64,000 nucleotides of DNA from Halobiforma lacisalsi AJ5 (lineage in GTDB: Archaea; Halobacteriota; Halobacteria; Halobacteriales; Natrialbaceae), in NCBI RefSeq assembly GCF_000226975.2, contig NZ_CP019285.1, positions 372,001 to 436,000 on the forward strand. The letters are read 5' to 3'. A model generated the notes under the pieces. It saw nothing but the letters and a program-made list of their open reading frames with translations. It was not told the origin of the DNA and made no database searches. This document shows, in pieces, positions 1 through 64,000 of this stretch. The translations under genes and the position numbers were made by a program. Positions within the stretch are counted from its first letter, which is position 1; every line of letters begins with the position of its first letter.

Positions 1-227
1 CGGTCGACGAACCCGTCGAAGTCGAACGTGTGGCCGTGGTCGGCCGCGAGCAGGTAGCGGTCGATCTCCATCGGCAGCGGACCCGCGATGTCCGTCGCCC
101 CGCCCTCGCCGACGCGTTCGCCGAGCGTCTCGAGGACCGCACGCGTCGTCCTGACGGCCTCGGCCTGCGTCCCGGCCTCCACTCGGTGCTGTACCTCGCC
201 GATGAAGTCGTTGTAGCTCGTTGACAT
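1..227 (-). CDS. DUF2267 family protein (3' end cut by window)
   Basis: The frame opens with ATG at 227 and runs off the left edge, so only about 75 residues are visible. The start (MSTSYNDFIGEVQHR) and the following acidic helical sequence, including a DGF motif near the edge, match the beginning of DUF2267 proteins, a helical family common in haloarchaea and without an established biochemical role. It points away from the next gene, which is on the same strand but 83 bases upstream. Family assignment rests on the N-terminal pattern only. Confidence 0.7.
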   Translation of the reverse strand, partial: MSTSYNDFIGEVQHRVEAGTQAEAVRTTRAVLETLGERVGEGGATDIAGPLPMEIDRYLLAADHGHTFDFDGFVD

Positions 228-310
228 CGGAACCACCTAGCGATCGATACGGAGGAGTCGAAAAACCATACGCCGGCCTTCGCAGGTCGGAATCGACGGG
301 GCGACCGGAA

Positions 311-1291
311 CTACCCCTCGGGAGCGAACGCCACCATCGTCTCCTCGAGCGTCTCGGTCGAGGCTGGCTCGGGGAGGACAATAAGCGGCTCGTCGATCGG
401 CGTCCGCTCGACCAGCCCCTGCAGTCGGTCGCGGGCGTCGTCGGGCGTCGCCGCGATCCCCAGGTCGTCGACCATCTCGTCGGAGACGGCGTCGGCGGCG
501 GCCTCCCGATCCCCGGAGCGCCAGGCGTCGGCGACCCGGTCGGCCCGCTCGGGGTAGGCCGACGCGACCGCGTTCCGGTACCCCTCGCCGCTGCCGACGT
601 AGTACGCGACGTGTCGACGGATCGTCCGGCGCGCCGTCTCGAGGTCCGGGTCGACGGCCGCGGGGACATACGGCGCGACCGTGATCTCCGCGGGGTCGCG
701 GTCCCGCTCCTGGGCAGCCCCGGCGACTTCCTCGAACGCCTCGTCGAGCTGCGAGAACGGGATGTTGTGCGGAATCCAGCCGTCGCAGAGCCGGCCGACG
801 ACCCGCCGGTTGGCCGGCCCGAGCCCGGCGTGGTAGATCGGCACCGATCCGCTCTCGAGCGCGGGGAAGTCCGCGACCGAGAGCAGTTCGCCGTCGTAGT
901 CGACGGGCTCGCCGTCGCCGGAGAGGTACCCGCGGACGATCTCGATGGTCTCGTGGGCGCGTCGCACCGGCTGGTCGAACGACATCCCGTGGAGATCCTC
1001 GACGGCCTTCGGGGTACTCGTCCCGAGTCCGAGCGTGAACCGCCCGTCGGAGGCGCGCTCGAGCGCGGCAGCGGTCATCGCCAGGACGGCCGGCGACCGC
1101 GAGTAGACGTTCAGGATGGCGCTGCCGAGTTCTACCTCGTCGGTGCGGGTCGCCAGTTCGCCTAGCTGGACGACGGCGCTTTCGCCCCACAACTCGCCGA
1201 GCCAGACCCCGTCGTAGCCGAGTTCTTCGGCGCGAACCGCGCGATCGATCCGTTCGGCGTCCCCCGACGTCAGTACCAGTCCGACGTTCAT
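311..1291 (-). CDS. Luciferase-like (LLM-type) F420-dependent oxidoreductase
   Basis: A 326-residue protein of the bacterial-luciferase-like TIM-barrel family. In archaea such enzymes generally use coenzyme F420 rather than FMN, which fits the presence of F420 biosynthesis genes (cofG, cofC) in the same window. Visible signs are the N-terminal strand MNVGLVLTSGD, the WLGELWG segment after the first helix, the GLGTSTPKAVE loop and a C-terminal region with TPDDARDRLQ typical of LLM proteins. The frame is open further upstream, but the ATG at 1291 begins exactly at the conserved first strand, so that start was chosen. The substrate cannot be read from the sequence. Confidence 0.85.
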   Translation of the reverse strand: MNVGLVLTSGDAERIDRAVRAEELGYDGVWLGELWGESAVVQLGELATRTDEVELGSAILNVYSRSPAVLAMTAAALERASDGRFTLGLGTSTPKAVEDLHGMSFDQPVRRAHETIEIVRGYLSGDGEPVDYDGELLSVADFPALESGSVPIYHAGLGPANRRVVGRLCDGWIPHNIPFSQLDEAFEEVAGAAQERDRDPAEITVAPYVPAAVDPDLETARRTIRRHVAYYVGSGEGYRNAVASAYPERADRVADAWRSGDREAAADAVSDEMVDDLGIAATPDDARDRLQGLVERTPIDEPLIVLPEPASTETLEETMVAFAPEG

Positions 1292-1347
1292 GGTCGTGGT
1301 CTCGATGCCCAGCGAGAAAAGGATCGGTGTCGATCTGCCACGGCGGA

Positions 1348-2094
1348 CTACAACGTCGCGATCGTCGCGATCGTCGCCGAAAACAGGCCGAGGGCGATCC
1401 ACGTCAGTCCCGGCTTCGCCAGCCGCCGGGCGGCCACCTCCTGGGAGGCGTCCGCGACGACGAACGCGGGCGCGCCCGGCCCGTCCTCGATCACCGCGCT
1501 GACGTCCCGCATCCGCTCGCGCGCGTCGACATCGTAGCGGGACTGCCCGAAGACGTACGCCTCCTCGCCGGGCTCGAGCCGGCGTTCGTGGTACTTCCGG
1601 TCGTTCCCGGTCGCGATCTCGACGACCTTGAGGTCGACGGACGTGTTCTCTGACTCGAGGTCGGACTCGGTCGCGAGAAATTCCCGGATCGGCTCGGGTT
1701 CGGGCTCGCCGCCGTCGACCCGGATCGTGTCCTCGCTCGCGAGCGCGAGGTCGGCTCCCGCCGGGTCGACGCGCACGCTCGCGGTCTCGTCCTCGAGTCG
1801 GAACGGGACGCCGCCGGCCCCCCGATCGACGGTGTTCCACGAGGAGTTCTTGCCGCTGGACTGGTACTCCTCGACCTCGTACTCGTAGACGAGACACCCG
1901 CTGCCGGTCAGCGGCGCGGTCACCGTCGCATCGATCCGGTCCGCGGTCCCCTCGAGTTCGACCGGGCCGTCGGCTCGTTCGACCGCGACGACGTCGTCGG
2001 TGTCGCCCCGGTAGACGTGATATGCGGGCCTGAGTTTCCAGCAGCCGCCCGCAACGAGACCGATACCGACGGCGACGAACAGGACCTCGAACAT
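1348..2094 (-). CDS. GIDE-domain membrane protein
   Basis: A 248-residue protein with a hydrophobic N-terminal segment (residues 3-18), a soluble middle part and a C-terminal membrane helix (about 228-248). The middle contains the pattern of the GIDE domain: a first half with GTADRIDATVTAPLTGSGCLVY and a second half with ERRLEPGEEAYVFG before the last helix. In eukaryotes GIDE occurs in the mitochondrial E3 ligase MUL1/MULAN; prokaryotic members, as here, have no RING finger after the last helix. The likely role is a membrane-bound adaptor or binding domain, but no biochemical function is established. It follows the LLM gene by 56 bases on the same strand. Confidence 0.75.
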   Translation of the reverse strand: MFEVLFVAVGIGLVAGGCWKLRPAYHVYRGDTDDVVAVERADGPVELEGTADRIDATVTAPLTGSGCLVYEYEVEEYQSSGKNSSWNTVDRGAGGVPFRLEDETASVRVDPAGADLALASEDTIRVDGGEPEPEPIREFLATESDLESENTSVDLKVVEIATGNDRKYHERRLEPGEEAYVFGQSRYDVDARERMRDVSAVIEDGPGAPAFVVADASQEVAARRLAKPGLTWIALGLFSATIATIATL

Positions 2095-2160
2095 CGATCG
2101 GAGGTCACAGCCGGCGGCGATAATAGTGTCGATCTCCGGACACCACGGCCGCCGAGGAAC

Positions 2161-3384
2161 TCACTCGTGGCGCAAGGCCTCGATCGGATCCACACGCGCC
2201 CCGCGCCAGGCCGGATACAGCCCCGAGACGACGCCGACGCCGATCCCGACGGCGATCGCGATCGCGATCCAGTCGACCGGGTACGCCATCGGCCACTCGA
2301 GGAAGCGGACGCCGAGGTAGCCGGCCCCGAGCCCGGCGGCGACGCCGACGAGCGCACCGATCACCCCGAGGATGACCGACTCGACGAGAAACAGTTGCAT
2401 GACGTCGCGTTTCGTCGCGCCGACGGCCTTCATGATGCCGATCTCCCGGGTCCGCTCGGTGACGCTGACGATCATGATGTTCGCGATGCCGATCGAACCG
2501 ACCACGAGCGCGATCGCCGCGACCGCACCGATAAACAGCGTCAGTTGGTCGACGATGTCGGTGAACTGCTCGATCGCGTCCTCCACCGTCTGGACCTCGA
2601 TTCGGTCGTCCTCGGCTTTCAGTTCGGCGGCGTGGGACTCCTCCTCGAGGTAGTCGACGACCGCTTCCTGTGCAGGATCGATTCGCTCGAAGTTCTCCGC
2701 GCCGACCTGCAGCGTCGGGTACGCGATCTCCTCGTCGCCGTCGGGCGTCTCGATGGTCGTCTCGTAGTAGGAGTCGACGGGGACGAATACCTGCGGCGGC
2801 GTCTGCTCGCCGAATTCGCGCTCGACGACGCCGGTGACGGTCACCGTCACGACCTCGCCGTCCTCGAACGCGAGCTCGAGTTCGTCGCCTGCCGAGAGGT
2901 TCTCCTCGAACAGCCGGCTGGCCGGCTCGTTGACGACGGCCTCGTCGGGGCCGTCGAAGGGCTCACCTTCGACGAAGGTCGTGTGTTCGAAGCGATCGGC
3001 GGTCGTCGCCTGGGCGTCGATGACGCCGGTCACCTGTTCGTCGTCCGTGGCCGTCTGGACGACGTCGACCGACGCTTCGGGCGCGACGAAGGCGACGTCC
3101 TCGCGTTCCTGGAGCGCCTCGACGTCGCTCTCGGTGTAGATCGGCGTATCGACGGGAACGATCCCCACGCCGGCTTCGGGTTCGGTCTGGGTCTGGACGA
3201 CCATCACCGGCTCCTGTTCGGCCTCGATGTCGCCGACGATGCTCGCCGAGAAGCCGGAGCCAAGCACCATGAACGTGATGACGGCCGCGACGCCGATGAT
3301 GACGCCGATCGTTGTCAGCGTCGACCGGAGCTTGTGCGAGGTGATCGACCGCCAGGCGATACGGACGCTCTCGCGAACGTTCAT
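2161..3384 (-). CDS. MacB/FtsX-type ABC transporter permease
   Basis: A 407-residue permease. One membrane helix near the N terminus (about residues 18-45, following SITSHKLRSTLTTIG) is followed by a large extracytoplasmic MacB-like domain (about 50-280) and three C-terminal membrane helices with the FtsX pattern, including TREIGIMKAVGATKRDVM on the cytosolic side. Such proteins work with a LolD/MacB-type ATPase as mechanotransmitters in export of lipoproteins, peptides or drugs rather than as classical channels. The start overlaps the last 4 bases of the ATPase gene upstream (ATGA), so the two are translationally coupled. The exported substrate is unknown. Confidence 0.92.
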   Translation of the reverse strand: MNVRESVRIAWRSITSHKLRSTLTTIGVIIGVAAVITFMVLGSGFSASIVGDIEAEQEPVMVVQTQTEPEAGVGIVPVDTPIYTESDVEALQEREDVAFVAPEASVDVVQTATDDEQVTGVIDAQATTADRFEHTTFVEGEPFDGPDEAVVNEPASRLFEENLSAGDELELAFEDGEVVTVTVTGVVEREFGEQTPPQVFVPVDSYYETTIETPDGDEEIAYPTLQVGAENFERIDPAQEAVVDYLEEESHAAELKAEDDRIEVQTVEDAIEQFTDIVDQLTLFIGAVAAIALVVGSIGIANIMIVSVTERTREIGIMKAVGATKRDVMQLFLVESVILGVIGALVGVAAGLGAGYLGVRFLEWPMAYPVDWIAIAIAVGIGVGVVSGLYPAWRGARVDPIEALRHE

Positions 3385-4223
3385 GGATCGGTTCCCTCCC
3401 CGGATTCGGCCTCCGCCCGGGCCTCGGCGTCCGCTCGACTTCCCGAATCATTCCGTCTCCTCCGGTCGGGGCCGGGTTCGAGCGCCGAGTCCGGGACGGC
3501 AACGTCCCGGGCCTCGTCCAGGTGCTCGAGATCCTCGATCCGGCCGTCGAGCAGGTGGACGACGTGGTCGGCGTACTCCGCGACCTCCCGCTCGTGGGTC
3601 ACCACGAGCATCGTCGTCCCCTCGTCGTTCAGATCCGAAAAGAGGTCCATGATCTCGGCTTCGGTCTCGGTGTCGAGGTTGCCCGTCGGCTCGTCGGCCA
3701 GCACGAGCGTCGGATCGTTCGCCAGCGCCCGGGCGACGGCGACCCGCTGGCGCTGGCCACCCGAGAGTTCGCTGGGCAGGTGCTCCAGCCGGTCGCCGAG
3801 TCCGACCCGCTCGAGCAGCGTCCGCGCCCGTTGCTGTCGATCTGCGTCGACCGAATCGTGAAACACCATCGGCAGCGTGACGTTCTCCGCGGCGGTCAGC
3901 CGCGGCATCAGGTTGAACGTCTGGAAGACGAACCCGATCTCGGTCCCCCGAAGGTGGGCGCGCTCGGTATCCGAGAGCGCGCTCACCGATCGGCCGCCGA
4001 CCTCGATCTCCCCCTCCGTGGGCGTATCGAGACACCCGATCAGGTTCATGAGCGTACTCTTCCCCGATCCGCTCGGCCCCATCACCGCGGTGAACGACCC
4101 CTCTCCAAGCGTCAGCGACACGCCGTCGATCGCGTGAACCGGCTCCGCGAGGTGATAGGTCCGGCGGACGTTCTCGACGGCGACGGCCGACGCCGTCTCG
4201 AGTGTCTGGCGCTCACCGGACAT
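3381..4223 (-). CDS. ABC transporter ATP-binding protein (MacB/LolD type)
   Basis: A 280-residue ATPase with Walker A GPSGSGKST (49-57), Q-loop Gln101, signature LSGGQRQR (153-160) and Walker B LVLADEPT (173-180), followed by VVTHERE with the switch histidine. The spacing and the TGNLDTETEAEIM sequence after Walker B are characteristic of the MacB/LolD/FtsE branch, matching the permease that follows with a 4-base overlap. The last 35 residues form an Arg-rich then acidic low-complexity tail that is not part of the conserved domain. First gene of the two-gene exporter operon. Confidence 0.95.
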   Translation of the reverse strand: MSGERQTLETASAVAVENVRRTYHLAEPVHAIDGVSLTLGEGSFTAVMGPSGSGKSTLMNLIGCLDTPTEGEIEVGGRSVSALSDTERAHLRGTEIGFVFQTFNLMPRLTAAENVTLPMVFHDSVDADRQQRARTLLERVGLGDRLEHLPSELSGGQRQRVAVARALANDPTLVLADEPTGNLDTETEAEIMDLFSDLNDEGTTMLVVTHEREVAEYADHVVHLLDGRIEDLEHLDEARDVAVPDSALEPGPDRRRRNDSGSRADAEARAEAESGEGTDP

Positions 4224-4326
4224 CTCAACCGGCTACCACGACCGCCCGGAAAACGGTTACAATCGGTCACAGAACGTGAGTATCGTCAGCGCGATCGAAA
4301 ACCGGTTACCGGCTACCGGCCACCGA

Positions 4327-5883
4327 CTACGCCTCGCGCCCATCGAAGACGACCTCCCCGTCGACGACCGTGTTCGCCACGTCTATCTCGTCGATCCGGT
4401 CGGTCTCCCACGGTGACTCCTCGAGGACGACCAGATCCGCCCGTTTGCCGACCTCGAGGGTGCCGAGTCGGTCCTCGTCGAAGCCGGCGTAGGCCGCGCC
4501 GCGGGTGTAGGCTCGCAGCGCCTCGGTCACCGAGAGTCGCTGGCTCTCGGTCGGCGCGGTGACGGCGTGGTGGACGCCGAGCAGCGGATCGAGCGGCATA
4601 CAGTCCGAGCCAAAGGCGAGCGGGACGCCCGCCTCGAGTACGTCCCGGAGTCGGTTCGTCCGTCGCCGTCGCGCCTCGCCGAGCCGCTGGTCGTAGAGGC
4701 CGCCCTCGGCGGCCCAGCGGTGGAAGTTCGGCTGCATCGAGGCGACGATCCCCGCGTCGGCCATGCGCTCGAGGTGGTCGTCCGTCGCGAGTTCGACGTG
4801 TTCGATCCGGTGGCGCGACCTCGCGGGATCGTCGGTATCCTCGAGCGCGGCGATCGTCTCCTCGATGGCCTCGTCGCCGATGGCGTGGGCGGTCACCTGG
4901 TACCCCTCGGCGTCGGCCCGCTCGACGATCGCGCGGAGTTCGTCGGGGTCGACGACCCACTCGCCGTCGGTGTCGCTGTCGCCGTCGCCGTCCGCGTACG
5001 CCTCGCCCAGCTTCGCCGTCCGGGCCCCGATACTGCCGTCCGTGTAGGTCTTGATCGCGCCCGTCCGCACGCGGTCGCTGCCCGCGTTCGTCGCGAGGCC
5101 GACCTCCGTGACGGCCTCGAGGTGGTCGGCCCAGTAGTTGATTCGCACCCGCGTCGGGAGTTCGCCCTCGCCCTCGGCCTCGAGGTCGCGGTAGACCCGC
5201 GGGGCCTCGGAGTTGCGGACCATGTCGTGGACGGCGGTGACGCCTCGTTCGGCCGCGTGCTCGAGGCCGGCGGTGACCAGGTCGCGGGTCTCCTCGTAGC
5301 CCGGCGCGATCCCTTTCCGGACGGCCTCGGCGGCGTCCTCGACGACGACGCCCGTGGGTTCGCCGTCCTCTTTCCGGACGTCACCGTCGGGGAGATCCGC
5401 GGCGATCCGCTCGAGGGCGACGGAGTTCAGCGACGCGGCGTGCATGTCGACCCGGAGCGCGACGACGGGCCGCTCGTCGCTGACCCGATCCAGATCCTCG
5501 CGGGTGAGGTAGTCCGCGTCGTCCCACTCGCTCTCGTCGTAGCCGAAGCCCTGGATCCACTCCCCGTCGTCCGTCTCCGCCGCACGGGCCTCGAGGCGCT
5601 CGAGACACTCCCCGGCACTTTCCGCGCCCGAGAGGTCGGCGTGGACCAGGTACCGGCCGAGGTTCTCGACGTGAGTGTGGGCGTCGATGAAGCCGGGCAG
5701 GACGACCCGTCCCTCGCAGTCGATCACGTCCGTCTCGACGCCCTCGAGGAACTCGACCTCGTAGGCGTCGCCGAGACGGACGATCTCGCCGTTACGGACC
5801 GCGAGGGCCTCGTGGACCTCGTCGGGGTCCGTCAGCGTGTGTACTTCAGCGTTCGTGAACAGCCGGTCGGCGGCCTCGGTCAT
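4327..5883 (-). CDS. Metal-dependent amidohydrolase (YtcJ-like, amidohydrolase 3)
   Basis: A 518-residue amidohydrolase-fold enzyme. The N-terminal beta-sandwich leads into GFIDAHTHV, whose two histidines (69 and 71) are metal ligands. Further conserved pieces include TDGSIGARTAKL, the metal-ligand His segments TAHAIGDEA and RHRIEHVEL, the FGSDCMPLDP aspartate near the C terminus, and the closing KRADLVVLEESPWE / VDGEVVFDG segments typical of the YtcJ group. Substrates of this group are mostly unknown (amide or carbamate-like compounds). The open frame extends 16 codons upstream to 5931, but ATG at 5883 gives the usual N terminus, so 5883 was chosen. Confidence 0.9.
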   Translation of the reverse strand: MTEAADRLFTNAEVHTLTDPDEVHEALAVRNGEIVRLGDAYEVEFLEGVETDVIDCEGRVVLPGFIDAHTHVENLGRYLVHADLSGAESAGECLERLEARAAETDDGEWIQGFGYDESEWDDADYLTREDLDRVSDERPVVALRVDMHAASLNSVALERIAADLPDGDVRKEDGEPTGVVVEDAAEAVRKGIAPGYEETRDLVTAGLEHAAERGVTAVHDMVRNSEAPRVYRDLEAEGEGELPTRVRINYWADHLEAVTEVGLATNAGSDRVRTGAIKTYTDGSIGARTAKLGEAYADGDGDSDTDGEWVVDPDELRAIVERADAEGYQVTAHAIGDEAIEETIAALEDTDDPARSRHRIEHVELATDDHLERMADAGIVASMQPNFHRWAAEGGLYDQRLGEARRRRTNRLRDVLEAGVPLAFGSDCMPLDPLLGVHHAVTAPTESQRLSVTEALRAYTRGAAYAGFDEDRLGTLEVGKRADLVVLEESPWETDRIDEIDVANTVVDGEVVFDGREA

Positions 5884-5980
5884 CGTTGGAACACGCTCGC
5901 GGAGGGGCAAAAACGGTACTGGTAACGGCACCGAGGCGGACCGAAGTCTGTCGGAACCGACGTGTCACCGATCTCACCGA

Positions 5981-5988
5981 TATATAAG
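5981..5988 (+). promoter_or_regulatory. TATA box of the four-helix membrane protein gene at 6013
   Basis: TATATAAG lies 25 bases before the ATG at 6013, so transcription should begin at or a few bases before the start codon. This decides the start in favour of 6013 over an upstream in-frame ATG at 5962, which lies before the TATA box. Confidence 0.7.
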
Positions 5989-6012
5989 TCGTCTCGCCTC
6001 GAGTGCGTCCGT

Positions 6013-6495
6013 ATGGTCTCCCGCGAAAACCGCGTCATCGTCGGCTCCTTCGTCCTCCTCGTCGCCGCGATCGCCCTCCTGACGACGATCGACCGCTACC
6101 TCGGCGTCTCGCTCGATCAGCACCCCCTCCCCGCGTTCCTCGTCGTCGTCGGAGTGGCGGTCGTCCTGCCTCAGCTATATCTCGCCGTGACCACGCCCGA
6201 CGACGGCGAGGAGGTGTCGCCACGCGCCCGGGTCCGGTTCGCCGCCGTCGCGATCGCCGCCTTCGCCGTCATGTTCGCGGGCGGCACGATCACCGGGCTC
6301 GCCGACCTCACGGGCGGGGCGCTCGAGGACCCCGAAACGCTCCAGCACCTCGCGATCCTGTCGGTCGGCGCGCTGGCGCTCGTCGCGCTGGTCGGCTACG
6401 AGTTCCTCGACGGGTATCGATCGGGGTCGGATTCGGGGTCGGGGTCAGGGTCGGGATCGGGATCGAGATCCAGCAACCACGACACCCGAAAATGA
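6013..6495 (+). CDS. Four-helix membrane protein, haloarchaeal, function unknown
   Basis: A 160-residue protein with four predicted membrane helices (about 8-27, 38-56, 76-97 and 113-134) and a short C-terminal tail made almost only of Gly and Ser. The tail (positions about 6421-6470) is encoded by a hexanucleotide-like array alternating Ser codons with Gly codons, and could vary in length between strains. No family is recognised. It is a single gene between the convergent amidohydrolase and hmgA, with its own TATA box. Confidence 0.7.
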   Translation: MVSRENRVIVGSFVLLVAAIALLTTIDRYLGVSLDQHPLPAFLVVVGVAVVLPQLYLAVTTPDDGEEVSPRARVRFAAVAIAAFAVMFAGGTITGLADLTGGALEDPETLQHLAILSVGALALVALVGYEFLDGYRSGSDSGSGSGSGSGSRSSNHDTRK

Positions 6496-6607
6496 CGTCG
6501 GTATCTATCCTCGAAACCCCAGGTCGCTTTCCATCGTCGAAACTCCGGATCAGCCCCGGTCGGCGGAATCAGCAATCCTTAGGACAGCCGACTGTCTCCA
6601 CCGACAC

Positions 6608-7843
6608 ATGACCACGACCGATCCCGCCGAACTCGCCGACCGCGTCGCGGACGGCGACCTTCGCATCCACGAACTCGAGGAGGAGGCCGACCACGAGACG
6701 GCTGCCGAAGCCCGCCGGCTGCTCGTCGAGCGCGAGACGGACGCGGACCTCGAGGCCGTCGCGGACTACACGTTCAGCGCCGAGCAGGCGAACAACACGG
6801 CTATCGAGAACATGATCGGCGCGACCCAGGTGCCGATGGGCGTCGCCGGGCCCGTTCCGGTCGACGGCGGGGCGGCCGAGGGCGACTACTACCTCCCGCT
6901 GGCGACGACCGAGGGCGCGCTGGTGGCGTCGATCAACCGCGGCCTGTCGACCATTCGGTCGGTCGGCGGCGCGACCGCTCGGGTGACGAAAAACGGAATG
7001 ACTCGGGCCCCGGTGTTCCGAGTCGACGGCGTCGCAGCGGCCTCCGAGACGATCGAGTGGGTCGCCGACAACGTCGACCGGCTCCGCGAGGCCGCCGAGT
7101 CGACGACCAGCCACGGCGAGTTGATCGACGTCGAACCCTACGTCGTCGGCGACTCCGTCTACCTGCGATTCGCCTACGACACCAAGGACGCGATGGGGAT
7201 GAACATGGCCACCATCGCGACCGGCGAGGCCTGCGAACTCGTCGAGGCGGAGACGCCGGCCTCGCTCGTGGCGCTGTCGGGCAACCTCTGTTCGGACAAG
7301 AAACCCGCCGCGATCAACGCCGTCGAGGGTCGCGGGCGCTCCGTGACCGCGGACGTCCTCATCCCCGGCGACGTCGTCGAGGACCGACTCCACACCACGC
7401 CCGAGGCCATCGCCGAGGCCAACACCCGGAAGAACCTGACCGGCAGCGCCAAGGCCGGCAGCCTCGGGTTCAACGCCCACGCCGCGAACGTCGTCGCCGC
7501 CGCGTTCCTCGCGACCGGTCAGGACGAGGCCCAGGTCGTCGAGGGCGCGAACGCGATCACCACCATGGACGCCAGACCGAACGAGGATGGGACAAGCGAC
7601 CTCTACGCCTCCGTCTCGCTTGCCTCCCTCGAGGTCGGCACGGTCGGCGGGGGGACCAAACTGCCGACGCAGGCCGAGGCGCTCGAGATTCTCGGCCTGC
7701 GCGGCGGCGGCGATCCGGCGGGGTCGAACGCGGACGCCCTGGCGGAGGTCATCGCCGTCGGCGCGCTGGCGGGCGAACTCTCCCTGCTCGCGGCGCTGTC
7801 CTCGCGCCACCTCGCGAGCGCACACGAGGACCTCGGGCGGTAA
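6608..7843 (+). CDS. hmgA: Hydroxymethylglutaryl-CoA reductase (NADPH)
   Basis: A 411-residue class I HMG-CoA reductase that converts HMG-CoA to mevalonate, the committed step to archaeal isoprenoid lipids and carotenoids. Diagnostic motifs are ENMIGATQVPMGVAGPV near residues 76-92, DAMGMNMATIATG (the cofactor-binding DAMGMN signature), GTVGGGTKLPTQ, and the C-terminal SRHLASAH containing the catalytic histidine. Length and motif order match haloarchaeal enzymes, the target of mevinolin/simvastatin used as a selection drug in these organisms. It appears monocistronic. Confidence 0.98.
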   Translation: MTTTDPAELADRVADGDLRIHELEEEADHETAAEARRLLVERETDADLEAVADYTFSAEQANNTAIENMIGATQVPMGVAGPVPVDGGAAEGDYYLPLATTEGALVASINRGLSTIRSVGGATARVTKNGMTRAPVFRVDGVAAASETIEWVADNVDRLREAAESTTSHGELIDVEPYVVGDSVYLRFAYDTKDAMGMNMATIATGEACELVEAETPASLVALSGNLCSDKKPAAINAVEGRGRSVTADVLIPGDVVEDRLHTTPEAIAEANTRKNLTGSAKAGSLGFNAHAANVVAAAFLATGQDEAQVVEGANAITTMDARPNEDGTSDLYASVSLASLEVGTVGGGTKLPTQAEALEILGLRGGGDPAGSNADALAEVIAVGALAGELSLLAALSSRHLASAHEDLGR

Positions 7844-7878
7844 CGCGGCGCTTTGGCCGGCAGCGGGTCGGAGTCTGC

Positions 7879-7920
7879 GGTCGCCGGTCATCGGTCGTCG
7901 GTCGTCAGTCGTCGGTCACG
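7879..7920 (+). repeat. Heptanucleotide tandem array (GGTCGTC, six degenerate units)
   Basis: Six consecutive 7-base units of consensus GGTCGTC with one or two changes per unit lie between hmgA and the next gene. The array is non-coding and directly precedes the promoter of the small zinc protein. See the finding on heptanucleotide arrays. Confidence 0.7.
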
Positions 7921-7941
7921 CTGTGATCGCGAACGGGAAAA

Positions 7942-7948
7942 CATATAC
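7942..7948 (+). promoter_or_regulatory. TATA box of the zinc-ribbon gene at 7971
   Basis: CATATAC lies about 25 bases upstream of the GTG at 7971, consistent with a leaderless transcript and supporting the GTG start. Confidence 0.55.
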
Positions 7949-7970
7949 CTGAACGGCCGAAGCCGGAGTC

Positions 7971-8177
7971 GTGAAAGACGAGAACCGGACCGTCGTCGAC
8001 ATCCTCGAGCGAGTGCGAGCGTCGCGTCGACGCAAGCGCTGCCCGGACTGCGGTGGTGTCGTCTCGATCCGCGGACACGGCGGCGAGTACTGCTGGACGT
8101 GCGTGAACTGCGAGGCAGTGGGAATCGGGTACGCGAGCCGTTCGGCCGCCCTGGAAGGCATCCCGCGGCGCGGGTGA
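7971..8177 (+). CDS. Small zinc-ribbon protein
   Basis: A 68-residue basic protein starting with GTG. It contains a CPDCGG knuckle (about residues 24-28) and a second CWTCVNC knuckle, i.e. two pairs of cysteines as in small CPxCG-related zinc fingers of haloarchaea. An N-terminal helix (VDILERVRASRRRKR) precedes the ribbon. Such proteins are abundant in haloarchaea and some affect biofilm or stress behaviour, but no role can be read here. GTG was preferred because of the TATA box 25 bases upstream and the absence of another start before the cysteines. Confidence 0.7.
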   Translation: MKDENRTVVDILERVRASRRRKRCPDCGGVVSIRGHGGEYCWTCVNCEAVGIGYASRSAALEGIPRRG

Positions 8178-8261
8178 TTCCCCGGGGCAACGGTCGACCC
8201 GTGAGCGCGCTCTCCTGTCGCCGTCGGTGATTGTTGTGGCAGTCTGGGAGTACGGTGTGGG

Positions 8262-8268
8262 TTTATAC
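8262..8268 (+). promoter_or_regulatory. TATA box of the CBS-domain gene
   Basis: TTTATAC centred about 33 bases before the ATG at 8298 implies a leader of only a few bases and excludes the in-frame ATG at 8277 as start. Confidence 0.55.
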
Positions 8269-8297
8269 TCACGTCCGTGGGACGGCAACGCAGGCCC

Positions 8298-8720
8298 ATG
8301 CCTATCGAAAACCTCGCCCGAAGCGACGTGGTAACGGCACAGGAAGGCGACTCCGTCCAGGAACTCGCGACACGCATGGACGAGTCCCACGTCGGGAGCA
8401 TCGTCATCACGGACGGCGACGAGCCGATCGGGATCGTCACCGATCGCGACCTCGCGACGCGCGTTCTCGGCAACGGGATGGATCCATCGGAGGCGACGGC
8501 CGGCGACGTCATGTCCGAAGATCCGACGACGATCGACCACGACGCCGGGTTCTACCAGATGACGGAACTGATGAGCGAGGACGGCGTCCGCCGGCTTCCC
8601 GTCTGCAACGACGACGACGAACTGGTCGGGATCATCACGTACGACGACCTCAGCGAACTCCTCGCCGACGAGCACATGCATCTCTCCGACGTCATCCAGG
8701 CCCAGCGCCCAGAGTACTGA
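8298..8720 (+). CDS. CBS-domain pair protein
   Basis: A 140-residue protein composed of two CBS domains (about 6-57 and 70-128). Each shows the CBS pattern: VQELATRMDESHVGSIVITD with GIVTDRDLATRVL in the first, and MTELMSEDGVRRLPVCND with GIITYDDLSELL in the second. Stand-alone CBS pairs bind adenine nucleotides or NADH and regulate partner proteins; this one resembles the IMPDH-like signalling CBS proteins found in many copies in haloarchaea. The partner is not evident from the neighbours. Confidence 0.92.
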   Translation: MPIENLARSDVVTAQEGDSVQELATRMDESHVGSIVITDGDEPIGIVTDRDLATRVLGNGMDPSEATAGDVMSEDPTTIDHDAGFYQMTELMSEDGVRRLPVCNDDDELVGIITYDDLSELLADEHMHLSDVIQAQRPEY

Positions 8721-8753
8721 CTGGTTCGCCGACGGCCCCGCTTCGTTCCGCGG

Positions 8754-9092
8754 CTACTCGTCTCGAGTGCGAATCGTCGTAACCGCGATGTAGCCCCCGC
8801 CAGCCAGCAACAGCGCGTAGCCGCCGAACACCTGGAGGGCCGTCGCCGCGAACGCAACGAGGAAGAGCCCGATGCCGGCGACCAGGTGTGCGAGTGCGAA
8901 GTCGCCCCGACCGTACGCGCCGTGGAGGGAACCGACCGCGACGAACGTCAGCCCGAACGCTCCCACGGCGAGCGACACCGCGTCGATCCCGAACACCGAT
9001 TCCCGGACGAACGTCCCGTAACCGAGCAGGAGGATCGCGATCACCGTCCCGACACCGATCGTCGTCTCCTGTACGTCGACCGTCTCTGCCAT
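8754..9092 (-). CDS. Small membrane protein, function unknown
   Basis: A 112-residue hydrophobic protein with about four predicted helices (16-31, 39-59, 64-84, 86-104) and a short charged C terminus. It is convergent with the CBS gene and shows no recognised domain. GC3 and composition match neighbouring genes, so it is likely a real haloarchaeal membrane protein. Confidence 0.65.
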   Translation of the reverse strand: MAETVDVQETTIGVGTVIAILLLGYGTFVRESVFGIDAVSLAVGAFGLTFVAVGSLHGAYGRGDFALAHLVAGIGLFLVAFAATALQVFGGYALLLAGGGYIAVTTIRTRDE

Positions 9093-9153
9093 CGCCTACT
9101 CATTCGGCCCGGTCGGCAAAGCGCTGACGTTCCGTTCCGCTCCGCGCTGGCCG

Positions 9154-9678
9154 CTACAGTTTCCGATACCGGCCGCGGCTCTCGCTGACGACCCCGCGGC
9201 GGGTCAACTTCTCGAGCGCGTCCCGGACGTACTCCGCGGAGACGCCCCGTTCACCCGCGTAGTCGACGACCTCGTCCTCGGTGGGCTCCTCGAGGGCCTC
9301 GAGTGCACGCTCGACGATCTCCTTCTTGCTCCCGCTGTGGGACGGACCGCGGGGGTCACGGTCGCCCGCGGCCGCCACCTCGTCGACGTCGAGGCCGGAC
9401 TCCTCGAGGTATCGGTCGTCGTCGACGACGCCGTCGGCGACCTCGTCCTCGAGGGCGTCGAACGAGTCCAGTTCGGCGAACCGCTCGCCCTCGCCCTGAC
9501 GGTTCGCGAGCATCGAGGCGCGGACGTCGCGAGCGTGGTTCGCGTCCTCAGTTTCGACGAACTTCTTGCGCTTCTCGTAGGCGCGACGCGAGCCACAGCG
9601 GGGACACTGGGTCGTTTCGGACCGGCCCTCGAGGATCCAGAGGTGCGAGCACTCGCTACAGCCGACGACGGCGTACAT
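9154..9678 (-). CDS. DUF5817 zinc-ribbon and winged-helix-like protein
   Basis: A 174-residue protein. The N terminus carries a zinc ribbon with CSEC (residues 8-11) and CPRCG (26-30), a form seen in haloarchaeal DUF5817 proteins. A long acidic linker leads to a C-terminal helical part resembling a winged helix: ALEALEEPTEDEVVDYAGERG and YVRDALEKLTRRGVV, ending in a basic GRYRKL. The architecture suggests nucleic-acid binding or regulation, but the function is unknown. Confidence 0.75.
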   Translation of the reverse strand: MYAVVGCSECSHLWILEGRSETTQCPRCGSRRAYEKRKKFVETEDANHARDVRASMLANRQGEGERFAELDSFDALEDEVADGVVDDDRYLEESGLDVDEVAAAGDRDPRGPSHSGSKKEIVERALEALEEPTEDEVVDYAGERGVSAEYVRDALEKLTRRGVVSESRGRYRKL

Positions 9679-9905
9679 GTCTCGTTCCGAGGTGGGGCGT
9701 CCCAGTAGTTCAACCTTCGGTCACGGACCCGGCGACCGCTTATAGCGAAACGGTGATCTCCTCGTCGACCCCGGCCCCCGACAGCCCCGACGTCGTCAGC
9801 ATCGCCTCGCGCCGGCCCGTTTTCTCGACGTCGATCCTGCTCGCAGCCCGGCGATCGGATCTCCCGTCCCCGAAAACTATGCCGCTGGGCCGCCACTCGA
9901 GACCC

Positions 9906-10298
9906 ATGCAGAGAGTTGCACTCGAGGACCTCGAGGCCTCGGAGGCCGCCGACGGGGTCCACCTGGCGCTGATGGCCGGCTCCGAGTCGATGAACGTCCA
10001 GCACTTCGAGATCGAACCCGGCGCGGTCGTCGAGGAACACAGCCACCCCCACGAACAGACAGGGTTCATCTACGAGGGCGAGTTGACGTTCCTGACCGAC
10101 ACCGACGAGCAACGCTCCTCGAGCGATCGGAAATCAGCGGGTTCCGATGGCGGTGAAGAACTCGTCTGCGGGCCCGGGGACTCCTACGCGATCCCGGGAG
10201 GCCAGCCCCACGCGGCCGAGAACCGCGGGGACGAGACGGTTCGCGGAGTCGACATCTTCAGCCCGCCGCGGGAGAACCCGAGTTGGGAGGAAGACTGA
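9906..10298 (+). CDS. Cupin-domain protein
   Basis: A 130-residue single cupin. Motif 1 is EEHSHPHEQTGFIYEGEL, giving three His and a Glu as likely metal ligands; motif 2 includes GPGDSYAIPGGQPHAAEN with the fourth His. An acidic Ser/Asp-rich insertion between the motifs is haloarchaea-like. Substrate unknown; small cupins of this kind are often dioxygenase-like or sugar-binding proteins. An AT-rich element (AAAACTATG near 9870) about 30 bases before the ATG is a plausible promoter. Confidence 0.85.
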   Translation: MQRVALEDLEASEAADGVHLALMAGSESMNVQHFEIEPGAVVEEHSHPHEQTGFIYEGELTFLTDTDEQRSSSDRKSAGSDGGEELVCGPGDSYAIPGGQPHAAENRGDETVRGVDIFSPPRENPSWEED

Positions 10299-10331
10299 AG
10301 CAGAACTCCACCACTCGAGAATACCACGGAG

Positions 10332-10338
10332 TTTTATA
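10332..10338 (+). promoter_or_regulatory. TATA box of the Nramp-like transporter gene
   Basis: TTTTATA lies about 25 bases upstream of ATG 10361, so the transcript is probably leaderless. This excludes the upstream in-frame start at 10283. Confidence 0.65.
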
Positions 10339-10360
10339 CACCCCATCACAAGAACGAGCG

Positions 10361-11728
10361 ATGGCAACCGAAGCGCGCGGGATCGGCGTTGGGCGCATCG
10401 GAACGTTCGTTCGACGGCTGGGGCCGACCTGGCTCGCCGGCGCGATCGCCGCCGGGCCGGCGACCATGGCGAGCCTCCTCGTCGCGGGGGCCAGTTTCGG
10501 CTATGCCCTGCTGTGGGTCGTCGTCCTCTCGGCGGTCCTGGGCACGCTCGGCCAGTACCTCGCGATGCGGGTCGGCTTGCTCACCGAGCGGGGGATCGTC
10601 GCCGTCGTCGAGGACCACCTCGGCTCGTTCTGGGCCTGGGTGCTCGTGGTCGACGTCGTCCTCGCGGCCGGACTGGCACAGCTCGTGATCATGCTGACCC
10701 TGGCCGACGTGAGCGCGACGATCGCGGCGAACGCGGGGGTCGGGATCGGCCCGCTGACGGACTCGCGGTTCTGGGGCGTCGCCTGGGCGCTGGTACTCGC
10801 CGCCGGGCTCGCGACCGGCGGCTACCGGTTCGCAGAGGTCGGCGCGAAGGTACTCGTCTCGCTGGTCGTTCTTGCGTTCGTCGCGTCGGCGTTCGTCGTC
10901 CCGATCGATCCGGCCGCGGCCGCGACGGGGATCGTACCCGAGATCCCGGGCGTTGGCGGAGCAGTCGTTGCGGCCGGCGTCCTCGGCGGCGCGGTCCACA
11001 TCACGCTGTTGACGATGCAAAGCTACACGATGCGAGCCCGCGGCTGGACCGAGCGCGATCGGGACATCGCGACCTTCGACGTGGTCAGTTCGATGCTCGC
11101 CGCGTTCGGGATCTTCAGCCTCGCGGTCTTCCTCGTCGCAGCGAGTGTCCTCCCGCAGGTCGTGGCCGATCCCGCGGCGATCGACGAGATCCAGGCCGCC
11201 GAGGCGCTTGGCCCCATTGCGGGCGAGCACGCGACCTGGATCTTCCTTCTGGGGCTATGGGGCGCCGCGGTCTCGACGCTCGGCGGGAATACGATCGTTC
11301 CGCCCTACTTGCTCGCCGACAAACTCGGCTGGGAGCAGTCCGTGGAGGATCCCCGGTACCGTGGCGCGCTCGTCGTCGTCGCGCTTGCCTCCGCAGCGGG
11401 CGCGTTCCTCGGGGGTACCTTCTTCCAGTTGCTCGTCCTCGTGCTCGCGTTCGGGCTCGTGGGCACGCCCTTTGCCCTCGCGGTGATCCTCTACCTGCTG
11501 AACGATCCGAGCATCGTCCCCGAAACGAACTCCCGCACGGCGAACCTCGGCGGCATCGTCCTGTTCGCCGTCGCGACCGTCCTCGCGGTCGAGTTCGTCC
11601 TCGAGGAACTCGAGGCCGCGGCGGCCGGCGACCCGCTCTCGGCGTTCGTCGTCGCGTTCGCGGTCGCGATGGCCGTCGCGATACTCGGCCTGGTCGTGAA
11701 GTACGTCCGAGACCGTGGACGCGCCTGA
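10361..11728 (+). CDS. Nramp-family transporter lacking the canonical metal-binding motifs
   Basis: A 455-residue membrane protein with about 11 helices and clear Nramp similarity in TM1-TM3 (ASFGYALLWVVVLSAVLG and QYLAMRVGLLTERG). In genuine Mn/Fe transporters TM1 carries DPGN and TM6 carries MPH, which bind the metal. Here the TM1 position reads GPAT, and the TM6 segment (GGAVHITLLTMQSYTM) has no MPH. It may therefore move a different substrate or use another coordination scheme, as in Nramp-related Mg or Al transporters that also changed these residues. It stands alone, after the cupin gene, with its own promoter. Confidence 0.85.
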   Translation: MATEARGIGVGRIGTFVRRLGPTWLAGAIAAGPATMASLLVAGASFGYALLWVVVLSAVLGTLGQYLAMRVGLLTERGIVAVVEDHLGSFWAWVLVVDVVLAAGLAQLVIMLTLADVSATIAANAGVGIGPLTDSRFWGVAWALVLAAGLATGGYRFAEVGAKVLVSLVVLAFVASAFVVPIDPAAAATGIVPEIPGVGGAVVAAGVLGGAVHITLLTMQSYTMRARGWTERDRDIATFDVVSSMLAAFGIFSLAVFLVAASVLPQVVADPAAIDEIQAAEALGPIAGEHATWIFLLGLWGAAVSTLGGNTIVPPYLLADKLGWEQSVEDPRYRGALVVVALASAAGAFLGGTFFQLLVLVLAFGLVGTPFALAVILYLLNDPSIVPETNSRTANLGGIVLFAVATVLAVEFVLEELEAAAAGDPLSAFVVAFAVAMAVAILGLVVKYVRDRGRA

Positions 11729-11791
11729 CGGCCCCGGATATCAGCACCCCCTCCCCCAGTTCCGGTTCCCCCTCTCGTGTTCGACCGATTG

Positions 11792-12118
11792 TCAGCCGAA
11801 GAACGCCCCGCCCATTCGGCCGGGATTAGGGTCCTCCTCGTCGTCTTCGTTCTCGCCCCCGTTCTCGTCCCCTTCCCCCTCCCCCTCCGACTCCCTCTCG
11901 CGGTAGTCCGCGAGTTCGGAGGCGTAGACGGCCACCACTGTCCGGGTTTCGTCGTCCTGAATCGAGAACGCCCGGACGACGTAGTTTGGGACGTCCGCGC
12001 CGGGCTCGAGGGTTTCCGCGTAGTCGGCGATCGATCGGAGTACCTCGGCCGAGTGGTCCTCGAACCGTTCGACGATGAAGTCCGGAACCGTCTCGTGTGG
12101 TGTGGGGAGTGTTGGCAT
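11792..12118 (-). CDS. Conserved haloarchaeal hypothetical protein with acidic tail
   Basis: A 108-residue soluble protein. The first 72 residues (MPTLPTPHETVPDFIVERF and a following VVAVYASELADYRE strand-helix pattern) look folded; residues 73-100 are nearly all Glu, Asp, Gly and Asn, ending in GRMGGAFFG. No known domain is recognised. A plausible real gene because of its codon use and typical acidic tail. Confidence 0.65.
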   Translation of the reverse strand: MPTLPTPHETVPDFIVERFEDHSAEVLRSIADYAETLEPGADVPNYVVRAFSIQDDETRTVVAVYASELADYRERESEGEGEGDENGGENEDDEEDPNPGRMGGAFFG

Positions 12119-12204
12119 GCGTACCCCCTCGAGTTCGACGTAAATAACTTCCAGGGTTCGTTGAATTACTGCTCGAGCGACGAGTCTGCGCTCGAGTCGC
12201 GCGG

Positions 12205-12708
12205 CTATCGGAGGCGCTCCTTGCGCATTTCGACGTGGGGAATCCCGGCCTCCTCGAACTCCTCCCCGTGGCGTTCGTAGCCGAGCCGGTCGTAGAACTC
12301 CGCCGCGTGGGTCTGGGAGTGGAGCACGAGCGGCGACAGCCCCATCGCTTCGGCCCGTTTCTCGACGGCGTCCATCAGCAGCCGGCCGATCCCCTCGCCC
12401 CGTCGCGATTTCAGGACGGCAACGCGTTCGACTTTCCCGCCGCCGTCCTCGAGTTCGCGGAGCCGGGCCACGCCGATGGGTTCCTCGCCGTCGTACGCGA
12501 CGAAGTGGACCGCGTCGTCGTCGTACTCGTCGTACTCCAGTTCCTCGTCGACGTCTTGCTCCTCGACGAAGACGGTGTGTCGAACCTCGAAGGCGTCCTC
12601 GAGGTCGTCGCCGTCGACGACGCGGACCTCGATCTCTGGGTCGGGATCGTCGCTCGCCTCGTCCTCACGTTCGCCGGTAGAATCGTCCGCGGACGCGTCC
12701 GGAGTCAT
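12205..12708 (-). CDS. GNAT-family N-acetyltransferase
   Basis: A 167-residue protein: an acidic disordered N terminus of about 28 residues, then a GNAT fold. The acetyl-CoA binding motif A is VERVAVLKSRRGEGIGRLLM (R/Q-x-x-G-x-G/A form), followed by LVLHSQTHAAEFYDRLGYE, typical of ElaA/YjcF-like enzymes, together with RHTVFVEEQDVDEELEYD in the N-terminal part. ATG at 12708 was chosen; an open extension upstream to 12807 is not needed by the fold. Substrate unknown. Confidence 0.88.
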   Translation of the reverse strand: MTPDASADDSTGEREDEASDDPDPEIEVRVVDGDDLEDAFEVRHTVFVEEQDVDEELEYDEYDDDAVHFVAYDGEEPIGVARLRELEDGGGKVERVAVLKSRRGEGIGRLLMDAVEKRAEAMGLSPLVLHSQTHAAEFYDRLGYERHGEEFEEAGIPHVEMRKERLR

Positions 12709-12874
12709 TGTGCTGGCAGTACACACTCCACGGGTGAGAGCGTTACGTCCGCGGCGATCCGGTCGCTGGTGACCCGTGACGAGATGGCGGAGACGGTCGG
12801 AGCACACGACGGCAAAAACGAAAATCGGAAAGACGAGATCCTCGTGGCTGCGCCGCGAGCGGGCGAAAACCCGT

Positions 12875-14152
<1,278 letters not shown>

Positions 14153-14376
14153 CTCGTCTGTACCGTTCTTCGATGAGGGTAAAAGGTCTACCATTTCCGT
14201 CCGTCCGCCGGTTCCGATCGCCCGAACAGCGTTCGGGCAGCGATCGCCGGCGAGCGGAGCCGTGCTGCCGCGAGAGGCGACGAGCGCAGTTCTGACGGTA
14301 ACTTGCCGGGTGTGTACGTTCGTCGAATATCGCGTTCGACGGCGGCAAACGTCAAATATCAAATTTCGGTCCCGCC

Positions 14377-14706
14377 TCAGGAGCCGTCGTCGCTGGCCTC
14401 GAGTTCGTCATCCCGGGCGGGCCCGTCCGGCGACCGGTCCCAGTGTCTGGCGAGGACGACCAGTCCGGCGACGCCGACCGCGAGGCAGGCCATCGCCACG
14501 ACGCCCCGGGTCGGCCACGACAGCCACGACTCCTCGGTCGCAGCCCAGAACACGGTGCCGAGTGTGATCGAAACGACCAGCAGCGCCGTCCCGACGTCGA
14601 TCGGATCCCGTTCGTGTGGCTCCGCGACGAGGAGTCGTCCGATCGTCACGGCCGACATCGCCGCACAGAAGCCGGCCAGCAAAACGACCGGAGTCAGCGC
14701 CGTCAT
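14377..14706 (-). CDS. Small three-helix membrane protein
   Basis: A 109-residue protein with three membrane helices (about 4-27, 38-56, 68-88) and a short acidic tail. No domain recognised. The 224-base spacer between it and icd contains an AT-rich block (about 14348-14368) of unknown role; nothing else was seen there. Confidence 0.65.
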   Translation of the reverse strand: MTALTPVVLLAGFCAAMSAVTIGRLLVAEPHERDPIDVGTALLVVSITLGTVFWAATEESWLSWPTRGVVAMACLAVGVAGLVVLARHWDRSPDGPARDDELEASDDGS

Positions 14707-14815
14707 CGTCGCCGTCGATTCTCGAGCCGCCGTCGTAAGTGTGGGGGTTTCCGGACGACCGCGTTCCGGTTCCGGTTCCGAACCGATTATCCTACCCGCG
14801 CGTCCACGGGGCCGT

Positions 14816-15757
14816 ATGCAGGTACTCGTTCACGGCGGTGCAGGCAGCGATCCGGACGAACCCGAACCCAGGCAGGCCGTCCTCGAGGAGGCGGCCGAAA
14901 CCGGGACGAACGAGACGACCCCGGTCGACGCGGTCGAGGCCGCGATCAACGTCCTCGAGTCCTCGCCGCGGTTCAACGCCGGTGTCGGCGGCGCGGTCCA
15001 GAGCGACGGCGCGATCCGGACCGACGCCGGGATCATGACCGACGACCGGGCGGTCGGCGCGGCCTGCTCGATGCCGGACGTCGAGCACGCGATCAGCGTC
15101 GCTCGAGTCGTCATGGAGGAAACTCCCCACGGGTTCGTCTCGGGCGACCACGCCGTCTCGCTGGCCGAGGCGTTCGGCGTCGAGACCGGCGTCGACCTCT
15201 GGAGCGACCGCACGCGCGACCAGTGGGCCGAGGAGGGACTCGAGTCCGCCGGCGGCATCCGCGACCAACTCGAGGCGATCCGCGACCGGTACGGGCGTTC
15301 GGACCCCGACGGCCGCGACGAGCCGGTCGAGGAGCACGACCACGACACCGTCGGACGAAATCCAACGAGCAGTGATCCGAAGGATCACGACACCGTCGGC
15401 GCGGTAGCGTTCGACGGCGACTCGCTCGCGGCGGCGACCTCGACCGGCGGGCGCTGGCTCGCGCTGACCGGCCGCGTCGGCGACGTCCCCCAGGTCGGTT
15501 CCGGGTTCTACTGTTCGCCCGCCGCCGCGGTGAGCGCGACGGGTGCAGGGGAGGACATCGCCCGCGTGACCCTCTCGCGGCGGGCCGCCCGTCACGTCGA
15601 GAACGGCCTCGAGGCGGACGCGGCGGCCCAACTCGCGATCGAGGAGTTCGCCGAACTGACGGGCTCGACGGCGGGGCTCATCTGTCTGGATGCCCGTGGC
15701 AACCTCGGCTCGGCGTTCAACAGTTCGCAGATGCAGACGGCCCACGCCCGCGACTGA
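14816..15757 (+). CDS. Isoaspartyl peptidase / L-asparaginase (Ntn hydrolase) with a duplicated active-site segment
   Basis: A 313-residue plant-type asparaginase that hydrolyses asparagine or isoaspartyl dipeptides. [13 protein letters not shown] at the N terminus and [13 protein letters not shown] are family hallmarks. The autocatalytic site is [11 protein letters not shown]: cleavage before this Thr creates the nucleophile, and the TSTGG segment follows. Unusually, a second HDTVG occurs 15 residues earlier (DNA repeats at 15341-15354 and 15386-15399), separated by [10 protein letters not shown]. Only the second copy continues into the conserved AVAFDG, so that Thr is the predicted nucleophile. 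Start set at ATG 14816, where the conserved strand begins. Confidence 0.92.
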
Positions 15758-15860
15758 GCGGGCGAGGCCGCGTTCGTCGACGTTCGACCTCTCCAGTCCG
15801 GTCGGTTTCGACGATCGACGTAGATTACTTTTAATATTGTCGTGTTCGTTGTCACAGTCG

Positions 15861-15980
15861 ATGCTCGAACACGCACACCACGCCGCACGGCAGTGCCCCC
15901 GCTGTGGGACGACGCTCTCGAATGTCCAGGGGGTCGACGCCTGTCCGGAGTGTCGCTGGACCGACGGGCCGGACCGCTGA
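15861..15980 (+). CDS. 39-residue double zinc-knuckle microprotein
   Basis: A very short gene (39 codons) encoding a protein with CPRCG at residues 12-16 and CPECR near residue 28, i.e. one complete four-cysteine zinc ribbon, and a His-rich start ([10 protein letters not shown]). AT-rich sequence (ACTTTTAATATTG, about 15828-15840) 25 bases upstream is a good archaeal promoter for a start at 15861. Such mini zinc proteins are typical of haloarchaea; role unknown. It lies between the asparaginase and map genes on the same strand. Confidence 0.7.
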
Positions 15981-16045
15981 CGCCTCCCGGGACGCGATCG
16001 ACCGGAGGCGGAACCTCTTTTTGTCGACCGGTGCAACCCCGGTAC

Positions 16046-16948
16046 ATGGCCGAATCCGACGACGAGGTGGATCTGCAGTCCGAGAAGTACGAGAAACACC
16101 GCGAGGCCGGGGAGATCCTCGCCCAGGTACGGGAGGAGACCGCCGAACGGGTCGAGGTCGGCGTCAGCCACCTCGAGGTCGCGGAGTACGCCGAGGACCG
16201 GATCCGCGAACTTGGCGGCGAACCCGCCTTCCCGGTCAACATCTCGATCGACGAGGAGGCGGCCCACGCGACGCCGTCGATCGACGACGACTCGACGTTC
16301 GGCGAGGAGATGGTCAATCTCGACATCGGCGTCCACGTCGACGGCTGGCTGGCCGACACCGCGATCACCGTCGACCTCTCGGGCAACCCCGAACTCGCCG
16401 AAGCCTCCGAACAGGCGCTGGAGGCCGCCCTCGAGGTCGTCGAACCCGGCGTCGAAACCGGCGAAATCGGCGCGGAGATCGAGGACGTCATCGACGGCTA
16501 CGGCTTCAATCCCGTCGTCAACCTCACCGGCCACGGACTGGGCCACTGGGAACAGCACACCCAGCCGAACATCCCGAACCGCGCCGTCTCCCAGGGTGCG
16601 ACGCTCGAGGTCGGCGACGTCGTCGCGATCGAACCGTTCGCGACCGACGGCGGCGGCAAGGTGACCGAAGGTGCAAGCGAGGAGATCTTCGCGCTCGAAC
16701 GCGAGGGGACCGTCCGGAACCGGCAGGCCCGCGAGGCTCTCGACCAGATCACCGAGGAGTTCCGGACGCTGCCGTTCGCGACGCGCTGGCTCGAGACGGA
16801 TCGGGCCGAGATGGCGCTGCGACGGCTGAAGCGCAACGACATCGTCCACGGCTACCCGGTGCTCCAGGAGGACGATGGCTACCTCGTCAGCCAGAAAGAG
16901 CACACGATCATCGTCACCGAGGACGGCTGCGAAGTGACGACGGACTGA
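16046..16948 (+). CDS. map: Methionine aminopeptidase, type II
   Basis: A 300-residue archaeal-type methionine aminopeptidase that removes N-terminal Met from new proteins. Metal ligands are visible in order: the two Asp of DIGVHVDGWLADTAIT, the His of GHGLGHWEQH, the Glu of AIEPFATDGGG and the C-terminal Glu of QKEHTIIVTEDG. The helical insertion of about 60 residues between the last two ligands (containing EEFRTLPFATRWLE) identifies the type II enzyme. A TCTTTTTG element around 16015-16022 is a likely TATA box for a nearly leaderless transcript. Confidence 0.97.
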   Translation: MAESDDEVDLQSEKYEKHREAGEILAQVREETAERVEVGVSHLEVAEYAEDRIRELGGEPAFPVNISIDEEAAHATPSIDDDSTFGEEMVNLDIGVHVDGWLADTAITVDLSGNPELAEASEQALEAALEVVEPGVETGEIGAEIEDVIDGYGFNPVVNLTGHGLGHWEQHTQPNIPNRAVSQGATLEVGDVVAIEPFATDGGGKVTEGASEEIFALEREGTVRNRQAREALDQITEEFRTLPFATRWLETDRAEMALRRLKRNDIVHGYPVLQEDDGYLVSQKEHTIIVTEDGCEVTTD

Positions 16949-17105
16949 ATTGACGAATCGGTCGGAGATTAGGTTCGGAAATTATTTTTCGCGCGGGCGG
17001 ACAGAGGAGAGCGTGACACCAGAGAGGAAGGCGAAGGGGGAGATCGAAGAGCGGCGATTCGATCCGGACCGCGGGGGTGAATCGGTCTCGAGTCGAACCG
17101 GACGA

Positions 17106-17306
17106 TCAGGCGTTGTTCATCCGCTGGCTGGAACGAGCGCCACAGCGCTGACATTCGCTGACGCGGTAGGGTTCGCGAGAGAACTGGGCGTTCTCCTCTT
17201 TGACGCTCTCGGTTCGAATCTGGACCGAAACTTCGTGAATAGTTTCAAGTTCACACTCGTCGCAGTATTCGGTTATCCCATTGAATGAGTTATCAGTCGT
17301 TGCCAT
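17106..17306 (-). CDS. Zinc beta-ribbon protein (DUF7835-like)
   Basis: A 66-residue protein with CDEC (residues 15-18) and CQRCG (52-56) flanking beta strands, as in small haloarchaeal zinc beta-ribbon proteins. A TATA-like CTTTTAAG on the minus strand near 17331-17338 lies about 26 bases upstream, suggesting a leaderless transcript. The DUF name is from memory of the family pattern and is tentative. Confidence 0.65.
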   Translation of the reverse strand: MATTDNSFNGITEYCDECELETIHEVSVQIRTESVKEENAQFSREPYRVSECQRCGARSSQRMNNA

Positions 17307-17580
17307 TACTGACCCGGTTGCGGTAGTACCATCTTAAAAGCCCGCTTCGTATCGAGACGTGAGTCGGAAATCCTCAACGAGAGGTTTCGATTCCCTGTAA
17401 CTCCAGCAGATCGTTCAATACTGTTCAGTCGGTTATATGATTCCCTATTTCTGAATGTCCATCTAGAAATATAATGTCCACCAGTGATAGAACATCGGCC
17501 GGAGTAATATCTCGTTTCGACAGATCACAGAACGAAGACGATCGTCGGTGACGGCCAGAGCGGACGGCCGGGACCGACAG
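17307..17580. other. AT-rich intergenic spacer between divergent genes
   Basis: About 300 bases without a convincing gene. It holds the promoter of the zinc-ribbon gene at its left end and the TATA box of the HIT gene at its right end. The middle is clearly richer in A and T than its surroundings (for example near 17465-17475) and contains no reading frame with haloarchaeal codon use. It could host an upstream regulatory site or a small RNA, but nothing specific is visible. Confidence 0.4.
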
Positions 17581-17588
17581 TATATAAA
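17581..17588 (+). promoter_or_regulatory. TATA box of the HIT gene
   Basis: TATATAAA is placed 23 bases before ATG 17611, implying a leaderless transcript and excluding the upstream in-frame ATG at 17548. Confidence 0.75.
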
Positions 17589-17610
17589 ACACTCTACCCT
17601 GTCATCCGGT

Positions 17611-18153
17611 ATGGAACAGGTCTTCGCACCGTGGCGGATAGAGTGGATCAGACGCGACGACAAGAACCCCGACATCGACGACTGCGTCTTCTGTGAACTC
17701 CCCGAACGGGAACGGGACGAAGACCGGGAGAACCTGCTCGTCGCGCGCAGCGAGCACGCGTTCGTCATGCTGAACAACTACCCGTACAACCCGGGCCACG
17801 TGATGGTCATTCCCCGGGCACACACCGGCGAGTACGGCGATCTCGGCGACGAGCAGCTGCTCGACCACGCACGGCTGAAACAGCGAACGTTCGACGCCCT
17901 CGAGGCGGCCATCGAACCCGACGGGTTCAACGCCGGGTTGAACCTCGGCGACGGTGCCGGCGGTTCGATCGACGACCACCTCCACACTCACGTCGTCCCG
18001 CGCTGGGAAGGCGACACGAACTTCATGCCGGTTCTGAGCGACACGACAGTGATCGTCGAGGCGCTGGAGGAGACGTACGACCACCTCCACGAGGCGTTCG
18101 CAGCACAGGAGGGTGCAACGGTTCCGGACGACGGTGCAGTCCGTTTCGACTGA
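17611..18153 (+). CDS. HIT-family nucleotide hydrolase/transferase
   Basis: A 180-residue histidine-triad protein. The HIT motif is HLHTHVVPRW, preceded by GLNLGDGAGGSIDD; the N-terminal part has CVFCELPERE and the strand NNYPYNPGHVMVIPRAH. This resembles archaeal Ap4A-type phosphorylases or HIT hydrolases acting on AMP conjugates and dinucleoside polyphosphates. The CxxC is compatible with a structural zinc. Exact substrate not determined. Confidence 0.92.
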   Translation: MEQVFAPWRIEWIRRDDKNPDIDDCVFCELPERERDEDRENLLVARSEHAFVMLNNYPYNPGHVMVIPRAHTGEYGDLGDEQLLDHARLKQRTFDALEAAIEPDGFNAGLNLGDGAGGSIDDHLHTHVVPRWEGDTNFMPVLSDTTVIVEALEETYDHLHEAFAAQEGATVPDDGAVRFD

Positions 18154-18168
18154 TCGGGCCGATCAGGC

Positions 18169-18411
18169 TCAGGCGTACGTCGTCTCGAGGAACTCGAGGA
18201 TCCGGTCGGATTCGGCCATCGTCACGCCGTACTCCTCGTCGACCAGCACCGGGACCTGCCGTTGCCCGGAAAGCCGCTTGACCTCGTCTCGTTCGGAGTG
18301 GGGTGGGTCGACCCAGACGCTCTCGTAGTCTATGTCCAGTTCCTCGAGGCTGTCGGCGACCCGCTCGCAGTAGGGACAGCCGTCGAGTTCGTACAGGGTA
18401 ATCGAAGCCAT
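18169..18411 (-). CDS. Glutaredoxin-like / GST N-terminal domain protein
   Basis: An 80-residue thioredoxin-fold protein with redox motif CPYC at residues 12-15, the cis-Pro loop QVPVLVDEEYG and a final ESDRILEFLE helix, which is the pattern of glutaredoxin or the GST N-terminal domain. Since haloarchaea use gamma-glutamylcysteine rather than glutathione, it probably works in that thiol system or in protein disulfide exchange. Start ATG at 18411. It is convergent with the HIT gene, 15 bases apart. Confidence 0.88.
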   Translation of the reverse strand: MASITLYELDGCPYCERVADSLEELDIDYESVWVDPPHSERDEVKRLSGQRQVPVLVDEEYGVTMAESDRILEFLETTYA

Positions 18412-18458
18412 GGGCTGACTTCGTGGCGAATCGTCAAAAGATCCGGCGTCCGGGGCCG

Positions 18459-19712
18459 TCAGATCGGTTCCCCGAACGCGTACATCGTCTCGTGGGCCGT
18501 CACCTCGAGGTCGACGAAGTCGCCGGGCTCCAGGCCGTGGTCGTCGGCGTTCTGGACGATGATCTGTCGGTACGCCGAATCCCGACACTTCACGGAGTCG
18601 GCGGTCCCCTCCTCGACGACGAGACAGTCCTCGCGCCGTTGGCCGACCATCGACTCGTAGACCTCGCTCACGATCTCGCGTTTGAGGGCGCTCATCTCCT
18701 TCGAGCGTTCCTTCTTGACGGTACCGCCGAGGCCCTTCATCTCGGCGGCGTCGGTGCCCGGCCGCTTGGAGAAGCGCGTGACGTTGATCTTCTCCGGCCG
18801 GGTCTCCCGCAGGAGTTCGAGCGACTGCCGGTGGTCGTCCTCGGTCTCGGTGGGAAAGCCGACGATGAAGTCCGTCGAGAGCGTCCAGTAGTCGAGACGG
18901 TCGTCGAAGGTTTCGACGACCTCGAGGTACTCCCCGACCTGGTGCTGGCGGCGCATGTCGCCGAGCACGTCGTTCGAACCGGACTGGACGGGCGCGTGCA
19001 GGAAGTCGTACAGCTCCTCGTTGTCCGCGAAGACCGCGGCGAGTTCCTCCCGGATGCCGTGGACGCCCTTCGGGTTGGCCATCCCCACGCGGACGCGGAA
19101 GTCTCCGTCGATCTCGCAGATGCGCTCGAGCAGGCGGTGGAGCTTGCGCTCGCCCTCGTCCCAACCGTAGACGCCGGTGTCCTGGCCCGTGATGCGGATT
19201 TCCTTCGCGCCGGCGTGGACAAGGGCGCGGGCCTTCTCGACGTTCTCCTCGATCGACGGAGAGTCGATCTTGCCGGTGGCCTTCTTCGTGATGCAGTAGG
19301 AACAGTCGGACATACAGCCCCGGGCGATCGGGAGGATGCCGACGACGCCGTCGAGGATCGGTTCGACGTCGGGGGTCGTCGTCGGACACTCGCCGTTGGT
19401 GACTGCCTCGGGGACCTCGTCCCAGTGGAGCACCCGACCGTCGACGTCGGCCTCGGCGAACTCCTCACCCTGAGCGAGGGCCATACAGCCCGTGATGTAG
19501 AGGTCGGCGGTCTCGTCGGAGAGTTCTTCGGCCCGCCGGAGCATGTTGCGCTCGGTCTTCTCGACGACGGTGCAGGTGTTGAGGATGGCGACGTCGGCCT
19601 CCTCGGGGCCGTCGACCCGGTAGTGGCCGGCGTCGCGGAGCCGCCGCTCGATCTCGCGGCTCTCCCCGCGGTTAGACGTACAGCCGTAGGTTTCGATGTG
19701 GTACCGGGCCAT
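18459..19712 (-). CDS. tRNA N6-threonylcarbamoyladenosine methylthiotransferase
   Basis: A 417-residue radical SAM methylthiotransferase that adds a methylthio group to t6A37 of tRNAs reading ANN codons. The N-terminal UPF0004 domain has cysteines in YGCTSN, LNTCTVVEKTERN and ITGCMA that hold one Fe-S cluster. The radical SAM motif is CMSDCSYC. A C-terminal TRAM-like domain follows (QRREDCLVVEE to the end). Archaeal and CDKAL1-like proteins share the GCTSN and FSKRPGTDA motifs seen here. Start at ATG 19712, where the first conserved strand begins. Confidence 0.95.
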   Translation of the reverse strand: MARYHIETYGCTSNRGESREIERRLRDAGHYRVDGPEEADVAILNTCTVVEKTERNMLRRAEELSDETADLYITGCMALAQGEEFAEADVDGRVLHWDEVPEAVTNGECPTTTPDVEPILDGVVGILPIARGCMSDCSYCITKKATGKIDSPSIEENVEKARALVHAGAKEIRITGQDTGVYGWDEGERKLHRLLERICEIDGDFRVRVGMANPKGVHGIREELAAVFADNEELYDFLHAPVQSGSNDVLGDMRRQHQVGEYLEVVETFDDRLDYWTLSTDFIVGFPTETEDDHRQSLELLRETRPEKINVTRFSKRPGTDAAEMKGLGGTVKKERSKEMSALKREIVSEVYESMVGQRREDCLVVEEGTADSVKCRDSAYRQIIVQNADDHGLEPGDFVDLEVTAHETMYAFGEPI

Positions 19713-19798
19713 TCTTTCCGTTCGTGTATCTCCCCGTCGGGCCCGGGCGGGCAAAAGCGCGACGGATCGGAGCGCCGGAGGCGCGGACGGGAGGGCCG

Positions 19799-20956
19799 TC
19801 AGCGATCGACCGTCCCGAGCACCGACCGATACCGTCGCCCGGCCTCGTCCTCGGCCGTCAGCGCCGCGTGGATCGTCGGTGAGATCCACTTCCGGTCCGC
19901 GTCTCGCCCGGCATCCTCGGCCGGAACGCCGTCGAACGCTGGCGAACGGAGGTCCGGCGGCAGGAACCGCTCGTAGACCGGTAGCCGCTCCCGGAGCGGC
20001 AGCCCCGCGTCCTCGGCGATCGCCTCGAGTTCCCGGAGGGCGGGCCACTCGTAGTCGGGGTTGACGTGGTCGTCGGTGACCGGCGAAACGCCGCCGAGGT
20101 CGTCGACGCCACAGTCGATCAGTTCGCGCGCGTCGGTGAGGTTTGGCGGAACCTGGACCGACACCTCCTCCGGAAGCGCGGCACGGGCCATCGCCGTCAC
20201 CCGTCGCATCGTCTCGAGGTCGGGCGTGTCGCCGGACCAGCGGTCGTTCTCACGAACGGGCTGGACGATCACTTCCTGGACGTGGTCGTACCGCTCGTGT
20301 AACTCCCGGATCGCCAGCAGGCTCTCGGCGCGGTCCCGCCAGTCCTCGCCGATCCCGACGAGGATCCCGGTGGTGAAGGCAACGTCGAGTTCCCCCGCCG
20401 TTCGGATCGTCCGGAGCCGCTGGCCCGGTTCCTTCCGGCGCGGGCCCGCGTGGGCGTCGACGTCCGCCGTCGTCTCGAGCATCACGCCCATGCTGGCGTT
20501 GACGTCTGCAACCTCCGCCATCTGGTCACGGGTCTGGTCGCCCGGGTTCGCGTGGGGGAGCAGCCCCTCCTCGAGGGCGACCTCGCAGGCCTCTCGGAGA
20601 TAGGTGTGGATCGAGTCGTGGCCCCACTCGGCGAGTTGATCGTGGATCCCGTCGTAGCGGTCGTCGGGGTCGTCGCCGAACGTGAAAAGCGCCTCCGTAC
20701 AGCCCGCGTCGGCACCCCGCTGGCAGATCTCGCGGACCTCCTCGAGCGAGAGCAGCGAGGCCTCCCCCGGCGGATCGAAGTACGTACAGTACGTACAGGT
20801 GTACCGACACGCCGTCGTCAGCGGGACGAAGACGTTGCGAGCGAAGGTCAGCGACGACGCCCCATCGACGTCGCCGGGTGCGACCTCGAGCAGTTCGTCG
20901 ACCGCGGCGTCGTCGACCGTCACGTCGACGCCGTACTCGCTGGCCCCGGGGATCAT
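19799..20956 (-). CDS. cofG: 7,8-didemethyl-8-hydroxy-5-deazariboflavin synthase, CofG subunit
   Basis: A 385-residue radical SAM enzyme that, with CofH, makes the FO chromophore of coenzyme F420. The radical SAM cluster motif is CRYTCTYC (Cys50, 54 and 57). CofG-like segments include TEALFTFGDDPDDRY, the HANPGDQTRDQM region and the VQVPPNLTDARELIDCGVDDLGG stretch near the C terminus (key residues PPNL and DCGVDDLGG). The start at 20956 was chosen over upstream in-frame starts because a TATA box lies 25 bases before it. It faces hop across a shared divergent promoter region; cofC lies 2.5 kb away. Confidence 0.96.
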   Translation of the reverse strand: MIPGASEYGVDVTVDDAAVDELLEVAPGDVDGASSLTFARNVFVPLTTACRYTCTYCTYFDPPGEASLLSLEEVREICQRGADAGCTEALFTFGDDPDDRYDGIHDQLAEWGHDSIHTYLREACEVALEEGLLPHANPGDQTRDQMAEVADVNASMGVMLETTADVDAHAGPRRKEPGQRLRTIRTAGELDVAFTTGILVGIGEDWRDRAESLLAIRELHERYDHVQEVIVQPVRENDRWSGDTPDLETMRRVTAMARAALPEEVSVQVPPNLTDARELIDCGVDDLGGVSPVTDDHVNPDYEWPALRELEAIAEDAGLPLRERLPVYERFLPPDLRSPAFDGVPAEDAGRDADRKWISPTIHAALTAEDEAGRRYRSVLGTVDR

Positions 20957-21135
20957 CGTCTCGGTGTGTCGTCGCCCGCTATATAAGGGCTTGTAGTTCG
21001 GACGATCGATAGACATCGTCGGTTCGATCGATCGTATCCCGGGGCCTCCCGGCAAGTACGCTCGGATTACTGGGATCGGCCCTAACCAGTTTGTGATCGT
21101 GTTTATTCGTTGACGATCCATGGTTACTACGTGTC
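20957..21135. promoter_or_regulatory. Divergent promoter region cofG / hop
   Basis: On the minus strand CTTATATA (20981-20988) sits 25 bases before the cofG ATG, so cofG is leaderless. On the plus strand GTTTATTC (about 21101-21108) sits about 28-35 bases before the hop ATG at 21136. About 110 bases lie between the two TATA boxes, enough for a shared regulator such as a Bat-type light/oxygen sensor, but no known operator is recognised. Confidence 0.6.
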
Positions 21136-22017
21136 ATGATTGAAGCTGCCACTGTAGACATCGCAGCGGTCGCACAGCTACACTCCCCCATCACCTCGCC
21201 GCTCCAGATGACCCAGCCGGAGGTTTACGAATCGATCCAGAACGACCAGGCGTTGAACGCGTCCTTCTGGGTCAACATCGCCCTGGCTGGCCTGGTGACG
21301 CTGCTTTTCGTCTACATGGGGCGCAATCTCGAGGACCCGCGGGCCAAGTTGATCTGGGTCGCCACCCTGATGGTGCCGCTCGTCTCCATCTCGAGTTATA
21401 CCGGGCTCGCGTCCGGACTCACGGTGAGTTTCCTCGAGATGCCGGCCGGACACGCGCTCGCGGGTGACGAAGTGTTGACGATGTGGGGTCGGTATCTGAC
21501 GTGGACGTTCTCGACGCCGATGATCCTGCTCGCGCTGGGGATGCTCGCCGGGACGAACCTGACGAAACTGTTCACCGCGATCACCGCGGACATCGCGATG
21601 TGTGTGACCGGGCTCGCCGCCGCGATGACGACCTCGTCGTACGCGCTGCGGTGGTTCTGGTACTTCATCAGTTGCACGTTCTTCCTCGTCGTGCTGTACG
21701 TCCTGCTGGCGGAGTGGCCGCGCGACGCCGAAGCGGCGGGGACCGACGAGATTTTCGGTCTCCTGCGTAACCTCACCGTCGTGCTGTGGCTCGGGTACCC
21801 GATCTTCTGGGCGCTCGGCGCCGAGGGGCTCGCCGTCCTCGACGTCGCGATCACGTCGTGGGCCTACAGCATCCTCGACATCGGCGCGAAGTACATCTTC
21901 GCGTACCTGCTACTGAACTGGATCGCCACCAACGAGCGCGTCATCGCCCAGCAGCCCGCCGGTATCGGTACCGGCGTGGAACCCGAACCCGGGACCGGAA
22001 CCCCGGCGGAAGACTGA
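21136..22017 (+). CDS. hop: Halorhodopsin (light-driven chloride pump)
   Basis: A 293-residue seven-helix retinal protein. The residues that decide transport type are readable: Thr122, Ser126 and Ala133 take the places of bacteriorhodopsin Asp85, Thr89 and Asp96, which is the TSA motif of chloride pumps. Arg119 precedes them in WGRYLTWTFSTPMI, and helix G has Asp248 and the retinal-binding Lys252 (SILDIGAKYIF). The extended N terminus and the FLEMPAGHALAGDEV B-C loop are also halorhodopsin-like. The C-terminal tail is rich in Gly, Pro and Glu. It is placed between cofG and cofC, with no carotenoid gene nearby. Confidence 0.97.
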   Translation: MIEAATVDIAAVAQLHSPITSPLQMTQPEVYESIQNDQALNASFWVNIALAGLVTLLFVYMGRNLEDPRAKLIWVATLMVPLVSISSYTGLASGLTVSFLEMPAGHALAGDEVLTMWGRYLTWTFSTPMILLALGMLAGTNLTKLFTAITADIAMCVTGLAAAMTTSSYALRWFWYFISCTFFLVVLYVLLAEWPRDAEAAGTDEIFGLLRNLTVVLWLGYPIFWALGAEGLAVLDVAITSWAYSILDIGAKYIFAYLLLNWIATNERVIAQQPAGIGTGVEPEPGTGTPAED

Positions 22018-22134
22018 CCAACCGTCGCCGACGCGCTTTTTCGAGACCCACCGGCGGAGACAGATCCGTGCACTCGTCGGGGTATCGGGTTCCGAAAGGT
22101 TGATACTGAGAACCGGCTTTTCGGCGGTCGACGG

Positions 22135-22725
22135 ATGGACGAGGACAAGTACACGCGGCTCGTTCTCGAGGGTTCCGAGTACGAGTTGCTCCGGGCGCGC
22201 CGGGGGATGTTCAGCAGGTGGTCCATCCCCCAGAAGATTCGGGGATGTAGCTTCCTCCTGTTTGCCGCCTCGGCCATGTTCCCCATCATGTTCTCGCTTC
22301 CCGGGGCAGTCCAGGAGCGGTACCTCGGCGTCGACATCGCGGCTACTCGGGTCGGCTTTACTGTGCTTACTCTGCTCAGCGTCGGGTGTCTCGTCGGCTC
22401 GAGCGTCGGCCTCGCCATCCTCGCCGGCTACCGGGATCGGCTGGACGACATCTCCGAGCGCCAGGCCTGGTCGCTCGTCGGGATCGAGGACCTCTTCTCC
22501 GGCCTCGGGCTCGTGACGGGGCTATTGGGCGTCGTGGCGACGCTCGCGCTCGCGGCCATCGGCCACGCCGGCGTGGAGACGATCGACGCGCTCGTCGCCT
22601 CCGGAGTTCGTCCCTACCGGGCCGGCCCACGGATCGCGGTGACCGTCGCGGCGGCGAGCGGCATCGCGTTCTGCTGTGCGATCACGGTCTTCGTTCTCGG
22701 GACGTTCACCGAGTCGTTTGAGTAG
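22135..22725 (+). CDS. Four-helix membrane protein downstream of hop
   Basis: A 196-residue protein with about four membrane helices (39-60, 70-96, 117-139, 163-190) after a charged N terminus (MDEDKYTRLVLEG). No domain recognised. It follows hop by 117 bases on the same strand and may be co-transcribed; a link to the pump is only suggested by position. Confidence 0.7.
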   Translation: MDEDKYTRLVLEGSEYELLRARRGMFSRWSIPQKIRGCSFLLFAASAMFPIMFSLPGAVQERYLGVDIAATRVGFTVLTLLSVGCLVGSSVGLAILAGYRDRLDDISERQAWSLVGIEDLFSGLGLVTGLLGVVATLALAAIGHAGVETIDALVASGVRPYRAGPRIAVTVAAASGIAFCCAITVFVLGTFTESFE

Positions 22726-22756
22726 CCGGGCCTCGAGAACGCCTCCCCGTTCCGTT

Positions 22757-23476
22757 TTACTCGCGAGCGACCGTCACCCGCCCGTCGCTCGTTTCCAGTT
22801 CGAACCCGAACTCGCGCAGACAGGCCCGCGTGGAGCCGCCCGACCGGTGGACGAGCACCTCCACGAGGTCGGACGGTTCGTCGATGTCCGTCGCGAGCCG
22901 GTGGGAGTCCACCGACTCGAGCGTGGCACCGATCCCGGCGGCGATCTCGCGGTGATCGAGGTACGACGCGCCGTGGTAGTCGACCCGGAACTCGGGATGG
23001 CGAACCACCAGTGCGTTCGTCCCGCCGCCACGACCCGGGGCGACGACGACGTCCGCATCGGGTTCGAAAAGTCGCTCGAGCGCGGCCGGCGTCGCGAGCG
23101 CGAGATCGGCCATGACGACGGCGACGGCGTCGCTCCCGTCTCCAACCGACTCGAGGCGGGCGTTGACCGCGTCGGTGAGCGGTCGGTCGTCGACCTCGAC
23201 GGTCACGTCGGCGACGTTGGCCGTGGGGTTGCCGGAGTCGAAGTCGGAATCAGAATCGAAATCGAAATCGAAGTCGAAGTCGAACGCCAGCGCCGACGAC
23301 AGCGAAAGCGGCGCCGTCGACACTACCGTCGGCTCACACTCCCGGTCGGTCTCCTCGAGCGCCCCGAGCACGTCCGCGAGCATCGCTCGTGCGATCGTCG
23401 ATCGCTCTTCGGAAGAGAGAACGCCCTCGAGGCGTGTTTTCGGCGACGTCGCGGCGAACGGAACGACGACCTGCAT
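22757..23476 (-). CDS. cofC: 2-phospho-L-lactate guanylyltransferase
   Basis: A 239-residue nucleotidyltransferase that activates phospholactate (or PEP) for F420 assembly. Family features are MQVVVPFAATSPKTRL with the phosphate-contacting Lys/Arg, MADLALATPAALERLF, APGRGGGTNALVVR and the DIDEPSDL segment near the C terminus. Residues 66-81 are an in-frame insertion alternating Asp with Phe or Ser, encoded by a hexanucleotide repeat (23235-23284), absent from typical CofC proteins. A CTTTTGAA element about 28 bases before ATG 23476 is a plausible promoter. Confidence 0.92.
   Translation of the reverse strand: MQVVVPFAATSPKTRLEGVLSSEERSTIARAMLADVLGALEETDRECEPTVVSTAPLSLSSALAFDFDFDFDFDSDSDFDSGNPTANVADVTVEVDDRPLTDAVNARLESVGDGSDAVAVVMADLALATPAALERLFEPDADVVVAPGRGGGTNALVVRHPEFRVDYHGASYLDHREIAAGIGATLESVDSHRLATDIDEPSDLVEVLVHRSGGSTRACLREFGFELETSDGRVTVARE
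23235..23284. repeat. Hexanucleotide repeat inside cofC
   Basis: About eight units of a 6-base repeat (GAAGTC / GAAATC / GAATCG variants) encode alternating Asp-Phe then Asp-Ser in CofC residues 66-81. The array keeps the frame, so changes in unit number would lengthen or shorten a surface loop. Confidence 0.75.
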
Positions 23477-23802
23477 CTGTCGATCCTCTCTCGTACGCGT
23501 TCAAAAGCACGTCGGAGTCGATGAAAAAGGCGTTCTCCGGGGCGACCGCCGACGGCGGTGGCGCGGTTCGACCACACCGGGTCGCGTTCGGTACGTGCCC
23601 CCCGACACGCGAGCGACCGTCGAGCGCGGTTCGTCGACCTGTGCTGTCTCCGGGTTCGGGTTCGGATTCGAGTTCGGATCCCACGGTCGTCCGGAAACGA
23701 CCGCGATCACCGTCATCGATTCACGTCCGTGATTCGAGCCGGTGTGCCGAAACGGTATTGCCCGGCGAGAAGCCGCCTCGGCCGCCTCGCCGGCAGTCCC
23801 GC
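23477..23802. other. Spacer between cofC and cetZ1
   Basis: A 326-base spacer between two genes of the same strand. It holds the cofC promoter near 23500. The minus-strand frame FFIDSDVLLNAYERG just upstream of cofC resembles the first strand of a PIN domain, but it continues into cofC in the wrong frame and has no domain after it, so it is not called as a gene. Nothing else is supported. Confidence 0.4.
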
Positions 23803-24978
23803 TCAGAACAGCGGCTCGAGTTCGTCCTCGTCGTCCTCGACGAGTTCCTCGAGGTTCTCCTCGCTTTCAGACTGGATATCCTCGATGTTGTCCTGGGCCT
23901 CGATCGCGACCTGCTGGAGGCGCTTGATGCGCGGAACGTCGGTGACCCCCGAGAGCAAGATTGCGGCCGAGACTTCGGGCTCCTCGCGCGGGAAGTCGCC
24001 ACCGCGAACTTCCATGCTGCCCGTTTCTTCTTCGAGCCACTTGCGGCCGCGTTCGATGCCTTTCCGGTTGAGATACTCCGAGGGACCGGAGAGGACCAGC
24101 AGCGCGCGTTCGGCACCCTCGATCTCACACGGGAGCGTGAGCCGGCCGAGCGCGGCCTTGCGGACGAGGCTCGTGATGCGGTTGGTCGTGTTCGCGGCGT
24201 CCAGATCGTCACCCGCGTCGTCCCCGGTAAACCGGGAGAGGAGGCCGCCGCCCGTGTTCAGTTCGACCTCCTCGCTGGCGTAGCCGACCGTCGAGACGCC
24301 GCCGCCCGAGAGCGTGTTGATGATCTCGGAGGAGTCGACGACGCTCTCGGCGACCTCCTCGCCGTCGCCGACCTCGCCGGCGCCGAAGAGGACGCCGAAC
24401 CGACGGACGATTTCCTCGTTGATCTTCTCGTAGCCCCCCTCGACGGACTCGCCGGTCTGTCGCCAGGAGTCGTTGTCGAAGACGAGCAGGTTGTCGACCT
24501 CGCGGACGAACGTCTGGAACGAGCGGGCCGCGTTGAGCGTGTAGATGCCACCCTCGTCCGTGCCCGGCAGGACGCCCAGCCCGTAGACGGGGATGGTGTA
24601 GATCCGCTTGAGGTGCTTCGCGAGGACGGGCGCACCGCCCGAACCGGTCCCGCCGCCCATCCCGGCGACGACGAGAAACGCGTCGACCTCGTGGGTCGGG
24701 ATCGCGTCGATCGCGTTCTGGACCTCGTCGATGTCCTCTTCGGCGATTTCCGCGCCGAGTTCGTTGTCCGCTCCGACACCGTGGCCCTTGACCCGGGCCT
24801 GGCCGATCAGTACGCGGTTTTCCTGCGGGATCCGCTCGAGACCCATCAGGTCCGCTTTCGCCGAGTTGACGGCGACCGCAGCACGGACGATCCCACTGTT
24901 CGTCCGCTCGTCGTACTCGAGAAAGCGGTCTACGATTTTACCACCGGCCTGTCCGAATCCGATCATCGCCAGCTTCAT
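23803..24978 (-). CDS. cetZ1: Tubulin-like protein CetZ (CetZ1 type)
   Basis: A 391-residue FtsZ/tubulin superfamily GTPase. The start MKLAMIGFGQAGGKIVDRFL is that of CetZ1, the haloarchaeal cytoskeletal protein needed for rod-cell shaping and motility. The GTP-binding signature is GMGGGTGSGGAP, with the preceding NSAKADLMGLERIP loop that replaces the FtsZ form. The C-terminal tail (EENLEELVEDDEDELEPLF) is acidic. In Haloferax volcanii cetZ1 lies close to cofG and cofC, as here. A TATA-like ACTTATG (about 25026-25032) lies 50 bases upstream, implying a short leader. Confidence 0.95.
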   Translation of the reverse strand: MKLAMIGFGQAGGKIVDRFLEYDERTNSGIVRAAVAVNSAKADLMGLERIPQENRVLIGQARVKGHGVGADNELGAEIAEEDIDEVQNAIDAIPTHEVDAFLVVAGMGGGTGSGGAPVLAKHLKRIYTIPVYGLGVLPGTDEGGIYTLNAARSFQTFVREVDNLLVFDNDSWRQTGESVEGGYEKINEEIVRRFGVLFGAGEVGDGEEVAESVVDSSEIINTLSGGGVSTVGYASEEVELNTGGGLLSRFTGDDAGDDLDAANTTNRITSLVRKAALGRLTLPCEIEGAERALLVLSGPSEYLNRKGIERGRKWLEEETGSMEVRGGDFPREEPEVSAAILLSGVTDVPRIKRLQQVAIEAQDNIEDIQSESEENLEELVEDDEDELEPLF

Positions 24979-25306
24979 TGTTTGTCAGGGGGCTCCGTTG
25001 GGTAGGTAAGAGAGGTATTGAGGACATAAGTCTTTTGATGAGGAAAGTTACTGTCTAAATTCACTGCCGAGAAAACAGGGAGAAGAGACCGTTCTCCGAA
25101 CGAAACAATCACTATGGACGAAACGTCAAACGAGGGTCGGTCACGTTGTTTATATTATATTTGTTGGCCGCTATCGGTCCCACCAGCCGCTCCCAGGCGG
25201 ACAGTAAACGACCCCCGACCCACGATTCGTACGGATTGCTGTGATTTACCGGCGCGACCGCAGGACGGCTCGCGGTACCGCCGGGAACGACTTACAGCAG
25301 TCCGTA
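24979..25306. other. AT-rich spacer upstream of cetZ1
   Basis: This 328-base spacer holds the cetZ1 promoter (near 25030) and a notably AT-rich block at about 25146-25166. No reading frame shows haloarchaeal codon use. The long regulatory region fits the condition-dependent expression known for CetZ1, but no specific operator can be named. Confidence 0.4.
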
Positions 25307-26227
25307 TCAGACCGACTCTCGAGGTGTCCCGGAACTAATCGGCTGTGGTTCCAGTCCGAGGTACGCCCCGAGCGTCGTGAGGTCGTCGACGTCCACGCCG
25401 AACGCGGTCATATCGTTGCCGGTAACGGTGTTGTCCATCTCGAGCGACCGCGCCTGGTCGGGGCCGAAGGGGACGAACGGCAGCGGGTCCGCCGCCGTCA
25501 GGCCGAGTTTCGCCAGCGGCATCGGGATCGGCAGGACGGTGACCGATTTCCCCTCTGCCTCGTAAGCCAGTTCCGTCACCTCGGCCAGCGTCAGTACCTC
25601 CGGGCCGGCGACCTCGTAGGTCTCGCCGACGTGGGTCTCGTCCTCGAGGGCGTCGGCCAGCATGGGCACGAGGTCGCCGACCCAGATCGGCTGGAACCGC
25701 GTCTTCCCGCCGCCGGGTAGTCCCGTGACGTACGGCGTCGTCAGTTCCTTCGTGAACTCGACGAACTCGCCGCCATCGCCGAAGACGACCGAGGGCCGGA
25801 AGATCGTCCACTCGAGGTCCGACTCCCGGACGACCCCCTCGGCCTTCCCCTTGGCGCGGATGTAGTCGGTGTCGCCCTGGGGATCGGCCCCGAGCGCACT
25901 CAGCTGGACGAACCGATCGACGCCTTCCGTCTCCGCGAGATCGACGAGGTTCTCGGTCCCGCGGAGGTGGACCGTCTCGTGATCGGTGCCCCTGGGCTGG
26001 AACAGCGGCGAGAGCGCGACCAGGTTGACCACAGCGTCGTGGCCCGCGACCGCGTCTCGAATCGAGTCGGCGGCGCTCACGTCGCCCATCGCCACCTCGA
26101 CCCCGTCCGGAAGCCCGCGGTCGTCGGGGCTGCGGGACAGCGCCGTCACGTCGTGACCCCGGTCGTGCAGTTCCGTACAGAGATTCCGCCCGATGAAGCC
26201 GGTGCCGCCCGCAACGAGGATCTTCAT
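25307..26227 (-). CDS. NAD(P)-binding protein, complex I NDUFA9-like (atypical SDR)
   Basis: A 306-residue Rossmann-fold protein starting MKILVAGGTGFIGRNLCTEL with the GxxGxxG dinucleotide motif, then GDVSAADSIRDAV and LVALSPLFQPRG as in NDUFA9-like or NmrA-like atypical short-chain dehydrogenases. The active-site tyrosine pattern is weak (DYIRAKGKAEG has YxxxK). Homologues are found in haloarchaea beside respiratory or lipid genes and are variously annotated. Start at ATG 26227, which begins the first strand. Confidence 0.85.
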   Translation of the reverse strand: MKILVAGGTGFIGRNLCTELHDRGHDVTALSRSPDDRGLPDGVEVAMGDVSAADSIRDAVAGHDAVVNLVALSPLFQPRGTDHETVHLRGTENLVDLAETEGVDRFVQLSALGADPQGDTDYIRAKGKAEGVVRESDLEWTIFRPSVVFGDGGEFVEFTKELTTPYVTGLPGGGKTRFQPIWVGDLVPMLADALEDETHVGETYEVAGPEVLTLAEVTELAYEAEGKSVTVLPIPMPLAKLGLTAADPLPFVPFGPDQARSLEMDNTVTGNDMTAFGVDVDDLTTLGAYLGLEPQPISSGTPRESV

Positions 26228-26335
26228 AGTCGAAACGTACACGCGAGGCGATAAATAGCTAGTCGGCTACGCTGTTGTGTTCGGCCACGGCGGCGGGGCG
26301 ACAGGTCCTTGTACCTCCCCCAGCGACGTGCGAGC

Positions 26336-26941
26336 ATGCTCGTCACGCTCGAGGGGCTGGACGGCAGCGGCAAGACGACGGTCTGGGAGGCCCTCCAGGA
26401 CGCCTACCCCGATGCAGTCTTCACCCGCGAACCGACGAACGACTCCTGGTACGGCGACGCGGTCTACCGATCGATCGAGGACGACGACGCCGACTCGCTG
26501 GCCGAACTCTTCCTCTATACCGCCGACCACGCCGACCACCTCACCCGGAAGATCGAACCGGCCCTCGAGCGCGGCGACCTCGTCGTGTCCGATCGGTACT
26601 CCGACTCCCGTTTTGCTTACCAGGGGGCGACTCTGGAGGACTACGACCGGCTCGAGGTTCCCGACCCCCTCGAGTACGTCGTCGCCGTCCACGCGCCGTT
26701 CACGATCGACCCCGACCTGACGATCTACCTCGACGTCGACCCCGACACGGCCGCCGACCGTGCGGGCGCGACGAACAAGTTCGAGCGCGTCGACTACCTC
26801 GAGACCGTCCGGAAGAACTACGAACGGCTGGTCGAGCGCCACCCGGACCGGTTCGTCCGCGTGGACGCGAACCGGTCGCCCGAAGCGGTGCTCGAAGACG
26901 TGGAGGACGCGTTGACTGACGCGGTCGGGGACGGGTACTAG
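26336..26941 (+). CDS. tmk: Thymidylate kinase
   Basis: A 201-residue dTMP kinase forming dTDP for DNA synthesis. P-loop [10 protein letters not shown] is at residues 6-15, the [12 protein letters not shown] segment carries the DR(Y/H) motif, and [12 protein letters not shown] precedes the lid. [11 protein letters not shown] near residue 30 contains the substrate-contacting Arg-Glu-Pro. Start at ATG 26336, directly before the first strand (MLVTLEG). Confidence 0.95.
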
Positions 26942-26943
26942 GC

Positions 26944-27174
26944 TCAATCCATCGCGATGTACGTCTGGGTCCCCTCGACGCCGTCGATACCCTGAATCTT
27001 GGTCGCCGCGATCTCCTTGACCGCCGCGGGCGTGTCGACCTGAGCCTTCGCGATGATGTCTACATCGCCCGCGACGATGTGGGCCGATCGGACGCCCTCG
27101 ATGGCTTCCATCTCCGTTCGTAGTCGATCCGCCTCGCCCGTGTTCGCTTTGACCATGACGAATGCTGTAACCAT
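26944..27174 (-). CDS. RAM-only protein (Lrp/AsnC effector domain)
   Basis: A 76-residue stand-alone RAM domain, the ligand-binding half of Lrp/AsnC regulators without the helix-turn-helix. Pattern: MVTAFVMVKANTGEADRL, then HIVAGDVDIIAKA and TQTYIAMD at the end. Such domains bind amino acids or modulate full-length Lrp proteins. It overlaps the TrkA-like gene upstream by one base (TAATG), so they form an operon. It is 54 bases or so from a close relative (27985-28215) on the other side of the same TrkA-like gene. Confidence 0.9.
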   Translation of the reverse strand: MVTAFVMVKANTGEADRLRTEMEAIEGVRSAHIVAGDVDIIAKAQVDTPAAVKEIAATKIQGIDGVEGTQTYIAMD

Positions 27175-27881
27175 TAGTTGACACCTCCCGATCCCGAGCC
27201 GGCGTTGGCGACCGCCTGGGACGCGGATTCCCCGACTAGCAGCTGCCGGATGTCGCTCAGTACCTCGAAGTCGGCCAGCACGACTACCCGATCGCCTACC
27301 TCGAGCGATTCGTCCTCGCCGGGTAACTCGAGTTCACCGTCGTGCTTGCCGAAGGCCAGCACCCGCGAATCCGCGGGCAACTCGAGTTCGCTGATCGTGT
27401 AGCCGTTGACCGGCGCGGCGTCGGTAATCGTCAGTTCGACGACCTGCAGGTGCTGTTCGATGTCCGCGATCGCACGGATCGTCCCGCCAAGCAGGGCGTT
27501 TTTCGCGCCGATCGCGCCGAGCCGTTCGGGGTAGATGACCTCGTCGACCTCGTCGGCGTACTTCCGGTAGATCTCCTCGCGGTAGGCCTCGTCGATGCGC
27601 ATGACGGTCCGGCAGCCGTAGTGTTTCGCGATCATACAGGCCGTAAAGTTGACGTTGAGGTCGCCGGTCAGCGCACCGAGGGCGTCGGCCTCCGCAATGC
27701 CGGCCTCCTCGAGGAAGTGCTCCCGGGAGCCGTCACCCTCGACGACGGTAAACGCCTCGTTTCGGGCCCGCTGGACGCGTGGCTCGTCGCGTTCGACGAG
27801 CGTCACCTCGTGGCCTTCGTCGCGGAGAACGCGCGCCGTTCGCAGCCCGACCCGACCGGCGCCGATAATCACGAACCGCAT
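27174..27881 (-). CDS. TrkA-type K+ transport regulatory protein
   Basis: A 235-residue protein with an N-terminal RCK NAD-binding domain (MRFVIIGAGRVGLRTA, GxGxxG) through about residue 130, then a C-terminal TrkA-C domain (LTITDAAPVNGYTISEL, RVVVLADFEVLSDI). Such proteins gate Trk/Ktr potassium channels according to NAD/NADH. No channel subunit is visible next to it. Start at 27881; a TATA-like AACTTATTGG lies about 25-30 bases upstream, giving a leaderless transcript. Confidence 0.92.
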   Translation of the reverse strand: MRFVIIGAGRVGLRTARVLRDEGHEVTLVERDEPRVQRARNEAFTVVEGDGSREHFLEEAGIAEADALGALTGDLNVNFTACMIAKHYGCRTVMRIDEAYREEIYRKYADEVDEVIYPERLGAIGAKNALLGGTIRAIADIEQHLQVVELTITDAAPVNGYTISELELPADSRVLAFGKHDGELELPGEDESLEVGDRVVVLADFEVLSDIRQLLVGESASQAVANAGSGSGGVN

Positions 27882-27984
27882 GGCGAGGGATACGCTCCCG
27901 CCCTCCAATAAGTTTGCCCCAGTGTACCACACCACAGGATCGGGCAAAGCCTTTAGTCATGTCAGAGAGTACCACACCCTCGAG
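27882..27984. promoter_or_regulatory. Divergent promoter of the TrkA-like and RAM genes
   Basis: One hundred bases serve both genes: AACTTATTGG on the minus strand (27904-27913) for the TrkA-like gene and CCTTTAGT on the plus strand (about 27950-27957) for the RAM gene. The 10-base direct repeat GTACCACACC occurs at 27924-27933 and 27969-27978, flanking the plus-strand TATA element, and is a candidate binding site for a shared Lrp-type regulator. Confidence 0.5.
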
Positions 27985-28215
27985 ATGGTACACGCGTTCA
28001 TTATGGTGAAGACGGCCGCCGGGAAGTCCGAGGGTCTGCTCGCCGACATCAGGGGCCTCGAGAACGTCGCCGAGGCCCACATCGTCGCTGGGAATTACGA
28101 CATCATCGCGGAGGTCAACGCGCCCGAGGTCTACGACATCCTGGAAACCGTCTCCTCGAGCATGCAGGCCCTCGACGGCGTGACGGATACGAAAACGTAC
28201 ATCGCGATGGACTAG
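27985..28215 (+). CDS. RAM-only protein (Lrp/AsnC effector domain)
   Basis: A 76-residue stand-alone RAM domain, clearly paralogous to the one at 26944-27174: MVHAFIMVKTAAGKSEGLL, HIVAGNYDIIAEV and the same ending KTYIAMD. It is divergent from the TrkA-like gene. The likely role is sensing a small metabolite, by itself or with a full-length Lrp regulator. Confidence 0.9.
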   Translation: MVHAFIMVKTAAGKSEGLLADIRGLENVAEAHIVAGNYDIIAEVNAPEVYDILETVSSSMQALDGVTDTKTYIAMD

Positions 28216-28233
28216 TACCGTTCCAACCGTCGA

Positions 28234-28277
28234 CTGATGGGTCGAACCGGCCCGCACGAGCGGATTCGACCCATCAG
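28234..28277. repeat. Perfect 13-bp inverted repeat (hairpin) after the RAM gene
   Basis: CTGATGGGTCGAA (28234-28246) and its exact complement (28265-28277) are separated by an 18-base loop. It lies 19 bases after the RAM gene stop. It could be a transcription-stop hairpin, a protein site or part of a small RNA. No U-rich run follows, so a classical terminator is uncertain. Confidence 0.75.
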
Positions 28278-28406
28278 TTCAGGCTTGGACCGCCACTAGC
28301 GGCGAGCGCCGACCTTCGAAGTCGGACTCGTTGCCCGGTCTCGTCCCGTTCCGTTCGACAGCGATCGACGATCGGCGCGACGATCGACGGCGTTCCGTCC
28401 GGAAGA

Positions 28407-28946
28407 TCACATCGGCATGCCGCCACCTTCTCCTGGTCCCTCGTCAACCGCGCCCTCCGCGTTCTGCTGGGCGCTCTCGAGGAGCGTCGCGGCCGGGCCG
28501 CGGTAGTCGTAGCCGGGGATGATCCCCTGGGCGAAGGTCCCTTCGACGAACTCGATGAGCGCCTTTGCGTCCTCGACCCCCTCCGTCGCGTTCCAGGCGA
28601 CGTACTCGAGGTCGACGGTCACCTCGCGGGGGCCGCGTTCGACCGCCGGTTCCTGGTGGGTGCTCGTGTGGGCGACGGTGAACGCGTCCTCGAGTCGCCG
28701 CTCGAGGGTCTCGTACCAGCCGTCCTCGACGACCGGGGCGACCGTCTCGCCCTCGACTGCCTCGTCGAGCGTCGGCAGCGTGACGGTGATCGAGAACCGG
28801 GCGTCGCGCTTTCCCTCGGCGTTCGTGGCGGTGACGACGGCGTCGAAGACCGTCGTCTCGAGTCGGTAGGCCGCGCTGTCGTCGGTCGCCTCGAACGCGT
28901 CGTGGGCCTCGAGGGCGCTCGCTGCGGCGTCGGGGATCTCGGTCAT
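28407..28946 (-). CDS. DUF5813 family protein
   Basis: A 179-residue haloarchaeal protein of DUF5813: MTEIPDAAASALEAHDAF, a central beta-rich part with FSITVTLPTLDEAVEG and DLEYVAWNATEGV, then a helical end with FAQGIIPGYDYRGPAATLL and a Gly/Met tail. Function unknown; it appears to be a soluble alpha/beta protein conserved across haloarchaea. Confidence 0.8.
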   Translation of the reverse strand: MTEIPDAAASALEAHDAFEATDDSAAYRLETTVFDAVVTATNAEGKRDARFSITVTLPTLDEAVEGETVAPVVEDGWYETLERRLEDAFTVAHTSTHQEPAVERGPREVTVDLEYVAWNATEGVEDAKALIEFVEGTFAQGIIPGYDYRGPAATLLESAQQNAEGAVDEGPGEGGGMPM

Positions 28947-29120
28947 TATCGCCGTAAACGGGGGTGACGGAGAAGGATGTTACGTTGTCTCCTCTCGGCA
29001 ATCGAACCGTTTCGCCCCGAAATCGAGTGTCGGCGCCGGGATCGTTTCACGATCGAAGTCGCTCGTTTCCCGCGGGCACGCCCCGCATAACTACAACCGA
29101 TATCGCCGTTTTCCGTCGGC

Positions 29121-29357
29121 ATGACTCTCGACAGACACGCCGCCGAACGTCGCCGCTTCGCTCGCCTCCTCGGAACCGACGGAGAGGCCGGGTGCGGGCT
29201 CCCGATCGGCGAAGACTCCGGGCAAGGGTCGGAGCCGCGATCCGACACGGGCGGCGACGCGAAACGCGGGGGAGAGGACGAGCATCGACACGGATCGGTA
29301 CGTGCGGACGAAGACACCGCCCGCTCGCGCGGCACGAGTAACTCGAGCGCGGAGTGA
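29121..29357 (+). CDS. Possible small acidic/basic hypothetical protein
   Basis: A 78-codon frame (MTLDRHAAERRRFARLLG start) that is hydrophilic throughout, rich in Arg, Gly, Asp, Glu and Ser, with GC-rich third positions. It could encode a disordered haloarchaeal protein, but it has no recognised domain and no clear promoter, and the surrounding spacer is repetitive. It is listed only as a possibility. Confidence 0.3.
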   Translation: MTLDRHAAERRRFARLLGTDGEAGCGLPIGEDSGQGSEPRSDTGGDAKRGGEDEHRHGSVRADEDTARSRGTSNSSAE

Positions 29358-29385
29358 GGAGTGAAGAGTGAGGAGTGAACACTCC
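29352..29385. repeat. Heptanucleotide array (GAGTGAR x4) ending in a 6-bp hairpin
   Basis: Four 7-base units alternate GAGTGAG and GAGTGAA (29352-29379). The last unit and the following CACTCC form a perfect hairpin, GGAGTG-AA-CACTCC, at 29372-29385. It overlaps the stop of the doubtful small frame. Confidence 0.7.
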
Positions 29386-29477
29386 GGGGCGCTCGAGCGT
29401 GGATACGGGACGCGACGCTCCCGGAGCGAATGAGTCGGCGCGAACCGACGTCGACACGATCGCTTCCCTCGGGACCG

Positions 29478-29867
29478 TCAGGAGACCGTTCGCTCCTCGA
29501 GGAACGAGTTGAGCGCCGTCGCGACTTCCTCGAAGTCCTTGACCGTGAGGCCGTCGGTCGTCGCGAAAACGCCTTCGCTTTCGGTCGTTACCCTGATCAG
29601 GAACCCGTTGTCGAAGACGCGGATCGTGTAGTTGTACTCGCCGAGTTCGGAACTCTCGTAGGCCGTCTGGGCCGTCTTGAACCCGCGCCACTCGTGGCCG
29701 ATGAACGTCGAGAGGTCGGCGTCGCGCTCGAGGTCCTCCCGCAGGTAGACCTGTTCGTAGTCGTCGCGGGTGAAGTAGGTCACCGACCGGAGGCTGTCGC
29801 CGATCGCCGTCCGGCAGGTGGTTACGATCCGGTCCGCCGCCTCCGGGGTGAGCAACCCTGTTGCCAT
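29478..29867 (-). CDS. Conserved haloarchaeal protein, function unknown
   Basis: A 129-residue soluble alpha/beta protein starting MATGLLTPEAADRIVTTCR, with GDSLRSVTYFTRDDYEQVYLR (key residues SVTYF, DYEQ), a GEYNYTIRVFDNGFLIR strand pair and a closing VKDFEEVATALNSFLEE helix. The pattern recurs in haloarchaeal genomes, but no function is assigned. Start placed at ATG 29867 rather than the open upstream extension, because the conserved sequence begins there. Confidence 0.75.
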   Translation of the reverse strand: MATGLLTPEAADRIVTTCRTAIGDSLRSVTYFTRDDYEQVYLREDLERDADLSTFIGHEWRGFKTAQTAYESSELGEYNYTIRVFDNGFLIRVTTESEGVFATTDGLTVKDFEEVATALNSFLEERTVS

Positions 29868-29950
29868 GTCGGCCGGTCGGACCGCGCCACCGTAACTCCC
29901 GGGGGAAGTTCTCAACCAGTTGAACGGACAACCGACGCCGCGGCTCAGGC

Positions 29951-31237
29951 TCAGGCCGCGTCGATCGCGCGATCCAGGTCCGCGATGACGTCCTCGACGT
30001 CCTCGATGCCGACCGAGAGGCGCACGAGGTCGTCGGTGACGCCGCTCGCGAGTTTCTCCTCCTCCGTGAGCTGCTGGTGGGTCGTGCTCGCCGGGTGGAT
30101 GATCAGCGTCTTCGCGTCGCCGACGTTCGCGAGCAGGCTCGCGAGGTCGACCTCGTTACAGACCGTCTCGGCCGCGTCGTAGCCGCCCTCGAGGCCGAAG
30201 GTGATCATGCCGCCGTAGCCGCCCTCGAGGTACTTCGTCGCGTTCTCGTGGGTCTCGTGGCTCTCGAGGCCGGGGTAGTTGACCCACTCGACCTCGGGGT
30301 GGTCCTCCAGATACTCCGCGACCGCCTGGGCGTTCTCGCAGTGTTTCTCCATGCGCAGCGGCAGGCTCTCGAGTTTCTGCAGCGTGACCCAGGCGTCGAA
30401 CGGTGCCTGCTGGTTGCCCAGGTCGCGCAACCCGCGGGTGCGTGCGGCGATGGCGAACGCCTGCTCGCCGAACGTCTCGTAGAAGTTGACGCCGTGGTAG
30501 GCGGGGTTCGGCTCGGCGATCTCGGGGTAGTCGCCCTCGTCCCAGGGGAACGAACCGCCGTCGACGAGGACCCCGCCGACGGTCGAGCCCGCGCCGTGGA
30601 TCCACTTCGTCGTCGAGTTCCAGACGAGGTCGGCGCCGTGCTCGAGCGGCCGGCAGAGGTACGGCGTCGCGAACGTGTTGTCGACGAACAGCGGGACGTC
30701 GTGGTCGTGGGCGATGTCCGCGATCCGTTCGATGTCCGGCGTCACCAGCGCGGGGTTGCCGATCGTCTCGAGGTGGACGAACGCGGTGTCGTCGTCGATG
30801 GCCTCCTCGTAGGCCTCGTAGTCGAGCGTGTCGACGAACTTCGTCTCGACGCCGCGTTTCTCGACGGTGTGGGTGAGGTAGGTGTAGGTCCCGCCGTACA
30901 GCGACGACGAGGAGACGATGTTGTCGCCCGCCTCGGCGAGGATGAACGTCGCGAGGTCGAACGCGGCCATCCCCGAGGAGGTCGCGAGCGCCCCGACGCC
31001 GCCCTCGAGCGTCGCGATACGCTCCTCGAGGGCGGCGTTCGTCGGGTTCATGATCCGCGAGTAGATGTTGCCGAACTGCTCGAGTCCGAACAGGTCGGCG
31101 GCGTGCTCGGTGTCCTCGAATTCGTAAGAAGTGGTCTGGTACAGCGGCGGCGCTCGCGCTCCCGTCGTCGGGTCGGGCTCGTACCCGGCGTGGATGCTGT
31201 CAGTGGCGAACCGGCGATCGTCGGTGTCCTCGCTCAT
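29951..31237 (-). CDS. metY: O-acetylhomoserine aminocarboxypropyltransferase / cysteine synthase
   Basis: A 428-residue PLP enzyme of the Cys/Met metabolism family, making homocysteine (or cysteine) from O-acetylhomoserine and sulfide. Motifs: [20 protein letters not shown], the [12 protein letters not shown] loop, [11 protein letters not shown] and the PLP lysine in [16 protein letters not shown]. The C-terminal [18 protein letters not shown] is typical of MetY. The usual partner metX is not adjacent. The next gene upstream starts 117 bases away. Confidence 0.94.
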
Positions 31238-31354
31238 ACGTGCCGACACTCGCATCCGGGGAACCTAAAACCGCGAGTTGTCGCAAAAGACGCCGACGTC
31301 GAGGACGACGGCCGCTGAGCGCGACTGTCGAGAACTCGTCGGACCGTGACGCGG

Positions 31355-31534
31355 TCAGAGGAACGGGAACGGCGCGGTCAGCGCGAAGATCGACGCGAGC
31401 GGGTCCCGGAGCAGGACGAGCAACAGCCCCGCGCCGACCGCCGCGGCCGTCCAGACGATCATGATGAACAGCATCCGCTTGACCTCCGCTTTCCGTTCGC
31501 CGCCGGTCAACCCGTCGGATTCTCCGTGGCTCAT
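31355..31534 (-). CDS. Small single-span membrane protein
   Basis: A 59-residue protein: a charged N terminus (MSHGESDGLTGGERKAEVKR) followed by one long membrane helix (about 21-43) and a short hydrophobic end. Orphan, haloarchaeal type; role unknown. Start at ATG 31534 within a longer open frame, because the upstream part lacks coding character. Confidence 0.6.
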   Translation of the reverse strand: MSHGESDGLTGGERKAEVKRMLFIMIVWTAAAVGAGLLLVLLRDPLASIFALTAPFPFL

Positions 31535-31610
31535 TGACGGCAGTCGTTCCGCCACGGACATAATTCTACCTCTCGAGACCGTCCCGGACGCGAAAACGAC
31601 CGGCGGACGC

Positions 31611-32372
31611 TCACCGTCGACGCGTCCCCGGAACGAGCGCGACGACCGCGACCACAACCCCGAGCGCCACTGCGAGCGCGAGCAGGCCCGTGAATCCGGG
31701 CACCGGTTCCGAGTCGGTGTCGCCGGACTCCGACCCTGCTCCCGAACTGTTGGCCGGTGTCCCTTCGGAACCGGGATCGGTCGCATCCGAATCGGTTGCG
31801 GGCTCGCCGACCGTTACCGTCCCCGCACCGAGCGTCGGATCGACTGCGCTGCCGCCGTCAGCGTCGACCTGCGCGTTCGACACCCGTAACTCCGTTTCCC
31901 CGGGGGCAACGCCGGTGACGGCGACTCGTGCCAGCGTGACGTTCGCCGCGCCGTCCGTAACCGCGTCGTCGAGGTCGACGGCCTCGAGGGTGACCGACCG
32001 CTCGTCCGCGCTCACGACCGGATCGGTGGTGATCCCGAACTGCTCCGGGTAGCTCGCGTCCGAAACCGTCGCGACCCCGGCCGACTCGAGTTCGAGTTCG
32101 AGCGTAAAGCCCGCGAGCCCGTTCGGCGCGTCGGTCAGCGCGACGCGGTGAATGCCTGGCTCCCCATCGGCGGGATCGCCGACCGTCGCGTCCGAGACGA
32201 CGATTTCGGGGCCCTCGGTCGCGCTCGCCGCGGGTCCGACCGCGAGCGTCGCCACGAGCGCGAGGCAGGCCCCGGCCATGCCGAGCCCGACGAGAACGCT
32301 CCCGATCGACGGCCGCCGGAATCGCGACACGACTGCACGCCGGCAGGTTCGGATCGACGGTGTCCCGGTCAC
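31611..32372 (-). CDS. Surface-anchored cohesin-like protein with PGF-CTERM tail
   Basis: A 253-residue secreted protein. The basic N terminus is followed by a signal helix (about 25-50, ending PAASATEG). Residues about 53-188 form a cohesin-like beta domain: LTDAPNGLAGFTLELEL and DDAVTDGAANVTLARV correspond to the same positions in the cohesin module of the PhoX gene upstream. A Ser/Asp/Gly linker leads to VPGFTGLLALAVAL, a membrane helix and an Arg cluster, i.e. a PGF-CTERM signal processed by archaeosortase and lipid-anchored. It starts with GTG overlapping the PhoX stop by 3 bases, so the two are coupled. Confidence 0.8.
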   Translation of the reverse strand: MTGTPSIRTCRRAVVSRFRRPSIGSVLVGLGMAGACLALVATLAVGPAASATEGPEIVVSDATVGDPADGEPGIHRVALTDAPNGLAGFTLELELESAGVATVSDASYPEQFGITTDPVVSADERSVTLEAVDLDDAVTDGAANVTLARVAVTGVAPGETELRVSNAQVDADGGSAVDPTLGAGTVTVGEPATDSDATDPGSEGTPANSSGAGSESGDTDSEPVPGFTGLLALAVALGVVVAVVALVPGTRRR

Positions 32373-35005
32373 AGTTCGTCGTACAGCGCGACGACGTCGT
32401 CGTAGTCGATGCGGCCGTTCTCGTTGAAGTCGAACGCCTCGTCGTTTAGCTGCACGGCGTCGTCCTCGAGGTGCTCGAACAGGACGACGACGTCGTCGTA
32501 GTCGAGCCGGCCGTTGCCGTTGACGTCCTCGAACCTGCCGTCGCCGTCGGGATCGGTCGGCGCGTCGGTCGGCCCCGATCCGCCACCGCCGATCGGCGGC
32601 GGGCCGGTCACGACGACGCTCGGCCGGGACTGCGGGTCGATTGAGGCGGCATCATCGTCGTCCAGAGCGTGGACGTCGATCGTCAGATCGGTCGTTCCCG
32701 GTCCGGTTCCCTCGAGTTCGAGCGTCGCCAGCGTGACCTGCCGCCCGGAGCCGATCTCGTCCTCGAGGTCAGCGAAGCGGAACTCGACGCTCGAGCCGTC
32801 TCCGACGGTCGGACCGCTGGTGAGTTCGAGCCCGTCGTGGTAGCTGGCGTCGACGATTTCGGCAACCGCTGGGTGTTCGACGGACACCGTAACCCGACCG
32901 CCCGCGATGCCGTCCGGCACCGACGAAACCGTGAGATCGACCTCGCCCGTCGCGCCGTGGCTGACGGCGAGCGAGTCGACGGTGATCGTCGTCGGTGGCT
33001 CGTACACCCACAGCGCGTCGTTGGGATACGAGCGGCCGAAGCGACCCTTGTCCTCACAGAGGAGAACGCGGCCGTCGTCCATCACCATCACGTTGTCGAG
33101 GTTGATGAGCGAGACGTCCTGCAGCGATTCGGGATCGCTGGGATTCGGGCCGACGATGACCGGCTCGAGCCGGGAGACGTCGTAGTGCTCGTCGAGTTCA
33201 CCCCGGTAGAGGAGGCCGGTGTCGACCTCGTCGAACCGAAGGTCACCCTGCTCGTCGGTCATCGAACCGCCCAGCGAGGAGATAGCGAAGTAGATGAAGT
33301 CGCCGGGTTCGGCCTCGTCGTGGGCGTCGATCCCTTCGGCCTTGTTGAACTCGACGGTAGCGCCGATCTCCTTCGCGGCCGCGCGAGTCTCGAGGAAGGG
33401 GACGCGACGAAGTTCCTCGTCGACGCCGTCGGGGCCGTACTCCTCGTACTGCCGGGCCCACTCGACGATCTCCTCGTCGGTGATGTAGTCCTGGTTGCCG
33501 TTGATCGCGACTTCCTCGTCGGCCTCGAGAAGCGCCTGCTCGAGGTCTTCCGCCCAGTCGGTTTCGGCGTGGGTCTCGAGGTAGTCGACCTGCGTGACGT
33601 CGTCGTACTCGGCGATCCAGGACTCGACCTCGGCGTTGCTGGCGGTTCCCAGCGGCAGCCACTCGACGTCGAGGTCGACCTCACCGACGGTTCCCGTGCC
33701 GACCTCGGTCGCTGCGATGGCGTACAGGGTTCCGCGGACGTCCATCGGATCGTCGTACTCGGTGATCGGCTCGTCGGCCACGAACTTGTAGATGCCCTTC
33801 GCACCGCCGTCGGAGGCGCCGTAGACCGTCTTCTCGTCGGGCATGAACTCCGGACACTCCCAGGCTGCACGGCCCATAACCCAGTGTTTCACTGGCTGCT
33901 GGTTCTCGGGATCGTCAGCCGTGGGATTGGTGATCTCGACGAAGTACCCGTAGCGGTACCGGTTGGGGAAGACATCCCCGATGGGCCGCCTCGTGTTCTC
34001 CCCTTCCTCGCGGTCGACCGGTTCGGCCCCTAGATAGTACGCGAGTTTCTCGTTGCCGGAGAGCGCCCAGGCCCCCGATGGGTACCAGGCGTCGTCGCCG
34101 AAGTGCTCCTCGAGAGCGTCGGTCACGTTCGGTGCGTTCGGTCGGTTCCAGAACTCGCTGCCGCCGCGGATACCGACGCCGCTACCTTCCTCGGTGATAT
34201 CGCTGACCGTGTGGGTGCCGCTGACCCTCGGATGGCCGTACTCTTCCTCGGCGGAGACCGGGGTCTCCCAGGGGGTCAGGTCGCCGTAACAGTTGATTTT
34301 CGTCCCGCCGAGTGCGCGGAAGGCGTCGGTGTTCTCGACCTGCAGCGCCCGCTCCAGATCGGCTTGCCAGTACCCGTCCTCGTCGCGGTATAGCGGCGTC
34401 CGGGAGATGCCACCGGGGCGCGTCTCGTGGTTCGTGAAGAGATAGCCCTCCGTGCCGTCCTCGGTCGTCGACACGAAGAAGTTCATGTCGGTGACGTCGC
34501 CGACGCCGACGTAGCTCTCGTCGACGAGGTCCGCGACGTCTTCGCCGTCGGGCGTCTCCTGGTGCCCCCAGCGTTCGGTCCCGCCGTTGATCTCGTCACC
34601 AGCCCGGGCGAGCAACCGATACTCGCCCGTTGCGGTCTTGACTTTCCGCTGCTCTTCTTCGGTTCGCGGGGGTTCCATCTCCTCGAACTCATCGTTTTTC
34701 CCGTTGAACGTGAACTGGAAGTCGTCGATGACGCCGACGCCACCCTCGTTCCACGGCTCCGGGTTGTCGGTGCTCGGGGCCTGGAGGCTGTACACCATTT
34801 CGCCGGTCTCGAAGACGAACGGGCCGGTGACCTCCGCGCCGAACGCCGTCGTCGAGAGTCGCTTCATCGACCCCTCGACGTACGGTGCTGCAGGCGTATC
34901 GTGTTCGTCCGGCCGCTCCTGTGCACTTGCGCTCCCGACCGCGCTGACGCCGACCGCGGCGGCGACGGACGAGGCCATCAGGTTTCGCCTGGTAAATTCG
35001 ACCAT
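32369..35005 (-). CDS. phoX: Tat-exported PhoX-type phosphatase with cohesin-like and dockerin modules
   Basis: An 878-residue multidomain exoprotein. A Tat signal (TRRNLMASSVAAAVG, Ala-Ser-Ala cleavage near residue 29) precedes a PhoX/DUF839 domain (about 45-660) with segments such as LFTNHETRPGG, WVMGRAAWECPE, KTVYGASDGGAKGIYKF and DNVMVMDDGRVLLCEDKG. PhoX enzymes are calcium- and iron-dependent alkaline phosphatases. Residues 673-800 form a cohesin-like domain (SSVPDGIAGGRVTVSVE, SGRQVTLATLELEGTG). Residues 817-878 hold two dockerin calcium-loop repeats, DVNGNGRLDYDDVVVLFE and DFNENGRIDYDDVVALYD. A dockerin-cohesin pair in one enzyme, next to an anchored cohesin protein, is unusual. Confidence 0.9.
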   Translation of the reverse strand: MVEFTRRNLMASSVAAAVGVSAVGSASAQERPDEHDTPAAPYVEGSMKRLSTTAFGAEVTGPFVFETGEMVYSLQAPSTDNPEPWNEGGVGVIDDFQFTFNGKNDEFEEMEPPRTEEEQRKVKTATGEYRLLARAGDEINGGTERWGHQETPDGEDVADLVDESYVGVGDVTDMNFFVSTTEDGTEGYLFTNHETRPGGISRTPLYRDEDGYWQADLERALQVENTDAFRALGGTKINCYGDLTPWETPVSAEEEYGHPRVSGTHTVSDITEEGSGVGIRGGSEFWNRPNAPNVTDALEEHFGDDAWYPSGAWALSGNEKLAYYLGAEPVDREEGENTRRPIGDVFPNRYRYGYFVEITNPTADDPENQQPVKHWVMGRAAWECPEFMPDEKTVYGASDGGAKGIYKFVADEPITEYDDPMDVRGTLYAIAATEVGTGTVGEVDLDVEWLPLGTASNAEVESWIAEYDDVTQVDYLETHAETDWAEDLEQALLEADEEVAINGNQDYITDEEIVEWARQYEEYGPDGVDEELRRVPFLETRAAAKEIGATVEFNKAEGIDAHDEAEPGDFIYFAISSLGGSMTDEQGDLRFDEVDTGLLYRGELDEHYDVSRLEPVIVGPNPSDPESLQDVSLINLDNVMVMDDGRVLLCEDKGRFGRSYPNDALWVYEPPTTITVDSLAVSHGATGEVDLTVSSVPDGIAGGRVTVSVEHPAVAEIVDASYHDGLELTSGPTVGDGSSVEFRFADLEDEIGSGRQVTLATLELEGTGPGTTDLTIDVHALDDDDAASIDPQSRPSVVVTGPPPIGGGGSGPTDAPTDPDGDGRFEDVNGNGRLDYDDVVVLFEHLEDDAVQLNDEAFDFNENGRIDYDDVVALYDEL

Positions 35006-35299
35006 GCAGCCGGAGAATGCTGAAATTATCAAATAGCGCTTTATAATATGGGCCTATACGAATGAATAGATGACCTTTTGGCCGATAGAATTATATATTC
35101 CGCCAGGACGGCCGATAGAGTTATGTGCGTTGCTAGCCGCCTCGTTCCGATCTCGAGTCCTATATAGCGATCCCTACGCCCGCAGTCGCGTCTCGTGAAG
35201 TGGGACCGGAGTTTGAACGCACCGTCGCGGCCCCGACTGGCCGGCGCCACGACGGCTGTCAGCGAAAAAGGAGTCGGTCAGCGGTTCTGCGGTCGCTCG
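35006..35299. promoter_or_regulatory. phoX upstream regulatory region with paired direct repeat
   Basis: Nearly 300 bases without a gene, strongly AT-rich next to phoX. TATA-like elements on the minus strand lie at about 35027-35035 and 35038-35045, 25-35 bases before ATG 35005. A 15-base direct repeat, GGCCGATAGAATTAT (35080-35094) and GGCCGATAGAGTTAT (35110-35124), has one mismatch and a 30-base period, i.e. about three helical turns. This is the arrangement of a two-site operator, plausibly for phosphate control of phoX. Confidence 0.55.
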
Positions 35300-35767
<468 letters not shown>

Positions 35768-35834
35768 GACCGGTCCTATCAGTACCCGAACTCGTCACGG
35801 TATTGAACGTATATATGAGGACTATATTCCGCTC

Positions 35835-35900
35835 GTGAACGACCCGGAACGCTACGTCGACATCGACACGCGAGCGATGACGCCCTCGCTACGAACCGGC
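35835..35900 (+). pseudogene. 5' remnant of an unidentified gene, interrupted by a transposon end
   Basis: From GTG 35835 the frame reads MNDPERYVDIDTRAMTPSLR with good haloarchaeal codon use, and TATATATGAGGACTATATT about 10-27 bases before it is promoter-like. The coding character stops exactly where the IS200/IS605-type end begins at 35901. This looks like the beginning of a gene whose rest was lost. The family is not recognised. Confidence 0.35.
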
Positions 35901-35931
35901 CTTGACATCCTCCCACCCCTGAAGGGGTGGG
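35901..35931 (-). mobile_element. Solitary right-end-like hairpin of an IS200/IS605 (TnpB) element
   Basis: On the plus strand CTTGACATCCT is followed by CCCACCCC-TGAA-GGGGTGGG, a perfect 8-bp hairpin with a 4-base loop (35912-35931), then CTTTCGC. Read on the minus strand it is a hairpin followed by AGGATGTCAAG, which is how the right ends of haloarchaeal IS200/IS605 and IS1341-type elements terminate downstream of tnpB. No tnpA or tnpB lies nearby. It is either a decayed element, a MITE-like unit or a solo reRNA scaffold. Confidence 0.6.
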
Positions 35932-36173
35932 CTTTCGCTCGCTATCTGTCAGTGGTTCCGCCGCCATCGGCACCCGATCCCTGCTCCGTGGCGGTGTCGC
36001 CACCGCTGCCGGTCGTCATCTCGAGGACTGCCTCGGCCTCGACCGGAAGCGTCGGCGACACGGATCAGGAACCGGTCTCCGTCGACGTGTCCCCCGCGAC
36101 TCGAGGGAGGCAGCCGTGGAGCCGAACGAAAAGACGCCGTCCCTACTCGGACGGCGGACAGAGAGCGACGCCC

Positions 36174-37697
36174 CTACTCCAACAGCGGTTCGCCGGTCAT
36201 CTCCGGCGGCCGCTCCAGGTCGATCAACTCGAGCAGCGTCGGCGCGATGTCGGCGAGCGTGCCGCCGTCGCGGACCGTTCTGCCGGCGTCGGTCCCGTCC
36301 GGTGCGAGGTAGATCAGCGGGACGTCGTTGTACGTGTGTGCCGTGTGGGGGTCGTCCTCGGTCCCCATGTTATCGGCGTTGCCGTGATCCGCCGTGATCA
36401 GGACGTGGGCGCCGTACTCCTCGAGGGTCGCCACCAGCCGCCCGAGCTGTTCGTCGACGGCCTCGACGGCCTCGATCGCGGCCTCGTAGTCGCCCGTGTG
36501 GCCGACCATGTCGGGGTTGGCGTAGTTGAGCACGAGCGTGTCCGGATCCTCGGACTCGATGACGTCGACGGCGGTGTCTGTCACCTCGGGCGCGCTCATC
36601 TCGGGCTGTTCGTCGTAGGTCGGCACGTCGGGGCTCTCGACGATCTCGCGGATCTCGCCGTCGAACTCGACCTCGCGGCCACCGTTCAGGAAGTAGGTGA
36701 CGTGGGCGTACTTCTCGGACTCGGCGATCCGCAGTTGCGTCCGGCCCGCGTCGGCGAGCACCTCGCCCAGCACGTTCTCCGGCTGGGACGGCGGGTACGC
36801 GACGGGTAGGTCGAACGTCTTGTCGTACTGGGTCATCATGACGACCTCGGCGTCCGGCGGACTGGTCGCGACCTCGCCGGCCCAGTCCTCGGGCCGGATG
36901 TCGGCGAGCATCCGCGTCAACTGGCGGGCGCGGTCCGAGCGGAAGTTGAACCAGACGACCGAATCGCCGTCCTCGAGCGCCGGACGGTCGGACACGAGCG
37001 TCGGTTCGACGAACTCGTCGGTCACGTCCCGCTCGTAGGACTCCTCGACCGCCTCGAGGGCCGACTCGGCCTCGTGCTCGGCCCGACGGTTCACGATGGC
37101 GTCGTAGGCCCGCTTCGTCCGCTCCCAGTTCTGGTCGCGGTCCATCGCGTAGTAGCGGCCCGAGACCGTCGCGACGTGGCCCGTCCCGTGCTCGTCGATC
37201 ACGTCCTCGAGGGTCGCGAGGTACTCCCGGCCGCCGGTCGGCGAGGTGTCCCGGCCGTCGGTGATCGCGTGGGTGACTGCCTCCACGTCCCGGTCGCCGG
37301 CCAGTTCGATCAGCGCGTGCAGGTGCTCGTGGTCGGAGTGGACGCCACCGTCGCTGACGAGACCGACGAAGTGGATCTTGCCATCGTTTGCGAGGGCGTT
37401 GTCGAACGCCGCGTTGATCGCGTCGTTTTCCCGGAAAGAGCCGTCCTCGATCGAATCGGAGATGCGCGTGTACTCCTGGTAGACGACCCGTCCCGCGCCG
37501 ATGTTCAGGTGGCCGACCTCGCTGTTGCCCATCTGGCCCTCCGGGAGGCCGACCCGTCGCCCGGAGACCTCGAGGGTGCCGTACGCGCCGCTCTCGGCGA
37601 GTCGATCGAACGTCGGCGTCTCGGCGGCGGCGACGGCGTCGCGCCCCTCGTCGGTTCCGAGACCCCAGCCGTCGAGTACGATCAACGCAGCGTCCAT
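36174..37697 (-). CDS. gpmI: 2,3-bisphosphoglycerate-independent phosphoglycerate mutase
   Basis: A 507-residue glycolytic/gluconeogenic enzyme of the alkaline phosphatase superfamily. Motifs: LIVLDGWGLGTDEGRDA with metal-ligand Asp9, GQMGNSEVGHLNIGAGR with the phosphoserine Ser59, ITDGRDTSPTGGREYL, DNMGTEDDPHTAHTYNDVP and the metal-binding ITADHGNADNMG. Length matches bacterial-type iPGM. No partner gene in an operon. Confidence 0.96.
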   Translation of the reverse strand: MDAALIVLDGWGLGTDEGRDAVAAAETPTFDRLAESGAYGTLEVSGRRVGLPEGQMGNSEVGHLNIGAGRVVYQEYTRISDSIEDGSFRENDAINAAFDNALANDGKIHFVGLVSDGGVHSDHEHLHALIELAGDRDVEAVTHAITDGRDTSPTGGREYLATLEDVIDEHGTGHVATVSGRYYAMDRDQNWERTKRAYDAIVNRRAEHEAESALEAVEESYERDVTDEFVEPTLVSDRPALEDGDSVVWFNFRSDRARQLTRMLADIRPEDWAGEVATSPPDAEVVMMTQYDKTFDLPVAYPPSQPENVLGEVLADAGRTQLRIAESEKYAHVTYFLNGGREVEFDGEIREIVESPDVPTYDEQPEMSAPEVTDTAVDVIESEDPDTLVLNYANPDMVGHTGDYEAAIEAVEAVDEQLGRLVATLEEYGAHVLITADHGNADNMGTEDDPHTAHTYNDVPLIYLAPDGTDAGRTVRDGGTLADIAPTLLELIDLERPPEMTGEPLLE

Positions 37698-38085
37698 GTG
37701 CGACGGATGTCCACCCTCGCGTAACTAGCTGTCGTTGTTCCCGACGTTTGCGTTGTGGCGATCCGGTAACCTATCTACGATACATAAATTATTTGTGAAA
37801 AATCATATATTGTTGAAAAAATCGGGCTCGAGTTCGCCGAACGGTCCCGCTTCGGGCCCGATGCCGACGTCGAGCGGATCGACGTCACCTACACCCACCA
37901 CCCGATCGAACTCGAGGACGAGGCCTCGACGAGCGAGTACGACATCGCGGAAGCCTCTTGCACGTGACAGAGTCGAACCGAGTCCGGCCGACGCTCGTCT
38001 CTCCCCTCGAGGTCCGCAACCGTGAACGCGACCGCGAACGCCGGCGAGCGCAACCCTGAACACCGTTGCATCCCAATCGACCCTA
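37698..38085. other. AT-rich spacer with a gene remnant
   Basis: About 390 bases between gpmI (minus) and the DCC gene (plus). The left part (about 37770-37811) is very AT-rich; then comes a coding-like remnant (37812-37967), followed by GC-rich sequence without a supported gene. Confidence 0.5.
37812..37967 (+). pseudogene. Gene remnant resembling a substrate-binding protein fragment
   Basis: A frame without start codon reads VEKIGLEFAERSRFGPDADV and, further on, RIDVTYTHHPIEL and SEYDIAEASC before TGA at 37965-37967. The codon use (GC-rich third positions, many Glu and Asp) is coding-like in this frame only. The order of an I-E-L/P-x-E-L segment and YDIAEAS recalls ABC substrate-binding or dihydroxyphthalate decarboxylase-like proteins, but that is weak. 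Upstream sequence is AT-rich non-coding, so the 5' end is lost. Confidence 0.4.
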
Positions 38086-38538
38086 ATGAGCGACTCCGAC
38101 GGCGACCCCGATCCGGAGCCCACCCTCGAGGACCTTCCCGAGGACGCGCCGGTCGTGCTCTTCGACGGCGTCTGCAACCTCTGTAACGGGTTCGTCCAGT
38201 TTCTCGTTCCGAGGGACACCGAGGGCGTGCTCTACTTCGCCTCGCTCCAGTCGGACGCGGCGACGGCGCTGCTCGCCGATCACGAGCCCTCCGCCGACGA
38301 CCTCGAGTCGGTCGTCCTCGTCGAGGGCGACGACTGTTACGTCAAATCCGACGCCGTCATTCGGGTCGCCCGCCACCTGGGTGGGATCTACACGCTCGCG
38401 GCGGTCGGCCGCCTCGTCCCGCGACGACTCCGGGACCGGCTCTACGATTTCGTCGCGGCCAACCGCTACGACTGGTTCGGCAAGAAAGAGCAGTGCATGG
38501 TGCCGACCGGCGACGTACGGGAGCGGTTTCTCGGGTGA
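38086..38538 (+). CDS. DCC-family thiol-disulfide oxidoreductase (DUF393)
   Basis: A 150-residue protein with the DCC signature FDGVCNLCNGFVQFLV (DxxCxxC), the following LYFASLQSDAATALL segment and a C-terminal VPRRLRDRLYDFVAANRYDWFG. YuxK/DCC proteins are predicted thioredoxin-like oxidoreductases. The acidic first 20 residues are haloarchaeal decoration. Substrate unknown. Confidence 0.92.
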   Translation: MSDSDGDPDPEPTLEDLPEDAPVVLFDGVCNLCNGFVQFLVPRDTEGVLYFASLQSDAATALLADHEPSADDLESVVLVEGDDCYVKSDAVIRVARHLGGIYTLAAVGRLVPRRLRDRLYDFVAANRYDWFGKKEQCMVPTGDVRERFLG

Positions 38539-38756
38539 GTCCGCCGGTCAAGCGTCGTGGTCGAAGGTCACGCTGCATCGCCCGAGACGCCGTCCGTCCC
38601 GGTGGTCGCTGCGGGCGGAACCGAGTAAACGACGGCTAGTCGGTGACTACGGTCTCGAGGGCGAGTGAAGCGACCCATTACGGGTCGAGAAACAGTCAGC
38701 GACGACGAAAATCGCCGACCACTAGACTTTTGCGGGTAGACCGGAAGCCAACTGTC

Positions 38757-40040
38757 ATGACGCTCGATCCGGTCCACTTCGACGGCATCGCGCGGCTCGC
38801 GCGGCGGATCGACCACGGGGCCGACGAGCGCGACCGCCGTGCGTTCGCCGAAACCGTCTGGGAGGAGTTCCTCGACCCCTTGCGGGGGAAGGACGGGCGG
38901 GCCGTCCTCGAGCCGATCGACGAGCAAGCGCGTCGCCTCGTCGACTGCGAGGCCGTCGCGCTGCGGGAGCGAGAGTTCCCGACCGAACACGGACTCGACG
39001 CGGGGACGATCAACCCGACGACGTTCAAGAACGGCCTCGTCGTCGACATCGCCCAGGCCGCGATGAGCGCGACGCCGAGCGACCTCGACCTGCACCGCTC
39101 GCGGACCGTCGTCGCGACGGTCCACTCGAACGACGAGACGATGACAGTCGACGACGCCTGGCGGAAGTTCGACGAGGGGTTCAGCCGCAGTCGCGTCGTG
39201 AAGGTCCCGCCCCTGCCGCGGTTCGCCGAGGGCGTCGTCCACGCGCTGGCGCTGTACCTCGCCGAGAGCACCCACGCCCGCACCCACGCCGAGGACGTCG
39301 AGGACCTGCTGGTGCTGGACGGCCCGATCTATCCCCGCGGACTGCTCCGGTGGGCCGACCAGCACCCCGACCTCGCGGACTTCCTGCTCGAGGACCCCCG
39401 GCCGACGACGGTCTTAGAGAACTACGTCCGACTGGTCGAGGAGTTCGTCGACCGGGACCGGCCGCTCGTGGGCTTCGTCAAGAACCCGGCGACACGGGCC
39501 ATCACGCGAACGCTAAAAGGCGACCGGGACGTCGAGGTCAGCACGCCGTGGAACGACGACGCGGCGCTTTTCACGCGGCTCCTCGAGCGCGGCGAGTACG
39601 TCGACGACGTCGACGGGACGCGGTGGAAACGGGACACGTCGGCGCTCTCTTACACGAACTGGTTCCGCTCCCGCGGGGGCGTCGACGCGCCCCTGTCGGC
39701 CGACGGCGACGCGCTCGGCGTCGACCGAAACCTCCCGCTCGAGAACTACGAGGTGACTTTCTTCGTCGTCTACGACCCGCGGGACGACCTGGTCTACCGG
39801 GTCGAGGCCCCCTACGCGTTCACCAGGGATCCCGACCGTCGCGAGCGGCTGACGATGCAGGTGCTCCAGGACGTCGCAGTGGCGCACGGCCCGCCGACGA
39901 TCGTCGAGAAAGCCGACGAGTTAGCCCGGATCGACCGCTCGGAGAAGCGATCGCTGCGCGAATCCTTCGAGGAGGAGTTCGAGACGAGCCAGGACAGGAC
40001 CTACGACGATCACCGCTGGGACGAGCCGGCGAGCTACTGA
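38757..40040 (+). CDS. nurA: NurA-domain nuclease
   Basis: A 427-residue protein of the NurA type, a 5'-3' nuclease that works with the HerA translocase in DNA end resection. The nuclease-core acidic positions are seen in EHGLDAGTINPTTFKNG and LLVLDGPIYPRGLL, and the C-terminal PTIVEKADELARIDRSEK region is also NurA-like. Its expected partner herA begins 1.5 kb downstream on the same strand, separated by two unrelated genes. Start at ATG 38757 (TATA-like ACTTTTGC near 38726-38733). Confidence 0.8.
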   Translation: MTLDPVHFDGIARLARRIDHGADERDRRAFAETVWEEFLDPLRGKDGRAVLEPIDEQARRLVDCEAVALREREFPTEHGLDAGTINPTTFKNGLVVDIAQAAMSATPSDLDLHRSRTVVATVHSNDETMTVDDAWRKFDEGFSRSRVVKVPPLPRFAEGVVHALALYLAESTHARTHAEDVEDLLVLDGPIYPRGLLRWADQHPDLADFLLEDPRPTTVLENYVRLVEEFVDRDRPLVGFVKNPATRAITRTLKGDRDVEVSTPWNDDAALFTRLLERGEYVDDVDGTRWKRDTSALSYTNWFRSRGGVDAPLSADGDALGVDRNLPLENYEVTFFVVYDPRDDLVYRVEAPYAFTRDPDRRERLTMQVLQDVAVAHGPPTIVEKADELARIDRSEKRSLRESFEEEFETSQDRTYDDHRWDEPASY

Positions 40041-40050
40041 ACGCTGTGGT

Positions 40051-40395
40051 TCAGGTTTGATCCGATCGTTCGACTTTCTCGACCTCGAGTTCGACGGCCT
40101 CCGGATCGACCCCGATCCGGGCGAACTGCGTGCGGACGTGTTCCTTGGCCCCCTCAACGGCCTGCTGTCGGGTGTCGAACCCCCGCGGCATCGGCGACTC
40201 GAAGGCGACGTGGACCTCCCGGTCGTCGATCCGCTGGACCGTTCCGCCGCTGTCGACCTCGTAGAACTCGTCGCAGACCCAGACGTACGCGGCGTTCCCG
40301 TCGGGTGCACCGCTGAAGGAGGGCGGGCGTTCACCGCGTTCGTACAGCGTGCCGGTGAGTTCCGTCCCACCGGCGCTGCCGCGTACCAGAAGCAT
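40051..40395 (-). CDS. Conserved haloarchaeal protein (DUF7113-like)
   Basis: A 114-residue soluble protein: MLLVRGSAGGTELTGTLYERG, then AAYVWVCDEFYEVDSGG, the VAFESPMPRGFDTRQQAVEGA stretch (key VAFESP, TRQQA) and a final EVEKVERSDQT. The frame is open far upstream, but ATG 40395 starts the conserved part. Family name tentative, function unknown. It is convergent with nurA, 10 bases apart. Confidence 0.72.
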   Translation of the reverse strand: MLLVRGSAGGTELTGTLYERGERPPSFSGAPDGNAAYVWVCDEFYEVDSGGTVQRIDDREVHVAFESPMPRGFDTRQQAVEGAKEHVRTQFARIGVDPEAVELEVEKVERSDQT

Positions 40396-40573
40396 TGGTG
40401 AAGATATGCGCCCTGAGGCCAAAAAGGGCGTGGAGACGAGATGAGACGGGTTCCTTCCCCGACGCAGCCGGTCGGCCAGTACGTGTCCGTTACCGGAAAC
40501 GATTCGGTTTATCCGACCGTCACGGAGCCGTGAGTATCCCTCTTCCGGCCGTCTGTCGGCCGCTCGCTGAGTT

Positions 40574-40650
40574 ATTCGGTGATTACGGGAGTAATGCCCA
40601 TATTCTTGACCCAAATCGTTTTGGAAACGGGCTTATCCCCCTAGCAGGGG
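40574..40650 (+). promoter_or_regulatory. Promoter/operator region of the winged-helix regulator
   Basis: A small palindrome ATTAC-GGGA-GTAAT (40574-40587) lies upstream of a TATA-like GCTTATCC (40631-40638). A hairpin CCCCT-AGC-AGGGG (40638-40650) follows, placed between TATA box and ATG 40663. The arrangement suggests control, possibly autoregulation, of the regulator gene. Confidence 0.45.
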
Positions 40651-40662
40651 TGTATCTCAGTA

Positions 40663-41310
40663 ATGAGTTCGGACGCTCACCGCGGCGGCGCGACGGGGCA
40701 CCACCCGCTGGACGACGTTCCGACGGAACACTACGAGCTTCTTCGGGATCCACGGCGGGTTCGCCTCCTCGAGGTTCTCGAGGAGCGGTCGGAGGCGGGA
40801 GCGACGCCCTCGCCGACGGAACTCGCGGCGGCGCTGCTCGAGCGCGAGACTGACGAGTCCGACGAATCCGACGAACCCGTCGACGAGCGACGGCGAGACC
40901 TTCGCATCTCGCTCGTCCACGACCACCTGCCGCGGCTCGCCGATCACGGGATCGTCGGCTGGGACCGCGACCGGAACGCCGTCGACCTCCACGAAGAGAC
41001 CCCGCTGCCGTCGGCGTCACTGTCGGCGCTGGTCGAGACCGCCGAGGACGAGGCAGCCGTTCTCGAGCGTGTGACCGACCCGATCCGGCTCCGGCTGGTC
41101 GACGACCTCGCCGATAGCAGCCAGCCGCTGTCGGTCGAGCAACTCGCCGCTACCCTCGTCTCCCAGGACGGTACCGTCGGCATGGACCGTGCGAAGATCG
41201 CCCTGCACCACTCCCACCTGCCCGCCCTCGAGGAGGCCGGCGTCCTCGAGTACGACCTCGAGTCGGGTCTGGTATCGCTCGCGGACGACGTCCCGACGCT
41301 GTTCGGGTAG
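40663..41310 (+). CDS. Tandem winged-helix transcriptional regulator (DUF7344-like)
   Basis: A 215-residue protein with two similar halves, each a winged helix. First half: YELLRDPRRVRLLEVLEE, an acidic loop, then ISLVHDHLPRLADHGIVGW. Second half: LERVTDPIRLRLVDDLAD, SVEQLAATLV and IALHHSHLPALEEAGVLEY. This tandem HTH arrangement is common in haloarchaeal regulators with DUF7344 domains. The target is unknown; the palindromes before the gene could be its own operator. Confidence 0.82.
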   Translation: MSSDAHRGGATGHHPLDDVPTEHYELLRDPRRVRLLEVLEERSEAGATPSPTELAAALLERETDESDESDEPVDERRRDLRISLVHDHLPRLADHGIVGWDRDRNAVDLHEETPLPSASLSALVETAEDEAAVLERVTDPIRLRLVDDLADSSQPLSVEQLAATLVSQDGTVGMDRAKIALHHSHLPALEEAGVLEYDLESGLVSLADDVPTLFG

Positions 41311-41363
41311 CGACGGTTCAGTCCGTTCGGCGATAGCTGTCCCGTTTTCTTCTCTATCACCGT

Positions 41364-41405
41364 CGCTCTCCACGCTCCGCGCTCCGCTCTCCGCTCTCCG
41401 CCCTC
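41364..41405. repeat. Heptanucleotide array (CGCTCTC, six degenerate units)
   Basis: Six 7-base units of consensus CGCTCTC lie in the spacer between the winged-helix gene and herA. The sequence differs from the other heptanucleotide arrays in the window. Confidence 0.7.
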
Positions 41406-41449
41406 CGGTCTTCGGCGACCGGATCCTGCGTCCACCCGTCTTCACAGAA

Positions 41450-41493
41450 CTTCAAGGCGGATGCCACGGGGCTTGACCCCCAGGCTGTTGACG
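41450..41493 (+). mobile_element. Possible decayed right end of a second IS200/IS605-type element
   Basis: The stretch CTTCAAGGCGGATGCCACGG followed by GGCTTGACCCCCAGGCTGTTGACG has a GGGG-CTTGA-CCCC hairpin and a closing AGGCTGTTGAC, which resembles right-end sequences seen after tnpB in haloarchaea. No transposase is present. The match is from pattern memory, so confidence is low. It ends about 20 bases before the herA TATA box. Confidence 0.35.
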
Positions 41494-41512
41494 CCCGGCA
41501 GAGGGAAACGCG

Positions 41513-41518
41513 TTTTAG
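41513..41518 (+). promoter_or_regulatory. TATA box of herA
   Basis: TTTTAG within CGTTTTAGGA lies about 25 bases before ATG 41541, indicating a leaderless herA transcript starting right after the transposon-end-like sequence. Confidence 0.55.
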
Positions 41519-41540
41519 GAACCGGTCGGATGTAGTGAAC

Positions 41541-43493
41541 ATGACCGATCTGGGCGATTTCGGCGAGTTCGACGCCGACTCCGAGGCGAGCGACGGCGAC
41601 TCGCAGGGGTCGACACCCCCCGACGGGAGTCACGAAGGGACGACCGAAAGCGGGACGACGGCCTCGACCTCGGTCTCGGCGACCGACACGACCGACCAGG
41701 ACGACGGGTTCGAAACTGCCGACGTCGAACCCCACGGCGAGGACGTCGGTATCGGCGCGATCTGTGTCTCACAGGGCTTGCGCATCGCCGAGGACGGCGA
41801 CGAAACCACGCTCCGGGCGTACATCACCCGCGATAACCGCTCCGAGATCCGGATCGGGAGCTACCTCGTCGCCCCCTACCCCGACGGAGGGGCTGCCGCC
41901 GGCGGGAGCGCGTCCGGCGAGACGCTGTTCTGTCGCATCACCGCCCTCGAGTACGCCCAGCAGTACCACGCCGACGACGCGACGGAGATCCACGCCCGCC
42001 GGGCGATGCGCACCGACGAGGTCGAGGAGGCGGACTACAAGTTCGTCGCAGAACTCGAGCCGGTCGCGATCCTCTACGAGGACAGCGCGGAGCCACGCTC
42101 CGCGGAGGACTCGAGCGGCCGGAGCCCGCGAGAGGGAGGCGAACTCAAACGCCGGATGACCGACCGCGTGCCGAAACCCCAGACCGTCGTCCGGCAGGCG
42201 ACCGACTCCGAGCAGATCAAGACGGGCCTGAAGATACCCGAGGACGGCGTCTTCCTTGGTCACCTCTCGGTCGGCGGCGAGAAGGTGAAGACCGCGGCCT
42301 CGCCGCCGACGATCGACTACCGGCTGAAAGACGACTACGACTCCGGCGACCCTCTCGTCTTCCGTCACACACTGATCGCCGGCGGCACGGGGTCGGGGAA
42401 GACCCACGGCGCGAAGAACATCCTGCGCCAGTACCTCGCCGAAGAACGAACCTACCCGATGGAGGACGGCCGATCCGTCCAGCCCGCGGTCGTCCAGTTC
42501 GACCCCCAGGACGAGTACGCCCAGATGCACGACGACAACCCGGACCTCGACGGCGAGTTCGCCCGCCGCCTCGAGCGCGAGGGCGTCGCCTACGGCGGGG
42601 TCGATGACACGACGGCGTTCGTCCCGAAAGTCGGGTCGGCGTCGTACTCGGCGGGCCACCACCGCGCGGAGCAGGTCGAGTTCACCATCCCGTTCTCGAT
42701 GGTCCACGACAACCCCTGGCTGGTCGCGGGCAGCGGCCTGAACGACAACCAGTACGGCGCGCTGGTGAGCGTCCTCCTGCCGCGGTTCCGAAAGGAGTAC
42801 GGCCCCGAGGCGACCTACGAGGAGTTTACTTCGTTCCTCGACGACCCGGCGCTGCGGGAGGAACTCGACGAGTCCGGCCGCGTTCACGAGGCGACGTTCG
42901 ACGCGGTCCGCCGGCGCGTGCTCGGCTTCGATCACGTCTTCGACCAGGACGCGCGGCCGATCACCGACCTCGTTCACGAGTTCGTCCGGCCGGGCGGGCT
43001 CTCGGTGGTGCCGACCTACCACATCACCGACACTCGGGCCGCCGAGACGGTCGTTCTCGCGCTCTCTTCGCTGCTGATCGACCAGAAGCTCTCGAACGAC
43101 CCGACCTACGACCGGATCAAGGAGACGCCCCTAGTCCTGGGGATGGACGAAGCCCACAACTTCCTCACCGACGCCGACAGCGTGCAGGCGGGCAAGGTCA
43201 TCACGAAGTTCACCGAGGCCGCAAAGCAGGGCCGCAAGGAGCGACTCGGCCTTTTCCTCATCACGCAGGACCCCCAGGACATCGACGACGCCGTCTTCAA
43301 GCAGATCAACACTACCGTCGTCCTCAACCTCGGCGACGAGGACGCCATCAAGAGCGTCAACATCCCCTCGAACCTCGAGTCCAAGGTCCCCTACATGGAG
43401 AAAGGGCAGATGGTCGTCTACTCGCCGGACAACTCCGAACCCGTCGAGTTGATCGGCCTCCCGAAGTGTCTGACCCGGCACGGACGGGACTGA
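41541..43493 (+). CDS. herA: HerA-type DNA translocase ATPase
   Basis: A 650-residue hexameric ATPase. After an acidic disordered N terminus (about 55 residues) come a HAS-barrel-like beta domain, Walker A AGGTGSGKTHGAKN (about residue 280) and Walker B LVLGMDEAHNFL (about 530). Further HerA-like segments include RKERLGLFLITQDPQDID and the C-terminal KVPYMEKGQMVVYSPD. It would pump DNA ends for the NurA nuclease encoded 1.5 kb upstream. Haloarchaea carry several HerA-like ATPases, so pairing with this NurA is likely but not proven. Confidence 0.88.
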   Translation: MTDLGDFGEFDADSEASDGDSQGSTPPDGSHEGTTESGTTASTSVSATDTTDQDDGFETADVEPHGEDVGIGAICVSQGLRIAEDGDETTLRAYITRDNRSEIRIGSYLVAPYPDGGAAAGGSASGETLFCRITALEYAQQYHADDATEIHARRAMRTDEVEEADYKFVAELEPVAILYEDSAEPRSAEDSSGRSPREGGELKRRMTDRVPKPQTVVRQATDSEQIKTGLKIPEDGVFLGHLSVGGEKVKTAASPPTIDYRLKDDYDSGDPLVFRHTLIAGGTGSGKTHGAKNILRQYLAEERTYPMEDGRSVQPAVVQFDPQDEYAQMHDDNPDLDGEFARRLEREGVAYGGVDDTTAFVPKVGSASYSAGHHRAEQVEFTIPFSMVHDNPWLVAGSGLNDNQYGALVSVLLPRFRKEYGPEATYEEFTSFLDDPALREELDESGRVHEATFDAVRRRVLGFDHVFDQDARPITDLVHEFVRPGGLSVVPTYHITDTRAAETVVLALSSLLIDQKLSNDPTYDRIKETPLVLGMDEAHNFLTDADSVQAGKVITKFTEAAKQGRKERLGLFLITQDPQDIDDAVFKQINTTVVLNLGDEDAIKSVNIPSNLESKVPYMEKGQMVVYSPDNSEPVELIGLPKCLTRHGRD

Positions 43494-43561
43494 CCTGTCG
43501 ACTTCGTTACTGAAACCGCGTTCGCCGAACGCTCAAGGCCCTCGCCCCGGTCGTGGGGCGT

Positions 43562-44236
43562 ATGGCAGGCGCGACCCTACAGTTCGAGTTCGACGACCGC
43601 GAACGCGAGGCGGAGTTCCTCGTCGCCTACCTCGCCGACGCGTGGGATCGCTTCGAGAGCGCCGACTGGTTCGACACCGGCTGGTTCTGGCGGTACGGCC
43701 AGTTCGACGAGTACGACGTCGACTACGGGCCGTCGGTCGAGCTAGTTCTGGAAGGAAACCCCGACGAACTCCTCGAGGCCGAACGGGGGCGGTGGGCCAC
43801 GCTGCAGGAGGACAGAATCCTCGAGTCGTGGACGCTCGAGCGATACGAGCCGGAGTTCGAGAGCCTGCTGGCCCAGCAGCGCGACGCGAAAGGCGAGGTC
43901 GGGGGCGAACTCGACTACCGGCTGAAGCCGCTGACGAGTCGGTTCGCGCTCGAGATGGCCCAGGCTTTCGAGGGTGAACGCGTCCCGCCCGTCGGACGCG
44001 AATCGGAGGCCAACCCGACGCCGATCGGCGTCTGGGTCGTCGTCCACTACGTGATGTTGCAGAACGGCTACGACTGGTACGACGAGATCGACGCCGCTTC
44101 CAAGGCGATCCGCAACCGCTGTCGGTCGCTCTCGCACTACGGTGGGAGCGAGCGGGCGCTAGACGCCCTGCGGGAAGTCGTCGACGACCTTGAGGAGATA
44201 GCGGACGACCTCGAGTCCGGAACGGAGCCGACTTGA
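43562..44236 (+). CDS. Conserved haloarchaeal protein, function unknown
   Basis: A 224-residue acidic, tryptophan-rich soluble protein: FLVAYLADAWDRFESADWF, FWRYGQFDEYDVDYG, then a largely helical second half with GVWVVVHYVMLQNGYDWYDE and a final DDLEEIADDLE helix. It follows herA by 68 bases. No domain recognised; the conserved Trp-rich motifs suggest a defined fold. Confidence 0.72.
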   Translation: MAGATLQFEFDDREREAEFLVAYLADAWDRFESADWFDTGWFWRYGQFDEYDVDYGPSVELVLEGNPDELLEAERGRWATLQEDRILESWTLERYEPEFESLLAQQRDAKGEVGGELDYRLKPLTSRFALEMAQAFEGERVPPVGRESEANPTPIGVWVVVHYVMLQNGYDWYDEIDAASKAIRNRCRSLSHYGGSERALDALREVVDDLEEIADDLESGTEPT

Positions 44237-44336
44237 CGATGGGGTCAACTGCGTTCGCGTTCGACCCGGACGGCTCGCCGACACCACGACGGGAGCACCC
44301 AAACGCCATAGTACTCGGGCGAACACCGACTAACGG

Positions 44337-44750
44337 ATGAGCGAGGAACTGGACGACCCGACCGACGCGCTCGAGGCGCTCGGCGACGAGACGCGTCTGG
44401 CGATCCTGCGGACGCTGGCGGAGGCCGACGAACCGCTCCCGTTCTCGGAGCTCCGGGACCGCGTCGGCGTCCGGGACTCGGGGCGGTTCAACTATCACCT
44501 CTCCCGGCTCTGTGAGTACTTCGTCCGCGAGCGGACCGACGGCTACGAACTCGGCCACGCCGGGACGCGACTCATCGCGACGGCGGACGCGGCAACGACG
44601 GACGCAGCGATGGCCGGCGCGGAGGGCACGGACGGGACGGAACCGGCCGCCGAGTCGAACGACGGCTGTCCGGTCTGCGGCGAGGAGAACTGCGAGAAGC
44701 TCATTCACGTCCACCTGCGGACGCCCTGGTTCGGGCCCGACCGGGGCTGA
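44337..44750 (+). CDS. ArsR-type HTH protein with C-terminal zinc knuckle
   Basis: A 137-residue protein with an N-terminal winged helix (ALEALGDETRLAILRTLAEA, then FNYHLSRLCEYFVRER) and a C-terminal CPVCGEENCEKLIHVHL zinc-binding motif with three cysteines and two histidines. Between them is an Ala/Thr/Asp-rich linker. The combination suggests a metal- or redox-sensing regulator. Shorter than many haloarchaeal relatives, but with intact ends. Confidence 0.82.
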   Translation: MSEELDDPTDALEALGDETRLAILRTLAEADEPLPFSELRDRVGVRDSGRFNYHLSRLCEYFVRERTDGYELGHAGTRLIATADAATTDAAMAGAEGTDGTEPAAESNDGCPVCGEENCEKLIHVHLRTPWFGPDRG

Positions 44751-44759
44751 GGTCGACGG

Positions 44760-45482
44760 CTACGCCTCGGGATACCGCATCGCGAGGCTGTACATCTCGC
44801 CGACCGCCGCGTCGCCGATATCGGCCGCGAGCCGTTCGGCCCGTTCCAGAAGCGGCCCGGCGAGGTCGTCGGGCAGGCCCGCCGCGCGGTCCCGCACGAC
44901 GTCGACGTGGGCCTCGAGGAGGTCCGCCGTCCACGGCACGGGCTCGAGGATCGTCTCGGTCCGGTCGTGGCTCCAGCCGTGGCCGGTAAACAGCCGTCGC
45001 AGACCCGTGGCAGGGTAGAACGTCAGTGCGGGGTCGGCGTCCGCCAGTTCCGCGACCGCGTTCTCGACGGCGAACAGTTCGCGGACCGGCGAATCGGGGA
45101 TCGGCGCGTAGTCGTCGACGACGAGCGTCGCGCCGGGGGCGGCGACCCGGGTCAGTTCCCCGGCGATCACCTCGAGTTGTGCCGGCGCGAGGACGTTGCA
45201 CAGCGCGTGGGCGGTGACGACCTCGACGGAGTCGTCCGGAAGCGGGACCGAACGCAGGTCCGCCAGGTGGACCGTCGCGCGGTCACCGTCGCCACGGTCG
45301 GCGAGCCGGTCGCGGACCGCCGCCGCGTGGTCCGGATCGTTCGTGACGGCGTGGACCTCCCGTGCGCCGGCCTCGAGCAGTCCGGCTGTCGTGTTGCCGA
45401 CGCCCGCGCCGGCCTCGAGGCAGCGTCGGCCGTCGATCGTCCGGTCCGCGAGCGCTCGCTCGACCGTACTCGGGACTTCCAT
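44760..45482 (-). CDS. SAM-dependent methyltransferase (class I)
   Basis: A 240-residue class I methyltransferase. Motif I is CLEAGAGVGNTTAGLLEAG; motif II region VHAVTNDPDHAAAVRDR; VEVVTAHALCNVLAPAQLEV is post-motif II and contains the acceptor region; ATLVVDDYAPIPDS follows as in UbiE-like enzymes. Substrate unknown. It is convergent with the ArsR-type gene, only 9 bases apart. Start at ATG 45482 rather than 45506, since the methyltransferase sequence begins there. Confidence 0.85.
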   Translation of the reverse strand: MEVPSTVERALADRTIDGRRCLEAGAGVGNTTAGLLEAGAREVHAVTNDPDHAAAVRDRLADRGDGDRATVHLADLRSVPLPDDSVEVVTAHALCNVLAPAQLEVIAGELTRVAAPGATLVVDDYAPIPDSPVRELFAVENAVAELADADPALTFYPATGLRRLFTGHGWSHDRTETILEPVPWTADLLEAHVDVVRDRAAGLPDDLAGPLLERAERLAADIGDAAVGEMYSLAMRYPEA

Positions 45483-45536
45483 ACGACCCCCTCTCGTGTC
45501 GCCCATCCAATACGTTTCGGTACGCGCCTCGAGCGG

Positions 45537-46178
45537 TCACTCGACCAACGCCGAGGCGAAGAACCCGGAGACACCGTCGGCTATTTTCCGGTCCTGCCCG
45601 ACGAAGAAGTGGTCCGCGGGGATCGAGACCACGTCGTCGCCGCGGTCGGTCGCCCGCTCGACGACCGGTTCCCAGTCGACGGTCTCGTCGCGCTCGCCGT
45701 ACAGCACCTGGACCGGCCGGGACGGCGACAGCGCGTCCAGCGCGGCCACGGCGTCGAGGTCCTCGGCCAGTCGAGCGGTCGGTGCCAGAGCGGCGACGGC
45801 GTCGACCGCCTCGAGTTCGCTTGCGACCACCAGCGAGAGCGTCGCGCCGAAGCTGTAGCCGAAGAGGCCGACGCGATCGTACCGCTCAGCGGCCCAGCGG
45901 ACGGCGTTGCGCACGTCGATCCGCTCGCCGTCGCCTTCGTCCCAGTCGCCGTAGTCGAAGCGGAGGCAGGCGATCCCCGACTCGACCGGCGGATCGGCGT
46001 CGGATCTCGATCCGAGATCGGTCAGTGCGTCCGCGACGGCGACGAGCCGACCGTTGCTGCGCGAGCCGCCGTGTTGAGGGTGGGGCGGACAGGCGACGAC
46101 GATCGCGTCCGTCTCACCCTCGGGTTCCTCGAGCGTGCCGCGGACGTCGCGTGCGCCGGGCACCAGAATATCGGTCAT
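45537..46178 (-). CDS. Alpha/beta hydrolase (DLH-like)
   Basis: A 213-residue serine hydrolase: nucleophile elbow GYSFGAT, acid residue in YGERDETVDW and catalytic His in PADHFFVGQ. The PPHPQHGGSRSN loop after the first strand is typical of haloarchaeal dienelactone-hydrolase-like or YfbK-type esterases. Substrate not predictable. It lies 54 bases upstream of the methyltransferase gene on the same strand, so they may be co-transcribed. Confidence 0.88.
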   Translation of the reverse strand: MTDILVPGARDVRGTLEEPEGETDAIVVACPPHPQHGGSRSNGRLVAVADALTDLGSRSDADPPVESGIACLRFDYGDWDEGDGERIDVRNAVRWAAERYDRVGLFGYSFGATLSLVVASELEAVDAVAALAPTARLAEDLDAVAALDALSPSRPVQVLYGERDETVDWEPVVERATDRGDDVVSIPADHFFVGQDRKIADGVSGFFASALVE

Positions 46179-46337
46179 GCGCGTCCGTTGGGGGAGGCCG
46201 GTAACAGGCGTTGCGGAGGAGCGGCGGTCTCCCGGACCCTGCCACGGGACGGTCGGAACCGACCCTCGAGCCCGGGATATTTCGTCCGAAACCGGCTCAC
46301 GGCGTCGATTCCGGCGGCGACTGTCGTCGAAGTGATG

Positions 46338-46346
46338 TTTTTAAGG
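46338..46346 (+). promoter_or_regulatory. TATA box of pspA
   Basis: TTTTTAAGG ends 23 bases before ATG 46369, giving a short leader; GTAGGAG just before the ATG may still act as a Shine-Dalgarno sequence. Confidence 0.6.
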
Positions 46347-46368
46347 ATGCCGAGCGATACGTAGGAGT

Positions 46369-47241
46369 ATGGGCATCCTCTCTCGGACCTCCTACGTCAT
46401 CCGGTCGAAGATCAACTCGCTGCTCAACCGGGCGGAGGACCCGACCGAAACGCTGGACTACTCCTACGAGCAGATGCGCGACCAGCTCCAGGAGGTCAAA
46501 CGTGGCATCGCCGACCTCACAACACAGAAAAAGCGCCTCGAGATGCAGAAACGTCGCCTCGAGGACAACGTCGAGAAACACAACGAACAGGCCCGGACTG
46601 CCGTCCAGCAGGGCCGTGAGGATCTGGCGCGGCGCGCCCTCGAGAAGAAGAAGACGAAGATGAACCAGATCGAGGATCTCGAGCGCCAGATTTCGGAACT
46701 ACAGAGCCAGCAGGACAGCCTGATCGAACAGAAGAACGACCTCCAGACCCGCATCGAGGAGTTCCGCACGAAGAAGGAGACGATGAAGGCCCGCCACGAG
46801 GCTGCCAAGGCGAGTTCGACGGTCTCGGAGGCGATGACCGCCACGGGCGAGGAGTTCGAGGACGTCGGCCGGGCGATCGAACGCGCCGAGGAACAGACCG
46901 AGGACATGGAGGCACGAGCGGCCGCGCTCGACGAACTCCACGAATCCGGCGCGTTCGACGACGTCATGTCCGACAAGGACAGCATCGACCGCGAACTCGA
47001 GGAGATGACCGCAGACAGCGGCGTCGAGGCGGAACTCGAGACGCTCAAGTCCGAGGTCGGCGAGGGAGAGGCCGAACGCGAGACGGCGGAGACCGAACCC
47101 GAACCCGAACCCGAACCGACTCCCGAGGCGAGCGACGCGCCCGAAGTCGACGAATCCGAACTCGAGGACCTCGAAGCCGACGTCGACGACGAGGAGATCG
47201 AGGCGGAACTCGCGGAACTCCAGGACGAGGAGCGGGACTGA
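46369..47241 (+). CDS. pspA: PspA/IM30 family membrane-shaping protein
   Basis: A 290-residue coiled-coil protein of the PspA/Vipp1/ESCRT-III superfamily, involved in membrane stress response. The N-terminal helix MGILSRTSYVIRSKINSLLN is followed by long helices with the hairpin KRRLEDNVEKHNEQARTAV. After about residue 205 comes an acidic tail with repeated Glu-Pro and the final helix DVDDEEIEAELAELQDEE, which resembles MIM-like C-terminal helices of ESCRT-III. The tail has a Glu-Pro array (about 47095-47120). Confidence 0.92.
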   Translation: MGILSRTSYVIRSKINSLLNRAEDPTETLDYSYEQMRDQLQEVKRGIADLTTQKKRLEMQKRRLEDNVEKHNEQARTAVQQGREDLARRALEKKKTKMNQIEDLERQISELQSQQDSLIEQKNDLQTRIEEFRTKKETMKARHEAAKASSTVSEAMTATGEEFEDVGRAIERAEEQTEDMEARAAALDELHESGAFDDVMSDKDSIDRELEEMTADSGVEAELETLKSEVGEGEAERETAETEPEPEPEPTPEASDAPEVDESELEDLEADVDDEEIEAELAELQDEERD

Positions 47242-47391
47242 ACTCCTCCTAAATCGGGTTTCACGGAGATCCACGCGTTTTCGAGCCGTCTAGCACGTTC
47301 CCCCGAGTGGCTGCCCAGACACTTCCTCCCCTCGCGGCCGACCGGCTGGCGAACGTCGACGCGACAGCGACAGCCCGACGGTGGGAATAGG

Positions 47392-47404
47392 GGTAACGAT
47401 TACC
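47392..47404 (+). promoter_or_regulatory. Palindromic operator candidate before the HTH gene
   Basis: GGTAA-CGA-TTACC is a perfect 5-bp palindrome with a 3-base centre, 25 bases before the ATG at 47429, in the position where RNA polymerase would be blocked. Candidate autoregulatory site. Confidence 0.4.
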
Positions 47405-47428
47405 AACCCCGACGTGGAAGCGGCGCGT

Positions 47429-47770
47429 ATGGCCACCGAGCCAGCAGCCGGGATCGACGCCATCTCCCAGCTCGAGCAGGCCGTCCTGCTCGGCGTCGCG
47501 AAACTGCACGAGGCGGACGAAACGCCCGTCGACACCCACGAGATCGGACGCACCTGCCGGAAGGAGATCGCGGAGGGCTCCGACCGTCTCGGGACGATCC
47601 GCGAGGCGGACGTGATCCGATCGCTGTACCGACTCGAGGACGAGGATCTCGTCGAGGAGATCGACGCGAACCGGACGTCGCCGACGGGGAAGGGGCGGCC
47701 GGCGTACGAACTCGCCGTCGATCCGGACGCGGTGTACGAGGCGGTCGACGAGGCGCTACTCGACGACTGA
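47429..47770 (+). CDS. HTH transcriptional regulator (PadR-like/haloarchaeal Cdc6-associated type)
   Basis: A 113-residue regulator: LEQAVLLGVAKLHEADETPV, VIRSLYRLEDEDLVEEI and GKGRPAYELAVD form a winged helix with the GRPAYxL wing typical of PadR and similar haloarchaeal regulators. Start ATG 47429 was chosen over upstream in-frame 47381, since 47392-47404 holds the operator-like palindrome. Target unknown. Confidence 0.85.
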   Translation: MATEPAAGIDAISQLEQAVLLGVAKLHEADETPVDTHEIGRTCRKEIAEGSDRLGTIREADVIRSLYRLEDEDLVEEIDANRTSPTGKGRPAYELAVDPDAVYEAVDEALLDD

Positions 47771-47790
47771 CGCGCTACCCCGACCGGGAA

Positions 47791-48300
47791 CTACGTCGGG
47801 GTACCGAGCGCCGTCACGTCGTAGCGAGCGATATCTCCGGGCGACTGCAGGACGATGACCTGGAACGACCAGCGAGCGCCGCCCTCGAGGTCGCCGACGG
47901 TCGCGAGATAGCGGCCGAGTTGTGCGCCGTCGTCGTCGTAGACGCGAACTCGCACTTCGGCGAGTTCGATCCGATCGCTGCCCGTGTTTTCGACGGTTCC
48001 CTGGACGGTCGAACCGCGATAGTCGTCCTCGAGGACGAACTCGTGTTCGACGAGTTCGAGGACGTCGATCCTCGTCACGCTGTCGTTGACTTCCTGTTGG
48101 GCGAGTGCCTCCGCCGCGGTCATTTCCTGGGCCGAACGGTTCTCCGCGTCGTCCCCGACGTCGACGGTCCCTTCCTCGTACCGTGGATCGCCGCTGATCG
48201 CCAGGCCGCCGTCGCCGAGACAGCCGGCGATGGCGGTTGCGACGCCGGACCCGAGCGCGGCGAGGGCTCGACGGCGCTCGAACGACGGTCCGCGCGTCAT
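47791..48300 (-). CDS. Tat-exported lipoprotein with FxLYD-like domain
   Basis: A 169-residue lipoprotein. The signal has twin arginines (FERRRALAALGSGVATAIAG) and a lipobox AGC at residues 28-30, so the mature protein is lipid-anchored on the outer face. The C-terminal domain has VEHEFVLEDDYRGSTVQGTV, VRVRVYDDDGAQLGRYLAT and WSFQVIVLQ, the beta-sandwich pattern of FxLYD domains. Role unknown. Start at ATG 48300. Confidence 0.82.
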   Translation of the reverse strand: MTRGPSFERRRALAALGSGVATAIAGCLGDGGLAISGDPRYEEGTVDVGDDAENRSAQEMTAAEALAQQEVNDSVTRIDVLELVEHEFVLEDDYRGSTVQGTVENTGSDRIELAEVRVRVYDDDGAQLGRYLATVGDLEGGARWSFQVIVLQSPGDIARYDVTALGTPT

Positions 48301-48488
48301 CGTCCTCCCCTCCGTCCGCGAGACCGACCCCGACCGTCGCGGTTGTCCGAACCGATCATGATGATGTCGACAGCGCGGATCCATTTCAGTGTGGACCCTG
48401 AACTGACCGACTGGGGAGGCCCCAGCTCCCTCGCCGGTGGCCTCCCGACAGAACACTGGAGTTCCGGCTCCATGTGCAACGAGGGGCC

Positions 48489-48497
48489 TTATTATCG
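48489..48497 (+). promoter_or_regulatory. TATA box of paralog 1
   Basis: CTTATTATC lies about 25 bases before ATG 48518, so the gene is probably leaderless. This argues against the upstream in-frame start at 48437. Confidence 0.6.
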
Positions 48498-48517
48498 GCT
48501 ACGGCGAACGCATCCGC

Positions 48518-49591
48518 ATGGGGTCGTCCGAGAGCGACGAGACGCTCGAGTCCTACGGCGCCGAGATCGGGGTCGAGGAGCGAGGGGGACCTGTGGCCCG
48601 GTTCCGCGAGTGGGTGCTGGTCGAGGGGAATCGGCTACTCGTCGCGGTCGGCATCGCCGCGGCCGTGTTCCTCCTCCTGCTGGTGCTGAACCGAGTCGGG
48701 ATCGTCGCGTTCGTCAACGACAGCTCGATCACCCGTCTGGCCGGCGGGATGATCGCGGGCACGTTCTCGCTCGTCACGCTCGTCGTCTCGATCAACCAGC
48801 TGATCCTCTCACAGGAGTTCGCGTCCGCGGAGGATGCACGGACACAACTCGATGGGGTGATGGAGTTTCGAAACAAGGTCGCGGACACGGCGAAGGTGCC
48901 GGCGTCGCCGGCGTCCCCGGCGAAACTGCTCGATCTGATCGTCGAATCGATCCGCCACAACGCCCGTATCCTTCAGGAGGAACTCGTCGTCGGCGCCGAC
49001 GACGAGTTCTCGCAACTGGTCGACGCGTATACGAACCGCATCGAGGAGAGCACGGACTCGATCGACGACGTCCTGGAGAAGACGAAGTTCGGCACCTTCG
49101 AGACGGTGTCGGCGGCCGTTGCGTACGACTCCGCCTGGCAGCTGTACGTCGCCAGGAACCTGCGGAACCGGCGGGCCGATTCGCTGTCGGACGACGCCGC
49201 GGAGGCGTTCGACGACCTGATCGACGCCCTGGAGCAGTTCTCGGTCGCGCAGGAACACTTCAAGACGACGTACCTCCAGCGGGAGCTTACGCGGTTCTCG
49301 CAGCTGACGGTCTACACCGGCGTCCCCGCGATCCTGTCGGCGATGTTCCTCGGGTTCGTCTACGCCGACTTCGGCGGTCCAACGGTGAGCGCGGCCTCCC
49401 TCCCGTTTCTCGTGAGCGGGGTCGTGGCGGTCGTCGTCACCCCGCTGGCGTTGCTCGTGTCGTACATCCTGCGGACCGCGACGGTCACCCGTCGAACGGC
49501 GTCGGTCGGGCCGATGCTTCCCCAGAAGGATCCGGAAGCCGGCCCGTTCTCGGTGTCGTACGGCGAGACCGAATCGGGGACGGGGGACTGA
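48518..49591 (+). CDS. Four-helix membrane protein, paralog 1 of three
   Basis: A 357-residue protein: two N-terminal membrane helices (about 34-60 and 72-100), a soluble helical region of about 165 residues, then two C-terminal helices (about 265-290 and 300-325) and a conserved tail. It shares with the two following paralogs the motifs TLVVSINQLILSQEFASAED, AQEHFKTTYLQREL and RTATVTRRTASVGPML. Function unknown. Separated from paralog 2 by a divergent membrane gene. Confidence 0.85.
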   Translation: MGSSESDETLESYGAEIGVEERGGPVARFREWVLVEGNRLLVAVGIAAAVFLLLLVLNRVGIVAFVNDSSITRLAGGMIAGTFSLVTLVVSINQLILSQEFASAEDARTQLDGVMEFRNKVADTAKVPASPASPAKLLDLIVESIRHNARILQEELVVGADDEFSQLVDAYTNRIEESTDSIDDVLEKTKFGTFETVSAAVAYDSAWQLYVARNLRNRRADSLSDDAAEAFDDLIDALEQFSVAQEHFKTTYLQRELTRFSQLTVYTGVPAILSAMFLGFVYADFGGPTVSAASLPFLVSGVVAVVVTPLALLVSYILRTATVTRRTASVGPMLPQKDPEAGPFSVSYGETESGTGD

Positions 49592-49686
49592 GTCGGCCGG
49601 CGTTGGGGAGTACGTCCAGGCTCGAATACGCGGCTGTGGCCGGTGAGTGGTGAACGAGTTCCGACCCTCTCGGCGAGCGACGGGAG

Positions 49687-50265
49687 TCACTCCCGGGACG
49701 AGCGCGGCGAGTCCGACGCCTCCTCGAAGGGGGCCTCGGCATCCCTCGCTTTCGGGGCCGTATCGGCGACCGCCGAGAACAACCCGCCGAGCAACAGCCC
49801 GTAGAGAAGGTGACCGAGAAGACTCTCGAAGGCCAACACCGGGAACCCTGGCTCCTCGATTCCTCCGATCCCGGCCCAGGCCGGCACCACGATCAGGGGG
49901 AGTATCGCCCAGATCGCGAGCCCGTAGACCATGCCCGCCAGCGCGAAGCGGAGGCCGTTCCCCATCGATGCGAGGAACCCGGTCTCGACGTCGGCCGTCA
50001 CCGTCCCGAGGATCGGGCCACGACTGATGAGCGCGCCGAAGACGACGCCGAGGACGAGCCCGTGGGCCAGATGGAAGGTCCACCCGGCGGTACCGGTCGG
50101 TTCGATCCCGTATATCGCCGGAATCGCCTCGGTAACGATTGTCGGATCGACGAGCCAGAGCACCAGGCCGAACAGCAACGATCCGACCGCGCCGCCGATC
50201 GCCCCGCCGAACAGCCAGTTTCCGGTGCCGATCCCGTCGGACCCGGGAGCACTCTCAGCGCTCAT
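49687..50265 (-). CDS. Multi-helix membrane protein between the paralogs
   Basis: A 192-residue protein with about five membrane helices (from WLFGGAIGGAVGSLLFGLVL to FESLLGHLLYGLLLGGL). It has small-residue-rich helices and a GLVLGVVFGALISRGP turn; no known family. It runs opposite to the flanking paralogs. The frame is open far upstream, but the first helix follows directly after ATG 50265. Confidence 0.75.
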   Translation of the reverse strand: MSAESAPGSDGIGTGNWLFGGAIGGAVGSLLFGLVLWLVDPTIVTEAIPAIYGIEPTGTAGWTFHLAHGLVLGVVFGALISRGPILGTVTADVETGFLASMGNGLRFALAGMVYGLAIWAILPLIVVPAWAGIGGIEEPGFPVLAFESLLGHLLYGLLLGGLFSAVADTAPKARDAEAPFEEASDSPRSSRE

Positions 50266-50424
50266 GTCGTGCGGGACTACGAGGACCGCCGCCAAAAGGC
50301 CGCGTTGACAGTCACGCTCCCGAGACCGTCGTTTCGGCCGACGCGATCGCCCGTATTGGCTTTCGGGGCCGTCACCTCCCGGGCCCGGTCTTTTACTCGC
50401 CGCCGTCGTCGGATCCGATAGCCG

Positions 50425-51474
50425 ATGAACGACTCGGGCGACTCGGAGTCGAACGAGGGGGGACGCACCGACGGAACCGGCACCGGCGATCGGCTCGGCG
50501 GACCGCGGTACTGGGTGTTGCTCCAGGTGAACCGGTGGGTGTTCACCGGCGCAGTCCTGACCGTCGTGTTCCTCGTCCTCGTCGCGGCCAGCCGGCTCGG
50601 ACTCACGCCGCTCCGGCTGATCATCGAGGAGCAGAACGGCCTCGAGTACCTCTTCTCGGCGTTCATCGGAGCGATCATCACGGGTACGTCGATCGTCGTG
50701 ACGATCAACCAACTCGTCCTCTCGCAGGAACTGGGCGCGGTCGGTAAACAGCGCGAGCGCATGACCGAGGCGATGGAGTTCCGGCAGAGCGTCGAAGACA
50801 CGATCGCCGAGGACGCGAGCCCGCCCGAACCCGCCGCCTTCCTCTTCGAACTCGTCGAGGGCGTCCAGAAACGGGCGAGGGAACTCGAGGCGGAAGTAGA
50901 GACCGAACGCGACGAGGAGTTGCGGGCGAAGATCGGCGACTACGTCGAGGACGTGACCGGAAACGCCCGGAGCGTCAAGAGCGGCCTCGAAGACGCCCAG
51001 TTCGGTACCTTCGGGGTGATCTGGCACGCGCTCAACTTCAATTACTCGCGGAAAATTTACGATGCCCGACAGATTCGTGCGGATCACGCCGACGCGCTCT
51101 CGGCGGACGCCGAAGAGAAACTCGACCGAACGATCGAGACGCTGAAACTGTTCGGGCCGGCCCGCGAGCACTTCAAGACGCTGTACTTCCAGTGGGAGTT
51201 GATCAACCTCTCGCGGGCGTTGCTCTACATTTCGGTGCCGGCACTGACTGTGGTGGCGATCATGCTCATGTACGTCGACGGCCAGGCGTTGCCCGGCACT
51301 TTCCTCGGTATCGACAACCTCGTGTGGGTCACGAGCGTGGGATTCGTGATCGGGATCTCGCCGTTCGTGGTCTTCATCACCTACATCCTCCGGATTGCGA
51401 CGGTCGCGAAACGAACGCTGGCGATGGGCCCGTTCATCCTCCGGGAATCCGAGCGGGACGAGGATCTGGGCTGA
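50425..51474 (+). CDS. Four-helix membrane protein, paralog 2 of three
   Basis: A 349-residue protein with the same layout as paralogs 1 and 3: helices at about 33-58, 72-98, 265-288 and 292-318. Shared motifs: SIVVTINQLVLSQELGAVG, AQFGTFGVIWHALNFNYS, AREHFKTLYFQWELINLS and RIATVAKRTLAMGPFILRES. It is more similar to paralog 3 than to paralog 1. Its start lies 159 bases from that of the opposite membrane gene. Confidence 0.85.
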   Translation: MNDSGDSESNEGGRTDGTGTGDRLGGPRYWVLLQVNRWVFTGAVLTVVFLVLVAASRLGLTPLRLIIEEQNGLEYLFSAFIGAIITGTSIVVTINQLVLSQELGAVGKQRERMTEAMEFRQSVEDTIAEDASPPEPAAFLFELVEGVQKRARELEAEVETERDEELRAKIGDYVEDVTGNARSVKSGLEDAQFGTFGVIWHALNFNYSRKIYDARQIRADHADALSADAEEKLDRTIETLKLFGPAREHFKTLYFQWELINLSRALLYISVPALTVVAIMLMYVDGQALPGTFLGIDNLVWVTSVGFVIGISPFVVFITYILRIATVAKRTLAMGPFILRESERDEDLG

Positions 51475-51562
51475 CTCGCTGCCCACGGACGGACCGAGTT
51501 CATCCCGCGCGTCGCCTGCCGTACTTATTTCCGAACTACCGTGGTACCACCATCCTCGAGCG

Positions 51563-52600
51563 ATGAGCGGCGACGGTTCCCAGCCCGGCGACACGATGGC
51601 CCGACGCAGCGAGTCCCCGACCTGGGTCCACTGGCTCCTGCTGAACGCGAACCGGTGGCTCGTCACCGGCCTTCTCGTCGTCTTCGTCTTCGTCGGCCTG
51701 CTGGTCGTCGCTCGACTCAGCCCGGTCTCGCTCAGGGCGCTCATAGGGACGGGCGACCCAGTCGAGACCCTCTTTCAAGCCCTTTCGACCGCGCTAATCA
51801 CCGGCGTCACGCTCGTGGTTACGATCAACTCGCTGGTCCTCTCCCAGGAGTTGGGGGCCGTCGAGGATCAGCGCAAGCGCCTCGAGGGGGCACTCGACTT
51901 TCGCGAGGACATCGAGCGGGCGATCGACGCACCGATCAGCCCGCCGGAGCCGTCCTCGTTCGTCCGGGCGATCATCGCGGCGTCGGACAAGCGCGCGACC
52001 GACTTCCGCGAGGCCGTCTCCGACAGCCGGGACGAGGAACTGATCGATCGGGTCGACGACTTCGTCGACAACCTCACCGCGCACGCCGACTCGATCCGCG
52101 ACGATCTCGAGGACGCCCAGTTCGGCACGTACGAGGTCCTCAAAGCCGCGCTCGATTACAACTACTCCTGGAAGATCTTCCGGGCGCGCCGGATCAAAAA
52201 CGCCCACGCCGATTCGTTCACCGACGAGGCCGAGGCAGCGTACGACGAACTGCTCGAGTCGCTGAAGCTGTTCGGACTCGCCCGCGAGCACTTCAAGACG
52301 CTGTACTTCCAGTGGGAACTGATCAACCTCTCGCGGGCGATGATGTACGTCGCGGTCCCCGCGCTCGTAGTGACGATGTCGATGCTGCTGTTTTTCGACG
52401 CCGACGTAGTAACGGGGACCGTCCTGGGAGTCGACGTCCTGGTGTGGATCGTCGCGGCCGCCGCGACGGTCGCCGTCACCCCGTTCCTGCTGTTGATCGC
52501 GTTCCTCCTCCGGATCGCGACGATGGCGAAGCGGACGCTGGCCATCGGCCCCTTCATTCTCCGGGAGTCGAGCCGCGGGGAGGAGATCGACTGGGAGTGA
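51563..52600 (+). CDS. Four-helix membrane protein, paralog 3 of three
   Basis: A 345-residue member of the same family: helices at about 30-52, 67-92, 262-284 and 290-316. Shared motifs: TLVVTINSLVLSQELGAVED, AQFGTYEVLKAALDYNYS, AREHFKTLYFQWELINLS and RIATMAKRTLAIGPFILRES. The frame is open upstream, but ATG 51563 gives the usual N terminus. It follows paralog 2 by 88 bases on the same strand, consistent with tandem duplication. Confidence 0.85.
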   Translation: MSGDGSQPGDTMARRSESPTWVHWLLLNANRWLVTGLLVVFVFVGLLVVARLSPVSLRALIGTGDPVETLFQALSTALITGVTLVVTINSLVLSQELGAVEDQRKRLEGALDFREDIERAIDAPISPPEPSSFVRAIIAASDKRATDFREAVSDSRDEELIDRVDDFVDNLTAHADSIRDDLEDAQFGTYEVLKAALDYNYSWKIFRARRIKNAHADSFTDEAEAAYDELLESLKLFGLAREHFKTLYFQWELINLSRAMMYVAVPALVVTMSMLLFFDADVVTGTVLGVDVLVWIVAAAATVAVTPFLLLIAFLLRIATMAKRTLAIGPFILRESSRGEEIDWE

Positions 52601-52634
52601 GGGAGGGGTGCCGGTGCTGGGGCCGGAGCCGAAG

Positions 52635-53378
52635 TCAGCCCGACGGCGACGGCCGAACGCCGTACGCCTCCTCGAGTTTCGTCGCCGCCTTCGGGAACAA
52701 CACGTTGTTTTCCCGGTGGACGTGCATGTGGGTGTCCCGCTCGAGTTCCTCGAGGCGGCGGAGCATCTCGCGGTAGCTCATGCAGGCGTCCTCCGGGGGC
52801 TGGTAGCCGTCGGTGAGTTCGTGCAGCCGCTCGAGTCGGGCGGCCGTCTCGTCGTGGTCATCCTCGAGGCTCTCGATCTCCGCGAGCAGGTCCTCGCGCT
52901 CGTCGGCGGCGAGTTCAGTGCCGGTATCGAGCTTCTTGACGATCGGGAAGGCAATCAGTTCCTCATCGTCGACGTGCTCGAGGATGTCGGCTTTCAACTC
53001 GCGGAACTCGGCCTCGGCCTCCCGGAGTTCCGGGTGGGAGTCGCCGTGTACCCGGGCGACTTTCTCGACGAGGGCCTCGAGATCCGGGAGGTCAGTACGC
53101 AGGGGCCGGTGATGTTCCCAGACGATGACGTTCGTCAGCTGGGTCAGCGAGTTCCACTCGGGCGCGGTGTCGTTCGCGTCGTCGTCCGTCAGCGCCCCCT
53201 CGAGGCGATCACGGACCGCCTCGATCTCGAGGTCGTTTGCCTCGCAGGCCGCCGAGAGGGACTGGGAGCCGCCACAGCAGTAGTCGATGCCGAGCGATTC
53301 GAAGACGGGAGCGAATTCGGGGTTCGATTCGACGAGATCGCCGAGCGATGCGTCCGGGTCGATGGAGACGTTCGTCAT
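52635..53378 (-). CDS. ric: Iron-sulfur cluster repair di-iron protein (RIC/ScdA/YtfE)
   Basis: A 247-residue protein: an N-terminal ScdA/DUF542 domain with the YCCGG motif (Cys34-Cys35) and a C-terminal hemerythrin-like four-helix bundle with iron-ligand histidines in VWEHHRPLR, HGDSHPEL, ILEHVDDEE, LEDDHDETA and MHVHRENNVLFP. RIC proteins restore Fe-S clusters after nitric oxide or oxidative damage. GAGGTGACA just before ATG 53378 is a Shine-Dalgarno sequence. A DtxR-like palindrome overlaps the TATA box about 60 bases upstream. Confidence 0.93.
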   Translation of the reverse strand: MTNVSIDPDASLGDLVESNPEFAPVFESLGIDYCCGGSQSLSAACEANDLEIEAVRDRLEGALTDDDANDTAPEWNSLTQLTNVIVWEHHRPLRTDLPDLEALVEKVARVHGDSHPELREAEAEFRELKADILEHVDDEELIAFPIVKKLDTGTELAADEREDLLAEIESLEDDHDETAARLERLHELTDGYQPPEDACMSYREMLRRLEELERDTHMHVHRENNVLFPKAATKLEEAYGVRPSPSG

Positions 53379-53433
53379 TGTTGTCACCTCTGGGATCTCG
53401 GCCAGCCTCCTCGAGTCGGCGACCGACGCGGGG

Positions 53434-53450
53434 TATTTAGGCCAGCCTAA
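53434..53450 (-). promoter_or_regulatory. DtxR-like palindrome overlapping the ric TATA box
   Basis: TTAGGC-CA-GCCTAA (53437-53450) is a perfect 6-bp palindrome resembling DtxR/IdeR-family operators (TTAGG...CCTAA). Its right half overlaps the minus-strand TATA sequence CCTAAATAC, so a bound repressor would block transcription. It predicts iron control of ric. Confidence 0.7.
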
Positions 53451-53635
53451 ACGCGTAGCAGGGGCTACTGTCGGATGAGAGTAAGCTCCTGTCCCGAACA
53501 TCATCCCGTCGCGAGATAGCGGGAAATCGTTCGGTCACCGGCGCTCAGCGGCGGAGCGCCCTCCGAGAATGCCAGTCGTGATCGGTCGGTCCGACTCGAG
53601 TACGTTCGACCGAAACAATCGATTCCGTCCTGGCC

Positions 53636-53670
53636 GACGCACGACGCACGACGCACGACGCACGACGCAC
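53636..53670. repeat. Heptanucleotide tandem array (GACGCAC x5)
   Basis: Five exact copies of GACGCAC stand in the spacer after ric and before the next cupin gene, followed by a divergent unit. One of at least four heptanucleotide arrays in the window, each with a different unit. Confidence 0.85.
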
Positions 53671-53719
53671 GACGGAGCCAGGCGATGGATCCGATCGTCG
53701 ACGACCGATCGTCGAGCGC

Positions 53720-54073
53720 CTACAGCGGCGCGCCGACCAGCAGCAGTTTCGCGCGTTCGTCCCCACCGTTGCGGATCTGACGGCGCTGCTCGGAATCGAG
53801 CCGGATCGCCTCGTCGACCTCGAGGGACACCGTCTCGTCGACCTCGCCGTCGTCGAAGAGGTCGACCGCTACCTCGCCCTCGACCACGTAGTACACCTCC
53901 TCCTGGCCCGTCTCTGACTCGTCGTGGGGCTTCCCCTCGCCGCCGGGGGCGAGCTCGAGTACCGTGACGCCGACGTGGTCGGCGTCGAGTTCCTCCTTGA
54001 GGAACCACATGCCGCCGAACTCGTCGGGGACGACCGATTCCGGGTCGGTTTTGGCTGCGGTATCGTATCCCAT
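53720..54073 (-). CDS. Small cupin protein
   Basis: A 117-residue cupin: EFGGMWFLKEELDADHVGVT, then GKPHDESETGQEEVYYVVEG (motif 1 with the His and Glu ligands) and VDLFDDGEVDETVSLEVDEA before a basic end RRQIRNGGDERAKLLLVG. The second metal-ligand His of motif 2 is not obvious, so catalytic activity is uncertain. The frame is open upstream, but ATG 54073 follows the promoter palindrome at 54094-54107. Confidence 0.8.
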   Translation of the reverse strand: MGYDTAAKTDPESVVPDEFGGMWFLKEELDADHVGVTVLELAPGGEGKPHDESETGQEEVYYVVEGEVAVDLFDDGEVDETVSLEVDEAIRLDSEQRRQIRNGGDERAKLLLVGAPL

Positions 54074-54093
54074 ACACAATCGTTTCCGGTTTC

Positions 54094-54107
54094 CCCTATA
54101 AATAGGG
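54094..54107 (-). promoter_or_regulatory. Palindromic TATA region of the cupin gene
   Basis: CCCTAT-AA-ATAGGG is a 6-bp inverted repeat whose centre on the minus strand reads TATTTATAGG, i.e. the TATA box itself, 21-34 bases before ATG 54073. Just outside is GTAGGCTAC. Such an arrangement suggests a repressor covering the TATA box. Confidence 0.45.
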
Positions 54108-54111
54108 TAGG

Positions 54112-55080
54112 CTACCGGTCGAACGGAAACGCGGCGAACGACTTCGGCTTGCGATCGGGAACGACCTCGTCGGGGAGGACGTCCCAGCCGAGTTCGTCCT
54201 CGCCGGGCGTCGCGTCGGTCTCGAACCCGGGGTCCTCGGCCGGCGGACGCTGTCGGTACTCCGGCGGCGGCCCGTCGTGGGCGTAGACGCCCTCGGGGTG
54301 GTCGACGATCCAGACGTGCATCATGCAGGGGGTCCGACAGGGGAACGCGACGTCGGTGTCGGCGGTGACGTCGCCGCCAGCCTCGCGTGCGTAGACCTGC
54401 TGATAGAACCACCACGCGAACCGGCCCGGAAGCCCGGCGTGGTAGTGCCAGGGGGCACAGCGGGACGGATCGTTCGCGGGGGGCTCCTCGTGTCCTTTGC
54501 CGTGTCCGGAGGCGTCGCCGTGATCATCGCCGCCGACCGCGCCGTCCGCGTCGTAGATCGTCGGCGGTTCGACCCGCTCGCCGTCCCGGGTCGCGATGAA
54601 CATCACGCCGATCGAGCGCCACGAATCGTTGTCCACGAGCACCGCTTCGGGCCGCTCGGGGTCGACCACCCCCTCGTCGCCGATGTGCGCCGGGCTCAAC
54701 CAGTGGGACCACCCTTCACCCCCGCCGAACACGTCGAAGTAGGGCCTGAATCCCGCGTCGACCAACGCGCCGACGTCCGGATACTGGGTCTCGAGCGACG
54801 TGCGGACCGCTCGCTGCAGTTCCACGGTCTCCGGGTGGTCGTCAGTACAGCCCGCCGTACTCGAGTCCGCACAGTACCCCATACTCGGTTGCAGCGTCGC
54901 GTCGGGACAGCGTCCGTCGAACAGCGACCGCAGGTCCCCCCGGGACCCGGATCCGGATCCGGATCCGGACGCGCTGACCCGACCGCTGCCCGCGACGGAC
55001 AGCGCGACCGTGCCGGACACGGCCCGTAGCACCGTTCGGCGCGACAGCCTCGACTCGTCGATTTCGCCTGAATCGCTCAT
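54112..55080 (-). CDS. Tat-secreted protein of unknown function
   Basis: A 322-residue protein with a Tat signal (SRRTVLRAVSGTVALSVAG, cleavage near ASG at about residue 37), a Gly-Ser repeat and then a conserved exported domain with FDVFGGGEGWSHWLSPAHIG, RSIGVMFIATRDGERV, DPSRCAPWHYHAGLPGRFAW and CRTPCMMHVWIVDHPEGVY. Conserved His, Cys and Trp in the later motifs suggest a metal or heme-like site, but no known enzyme is recognised. The Gly-Ser stretch (near 54951-54975) is another short repeat. Confidence 0.78.
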   Translation of the reverse strand: MSDSGEIDESRLSRRTVLRAVSGTVALSVAGSGRVSASGSGSGSGSRGDLRSLFDGRCPDATLQPSMGYCADSSTAGCTDDHPETVELQRAVRTSLETQYPDVGALVDAGFRPYFDVFGGGEGWSHWLSPAHIGDEGVVDPERPEAVLVDNDSWRSIGVMFIATRDGERVEPPTIYDADGAVGGDDHGDASGHGKGHEEPPANDPSRCAPWHYHAGLPGRFAWWFYQQVYAREAGGDVTADTDVAFPCRTPCMMHVWIVDHPEGVYAHDGPPPEYRQRPPAEDPGFETDATPGEDELGWDVLPDEVVPDRKPKSFAAFPFDR

Positions 55081-55200
55081 GCCGGGGGCGTCTCCACCGA
55101 CCACCGTTGTAAACCATGTTTGCGGTCGACGTGACAGTGTTCGAGACCGACGCTTGACGCAAATCGAAAGGCGAGCCCGCGAGTTCCGCTGCCGCCGTCC

Positions 55201-56247
55201 TCACTCGAGGACGGCCCCGGTACCCGTCCGGTCGAGCGACTCGAGGTCGATCCGGCCGCCCGGCATCGGGACCCCGTCGTAGGGATCGTCGGCGAGCAGC
55301 AGGGAGCCGTCCAGGTCGGCGTAATCCAGCAGCGGCGCGAGGTGACAGGCCGCCGCGATCGAGGCGTTCGACTCGTTCATACAGCCACACATCACCTGCA
55401 GGCCGTGGGCGCGGGCGGTGTGGACGATCCGTCTGGCCTCCCGGAGACCACCGCATTTCATCAGTTTCAGGTTCGCAATGTCACAGCGGTCCGCAATCCG
55501 TGGCACGTCCTCGACCGTGATACAGGACTCGTCGGCCGCGATCGGCAGCGCAGCGCGCTCGTAGACGAACTTCAGCCCCTCCGGATCCTCGGCCGGAACC
55601 GGTTGTTCGACGAACTCGAGATCGTAGGCCGCGAGGGCGTCGATCTTGCGGACCGCTTCCCGCGGAGTCCAGGCTTCGTTGGCGTCGACGTACAGGCGGA
55701 CCTCGTCGGCCGGCGCGACATCCCGGATCGTCTCGACGATCTCGAGGTCGCGGTCCGTGCCGAGTTTGACCTTCAGCGTGGAGTGACCGCGCTCGAGGGC
55801 CGTTTCGGTCTTCTCCCGCATCGTCTCGGTGTCGTCGATCCCGATGGTGTAGGACGATTCGACGGTGTCGGCGGGATCGAGCCCCCAGTACTCGTACAGC
55901 GGCACCTCGAGTCGCTTCGCGACGAGGTCGTGGAGGGCGATGCTGACGGCACACCGGGCGGCCGGGTTTCGTTCGACAGCCTCGCGCAGTCGGCGCTCGA
56001 TGCGGTCGAGCCGGTGGGGGTCGCCGACCTCCTCGACGACCGCGAGCAGGTCCGGGAGGACGGCCTCGACGGTGGCCGCGGTTTCCCCGTAGTGTGCGGA
56101 AGGACCGGCTCCGCCGACGCCGACCGTCCCGTTCTCGTCCTCGATCCGGACGGTCACGACCTCCGTCTCCGTGGTCGTCCCCCGAGAGATCGTGAAGGGA
56201 AACTCCAGTGGGAGCCGCCGGCGGGTAAACGACGTCTCGAGGCTCAT
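55201..56247 (-). CDS. dgcA: Dipeptide epimerase / N-acyl-glutamate racemase (DgcA-type, enolase superfamily)
   Basis: A 348-residue muconate-lactonising-type enolase enzyme: KVKLG with catalytic Lys-x-Lys, VDANEAW, EQP and ADES as metal-ligand Asp-Glu-Asp positions, LKLMKCGGLREA with the second catalytic Lys, and LDGSLLLADDP near the end. Next to dgcN (4-base overlap) it fits the D-glutamate route in which DgcN acetylates D-Glu and DgcA racemises N-acetyl-D-Glu to the L-form. A muropeptide epimerase role is unlikely, since archaea lack peptidoglycan. Confidence 0.9.
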   Translation of the reverse strand: MSLETSFTRRRLPLEFPFTISRGTTTETEVVTVRIEDENGTVGVGGAGPSAHYGETAATVEAVLPDLLAVVEEVGDPHRLDRIERRLREAVERNPAARCAVSIALHDLVAKRLEVPLYEYWGLDPADTVESSYTIGIDDTETMREKTETALERGHSTLKVKLGTDRDLEIVETIRDVAPADEVRLYVDANEAWTPREAVRKIDALAAYDLEFVEQPVPAEDPEGLKFVYERAALPIAADESCITVEDVPRIADRCDIANLKLMKCGGLREARRIVHTARAHGLQVMCGCMNESNASIAAACHLAPLLDYADLDGSLLLADDPYDGVPMPGGRIDLESLDRTGTGAVLE

Positions 56248-57263
56248 TCGAACAGCACCTCGAGCACCTCGTCGGTGTCGTACCGGATGACGTCCGTCGC
56301 CGGGGCGTCGAGTTCCGCGGCGAACTCGTCGACGGCGTTCTCGGCGGCTTCCTCGTCGAGATCGGACGTGTTGAGCGCGCCGGCGACGACCTCGGCGTCG
56401 CTGATCGGCGCGGCGAGGCTCTCGTAGAGGTCGACGTATGTCGGGATCGACGGGAGGTCGAACGACTCGTAGCCGTGGACGACCTCGCGGCCCGCGTCGT
56501 GACAGAGCAACAGCCGGTCGGCCATCGAGCCGTGCAGGATGCCGCAGGTGACCGCCGAATATGCGGGGTGGATAATGCTTCCCTGTCCCTCGACGAGCAG
56601 ATAGTCGTGCTCGTCGCCTTTCTCGAGGATCATCTCCTCGACCGCGCCGGCCGTGAAGTCGCTGACGACGCGGTCGATCGGGTTCCCCCAGCCCTCGATC
56701 ATGATGCCGGTCTGCCCCGTCGGGATGACGCCGACGTCGTAGCCCGCTTCCCGGGCGTCGCGGGCCAGTTCCATCGTCGTCGTCATCTTGCCGACCGAGC
56801 AGTCGGTGCCGACGGTCAGAACGATCTCCGCGTCGACGTCGCCCGCCACGCCCTCGGCGACCGTCAGGTCGTCGTCGGGCTTGCGGACGTCCCGGAGTTC
56901 ACAGCCGTACTCGTCGGCCAGTTCGACGAACTCCTCGTCTTCCGAGAGGAAGTAGTGGAGACCGGAGATGACGTCACAGCCGTTCTCGAGTGCCGTTCGG
57001 ACGTCGTCGCGCCAGCTCTCGTCGAAGCCGCCGCCGATCGGTGCGATACCGATCAGCAGGGCGTCGACGGCGTCGGCCTCGAGGTCGTCCATCCCCTCGA
57101 CGATCGGGGCGTCCTGGACGTCGCCGACGTGGTCGGCAACGCGGTCGCCGGCGGCGTCCCGGTCGAGAACCGCGACGACGTCGTCGTCGGCGTACCGGAG
57201 CACGCCGAGGGCCGTCTTGGCCCGGTCGGGGAACTTCTCGTGAGCGAGTATCGCGATGCGCAT
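56244..57263 (-). CDS. dgcN: DUF1611 protein, DgcN-type D-glutamate N-acetyltransferase
   Basis: A 339-residue protein of DUF1611: MRIAILAHEKFPDRAKTALG, GHDV-like Rossmann part with VLDRDAAGDRV, then TVGTDCSVGKMTTTMELARD (P-loop-like), IPTGQTGIMIEGWG and EGQGSIIHPAYSAV. In bacteria DUF1611 DgcN acetylates D-glutamate, and dgcN is paired with dgcA, as here (4-base overlap, same strand). The frame is open far upstream (to 57596), but ATG 57263 begins the conserved part. Confidence 0.88.
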   Translation of the reverse strand: MRIAILAHEKFPDRAKTALGVLRYADDDVVAVLDRDAAGDRVADHVGDVQDAPIVEGMDDLEADAVDALLIGIAPIGGGFDESWRDDVRTALENGCDVISGLHYFLSEDEEFVELADEYGCELRDVRKPDDDLTVAEGVAGDVDAEIVLTVGTDCSVGKMTTTMELARDAREAGYDVGVIPTGQTGIMIEGWGNPIDRVVSDFTAGAVEEMILEKGDEHDYLLVEGQGSIIHPAYSAVTCGILHGSMADRLLLCHDAGREVVHGYESFDLPSIPTYVDLYESLAAPISDAEVVAGALNTSDLDEEAAENAVDEFAAELDAPATDVIRYDTDEVLEVLFE

Positions 57264-57408
57264 GGTGGCCACATGGATCAGGGGGTACTTAACAGCGCCG
57301 TCCGCGGATCGAAAGACCCGACGGCGTCGTGATGAACGTTCGACGAGAGGCGCGACGGCACCGCGACGAGGCGCCGACGAGAGGGGCGAACGGCGACCGA
57401 ATTGACGG

Positions 57409-58371
57409 CTACAGCACCCGCAGTTCCGTCGTCCAGAACGACCGGTAGGCGTCCTCGAGTGCCGACTCCGGATCGCCGGTCGCATCGACCGCGGCGGTCG
57501 CCGCGGGCGCGGGGTCGACTGTCGTTTCCTCGGCGAGGGTCTCGACGACGCCGCGCTGACCGGCGAGATAGAGCCGGTCGACGGCTCCATCGCCAACCTG
57601 CTCCCGGAGCGCCTCGCGGCACCGCTCGAGGTGGTCGTCGATCTGCTCGTCGCGGATGCGCTCGAACCGGGCCTGGGAGAAGCCGCCCTTGGAGTGGCTC
57701 CCCTTCACGTCGCTCTCGAACCCGTGGGTCTCGAGTCGCTCGTCGTCCTCGTAGATCCCGACCGCGAACAGATCGGTGCGGACGAGCGCGAGCGCGTGAC
57801 GACCCGTCGGGCGGAACCACTCCCGCTCGAGGTCGAACCGGTCGTCCCAGACGGGTTCCCGGTCGGGCAATACGGGCGGATCGAGCGTGACGGAGACGAG
57901 TCCGGCGTCGTCGACACAGAGCAGGCACGGCGCGGCGTCGTCGACCAGCGCCAGCCGTTCGCGACCGAGCACGTCCTCGAGGTCGCCGTCGATAGCCACC
58001 AGATCCGCGATACCGGGGCCGTCGTCGGCCCCGACGACAGCTGTCAGGGCACCCTCGGAGGCGGTCCGGAACGAACCCAGGCGATCGAGTACCTCCGCGA
58101 GCCGAGTCCCCCGGAGCCGTTCCCGCCGTCGAACCTCGAGCCCGGAGCCGTCGCCGTCGCTCTCCAGGCGCTCGAGTTCGCCTTCGAGCTGGGCGATCCG
58201 GTCCTCGAGCCGGTTGACCCGCTGTTCGGCCTCCTGTCTGGCGGTCGCCGCCTCGGCGCGTCGGTCGGATTCGGCCTCGTACTGGGCCTGCAACCGTTCG
58301 TTCTCCGCCTCGAGTTCGTCGATCCGCTCCTTCAACGACGCGCGTCCGAGCAACTCGTCGAGGTCGAGCAT
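57409..58371 (-). CDS. Vms1/Ankzf1-type peptidyl-tRNA hydrolase
   Basis: A 320-residue protein with an N-terminal coiled coil (about 10-75, rich in Glu, Arg and Gln) and a VLRF1/eRF1-like domain. The key motif is KGSHSKGGFSQARFER around residues 223-238, with Gln233 in the place of the catalytic Gln that releases peptidyl-tRNA from stalled ribosomes in eukaryotic Vms1. The preceding region has RHALALVRTDLFAVGIYED. It predicts a haloarchaeal ribosome-rescue factor. Next gene upstream is DUF5802, 29 bases away. Confidence 0.88.
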   Translation of the reverse strand: MLDLDELLGRASLKERIDELEAENERLQAQYEAESDRRAEAATARQEAEQRVNRLEDRIAQLEGELERLESDGDGSGLEVRRRERLRGTRLAEVLDRLGSFRTASEGALTAVVGADDGPGIADLVAIDGDLEDVLGRERLALVDDAAPCLLCVDDAGLVSVTLDPPVLPDREPVWDDRFDLEREWFRPTGRHALALVRTDLFAVGIYEDDERLETHGFESDVKGSHSKGGFSQARFERIRDEQIDDHLERCREALREQVGDGAVDRLYLAGQRGVVETLAEETTVDPAPAATAAVDATGDPESALEDAYRSFWTTELRVL

Positions 58372-58400
58372 TCGGACGAAAAGGCGAAGCGTGACTACTT

Positions 58401-58808
58401 CTAGGTACCGGCGTTCGGAAAGTCGTCGCCGCCCGACGGGTCGTCCGCCGATTCCACGCCCGGCGGCTGCCAGCCGCCGGCGAACGAGAGCAGTTGCTGT
58501 GCCCGCTCGCGACGCGCGAGGAAGACTTCGCGGAGGGAGGGCGGATTCCGCACGTCCGTCTCCTCGAGCATCGACTCGGGGACGGCGAGCGTGTTCGCGG
58601 GGACGCTCTCGTCGCCGTGGACCGGGAAGTGCCGGGACTCGAGTTTCATCACCAGCGGCGAATCGAGTCGCTCGAGCCCGTCGCCGGTGGCGTACACGTG
58701 CTCGTTGATGCGTTCGTGCTGGTCGCTGTGCATGAACGCACGGTCCTCGTCGGTCGGTGTCACGTAGAGGCGTCCGAGATAGTAGCTACGCGAGAATACC
58801 TCGAACAT
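58401..58808 (-). CDS. DUF5802 family protein
   Basis: A 135-residue haloarchaeal protein: MFEVFSRSYYLGRLYVTP, MHSDQHERINEHVYA, DSPLVMKLESRHFPVHGDES and a C-terminal Pro/Gly/Asp-rich tail. DUF5802 proteins are conserved in haloarchaea, function unknown. Same strand as the Vms1-like gene and 29 bases upstream, so probably one transcription unit. Confidence 0.8.
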   Translation of the reverse strand: MFEVFSRSYYLGRLYVTPTDEDRAFMHSDQHERINEHVYATGDGLERLDSPLVMKLESRHFPVHGDESVPANTLAVPESMLEETDVRNPPSLREVFLARRERAQQLLSFAGGWQPPGVESADDPSGGDDFPNAGT

Positions 58809-59052
58809 GGTAACTATACACATGGCCTCGAGCGGGATAACTATTTGCGAACAGATTTAAGCCGTATTGCATTCAGCGTCGTCCCGCGACGCCCTCGCAC
58901 TCGAGTTTCGCGGTCATCGGCGACGGGAACTCACGACCGACCCTCGAACCGAACCTGGACGAACAGCGGGCGATTGTGAGGGAGGGTTAAACGCTCGGAA
59001 CGGATCTCATACCGTAACGGACCGGAGTGAACTGTGCGAACGAATATTCGCA

Positions 59053-59059
59053 TTTTTAG
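59053..59059 (+). promoter_or_regulatory. TATA box of the secreted repeat protein gene
   Basis: TTTTTAG lies 25-31 bases before ATG 59084, so this start is favoured over the GTG at 59081. The 275-base spacer upstream otherwise shows AT-rich blocks and no gene. Confidence 0.55.
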
Positions 59060-59083
59060 TGGGTTCGGGCGAAAGGCCACGTG

Positions 59084-60034
59084 ATGATCCCGACTCGGAC
59101 GGTCGTCCTTCTCGCGGTCACCGTCGTCGGCCTCTCGATCGCCCCGGTTGCAGCCGGTGCGGTCGCGGGGGCGTTCGCCGACGTCGAGACCGAAACGGGG
59201 GCAGATGCGGCGCTGGCGTCGACGGATTCCGATACCGACCAGGCCGCCAATACGACAGTTGCGACGTTCATGCAGTCGAGCGCCGCCGACACGCAGCGGT
59301 CGGTCGAGGCCGAGATGTTCGACGCCGAGTACGAACGCTCCGACGACGAGGAGCGGACCGAACTGATCGCCAACCGTACCGACGACCTCGAGGACCGCCT
59401 CGCCCAGCTCGAGGCCGAGCGGGCCGAACTGCGAAACGGGAGCGACGAGAACCGCTCGACAGGCGAGTATCAGGCCCGGCTGGGGGAACTGACGGCGGAA
59501 ATCGCGGCGCTCGAGCGGGAGATCGATCGGACGAAACCACGAGCCGAGGCGGCCGGCCTGGGAAGTGACCGTCTCGAGACCCTCGAGAAGAACGCTTCGG
59601 GACTCGCCGATCCCGAGGTCAACGCGACGGCACGGAGCCTCGGTCTGGGAGCGTCCGGCGATACACCGGGTGGGGGACCGTCCGGGACCCCGGGCGAAGG
59701 GAACGGAACGCCACCGGGTCAGGCCGATAACTCGACGCCTGGCGCGGGTCCTGGCGGCCCACAGAACGGGACGGACGACGGCTCGACGCCGGGTCAATCC
59801 GGCGATACACCGGGCCAGAACGCAGCCGGAGGAACCGATCAGAACGATCAGAACGAGGGCGATGATGGCAACGAAAACGGCCAGCCCGCTCCGCCGGGAC
59901 AGAGCGACGACGGAGACGGCAGCGACCAGTCCGATTCTGCTCCGGGACAGAGCGACGACGGAAACGACAGCGACCAGTCCGATTCTGCTCCGGGACAGAA
60001 CGACGGCGGAGACGGCAGTACTCCCGGACAATAA
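59084..60034 (+). CDS. Secreted coiled-coil protein with PGQ repeats
   Basis: A 316-residue secreted protein. Signal-like N terminus (VVLLAVTVVGLSIAPVAAG), then an acidic coiled-coil region (about 95-155, LEAERAEL and LTAEIAALEREID), then about 130 residues of low complexity rich in Gly, Pro, Gln, Asp and Asn. Near the C terminus a 16-residue unit, of the type SDSAPGQSDDGNDSDQ, recurs (48-bp repeats, about 59890-60015). It resembles haloarchaeal proteins paired with ArsR-type regulators, such as the gene that follows. Likely a surface or matrix protein. Confidence 0.75.
   Translation: MIPTRTVVLLAVTVVGLSIAPVAAGAVAGAFADVETETGADAALASTDSDTDQAANTTVATFMQSSAADTQRSVEAEMFDAEYERSDDEERTELIANRTDDLEDRLAQLEAERAELRNGSDENRSTGEYQARLGELTAEIAALEREIDRTKPRAEAAGLGSDRLETLEKNASGLADPEVNATARSLGLGASGDTPGGGPSGTPGEGNGTPPGQADNSTPGAGPGGPQNGTDDGSTPGQSGDTPGQNAAGGTDQNDQNEGDDGNENGQPAPPGQSDDGDGSDQSDSAPGQSDDGNDSDQSDSAPGQNDGGDGSTPGQ
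59890..60015. repeat. 48-bp tandem repeats in the secreted protein gene
   Basis: Two to three copies of a 48-base unit (GGACAGAGCGACGACGGAG as anchor sequence) encode PGQSDDG... units. Copy number may vary. Confidence 0.65.
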
Positions 60035-60256
60035 CCGCTCCGCTCGCTCGCACGACGTCGATACCGACCCGACCGGGTCGACCGCGACCGTGCTGTACGA
60101 TCGATCCTGATTCTCGAACGCGACGGTAGACGAGCCGACGGTTGCCGGGAACCACCGCGAGGTGACCACGGACCCGGCTGCATCGGGCGGGCCGTTTTAA
60201 TCGATACCCGGGACGAGCAGACACCCTTTTCAGCGCCGATACCATACCCGCTGTCG

Positions 60257-60934
60257 ATGGACTCCGCCGCGTTGCTGGACTTGTTGGGAAACGAGAACCG
60301 GCGACGGATCCTTCGACTGCTCGCCCGGAAGCCCTGTTACGTTACCGAGATTTCCGACTACCTCGGCGTGAGTCCCAAGGCGGTCATCGAACACCTGCGG
60401 AAACTCGAGGAGGCGGGCCTGATCGAGAGCCGGATCGACGACCAGCGACGGAAGTACTTCCACATCGCGCGCAACGTCCGGCTCGAGGTCACCGTCTCCC
60501 CGTACGGATTCGCGAGCAAGAGTGCCTATCCGGCGAACAGTAGCTTCGACATCACGACCTGTCGGCACCTCTCGCTGGACGTTTCCCTCGAGCAGACCGA
60601 CGACCTCGACGAGTTGCTCGAGGTGCTCGACGACCTCGAACAGCTCGAGAACGAACTCTCGCTCGCCCAGCGGTGGGTTCAGGGGCGGCTCTGTGACGTC
60701 CTCGACCGGATCTCCGAGGCGGTCGACGCCGGTCCGGAGAGCCGAATCTACGCGGACCTGCTGACGAGCGTTCGCTCGGAGCCCAAATCGGTCGGCGAGC
60801 TGAGCGAGGACATCGATGCGCCCCGCGAGGTCGTCGCGGAACTGCTCGAGGTGATGGCCGACAACGGCGTCGTTCGGCGGACCGAGCGAGGCTGGGAGCT
60901 GACGCGAGAGGGGACGCGGTCCCAGCAGTCGTAG
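60257..60934 (+). CDS. ArsR-family regulator with a C-terminal second HTH
   Basis: A 225-residue regulator. N-terminal winged helix: LLDLLGNENRRRILRLLARK, SDYLGVSPKAVIEHLRKLEE, GLIESRIDDQRRKYFHI. A middle acidic helical region (LEQTDDLDELLEVLDDLEQL) is followed by a second HTH-like part (SVGELSEDIDAPREVVAELL, NGVVRRTERGWELT). It lies 222 bases after the secreted repeat protein gene on the same strand. A TTTTAATC element (about 60195-60202) is a possible promoter with a 30-base leader. Confidence 0.87.
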   Translation: MDSAALLDLLGNENRRRILRLLARKPCYVTEISDYLGVSPKAVIEHLRKLEEAGLIESRIDDQRRKYFHIARNVRLEVTVSPYGFASKSAYPANSSFDITTCRHLSLDVSLEQTDDLDELLEVLDDLEQLENELSLAQRWVQGRLCDVLDRISEAVDAGPESRIYADLLTSVRSEPKSVGELSEDIDAPREVVAELLEVMADNGVVRRTERGWELTREGTRSQQS

Positions 60935-60938
60935 GTCT

Positions 60939-61011
60939 GGATCGAGTCGGGCCAGGTCGAGTCAGGTCGGATCAAGCCGGGTCGGGTCACGTCGGGTCCG
61001 GTCCAGTCGGA
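60939..61011. repeat. Pentanucleotide-like degenerate array (GGTCG) in a spacer
   Basis: About fourteen 5-base units resembling GGTCG / GAGTC follow the ArsR gene. The array is degenerate and does not encode protein. It may be related in origin to the other simple-repeat arrays. Confidence 0.55.
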
Positions 61012-61049
61012 TTCGCCGTCATCAGCCCGGTCACTCCGTTCTCGAGGCT

Positions 61050-61706
61050 TCAGTCCACGTCACGGGAGAGTCCTGCCCGCAGGTCCCGCCCGAAGTAGTA
61101 GCCGATGACGGTCGTCGCCAGACCGGCCGTCGCGCCGACCGCGAGGAGGATTTGCGTGTTGCCAGCCACCGCGAGCAACGGGTCGGTCACGAGCGTTACC
61201 AGCCCGCTCGAGAGGACGCCGGCGGCGGCCATCTCGAGGTAGCGTCGCTTCGACGCCAGGAGGCCGACGAGGAACGCGACGGCGAACATCCCGATCAGCC
61301 GGCCAGCGACGGGGATAACCGTGCCGCCGGCGAGGAGACCGGTCCCGATCAGGAGGACCAGAGCGAGGAACGCTTTGGGCGAGAAGAGGTCACCGCGCGA
61401 GATCGGTCCGGGACGGGGGAGACTCGGGACGAAACGGGAGAGGACGGACGAACTATCGGAGTCGGTGGCCGGCTCCGCGGCCGACGGTCCGGGATCGAGT
61501 TCGGGTTCGGACCCAGTTTCGGAAGCCGATCCGAGCCCGGCACTCGAGGAGTCGTCGACGCCGCTCGCGCCGCCCGATTTCGTCTCCCCTCCCGTCCCCG
61601 TCTCCTCGAGCAATCGCTCCGTTTCCTCGAGGAGGTCGTCCGTCGAGCGGGGGGTCCCGGACTCCCGCTCGCGGCTCTCGGTCAGTTCGTCCGAGCGATC
61701 GCTCAT
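61050..61706 (-). CDS. Membrane protein with long disordered N terminus
   Basis: A 218-residue protein. The first 110 residues are hydrophilic, Ser/Glu/Thr-rich with a short helix (DDLLEETERLLEETG). The C-terminal half has four membrane helices (FLALVLLIGTGLLAGG, GRLIGMFAVAFLVGLLAS, MAAAGVLSSGLVTLV and QILLAVGATAGLATTVIG), ending in basic RDLRAGLSRDVD. No family recognised. ATG 61706 was chosen in a longer open frame. Confidence 0.72.
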   Translation of the reverse strand: MSDRSDELTESRERESGTPRSTDDLLEETERLLEETGTGGETKSGGASGVDDSSSAGLGSASETGSEPELDPGPSAAEPATDSDSSSVLSRFVPSLPRPGPISRGDLFSPKAFLALVLLIGTGLLAGGTVIPVAGRLIGMFAVAFLVGLLASKRRYLEMAAAGVLSSGLVTLVTDPLLAVAGNTQILLAVGATAGLATTVIGYYFGRDLRAGLSRDVD

Positions 61707-61813
61707 GGTCGAACGGACGCCCGCCGGGATCATGGGCCTTTCCCCGGGGAGCCAGCGCACGGGCCGTAGCCGCCGCGACGCTACCCTCCTTCGCGTCGTG
61801 ACGACGCGACCGG

Positions 61814-61820
61814 CGTTTTA
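61814..61820 (+). promoter_or_regulatory. TATA box deciding a GTG start at 61847
   Basis: TTTTATG (61815-61821, with the T-run starting at 61814) lies about 27 bases before GTG 61847. The ATG inside it (61820) is part of the promoter, not a start codon, even though it is in frame. Confidence 0.65.
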
Positions 61821-61846
61821 TGCCCGGTGGGCTGGTACGACCGACA

Positions 61847-62044
61847 GTGAGTACGGAACTGATCGTGTTGGGGGCCATCGTGAGCGCCATCGCCATCGGA
61901 ATACTCACCGGCGCACGACACCTCTACTCCCGACTCGATCTCCACGAGGAATCGCTCACGTCCATCCGGCTGCTGACGGCGCTGATCGCGGGATTACTGC
62001 TCCTGACCGGCCTCGGTCTCATCGTCGTCGGCTTCGCGACGTAG
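61847..62044 (+). CDS. Two-helix small membrane protein, GTG start
   Basis: A 65-residue protein, MSTELIVLGAIVSAIAIGIL (helix 1) and LLTALIAGLLLLTGLGLIVV (helix 2) with a charged loop between (HLYSRLDLHEESLTS). It is leaderless by promoter position. Orphan, located just before gatD on the same strand. Confidence 0.65.
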   Translation: MSTELIVLGAIVSAIAIGILTGARHLYSRLDLHEESLTSIRLLTALIAGLLLLTGLGLIVVGFAT

Positions 62045-62104
62045 CCGCCCGGCGGACGGCGGCGAAAGCGTGCCTTCAAGTCCGATGGCGCGCAACCCTC
62101 GCGC

Positions 62105-63349
62105 ATGCAACCAGGCGATCGCGTTCGCGTCGACCGGGACGATCGCACGTACGAAGGCGTCTTGCTGCCCTCGAGTTCGGACGATCACCTCGTGGTCAAA
62201 CTCGAGGGAGGCTACAACGTCGGCATCGATCGCGACGAGGCCGACGCGACGGTACTCGAGGAGGACGTCTACGAGATCGACGGCGCGAGCGGCGACGACG
62301 GTGCCTCGGAGATCGAGTTCGACGACGACCTGCCGACGATCTCGCTGATCTCGACGGGCGGCACGATCGCCTCGACGGTCGACTACCGGACCGGCGCGGT
62401 GACGGCCCAGTTCGACGCCGAGGACGTCCTGCGTGCGGTCCCGGATCTCGCGGGCCGGGCGAACTACCGCGGCCGCGTCGTCGCGAACATCCTCTCGGAG
62501 AACATGGAGCCGCCGATCTGGCAGGACCTCGCGGAGGCGGTCCGCGAGGAGATCGAAGCGGGCGCGGACGGCGTCGTCGTCATGCACGGCACCGACACGA
62601 TGCAGTACTCCGCATCCGCGCTCGCGTTCATGCTCGAGACGCCGGTCCCGATCGTCTTTACCGGGTCCCAGCGCTCGGCCGATCGCCCCTCCTCGGACAA
62701 CGTGATGAACGCCGTCTGTGCCGTCGAGGCCGCGAAGAGCGACTGTGCGGAGGTGCTCGTCTGCATGCACGCCTCCGAGAGCGACGACCGCTGTGCGCTC
62801 CACCGGGGCACCCGCGTCCGGAAGAACCACACCTCGCGACGCGACGCCTTCGAGACGATCGGCGCGGAACCGCTCGGCGAGGTCGACTACGAGTCCGAGG
62901 ACGTCACGTTCTACCGGGAATACCGAACCCGAGACGACGGCGACCTCGCGCTCGAGGCCGACCTCGCGGAGGACGTCGAACTGCTCAAGTTCACACCCGG
63001 GATGGACCCCGCGTTCCTCGACGTCGTCGAGGGGGCCGACGGGCTGGTCCTCGAGGGGACCGGCCTCGGTCACGTCCACACCGACCTCATCCCGCGGATC
63101 GAGGAACTCGTCGACGACGGGACGACCGTCGTGATGACCAGCCAGTGTCTCGAGGGCCGGGTCTGTGACCGCGTCTACGACACGGGCCGGGACCTGCTCG
63201 AGGCCGGCGTCATCGAGGCCGGCGACACCCTGCCCGGGACGGCGAAAGTCAAACTCATGTGGGCGCTCGAGAACGCCGACGACGTCGAGGAGGCGATGAG
63301 CACGTCCCTGGCCGGCGAACTGCAGGAGCGATCCGTCCCCTGGGAGTGA
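62105..63349 (+). CDS. gatD: Glu-tRNA(Gln) amidotransferase subunit D (asparaginase-like)
   Basis: A 414-residue subunit that releases ammonia from asparagine for the GatDE enzyme converting Glu-tRNA(Gln) to Gln-tRNA(Gln). After an N-terminal SH3-like domain (GDRVRVDRDDRTYEGVLL) comes an L-asparaginase core with STGGTIAST (Thr87) and VVVMHGTDTM, the two threonine sites, and SDNVMNAVCAVEAAKS. CEDRVY-like GRVCDRVYDTGRDL near the end is GatD-like. gatE is not in this window. The enzyme replaces a glutaminyl-tRNA synthetase in archaea. Confidence 0.96.
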   Translation: MQPGDRVRVDRDDRTYEGVLLPSSSDDHLVVKLEGGYNVGIDRDEADATVLEEDVYEIDGASGDDGASEIEFDDDLPTISLISTGGTIASTVDYRTGAVTAQFDAEDVLRAVPDLAGRANYRGRVVANILSENMEPPIWQDLAEAVREEIEAGADGVVVMHGTDTMQYSASALAFMLETPVPIVFTGSQRSADRPSSDNVMNAVCAVEAAKSDCAEVLVCMHASESDDRCALHRGTRVRKNHTSRRDAFETIGAEPLGEVDYESEDVTFYREYRTRDDGDLALEADLAEDVELLKFTPGMDPAFLDVVEGADGLVLEGTGLGHVHTDLIPRIEELVDDGTTVVMTSQCLEGRVCDRVYDTGRDLLEAGVIEAGDTLPGTAKVKLMWALENADDVEEAMSTSLAGELQERSVPWE

Positions 63350-63356
63350 GCGATCG

Positions 63357-64000
63357 ATGAGTCCGAACCCTTCGATCGAAGCGGATAGCGTGACGGATAG
63401 CGACGACGAAATTCGGATCCGGCGAGCGACCCACGACGACTACGAGGGCGTCCGCGCGTTCACCGAGGACATCTGGGACGACCGCGGCGGCGACTACATC
63501 CCCGAGATCTACCACGACTGGCTCGAGGACGAGGACGAACGCGACCGGAAGAAGACGTTCCTCGCGACCGTCGAGGAGACGCCGGTCGGCATCGTCCAGG
63601 CCGTGTTGCTCTCGCCCGACGAGGCCTGGTTCCAGGGGATCCGCGTGGCGGCCGACTACCGCGGACGAGGGATCAGCCGCCGGCTCAACGAGGCCTGCTT
63701 CGAGTGGGCCCGCGAGCGCGGGGCGACGGTCGGGCGGATCCTGATCCACTCCTGGAACACCGCCTCCTTCGCGGCGGCCCGCTCGAGCGGGTTCGAGCCG
63801 GTCACCCAGTTCCGCTTCGCCGAACCAGACCCCGATCCGGACGCCGGCGTCGACCCCGCCGCGGGGCCGGCACGGGTCACGAGCGACCCCCACGCCGCGT
63901 GGCGTTACTGGACCCACAGCGACGCCCGCGAACGCCTCGAGGGCCTCGGGATGGCACCCGAGGAGACGTGGGCGCTGCGGGAACTGACGCGGGCCGACTT
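63357..64000 (+). CDS. GNAT-family acetyltransferase (3' end cut)
   Basis: The frame from ATG 63357 continues past the right edge, with 214 codons visible. GNAT motif A is RVAADYRGRGISRRLNEA (R-x-x-G-x-G), followed by SWNTASFAAARSSGFEPV and a C-terminal extension (WALRELTRADF visible). The upstream part has IRRATHDDYEGVRAF. Starts 7 bases after gatD, so likely co-transcribed. Substrate unknown. Confidence 0.85.
   Translation, partial: MSPNPSIEADSVTDSDDEIRIRRATHDDYEGVRAFTEDIWDDRGGDYIPEIYHDWLEDEDERDRKKTFLATVEETPVGIVQAVLLSPDEAWFQGIRVAADYRGRGISRRLNEACFEWARERGATVGRILIHSWNTASFAAARSSGFEPVTQFRFAEPDPDPDAGVDPAAGPARVTSDPHAAWRYWTHSDARERLEGLGMAPEETWALRELTRAD

Follow-up and report, generated by a model that had tools for sequence, protein, structure and literature searches.

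The window, i.e., the whole analyzed stretch of 64,000 nucleotides from Halobiforma lacisalsi AJ5, carries two overlapping genes on its reverse strand (−), to which all feature positions below refer. The upstream gene (32369..35005) begins with the ATG at 35005, stops at 32369–32371, as placed in the original prediction, and encodes a PhoX-cohesin-dockerin exoenzyme of 878 amino acids followed by a stop codon. Its PhoX β-propeller domain (residues 40–668; 33002..34888) was matched by PF05787 with an E-value of 1.3e-20 in a Pfam protein scan, and the enzyme also matches the PDB PhoX chains 3zwu and 4amf. At the N-terminus lies a Tat signal, MVEFTRRNLMASSVAAAVGVSAVGSASA (34910..35005), without a lipobox cysteine. 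The aligned PhoX homologues kept the twin arginine throughout, with the exception of two KR variants, and none of them has a cysteine after it in the signal. Both the export signal and the phosphatase domain had been proposed before and were recovered here by alignment and library match. Within the domain, C239, E253, E254, E383, and E557 are invariant in an alignment of 84 haloarchaeal PhoX sequences, and so are the equivalents of C179, E193, E194, and E273 of P. fluorescens PhoX, which we take to be metal ligands of the bacterial enzyme. As these aligned bacterial-site residues do not vary, the PhoX of the window is expected to be an active phosphatase. The N-terminal strand of the haloarchaeal domain aligns with the C-terminal end of bacterial PhoX; the haloarchaeal protein appears to be a circular permutation of the bacterial form.

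Upstream of the pair, a TATA-like promoter box, TATTATAAA (35040..35048), is located 42 nt before the PhoX start codon. Boxes of this conserved class occur at most 70 nt from the start in 52 of 76 PhoX genes (0.96 for shuffled sequences) and begin at −42 in 38. Besides the conserved TATA box, a neighboring protein of approximately 140 amino acids was seen near the pair, and a 15-nt upstream repeat is shared by the window only with L066, a sister near-identical to it. The window region is near-identical to Halobiforma haloterrestris (Natrialbaceae). A Pho operon beside the pair is not supported, as no pst or pho genes were present among the window neighbors scanned.

Behind the propeller, the enzyme bears a β-domain (residues 672–802; 32600..32992), and the downstream gene encodes a second one (residues 55–190; 31803..32210). 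Neither copy was matched by the Pfam cohesin model PF00963, which recognizes few homologues (4 of 46 for the enzyme-borne and 5 of 41 for the anchored domain), and orthologue alignments were therefore built and structures predicted. The AF2 models reached a mean pLDDT of 85.5 for the cohesin-dockerin fragment of the enzyme and approximately 95 across the β-domain of the anchor protein. Foldseek placed the enzyme-borne domain with type I cohesins at E-values of 1e-9 to 1e-10, and structure alignment to type I cohesins gave Z scores of 16.3 (enzyme) and 15.6 (anchored) at 2.0–2.4 Å over about 130 residues. The top fold matches of both domains are dockerin-binding cohesins, and the non-cellulosomal Archaeoglobus cohesin 2xdh was aligned with Z scores of 15.7 and 14.8, respectively. 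An hhalign comparison shows the two domains to be homologous (E 1e-30, 31% identity), and a PDB sequence search with the cohesin profiles returned just dockerin and EF-hand chains and no cohesin. In structure comparison, both show the nine-strand cohesin jelly-roll. Since PF00963 sets a library threshold and not a structural criterion, we name the domains by fold, and the models indicate that both are true type I cohesin folds. Thus, the cohesin-like domain that the original prediction had placed at residues 673–800 of the enzyme stands, and the Ig-like or carbohydrate-binding folds it had named as the damaging outcome are not supported by the fold search. At the position equivalent to CipA Leu83, assigned by eye in the aligned sequences, arginine is found in 41 of 46 enzyme cohesins and glutamate in all 41 anchored cohesins. 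Because of this difference at the central face position, the binding specificities of the two cohesins may differ; in the SNase cassette described below, the Arg/Glu pattern is reversed.

The enzyme ends with a two-loop dockerin (residues 814–878; 32372..32566) containing the loops DVNGNGRLDYDD and DFNENGRIDYDD. With PF00404, the protein scan gave 20.4 bits against a cut-off of 22.9, whereas the genome search gave 24.6 bits, which is above the cut-off; 44 of 46 homologues match the model. Both loops are intact and internally symmetric, the calcium-ligand positions 1, 3, 5, 9, and 12 of the two F-hand repeats are nearly invariant among the 46 homologues, and the recognition positions 10/11 are Tyr-Asp (Y-D) in both repeats of the window copy, the two tyrosines being residues 165 and 197 in fragment numbering. 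With its two F-hand repeats and calcium ligands, the module is predicted to be a true dockerin of type I, as had been claimed. An additional calcium-binding-like loop, DPDGDG-x-F-E-D (32525..32554), lies ahead of it and is near-invariant as well (in fragment numbering, D147, D149, D151, and G152 in 46 of 46 homologues and E155 in 45 of 46). The suggested search for further dockerin-bearing exoproteins in the same genome found dockerins on the PhoX and a subtilase only, and none on a carbohydrate-active enzyme.

The downstream gene (31611..32372) encodes a protein of 253 amino acids plus stop, composed of a signal peptide, the cohesin, an acidic linker, and a C-terminal anchor. Its GTG start codon at 32372 overlaps with the PhoX stop codon by 4 nt (GTGA, 32369..32372), which likely couples the translation of phosphatase and anchored cohesin; together with the fold, this agrees with the coupled second cohesin-like gene of the original prediction. 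The proposed PGF-CTERM anchor fared less uniformly. The tail EPVPGFTGLLALAVALGVVVAVVALVPGTRRR (31614..31709) shows VPGF, a hydrophobic stretch, and RRR by eye, archaeosortase A (ArtA) is present in the genome, PF18204 matches 6 of 41 anchored-cohesin homologues, and one copy (L085) passes TIGR04126. However, the window tail stays below the thresholds of the Pfam and NCBIfam models and has no library match, and the putative PGF-type membrane anchor is the weakest element of the locus. Outside the family, many anchors have a plain transmembrane tail at the C-terminus.

Orthologues of the anchored-cohesin gene adjoin dockerin-bearing PhoX genes. This was followed in two sets of PhoX orthologues, the best 80 named loci, which are enriched in close relatives, and, separately, an evenly sampled set of 117 PhoX genes from the order (293 genomes). 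Among the 80 loci, 45 PhoX carry the cohesin-dockerin, and the anchored-cohesin gene lies directly downstream of 39 of these and of one more behind a tandem PhoX copy (L067); it lies downstream of none of the 36 PhoX without either module. In the second set, the tail is present on 65 PhoX and lacking from 52, and the anchored-cohesin gene was found at most 5 kb downstream of 58 of the 65 dockerin-bearing versus 0 of the 52 dockerin-less enzymes. At a stricter distance of 1.7 kb, the counts are 56 of 65 versus 0 of 52 (Fisher p 3e-24). The pair recurs in several haloarchaeal families, and its conservation is far above chance. A PhoX tree calculated with FastTree shows about nine or ten changes in the dockerin, repeatedly joined by a change in the anchor. 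Seven to nine pairs are independent; in most of them, the anchor follows the dockerin, and the opposite direction never occurs (sign p about 0.01–0.02), where the tree and linkage p values serve as guides because the set of 80 holds close relatives and the tree is a FastTree tree. These data support the view that the dockerin and the anchored-cohesin gene are tightly coupled, both genetically and in their evolution. Five of the 80 loci (Halogranum, Halegenticoccus twice, Halocatena, and Halalkalicoccus) keep the cohesin-dockerin with no anchored cohesin adjacent, and a profile search of four of these genomes gave no P2-type cohesin beyond the enzyme's own; therefore, either anchoring is not the sole role of the modules or the partner has diverged. 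Among dockerin-less PhoX, one (L143) bears its own PGF-CTERM-like tail (TIGR04126 23.3 bits, cut-off 24.5) and another (L141) a similar motif with no library match, so that PhoX would be anchored directly where docking is absent.

The enzyme range is wider than the window shows, with the same tail also on PhoD, 5'-nucleotidase, and SNase proteins. With the tail subfamily defined by a profile made from the PhoX copies, 12 non-PhoX carriers scored at least 180 bits, namely seven PhoD, one 5'-nucleotidase (identified by a C-terminal-domain match), and four SNase-type nucleases, the fourth of which (L173) was classed through its near-identity to another (L148). They stand beside 65 PhoX carriers, including one contig-cut copy counted in spite of falling below 180 bits. 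An anchored cohesin of their own adjoins the SNase cassettes, and none was found beside the PhoD genes fetched. In four Haloarcula-type genomes (G189, G123, G228, and G281), the anchor profile gives three cohesins, i.e., that of PhoX, that of PhoD, and one anchored, so that PhoX and the unlinked PhoD would share a single anchor. The Y-D/Y-E recognition residues are alike in the dockerins of PhoX, PhoD, and the 5'-nucleotidase (G221), and most of the glycoside hydrolase (GH10) and protease dockerins compared differ. Given the shared anchor and the similar recognition residues, we consider a multi-enzyme assembly beyond a mere tether. The cohesin-dockerin tails fetched from other enzyme classes are clearly more distant from the PhoX type; their existence shows a general presence of the modules in haloarchaea, and the phosphorus bias, as judged by profile scores, holds for the PhoX-profile tail subfamily. 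No carbohydrate enzyme is part of the phosphatase cassette, in line with the claim of a complex without carbohydrate involvement, nor does the cassette hold a scaffoldin with several cohesins, as there is one cohesin per protein.

We regard it as probable (approximately 0.72) that many haloarchaea retain secreted phosphatases on the cell surface by calcium-dependent docking of a dockerin on an anchored cohesin. PhoX would fold inside the cell, be exported by Tat, and be held at the surface by its C-terminal calcium-dependent dockerin, which would bind the cohesin of the co-translated anchored partner. The enzyme's own cohesin would be left free for a second dockerin, be it that of another PhoX, a PhoD, a 5'-nucleotidase, or a nuclease, depending on the genome, and a short chain of phosphorus-releasing enzymes could therefore start from a single anchor and release Pi beside the cell, presumably to its benefit. 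Whether this extends to a 'phosphatosome', in which PhoX, PhoD, 5'-nucleotidase, and nuclease are joined head to tail on one anchored cohesin, is a tentative idea to which we give less than even odds; such an assembly of enzymes, each bearing both modules, would free phosphate near the cell from phosphoesters as well as from DNA and nucleotides.

A competing possibility, which we consider somewhat doubtful, is self-assembly, where the partner of the dockerin is a cohesin on another enzyme copy or on the same chain, resulting in PhoX polymers or a closed monomer with the anchored cohesin as chain starter or minor partner. Every dockerin-bearing PhoX, PhoD, 5'-nucleotidase, and SNase examined has a cohesin too, tandem PhoX duplicates precede one anchor gene in three cases (L067, G031, and G274), and the five loci with no anchored neighbor would fit as well. 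However, the joint gain or loss of dockerin and anchored cohesin in most lineages is not required by pure self-assembly. It is also doubtful, although compatible with tethering, that the cassette is a general means of exoenzyme retention in haloarchaea with phosphorus enzymes merely as the commonest cargo. A GH5/GH10 cluster with an eight-cohesin GH5 protein (L149) and a GH5 cluster with a five-cohesin protein (L174) both come with cohesins and dockerins homologous to those of the cassette, and so does, in the genome of the window itself, a subtilase-cohesin-dockerin (L146) adjoining a PGF-type protein; as a cohesin, this 323-amino-acid partner reached a weak hhalign probability of 12%. The PhoX-type tails of at least 180 bits nevertheless sit on phosphorus enzymes, and the modules of other classes are more distant. 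That the modules bind other targets, for instance glycans of the S-layer or polymers at the surface, in an operon merely co-secreting two surface proteins is improbable, since the little-tested functions of haloarchaeal cohesins and dockerins and the miss by the Pfam cohesin model are outweighed by folds matching dockerin-binding cohesins at Z of about 16, the retained calcium ligands, and an anchor gene that accompanies dockerin-bearing PhoX and never dockerin-less PhoX.

If surface tethering is true, a cellulosome-like assembly would serve phosphorus instead of polysaccharide and would be very simple, with one anchored cohesin and enzymes that each carry plug and socket. The scattered archaeal cohesin-dockerin modules would gain a testable job, and it could be predicted which secreted haloarchaeal phosphatases stay cell-bound. 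Gene deletion is likely feasible, as the pair is found in culturable haloarchaea, e.g., Haloarcula, and salt-stable docking pairs are a possible offering of the system.

Archaeal cohesins and dockerins as such are already known: according to one paper, which also cites surveys, their binding has been verified (PMC9012536), and haloarchaeal dockerins were noted on polysaccharide enzymes (PMC10963439). In our literature search, which had subscription papers mostly outside its scope, no description of haloarchaeal phosphatases with cohesin or dockerin and no systematic link of the modules to phosphorus acquisition was found, and this absence is a weak sign of novelty because such papers were largely missed. 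The ANME archaea resemble the present case in their surface or secreted dockerin proteins, some with several cohesins, but their cargo includes ABC-transporter binding proteins, and the section considered describes no phosphatase cassette (PMC9012536). With the bacterial PhoX alkaline phosphatase (3zwu), the window enzyme shares the propeller family, the conserved equivalents of C179, E193, E194, and E273, and Tat export, whereas the haloarchaeal form is seemingly circularly permuted and has gained the cohesin-dockerin. Enzyme-borne cohesins that are among the top fold matches are known from Clostridium perfringens glycoside hydrolases (2jh2, 2w1n, and 2vo8), where they presumably join enzymes outside a cellulosome; these are bacterial glycosidases, a different enzyme class with no anchored-cohesin gene. 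The clostridial cellulosome is alike in the type I cohesin fold, the F-hand dockerin, and the cohesin as surface anchor, but the phosphatase cassette manages without a multi-cohesin scaffoldin, a CBM, or a carbohydrate enzyme, and the window enzyme bears dockerin and cohesin itself. The closest layout is found in AF2375/AF2376 of Archaeoglobus fulgidus, which we take to be an adjacent non-cellulosomal cohesin-dockerin pair of the same two-gene arrangement. Both pairs are archaeal and consist of neighboring genes, one for a protein with cohesin and dockerin and the other for a protein with a cohesin. In contrast to the Archaeoglobus pair, the dockerin protein of the window is a defined phosphatase whose partner has a putative PGF-type anchor, and the haloarchaeal pair extends across several families, with a tail common to other phosphorus enzymes.

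The PhoX gene is accompanied by an uncharacterised conserved protein of approximately 140-155 aa (window 35303-35767, minus strand), for which no match was found in Pfam or NCBIfam. Among the best 80 named haloarchaeal loci, its homologues adjoin PhoX in about 60, lying upstream in Natrialbaceae and often downstream in other groups, and these neighbours occur both with and without a dockerin on PhoX. The protein could possibly act as a regulator or export partner of PhoX. Within the PhoX domain itself (33002-34888), the first strand pairs in alignments with the C-terminal end of both the bacterial structure 3zwu and the family profile PF05787. On these weakly scoring alignments, the haloarchaeal enzyme appears to be a circular permutation of its bacterial counterpart.

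A possible operator precedes the PhoX promoter at 35080-35124, where the 15-nt sequence GGCCGATAGARTTAT occurs twice in direct orientation with a spacing of 30 nt; it was seen only in the window and the near-identical sister locus L066. A CAATAG element at about -119 upstream of PhoX, common to L068, L067, L071, L084, and L103 and followed in several of them by a GTCAGAG-like sequence, is possibly a phosphate-response site.

The same genome may hold a second cassette laid out like the PhoX/anchored-cohesin pair, in which a gene for a subtilase with CARDB, cohesin, and dockerin (L146:3928-8609; C1:811927-816608) is followed by one for a 323-aa protein with a PGF-type anchor, whose identity as a cohesin has only weak support. 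For a third PGF-type protein (264 aa, C1:3137867-3138196, L004), the cohesin match was below threshold (21 bits), and no dockerin partner was identified nearby.

In other haloarchaea, the cellulosome-like locus L149 (G028:C23) encodes a GH5 protein with eight cohesins (1075-7431), adjoining dockerin-bearing GH5/GH10 enzymes, and a single-cohesin protein with a Tat signal and PGF-type anchor. The scaffoldin-like proteins of L174 (3608-12093) and L175 (G285 and G198), with five and three cohesins plus a dockerin, likewise adjoin dockerin-bearing enzymes.

Follow-up and report, generated by a model that had tools for sequence, protein, structure and literature searches.

Membrane partners of PspA-type proteins

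PspB and PspC bind PspA. In proteobacteria the genes for these integral membrane proteins accompany a pspA-type gene or lie near it, and the same applies to those for LiaI and YdjG/YdjH in Bacillus and for PspM in actinobacteria. LiaI acts as the anchor of LiaH, and YdjG/YdjH may recruit PspA via YdjI (PMC9239133). In archaea, whose Psp networks are termed largely unknown in the same source, a membrane protein of Haloferax volcanii, Hvo2637, is described in the pspA operon, downstream of pspA (PMC9239133), and a PspA homologue of this species is reported to go up at high salt (PMC3235422; PMC9239133). Haloarchaeal PspA is regarded as an import from bacteria (PMC8281802).

The locus described here lies in a stretch of 64,000 nucleotides from Halobiforma lacisalsi AJ5, the whole of which is referred to as the window, and encodes three related membrane proteins, A, B and C, close to a pspA gene (Table 1). 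Being encoded near the membrane-stress protein PspA, their family is a candidate for the missing membrane partner of PspA in haloarchaea. It resembles the bacterial partners and Hvo2637 in its genomic setting. Unlike the bacterial proteins, however, its members are predicted to have four transmembrane (TM) helices with a cytosolic bundle of 155 residues between TM2 and TM3, A, B and C have no Pfam match (PspC included), and the family is essentially haloarchaeal. Hvo2637, compared here by description only, is described with similarity to bPH_4 and EphA2_TM (PMC9239133).

Table 1. Features of the pspA locus, in positions of the window
Feature	Coordinates	Strand	Basis and remarks
PspA/IM30 gene, proposed functional partner	46369..47241	+	PF04012 E 2e-34, 119.6 bits vs cut-off 33.9; adjacency in relatives
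Small HTH-like gene between PspA and A, putative regulator	47381..47770	+	ATG at 47426 possible
FxLYD-domain protein adjoining A	47791..48300	-	NF038353 E 4.7e-26; in 39/79 loci
Gene A, 357 aa, four-TM family, subfamily A	48518..49591	+	Homology search, hydropathy, tree clade of 14 rows with SH-aLRT 100
Membrane gene between A and B, DUF6789-like	49687..50265	-	PF20587 24.1 bits vs cut-off 27.1
Gene B, 349 aa, four-TM family, subfamily B	50425..51474	+	Homology search, AlphaFold2, tree clade of 12 rows with SH-aLRT 100
B: TM1 (residues 37-57), TM2 (72-95)	50533..50709	+	AlphaFold2 helices, hydropathy
B: cytosolic module, residues 104-260, antiparallel helical bundle	50734..51204	+	Predicted structure, module alone
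B: TM3 (258-283), TM4 (298-322)	51196..51390	+	AlphaFold2, hydropathy
Gene C, 345 aa, four-TM family	51563..52600	+	Homology search, tree; own placement weakly supported

An uncurated haloarchaeal family

Sequence comparison places A, B and C in a family of cytoplasmic-membrane proteins that has no curated model and is essentially confined to haloarchaea. An earlier note on this DNA had described three paralogous genes within positions 48518-52600. All three are on the forward strand, and both their coordinates and their homology are borne out: a search of the same genome with B as the query finds C at E 2.8e-102 (49% identity) and A at E 1.3e-49 (34% identity). The genome also contains an intact fourth paralogue, at C1:3891139, and, at C1:2070203, a remnant of the family that is truncated at its 5' end. 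Common to A, B and C are the motif EHFKT(T/L)Y(L/F)Q(R/W)EL, as had been seen before, and the motif (K/R)RTxxxGP; the latter had been taken for the end of the proteins, but is followed by 13 (B), 15 (C) or 25 (A) residues.

That no known family had been recognised earlier agrees with the searches, as curated Pfam, NCBIfam, PADLOC and PHROGs models give no match above chance, the weak family-model matches of A, B and C all fall far below any curated cut-off, and PDB sequences yield no match. When 88 members were compared with families, YtxH came out best (6/88, best E 0.00017) and the Sey1 three-helix bundle was met in 4/88 (best E 0.001), both among 25 of the 33 matched families; kinship with either was set aside, these matches being taken for helix composition. 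Literature on archaeal and Haloferax PspA, on HPP/DUF6789 and on bestrophin-like/DUF4239 proteins contains no description of the family in the titles and abstract beginnings among the matches listed.

The search for the family and its genomic neighbours that the earlier note had proposed leads to a near-exclusively haloarchaeal family with PspA as a neighbour. Members occur in at least 105 of 116 haloarchaeal genomes, with copy numbers reaching at least 13 matches per genome (fragments counted), and in 68 plasmid records; among 25 of these 68 that were listed, 24 matches are annotated as 'hypothetical protein' and one has no annotation. A phage origin was considered and rejected, no match being found in 50,697 phage records.

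The tree, built by a quick method from the 55 of 177 rows (176 from loci and L004) that were left after thinning at 68% identity, places A and B in separate, old and well-supported clades, and the tandem cluster is therefore not a recent amplification. Of the tandem amplification with divergence proposed earlier, the clustering in tandem is borne out. Gene C joins loosely, with weak support, with PspA-adjacent members from other haloarchaeal families.

Topology, predicted structure and conservation

Hydropathy of A, B and C and the AlphaFold2 model of the whole of B (pLDDT 88.2, pTM 0.81) concur with the earlier reading of two TM helices, a helical soluble part and two further TM helices. In an alignment of 88 rows, lysine and arginine residues number on average 3.8 after TM4, against 0.7 in one of the two short loops and 0.1 in the other, which places the N-terminus, the C-terminus and the module in the cytosol. 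Conservation is highest at the cytosolic edge of the membrane, namely at residues 96-104 (mean 0.84), 323-341 (0.71) and 227-257 (0.67); the cytosolic end of TM2 is a nearly invariant segment, and prolines are conserved in TM3 and TM4.

The cytosolic module, about 155 residues long in A, B and C, reaches pLDDT 92.9 and pTM 0.87 when that of B is modelled alone. A structure search with it gives generic helical-bundle matches only. The pectin methylesterase inhibitor 1xg2_B (Z 11.9, rmsd 3.2 over 133) and the designed bundle 8qup (Z 12.8, rmsd 2.5 over 112) have the helical arrangement in common with the module, and since the tool gives Z values in this range to helical bundles that are unrelated, a function in common is not implied. 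A TTYH-like fold was considered and rejected: the whole-model VIA Z is 12.1 (rmsd 5.2 over 127), compared with 10-12 for unrelated bundles and a helical background near 13, and with the module alone there is no TTYH among the best 50 rows, which are headed by a designed bundle.

Adjacency to PspA

In the window, A begins 1.28 kb past PspA with an opposite-strand gene in between, a spacing that is not operon-like. Among the 100 genomes having both genes, a family member is found within 5 kb of PspA in at least 64, a lower bound, as for instance G333 was missed there but shows the adjacency in the PspA-centred sample; random placement, computed on 101 of the 105 positive rows, would lead to about 1.3 such genomes. 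The at least 64 genomes span 27 of 38 genera and eight family-level groups, and in 53 of them both genes share a strand, PspA lying upstream, while in 11 they are on opposite strands. No member lies within 5 kb of PspA in 36 of the 100, and in 12 of these 36 the matches are on different contigs, among the matches listed.

In a sample centred on PspA and covering 40 genera (39 regions and the window; PspA matches exist in 42 genera, g18 and g128 being left out), the family is the commonest neighbour, being present in 29. An operon-like pairing with pspA, absent from the window, is met in 11 of the 40 genera, from six family-level groups, in the form of tight same-strand pairs with a gap of 34-135 nt (start codons chosen by rule). 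The surrounding block recurs as well, with a hydrolase in 28, a DGCR-like gene in 21, a pyrG-like gene in 19 and a thrS-like gene in 14 of the 40 genera, the outer genes being undercounted as the comparison extends to about 9 kb on either side of PspA at most. Family searches were done for the hydrolase (PF01738), PspA, TM_HPP, ScdA/hemerythrin and FxLYD, while DGCR-like, pyrG, guaA, thrS, TrkA, Usp, Vms1 and DUF5802 are labels given by sequence reading. In four genera (L117, L129, L138 and L144), none of the four block genes is near PspA and the family gene is absent nearby too; TrkA-like and Usp-like genes are present in L144.

Away from PspA, 24 loci (one of which, L052, does have PspA) have no neighbour in common in more than five, and the five with a recurring neighbour share general gene order. 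PspA is found in 10 of the 11 genomes listed without family matches. Conversely, the family occurs in four of the five genomes without PspA over the cut-off and is thus not restricted to PspA-bearing genomes.

A candidate partner of PspA and competing explanations

The presence of PspA next door, which the earlier note had not connected with the three genes, fits a membrane-stress role for the family, in which it may be the sensor suggested in that note. We tentatively propose, as the likeliest of the readings considered and one that is quite possible, that the family represents a lineage-specific membrane partner of PspA in haloarchaea. We infer contact with PspA, the sensing of stress, a binding face and an ancestral arrangement of the locus, which was probably the two-gene unit pspA-4TM. 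The four helices would be embedded in the cytoplasmic membrane, and the cytosolic helical bundle, together with the conserved juxtamembrane segments EHFKTLYFQWEL and KRTxxxGPFILRE, would be oriented toward PspA. During envelope or osmotic stress, the protein would recruit or regulate the PspA membrane-repair polymer and would stand in for PspB/PspC or LiaI. PspC itself (PF04024) was found in 0 of 59 haloarchaeal genomes, with the control positive in 7 of 14; A, B and C do not match its Pfam model at E up to 1, and for the 88 members it is not among 25 of the 33 matched families. Since the literature mentions PspC in some archaeal groups, its absence here is meant at the level of this lineage only. 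A wider reading, which we consider rather unlikely, would be a separate haloarchaeal Psp-like envelope-stress system, in which an archaeal family of four-TM receptors would provide the anchor and the sensor for a PspA polymer of ESCRT-III-like type, and would have grown to several combinable paralogues in Natrialbaceae and certain other genera.

If the partnership with PspA is true, the haloarchaeal stress system gains its membrane component, and an ESCRT-III-like protein of foreign origin would have been given a receptor that arose within the lineage itself; the idea is testable in genetically tractable haloarchaea. Even without a role in PspA function, a membrane family this widespread and multiplied merits a name and a function.

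As conservation extends to the entire block around PspA, the adjacency may be plain gene order, the family sitting in an old and stable haloarchaeal block with pspA but having a role of its own, such as that of a housekeeping or osmotic membrane protein. This explanation is a serious if somewhat doubtful one, as the hydrolase stands beside PspA about as often as the family does (28 vs 29 of 40), the family is not found near PspA outside the block, further copies exist at other chromosomal sites and on plasmids, and the family gene stays put where PspA is absent, with G230, G355 and G143, all without PspA over the cut-off, retaining it with the hydrolase and an HPP gene as its neighbours. It accounts less well for the 11 tight pairs, 9 of which have opposite-strand genes on both sides, and for L122 and L127, which keep the adjacency to PspA although the family gene is on the other strand.

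The earlier note had thought of a hetero-oligomeric channel as a possibility. Bestrophins and LRRC8/innexins have the layout of two TM helices, a cytosolic domain and two TM helices, which for bestrophin (PF01062) and the bestrophin-like DUF4239 (PF14023) extends to the helical nature of the cytosolic part. An oligomeric ion or osmolyte channel of this kind, opened by membrane tension or salinity and formed by hetero-oligomerising paralogues, would suit this common topology, the nearly invariant end of TM2, the conserved prolines and the several paralogues of many genomes. It is nevertheless improbable, as a match to a channel family was looked for and none was found by sequence or significant fold. 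Homology to bestrophin or DUF4239, to which the layout had pointed, received no support from hhalign, which gave a probability of 0.4% against E. coli YneE (bestrophin family) and 0.7% over 20 columns against eight archaeal DUF4239-like proteins, themselves derived from a sub-threshold PF14023 match. Foldseek returned no match at E 0.001 or better (bestrophin-1, 5t5n: E 0.69, TM 0.20), and A, B and C match neither Pfam family. Genome scans with PF01062 and PF14023 were silent or sub-threshold, but the controls were silent too, including E. coli with its yneE annotated as PF01062, so that these scans are no evidence of absence. Least probable, and by a good measure doubtful, is a transmembrane signalling protein that controls the adjoining HTH gene (47381-47770) and thereby switches the pspA locus in response to stress; this gene does sit between PspA and A, and DNA-binding genes beside pspA are described as common in other phyla (PMC9239133), but not one of the 11 tight pspA-4TM pairs includes its cluster (c32), so that it is not a constant part of the arrangement.

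Other genes of the locus

The order pspA-HTH-FxLYD-A-(DUF6789-like)-B-C in the window provides the proposed partnership with several paralogous candidates. The HTH-like gene, present in 23 of 79 loci, has no Pfam match, and its matches to Lrs14/Sta1 regulators are weak and below the cut-off. The gene between A and B had been regarded as a divergent fourth membrane gene of the cluster; going by its sequence it is no paralogue of A, B and C, as searching the genome for the family does not recover it, and it is possibly a distant relative of DUF6789, found in 6 of 79 related loci. The FxLYD protein adjoining A is a putative lipoprotein, as read from its N-terminus.

A membrane protein family with a cytosolic module

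The genes A, B and C lie exactly where an earlier note had placed them, and their paralogy is beyond doubt by sequence search of the genome, in which B as the query matched C (E 2.8e-102, 49% identity) and A (E 1.3e-49, 34% identity). The host is a haloarchaeon close to Halobiforma haloterrestris, whose copy of B is 95% identical to that of the window. Outside the cluster, the genome carries a fourth intact family member and one 5'-truncated remnant (L005). The "divergent fourth membrane gene" that the earlier note counted into the cluster does not belong there in our reading: it lies on the opposite strand, matches DUF6789 below threshold and occurs at 6 of the 79 related loci compared (78 retrieved with B as the query, and L004 in addition), and we take it to be a bystander.

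Features of the cluster, its surroundings and related loci
Feature	Coordinates	Strand	Remarks
PspA/IM30 gene	46369-47241		Upstream of A-B-C; PF04012, E 2e-34
FxLYD-domain protein	47794-48300	-	Adjoins A; in 39/79 loci
A	48518-49591	+	Family member
DUF6789-like membrane gene	49687-50265	-	Between A and B
B	50425-51474	+	Family member
C	51563-52600	+	Family member
ScdA/hemerythrin-type repair protein	52638-53378	-	Directly downstream of C
5'-truncated remnant L005	G000:C1:2070188-2070508		TM3-TM4 end alone left
5'-truncated remnant	L051:7809-8105		TM3-TM4 end alone left
TM_HPP membrane gene	L023:4132-4695 and other loci		PF04982
Copy in G020, an archaeon outside the order	L146:7037-8086	-

An AlphaFold2 model of B (pLDDT 88.2, pTM 0.81), based on a family alignment of 88 members, predicts a short N-terminal helix, TM1, a TM2 that extends into the cytosol, the helical module, a 57-residue helix which would bear the motif EHFKTLYFQWEL and lead into TM3, and finally TM4. 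In A, a tail of 25 residues follows the (K/R)RTxxxGP motif. Because lysine and arginine cluster behind TM4 (3.8 per sequence on average across the 88 members) and are scarce in the two short loops (0.7 and 0.1), the module and both termini are most likely cytosolic. Conservation is highest at the cytosolic ends of TM2 (96-104) and TM4 (323-341) and in the helix before TM3 (227-257). Predicted alone, the module folds confidently (pLDDT 92.9); this fold names no function, since many unrelated helical bundles resemble it (Z 9-13 in structure comparison).

In line with the earlier note, which recognised no known family, no curated family fits A, B and C in Pfam, NCBIfam, PADLOC, PHROGs or PDB sequences; some individual family members give weak matches to curated models. 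The proposed channel function found no support and looks unlikely. Bestrophin-type channels have a similar layout, but profile comparisons of the family with E. coli YneE, and likewise with eight archaeal DUF4239-like proteins, returned probabilities below 1%.

Distribution and evolution

A survey of 294 genomes from the phylum found the family in 44 of the 53 listed for the window's order and in 1 of 241 outside it (G020). Of 116 nearly complete genomes in that order, at least 105 carry it, with up to 13 matches per genome among those listed, fragments included (12-13 in each of the genomes G323, G330, G326 and G348). Family matches also occur in 68 plasmid records, most frequently from Haladaptatus (13 records); among the 25 listed plasmid matches, 24 bear the annotation "hypothetical" and the remaining one lies in an unannotated record. 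The G020 copy is 69% identical to a Halosimplex copy and the stretch seen has 37% GC, which suggests a likely acquisition by transfer. A TnpB-type ORF, assigned by reading the sequence, lies about 2 kb from this copy.

In a 55-row tree, whose long branches L004, L120 and L011 are unsafe, subfamilies A (14 rows) and B (12 rows) each form a clade with SH-aLRT 100, and C has no firm placement. Each subfamily includes other genera and family-level groups, so the A/B split is old.

Genomic association with PspA

The PspA/IM30 gene falls outside the coordinates of the earlier note. PspA lies within the flanks examined in 47 of the 79 loci and, among listed matches in the 116 genomes, within 5 kb of a family member in at least 64 of 100 genomes with both genes (8 family-level groups, 27 of 38 genera) and within 500 bp in at least 29; random placement predicts about 1.3 and 0.3. 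Around PspA in 40 genera (39 regions and the window), the most frequent neighbours are the four-TM family (29) and an alpha/beta hydrolase (28), every other gene reaching at most 21. Our reading of the gene maps suggests pyrG(-) hydrolase(-) pspA(+) 4TM(+) thrS(-) DGCR-like(-) as the ancestral order. In 11 of the 40 genera, drawn from 6 family-level groups, pspA and the four-TM gene form a same-strand pair with a gap of 34-135 nt, flanked on both sides by opposite-strand genes in 9 of the 11. PspA-adjacent members are scattered over several clades: those of Halohasta and genome G325 in the B clade, those of G309 and G333 in a second starred clade, and others in the open part of the tree holding C. 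Among 24 loci lying mostly apart from PspA, no single neighbour turns up at more than 5, and these 5 share general gene order. PspC, the classical membrane partner of PspA, was found in 0 of 59 haloarchaeal genomes. The best-supported account, held tentatively at somewhat under an even chance, is that the four-TM family supplies PspA with a membrane partner in haloarchaea.

The main rival, somewhat less likely, is that neutral gene order explains the adjacency. The chromosomal block around PspA is kept as a whole, and part of the signal is thus plain gene order. The family gene is absent within about 9 kb of PspA in 11 of the 40 genera, and in four genera (loci L117, L129, L138 and L144) it is missing near PspA together with the hydrolase, pyrG, thrS and DGCR-like genes. 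In genomes G230, G355 and G143, without PspA over the cut-off, it keeps its place between the hydrolase and an HPP gene, and 10 of 11 genomes without the family carry PspA; each of the two can therefore be retained where the other is missing. Within the window, the start of A is 1.28 kb downstream of PspA, a spacing that is not operon-like, with an HTH-like gene and the opposite-strand FxLYD gene in between. Whatever goes beyond topology and gene order, the partnership with PspA included, we infer.

Other neighbouring genes

A TM_HPP gene accompanies family members at 23 of the 79 loci, and also in three genomes without clear PspA; none was seen in the window stretch around PspA. The ScdA/hemerythrin-type gene occurs in 5 of the 79 loci.
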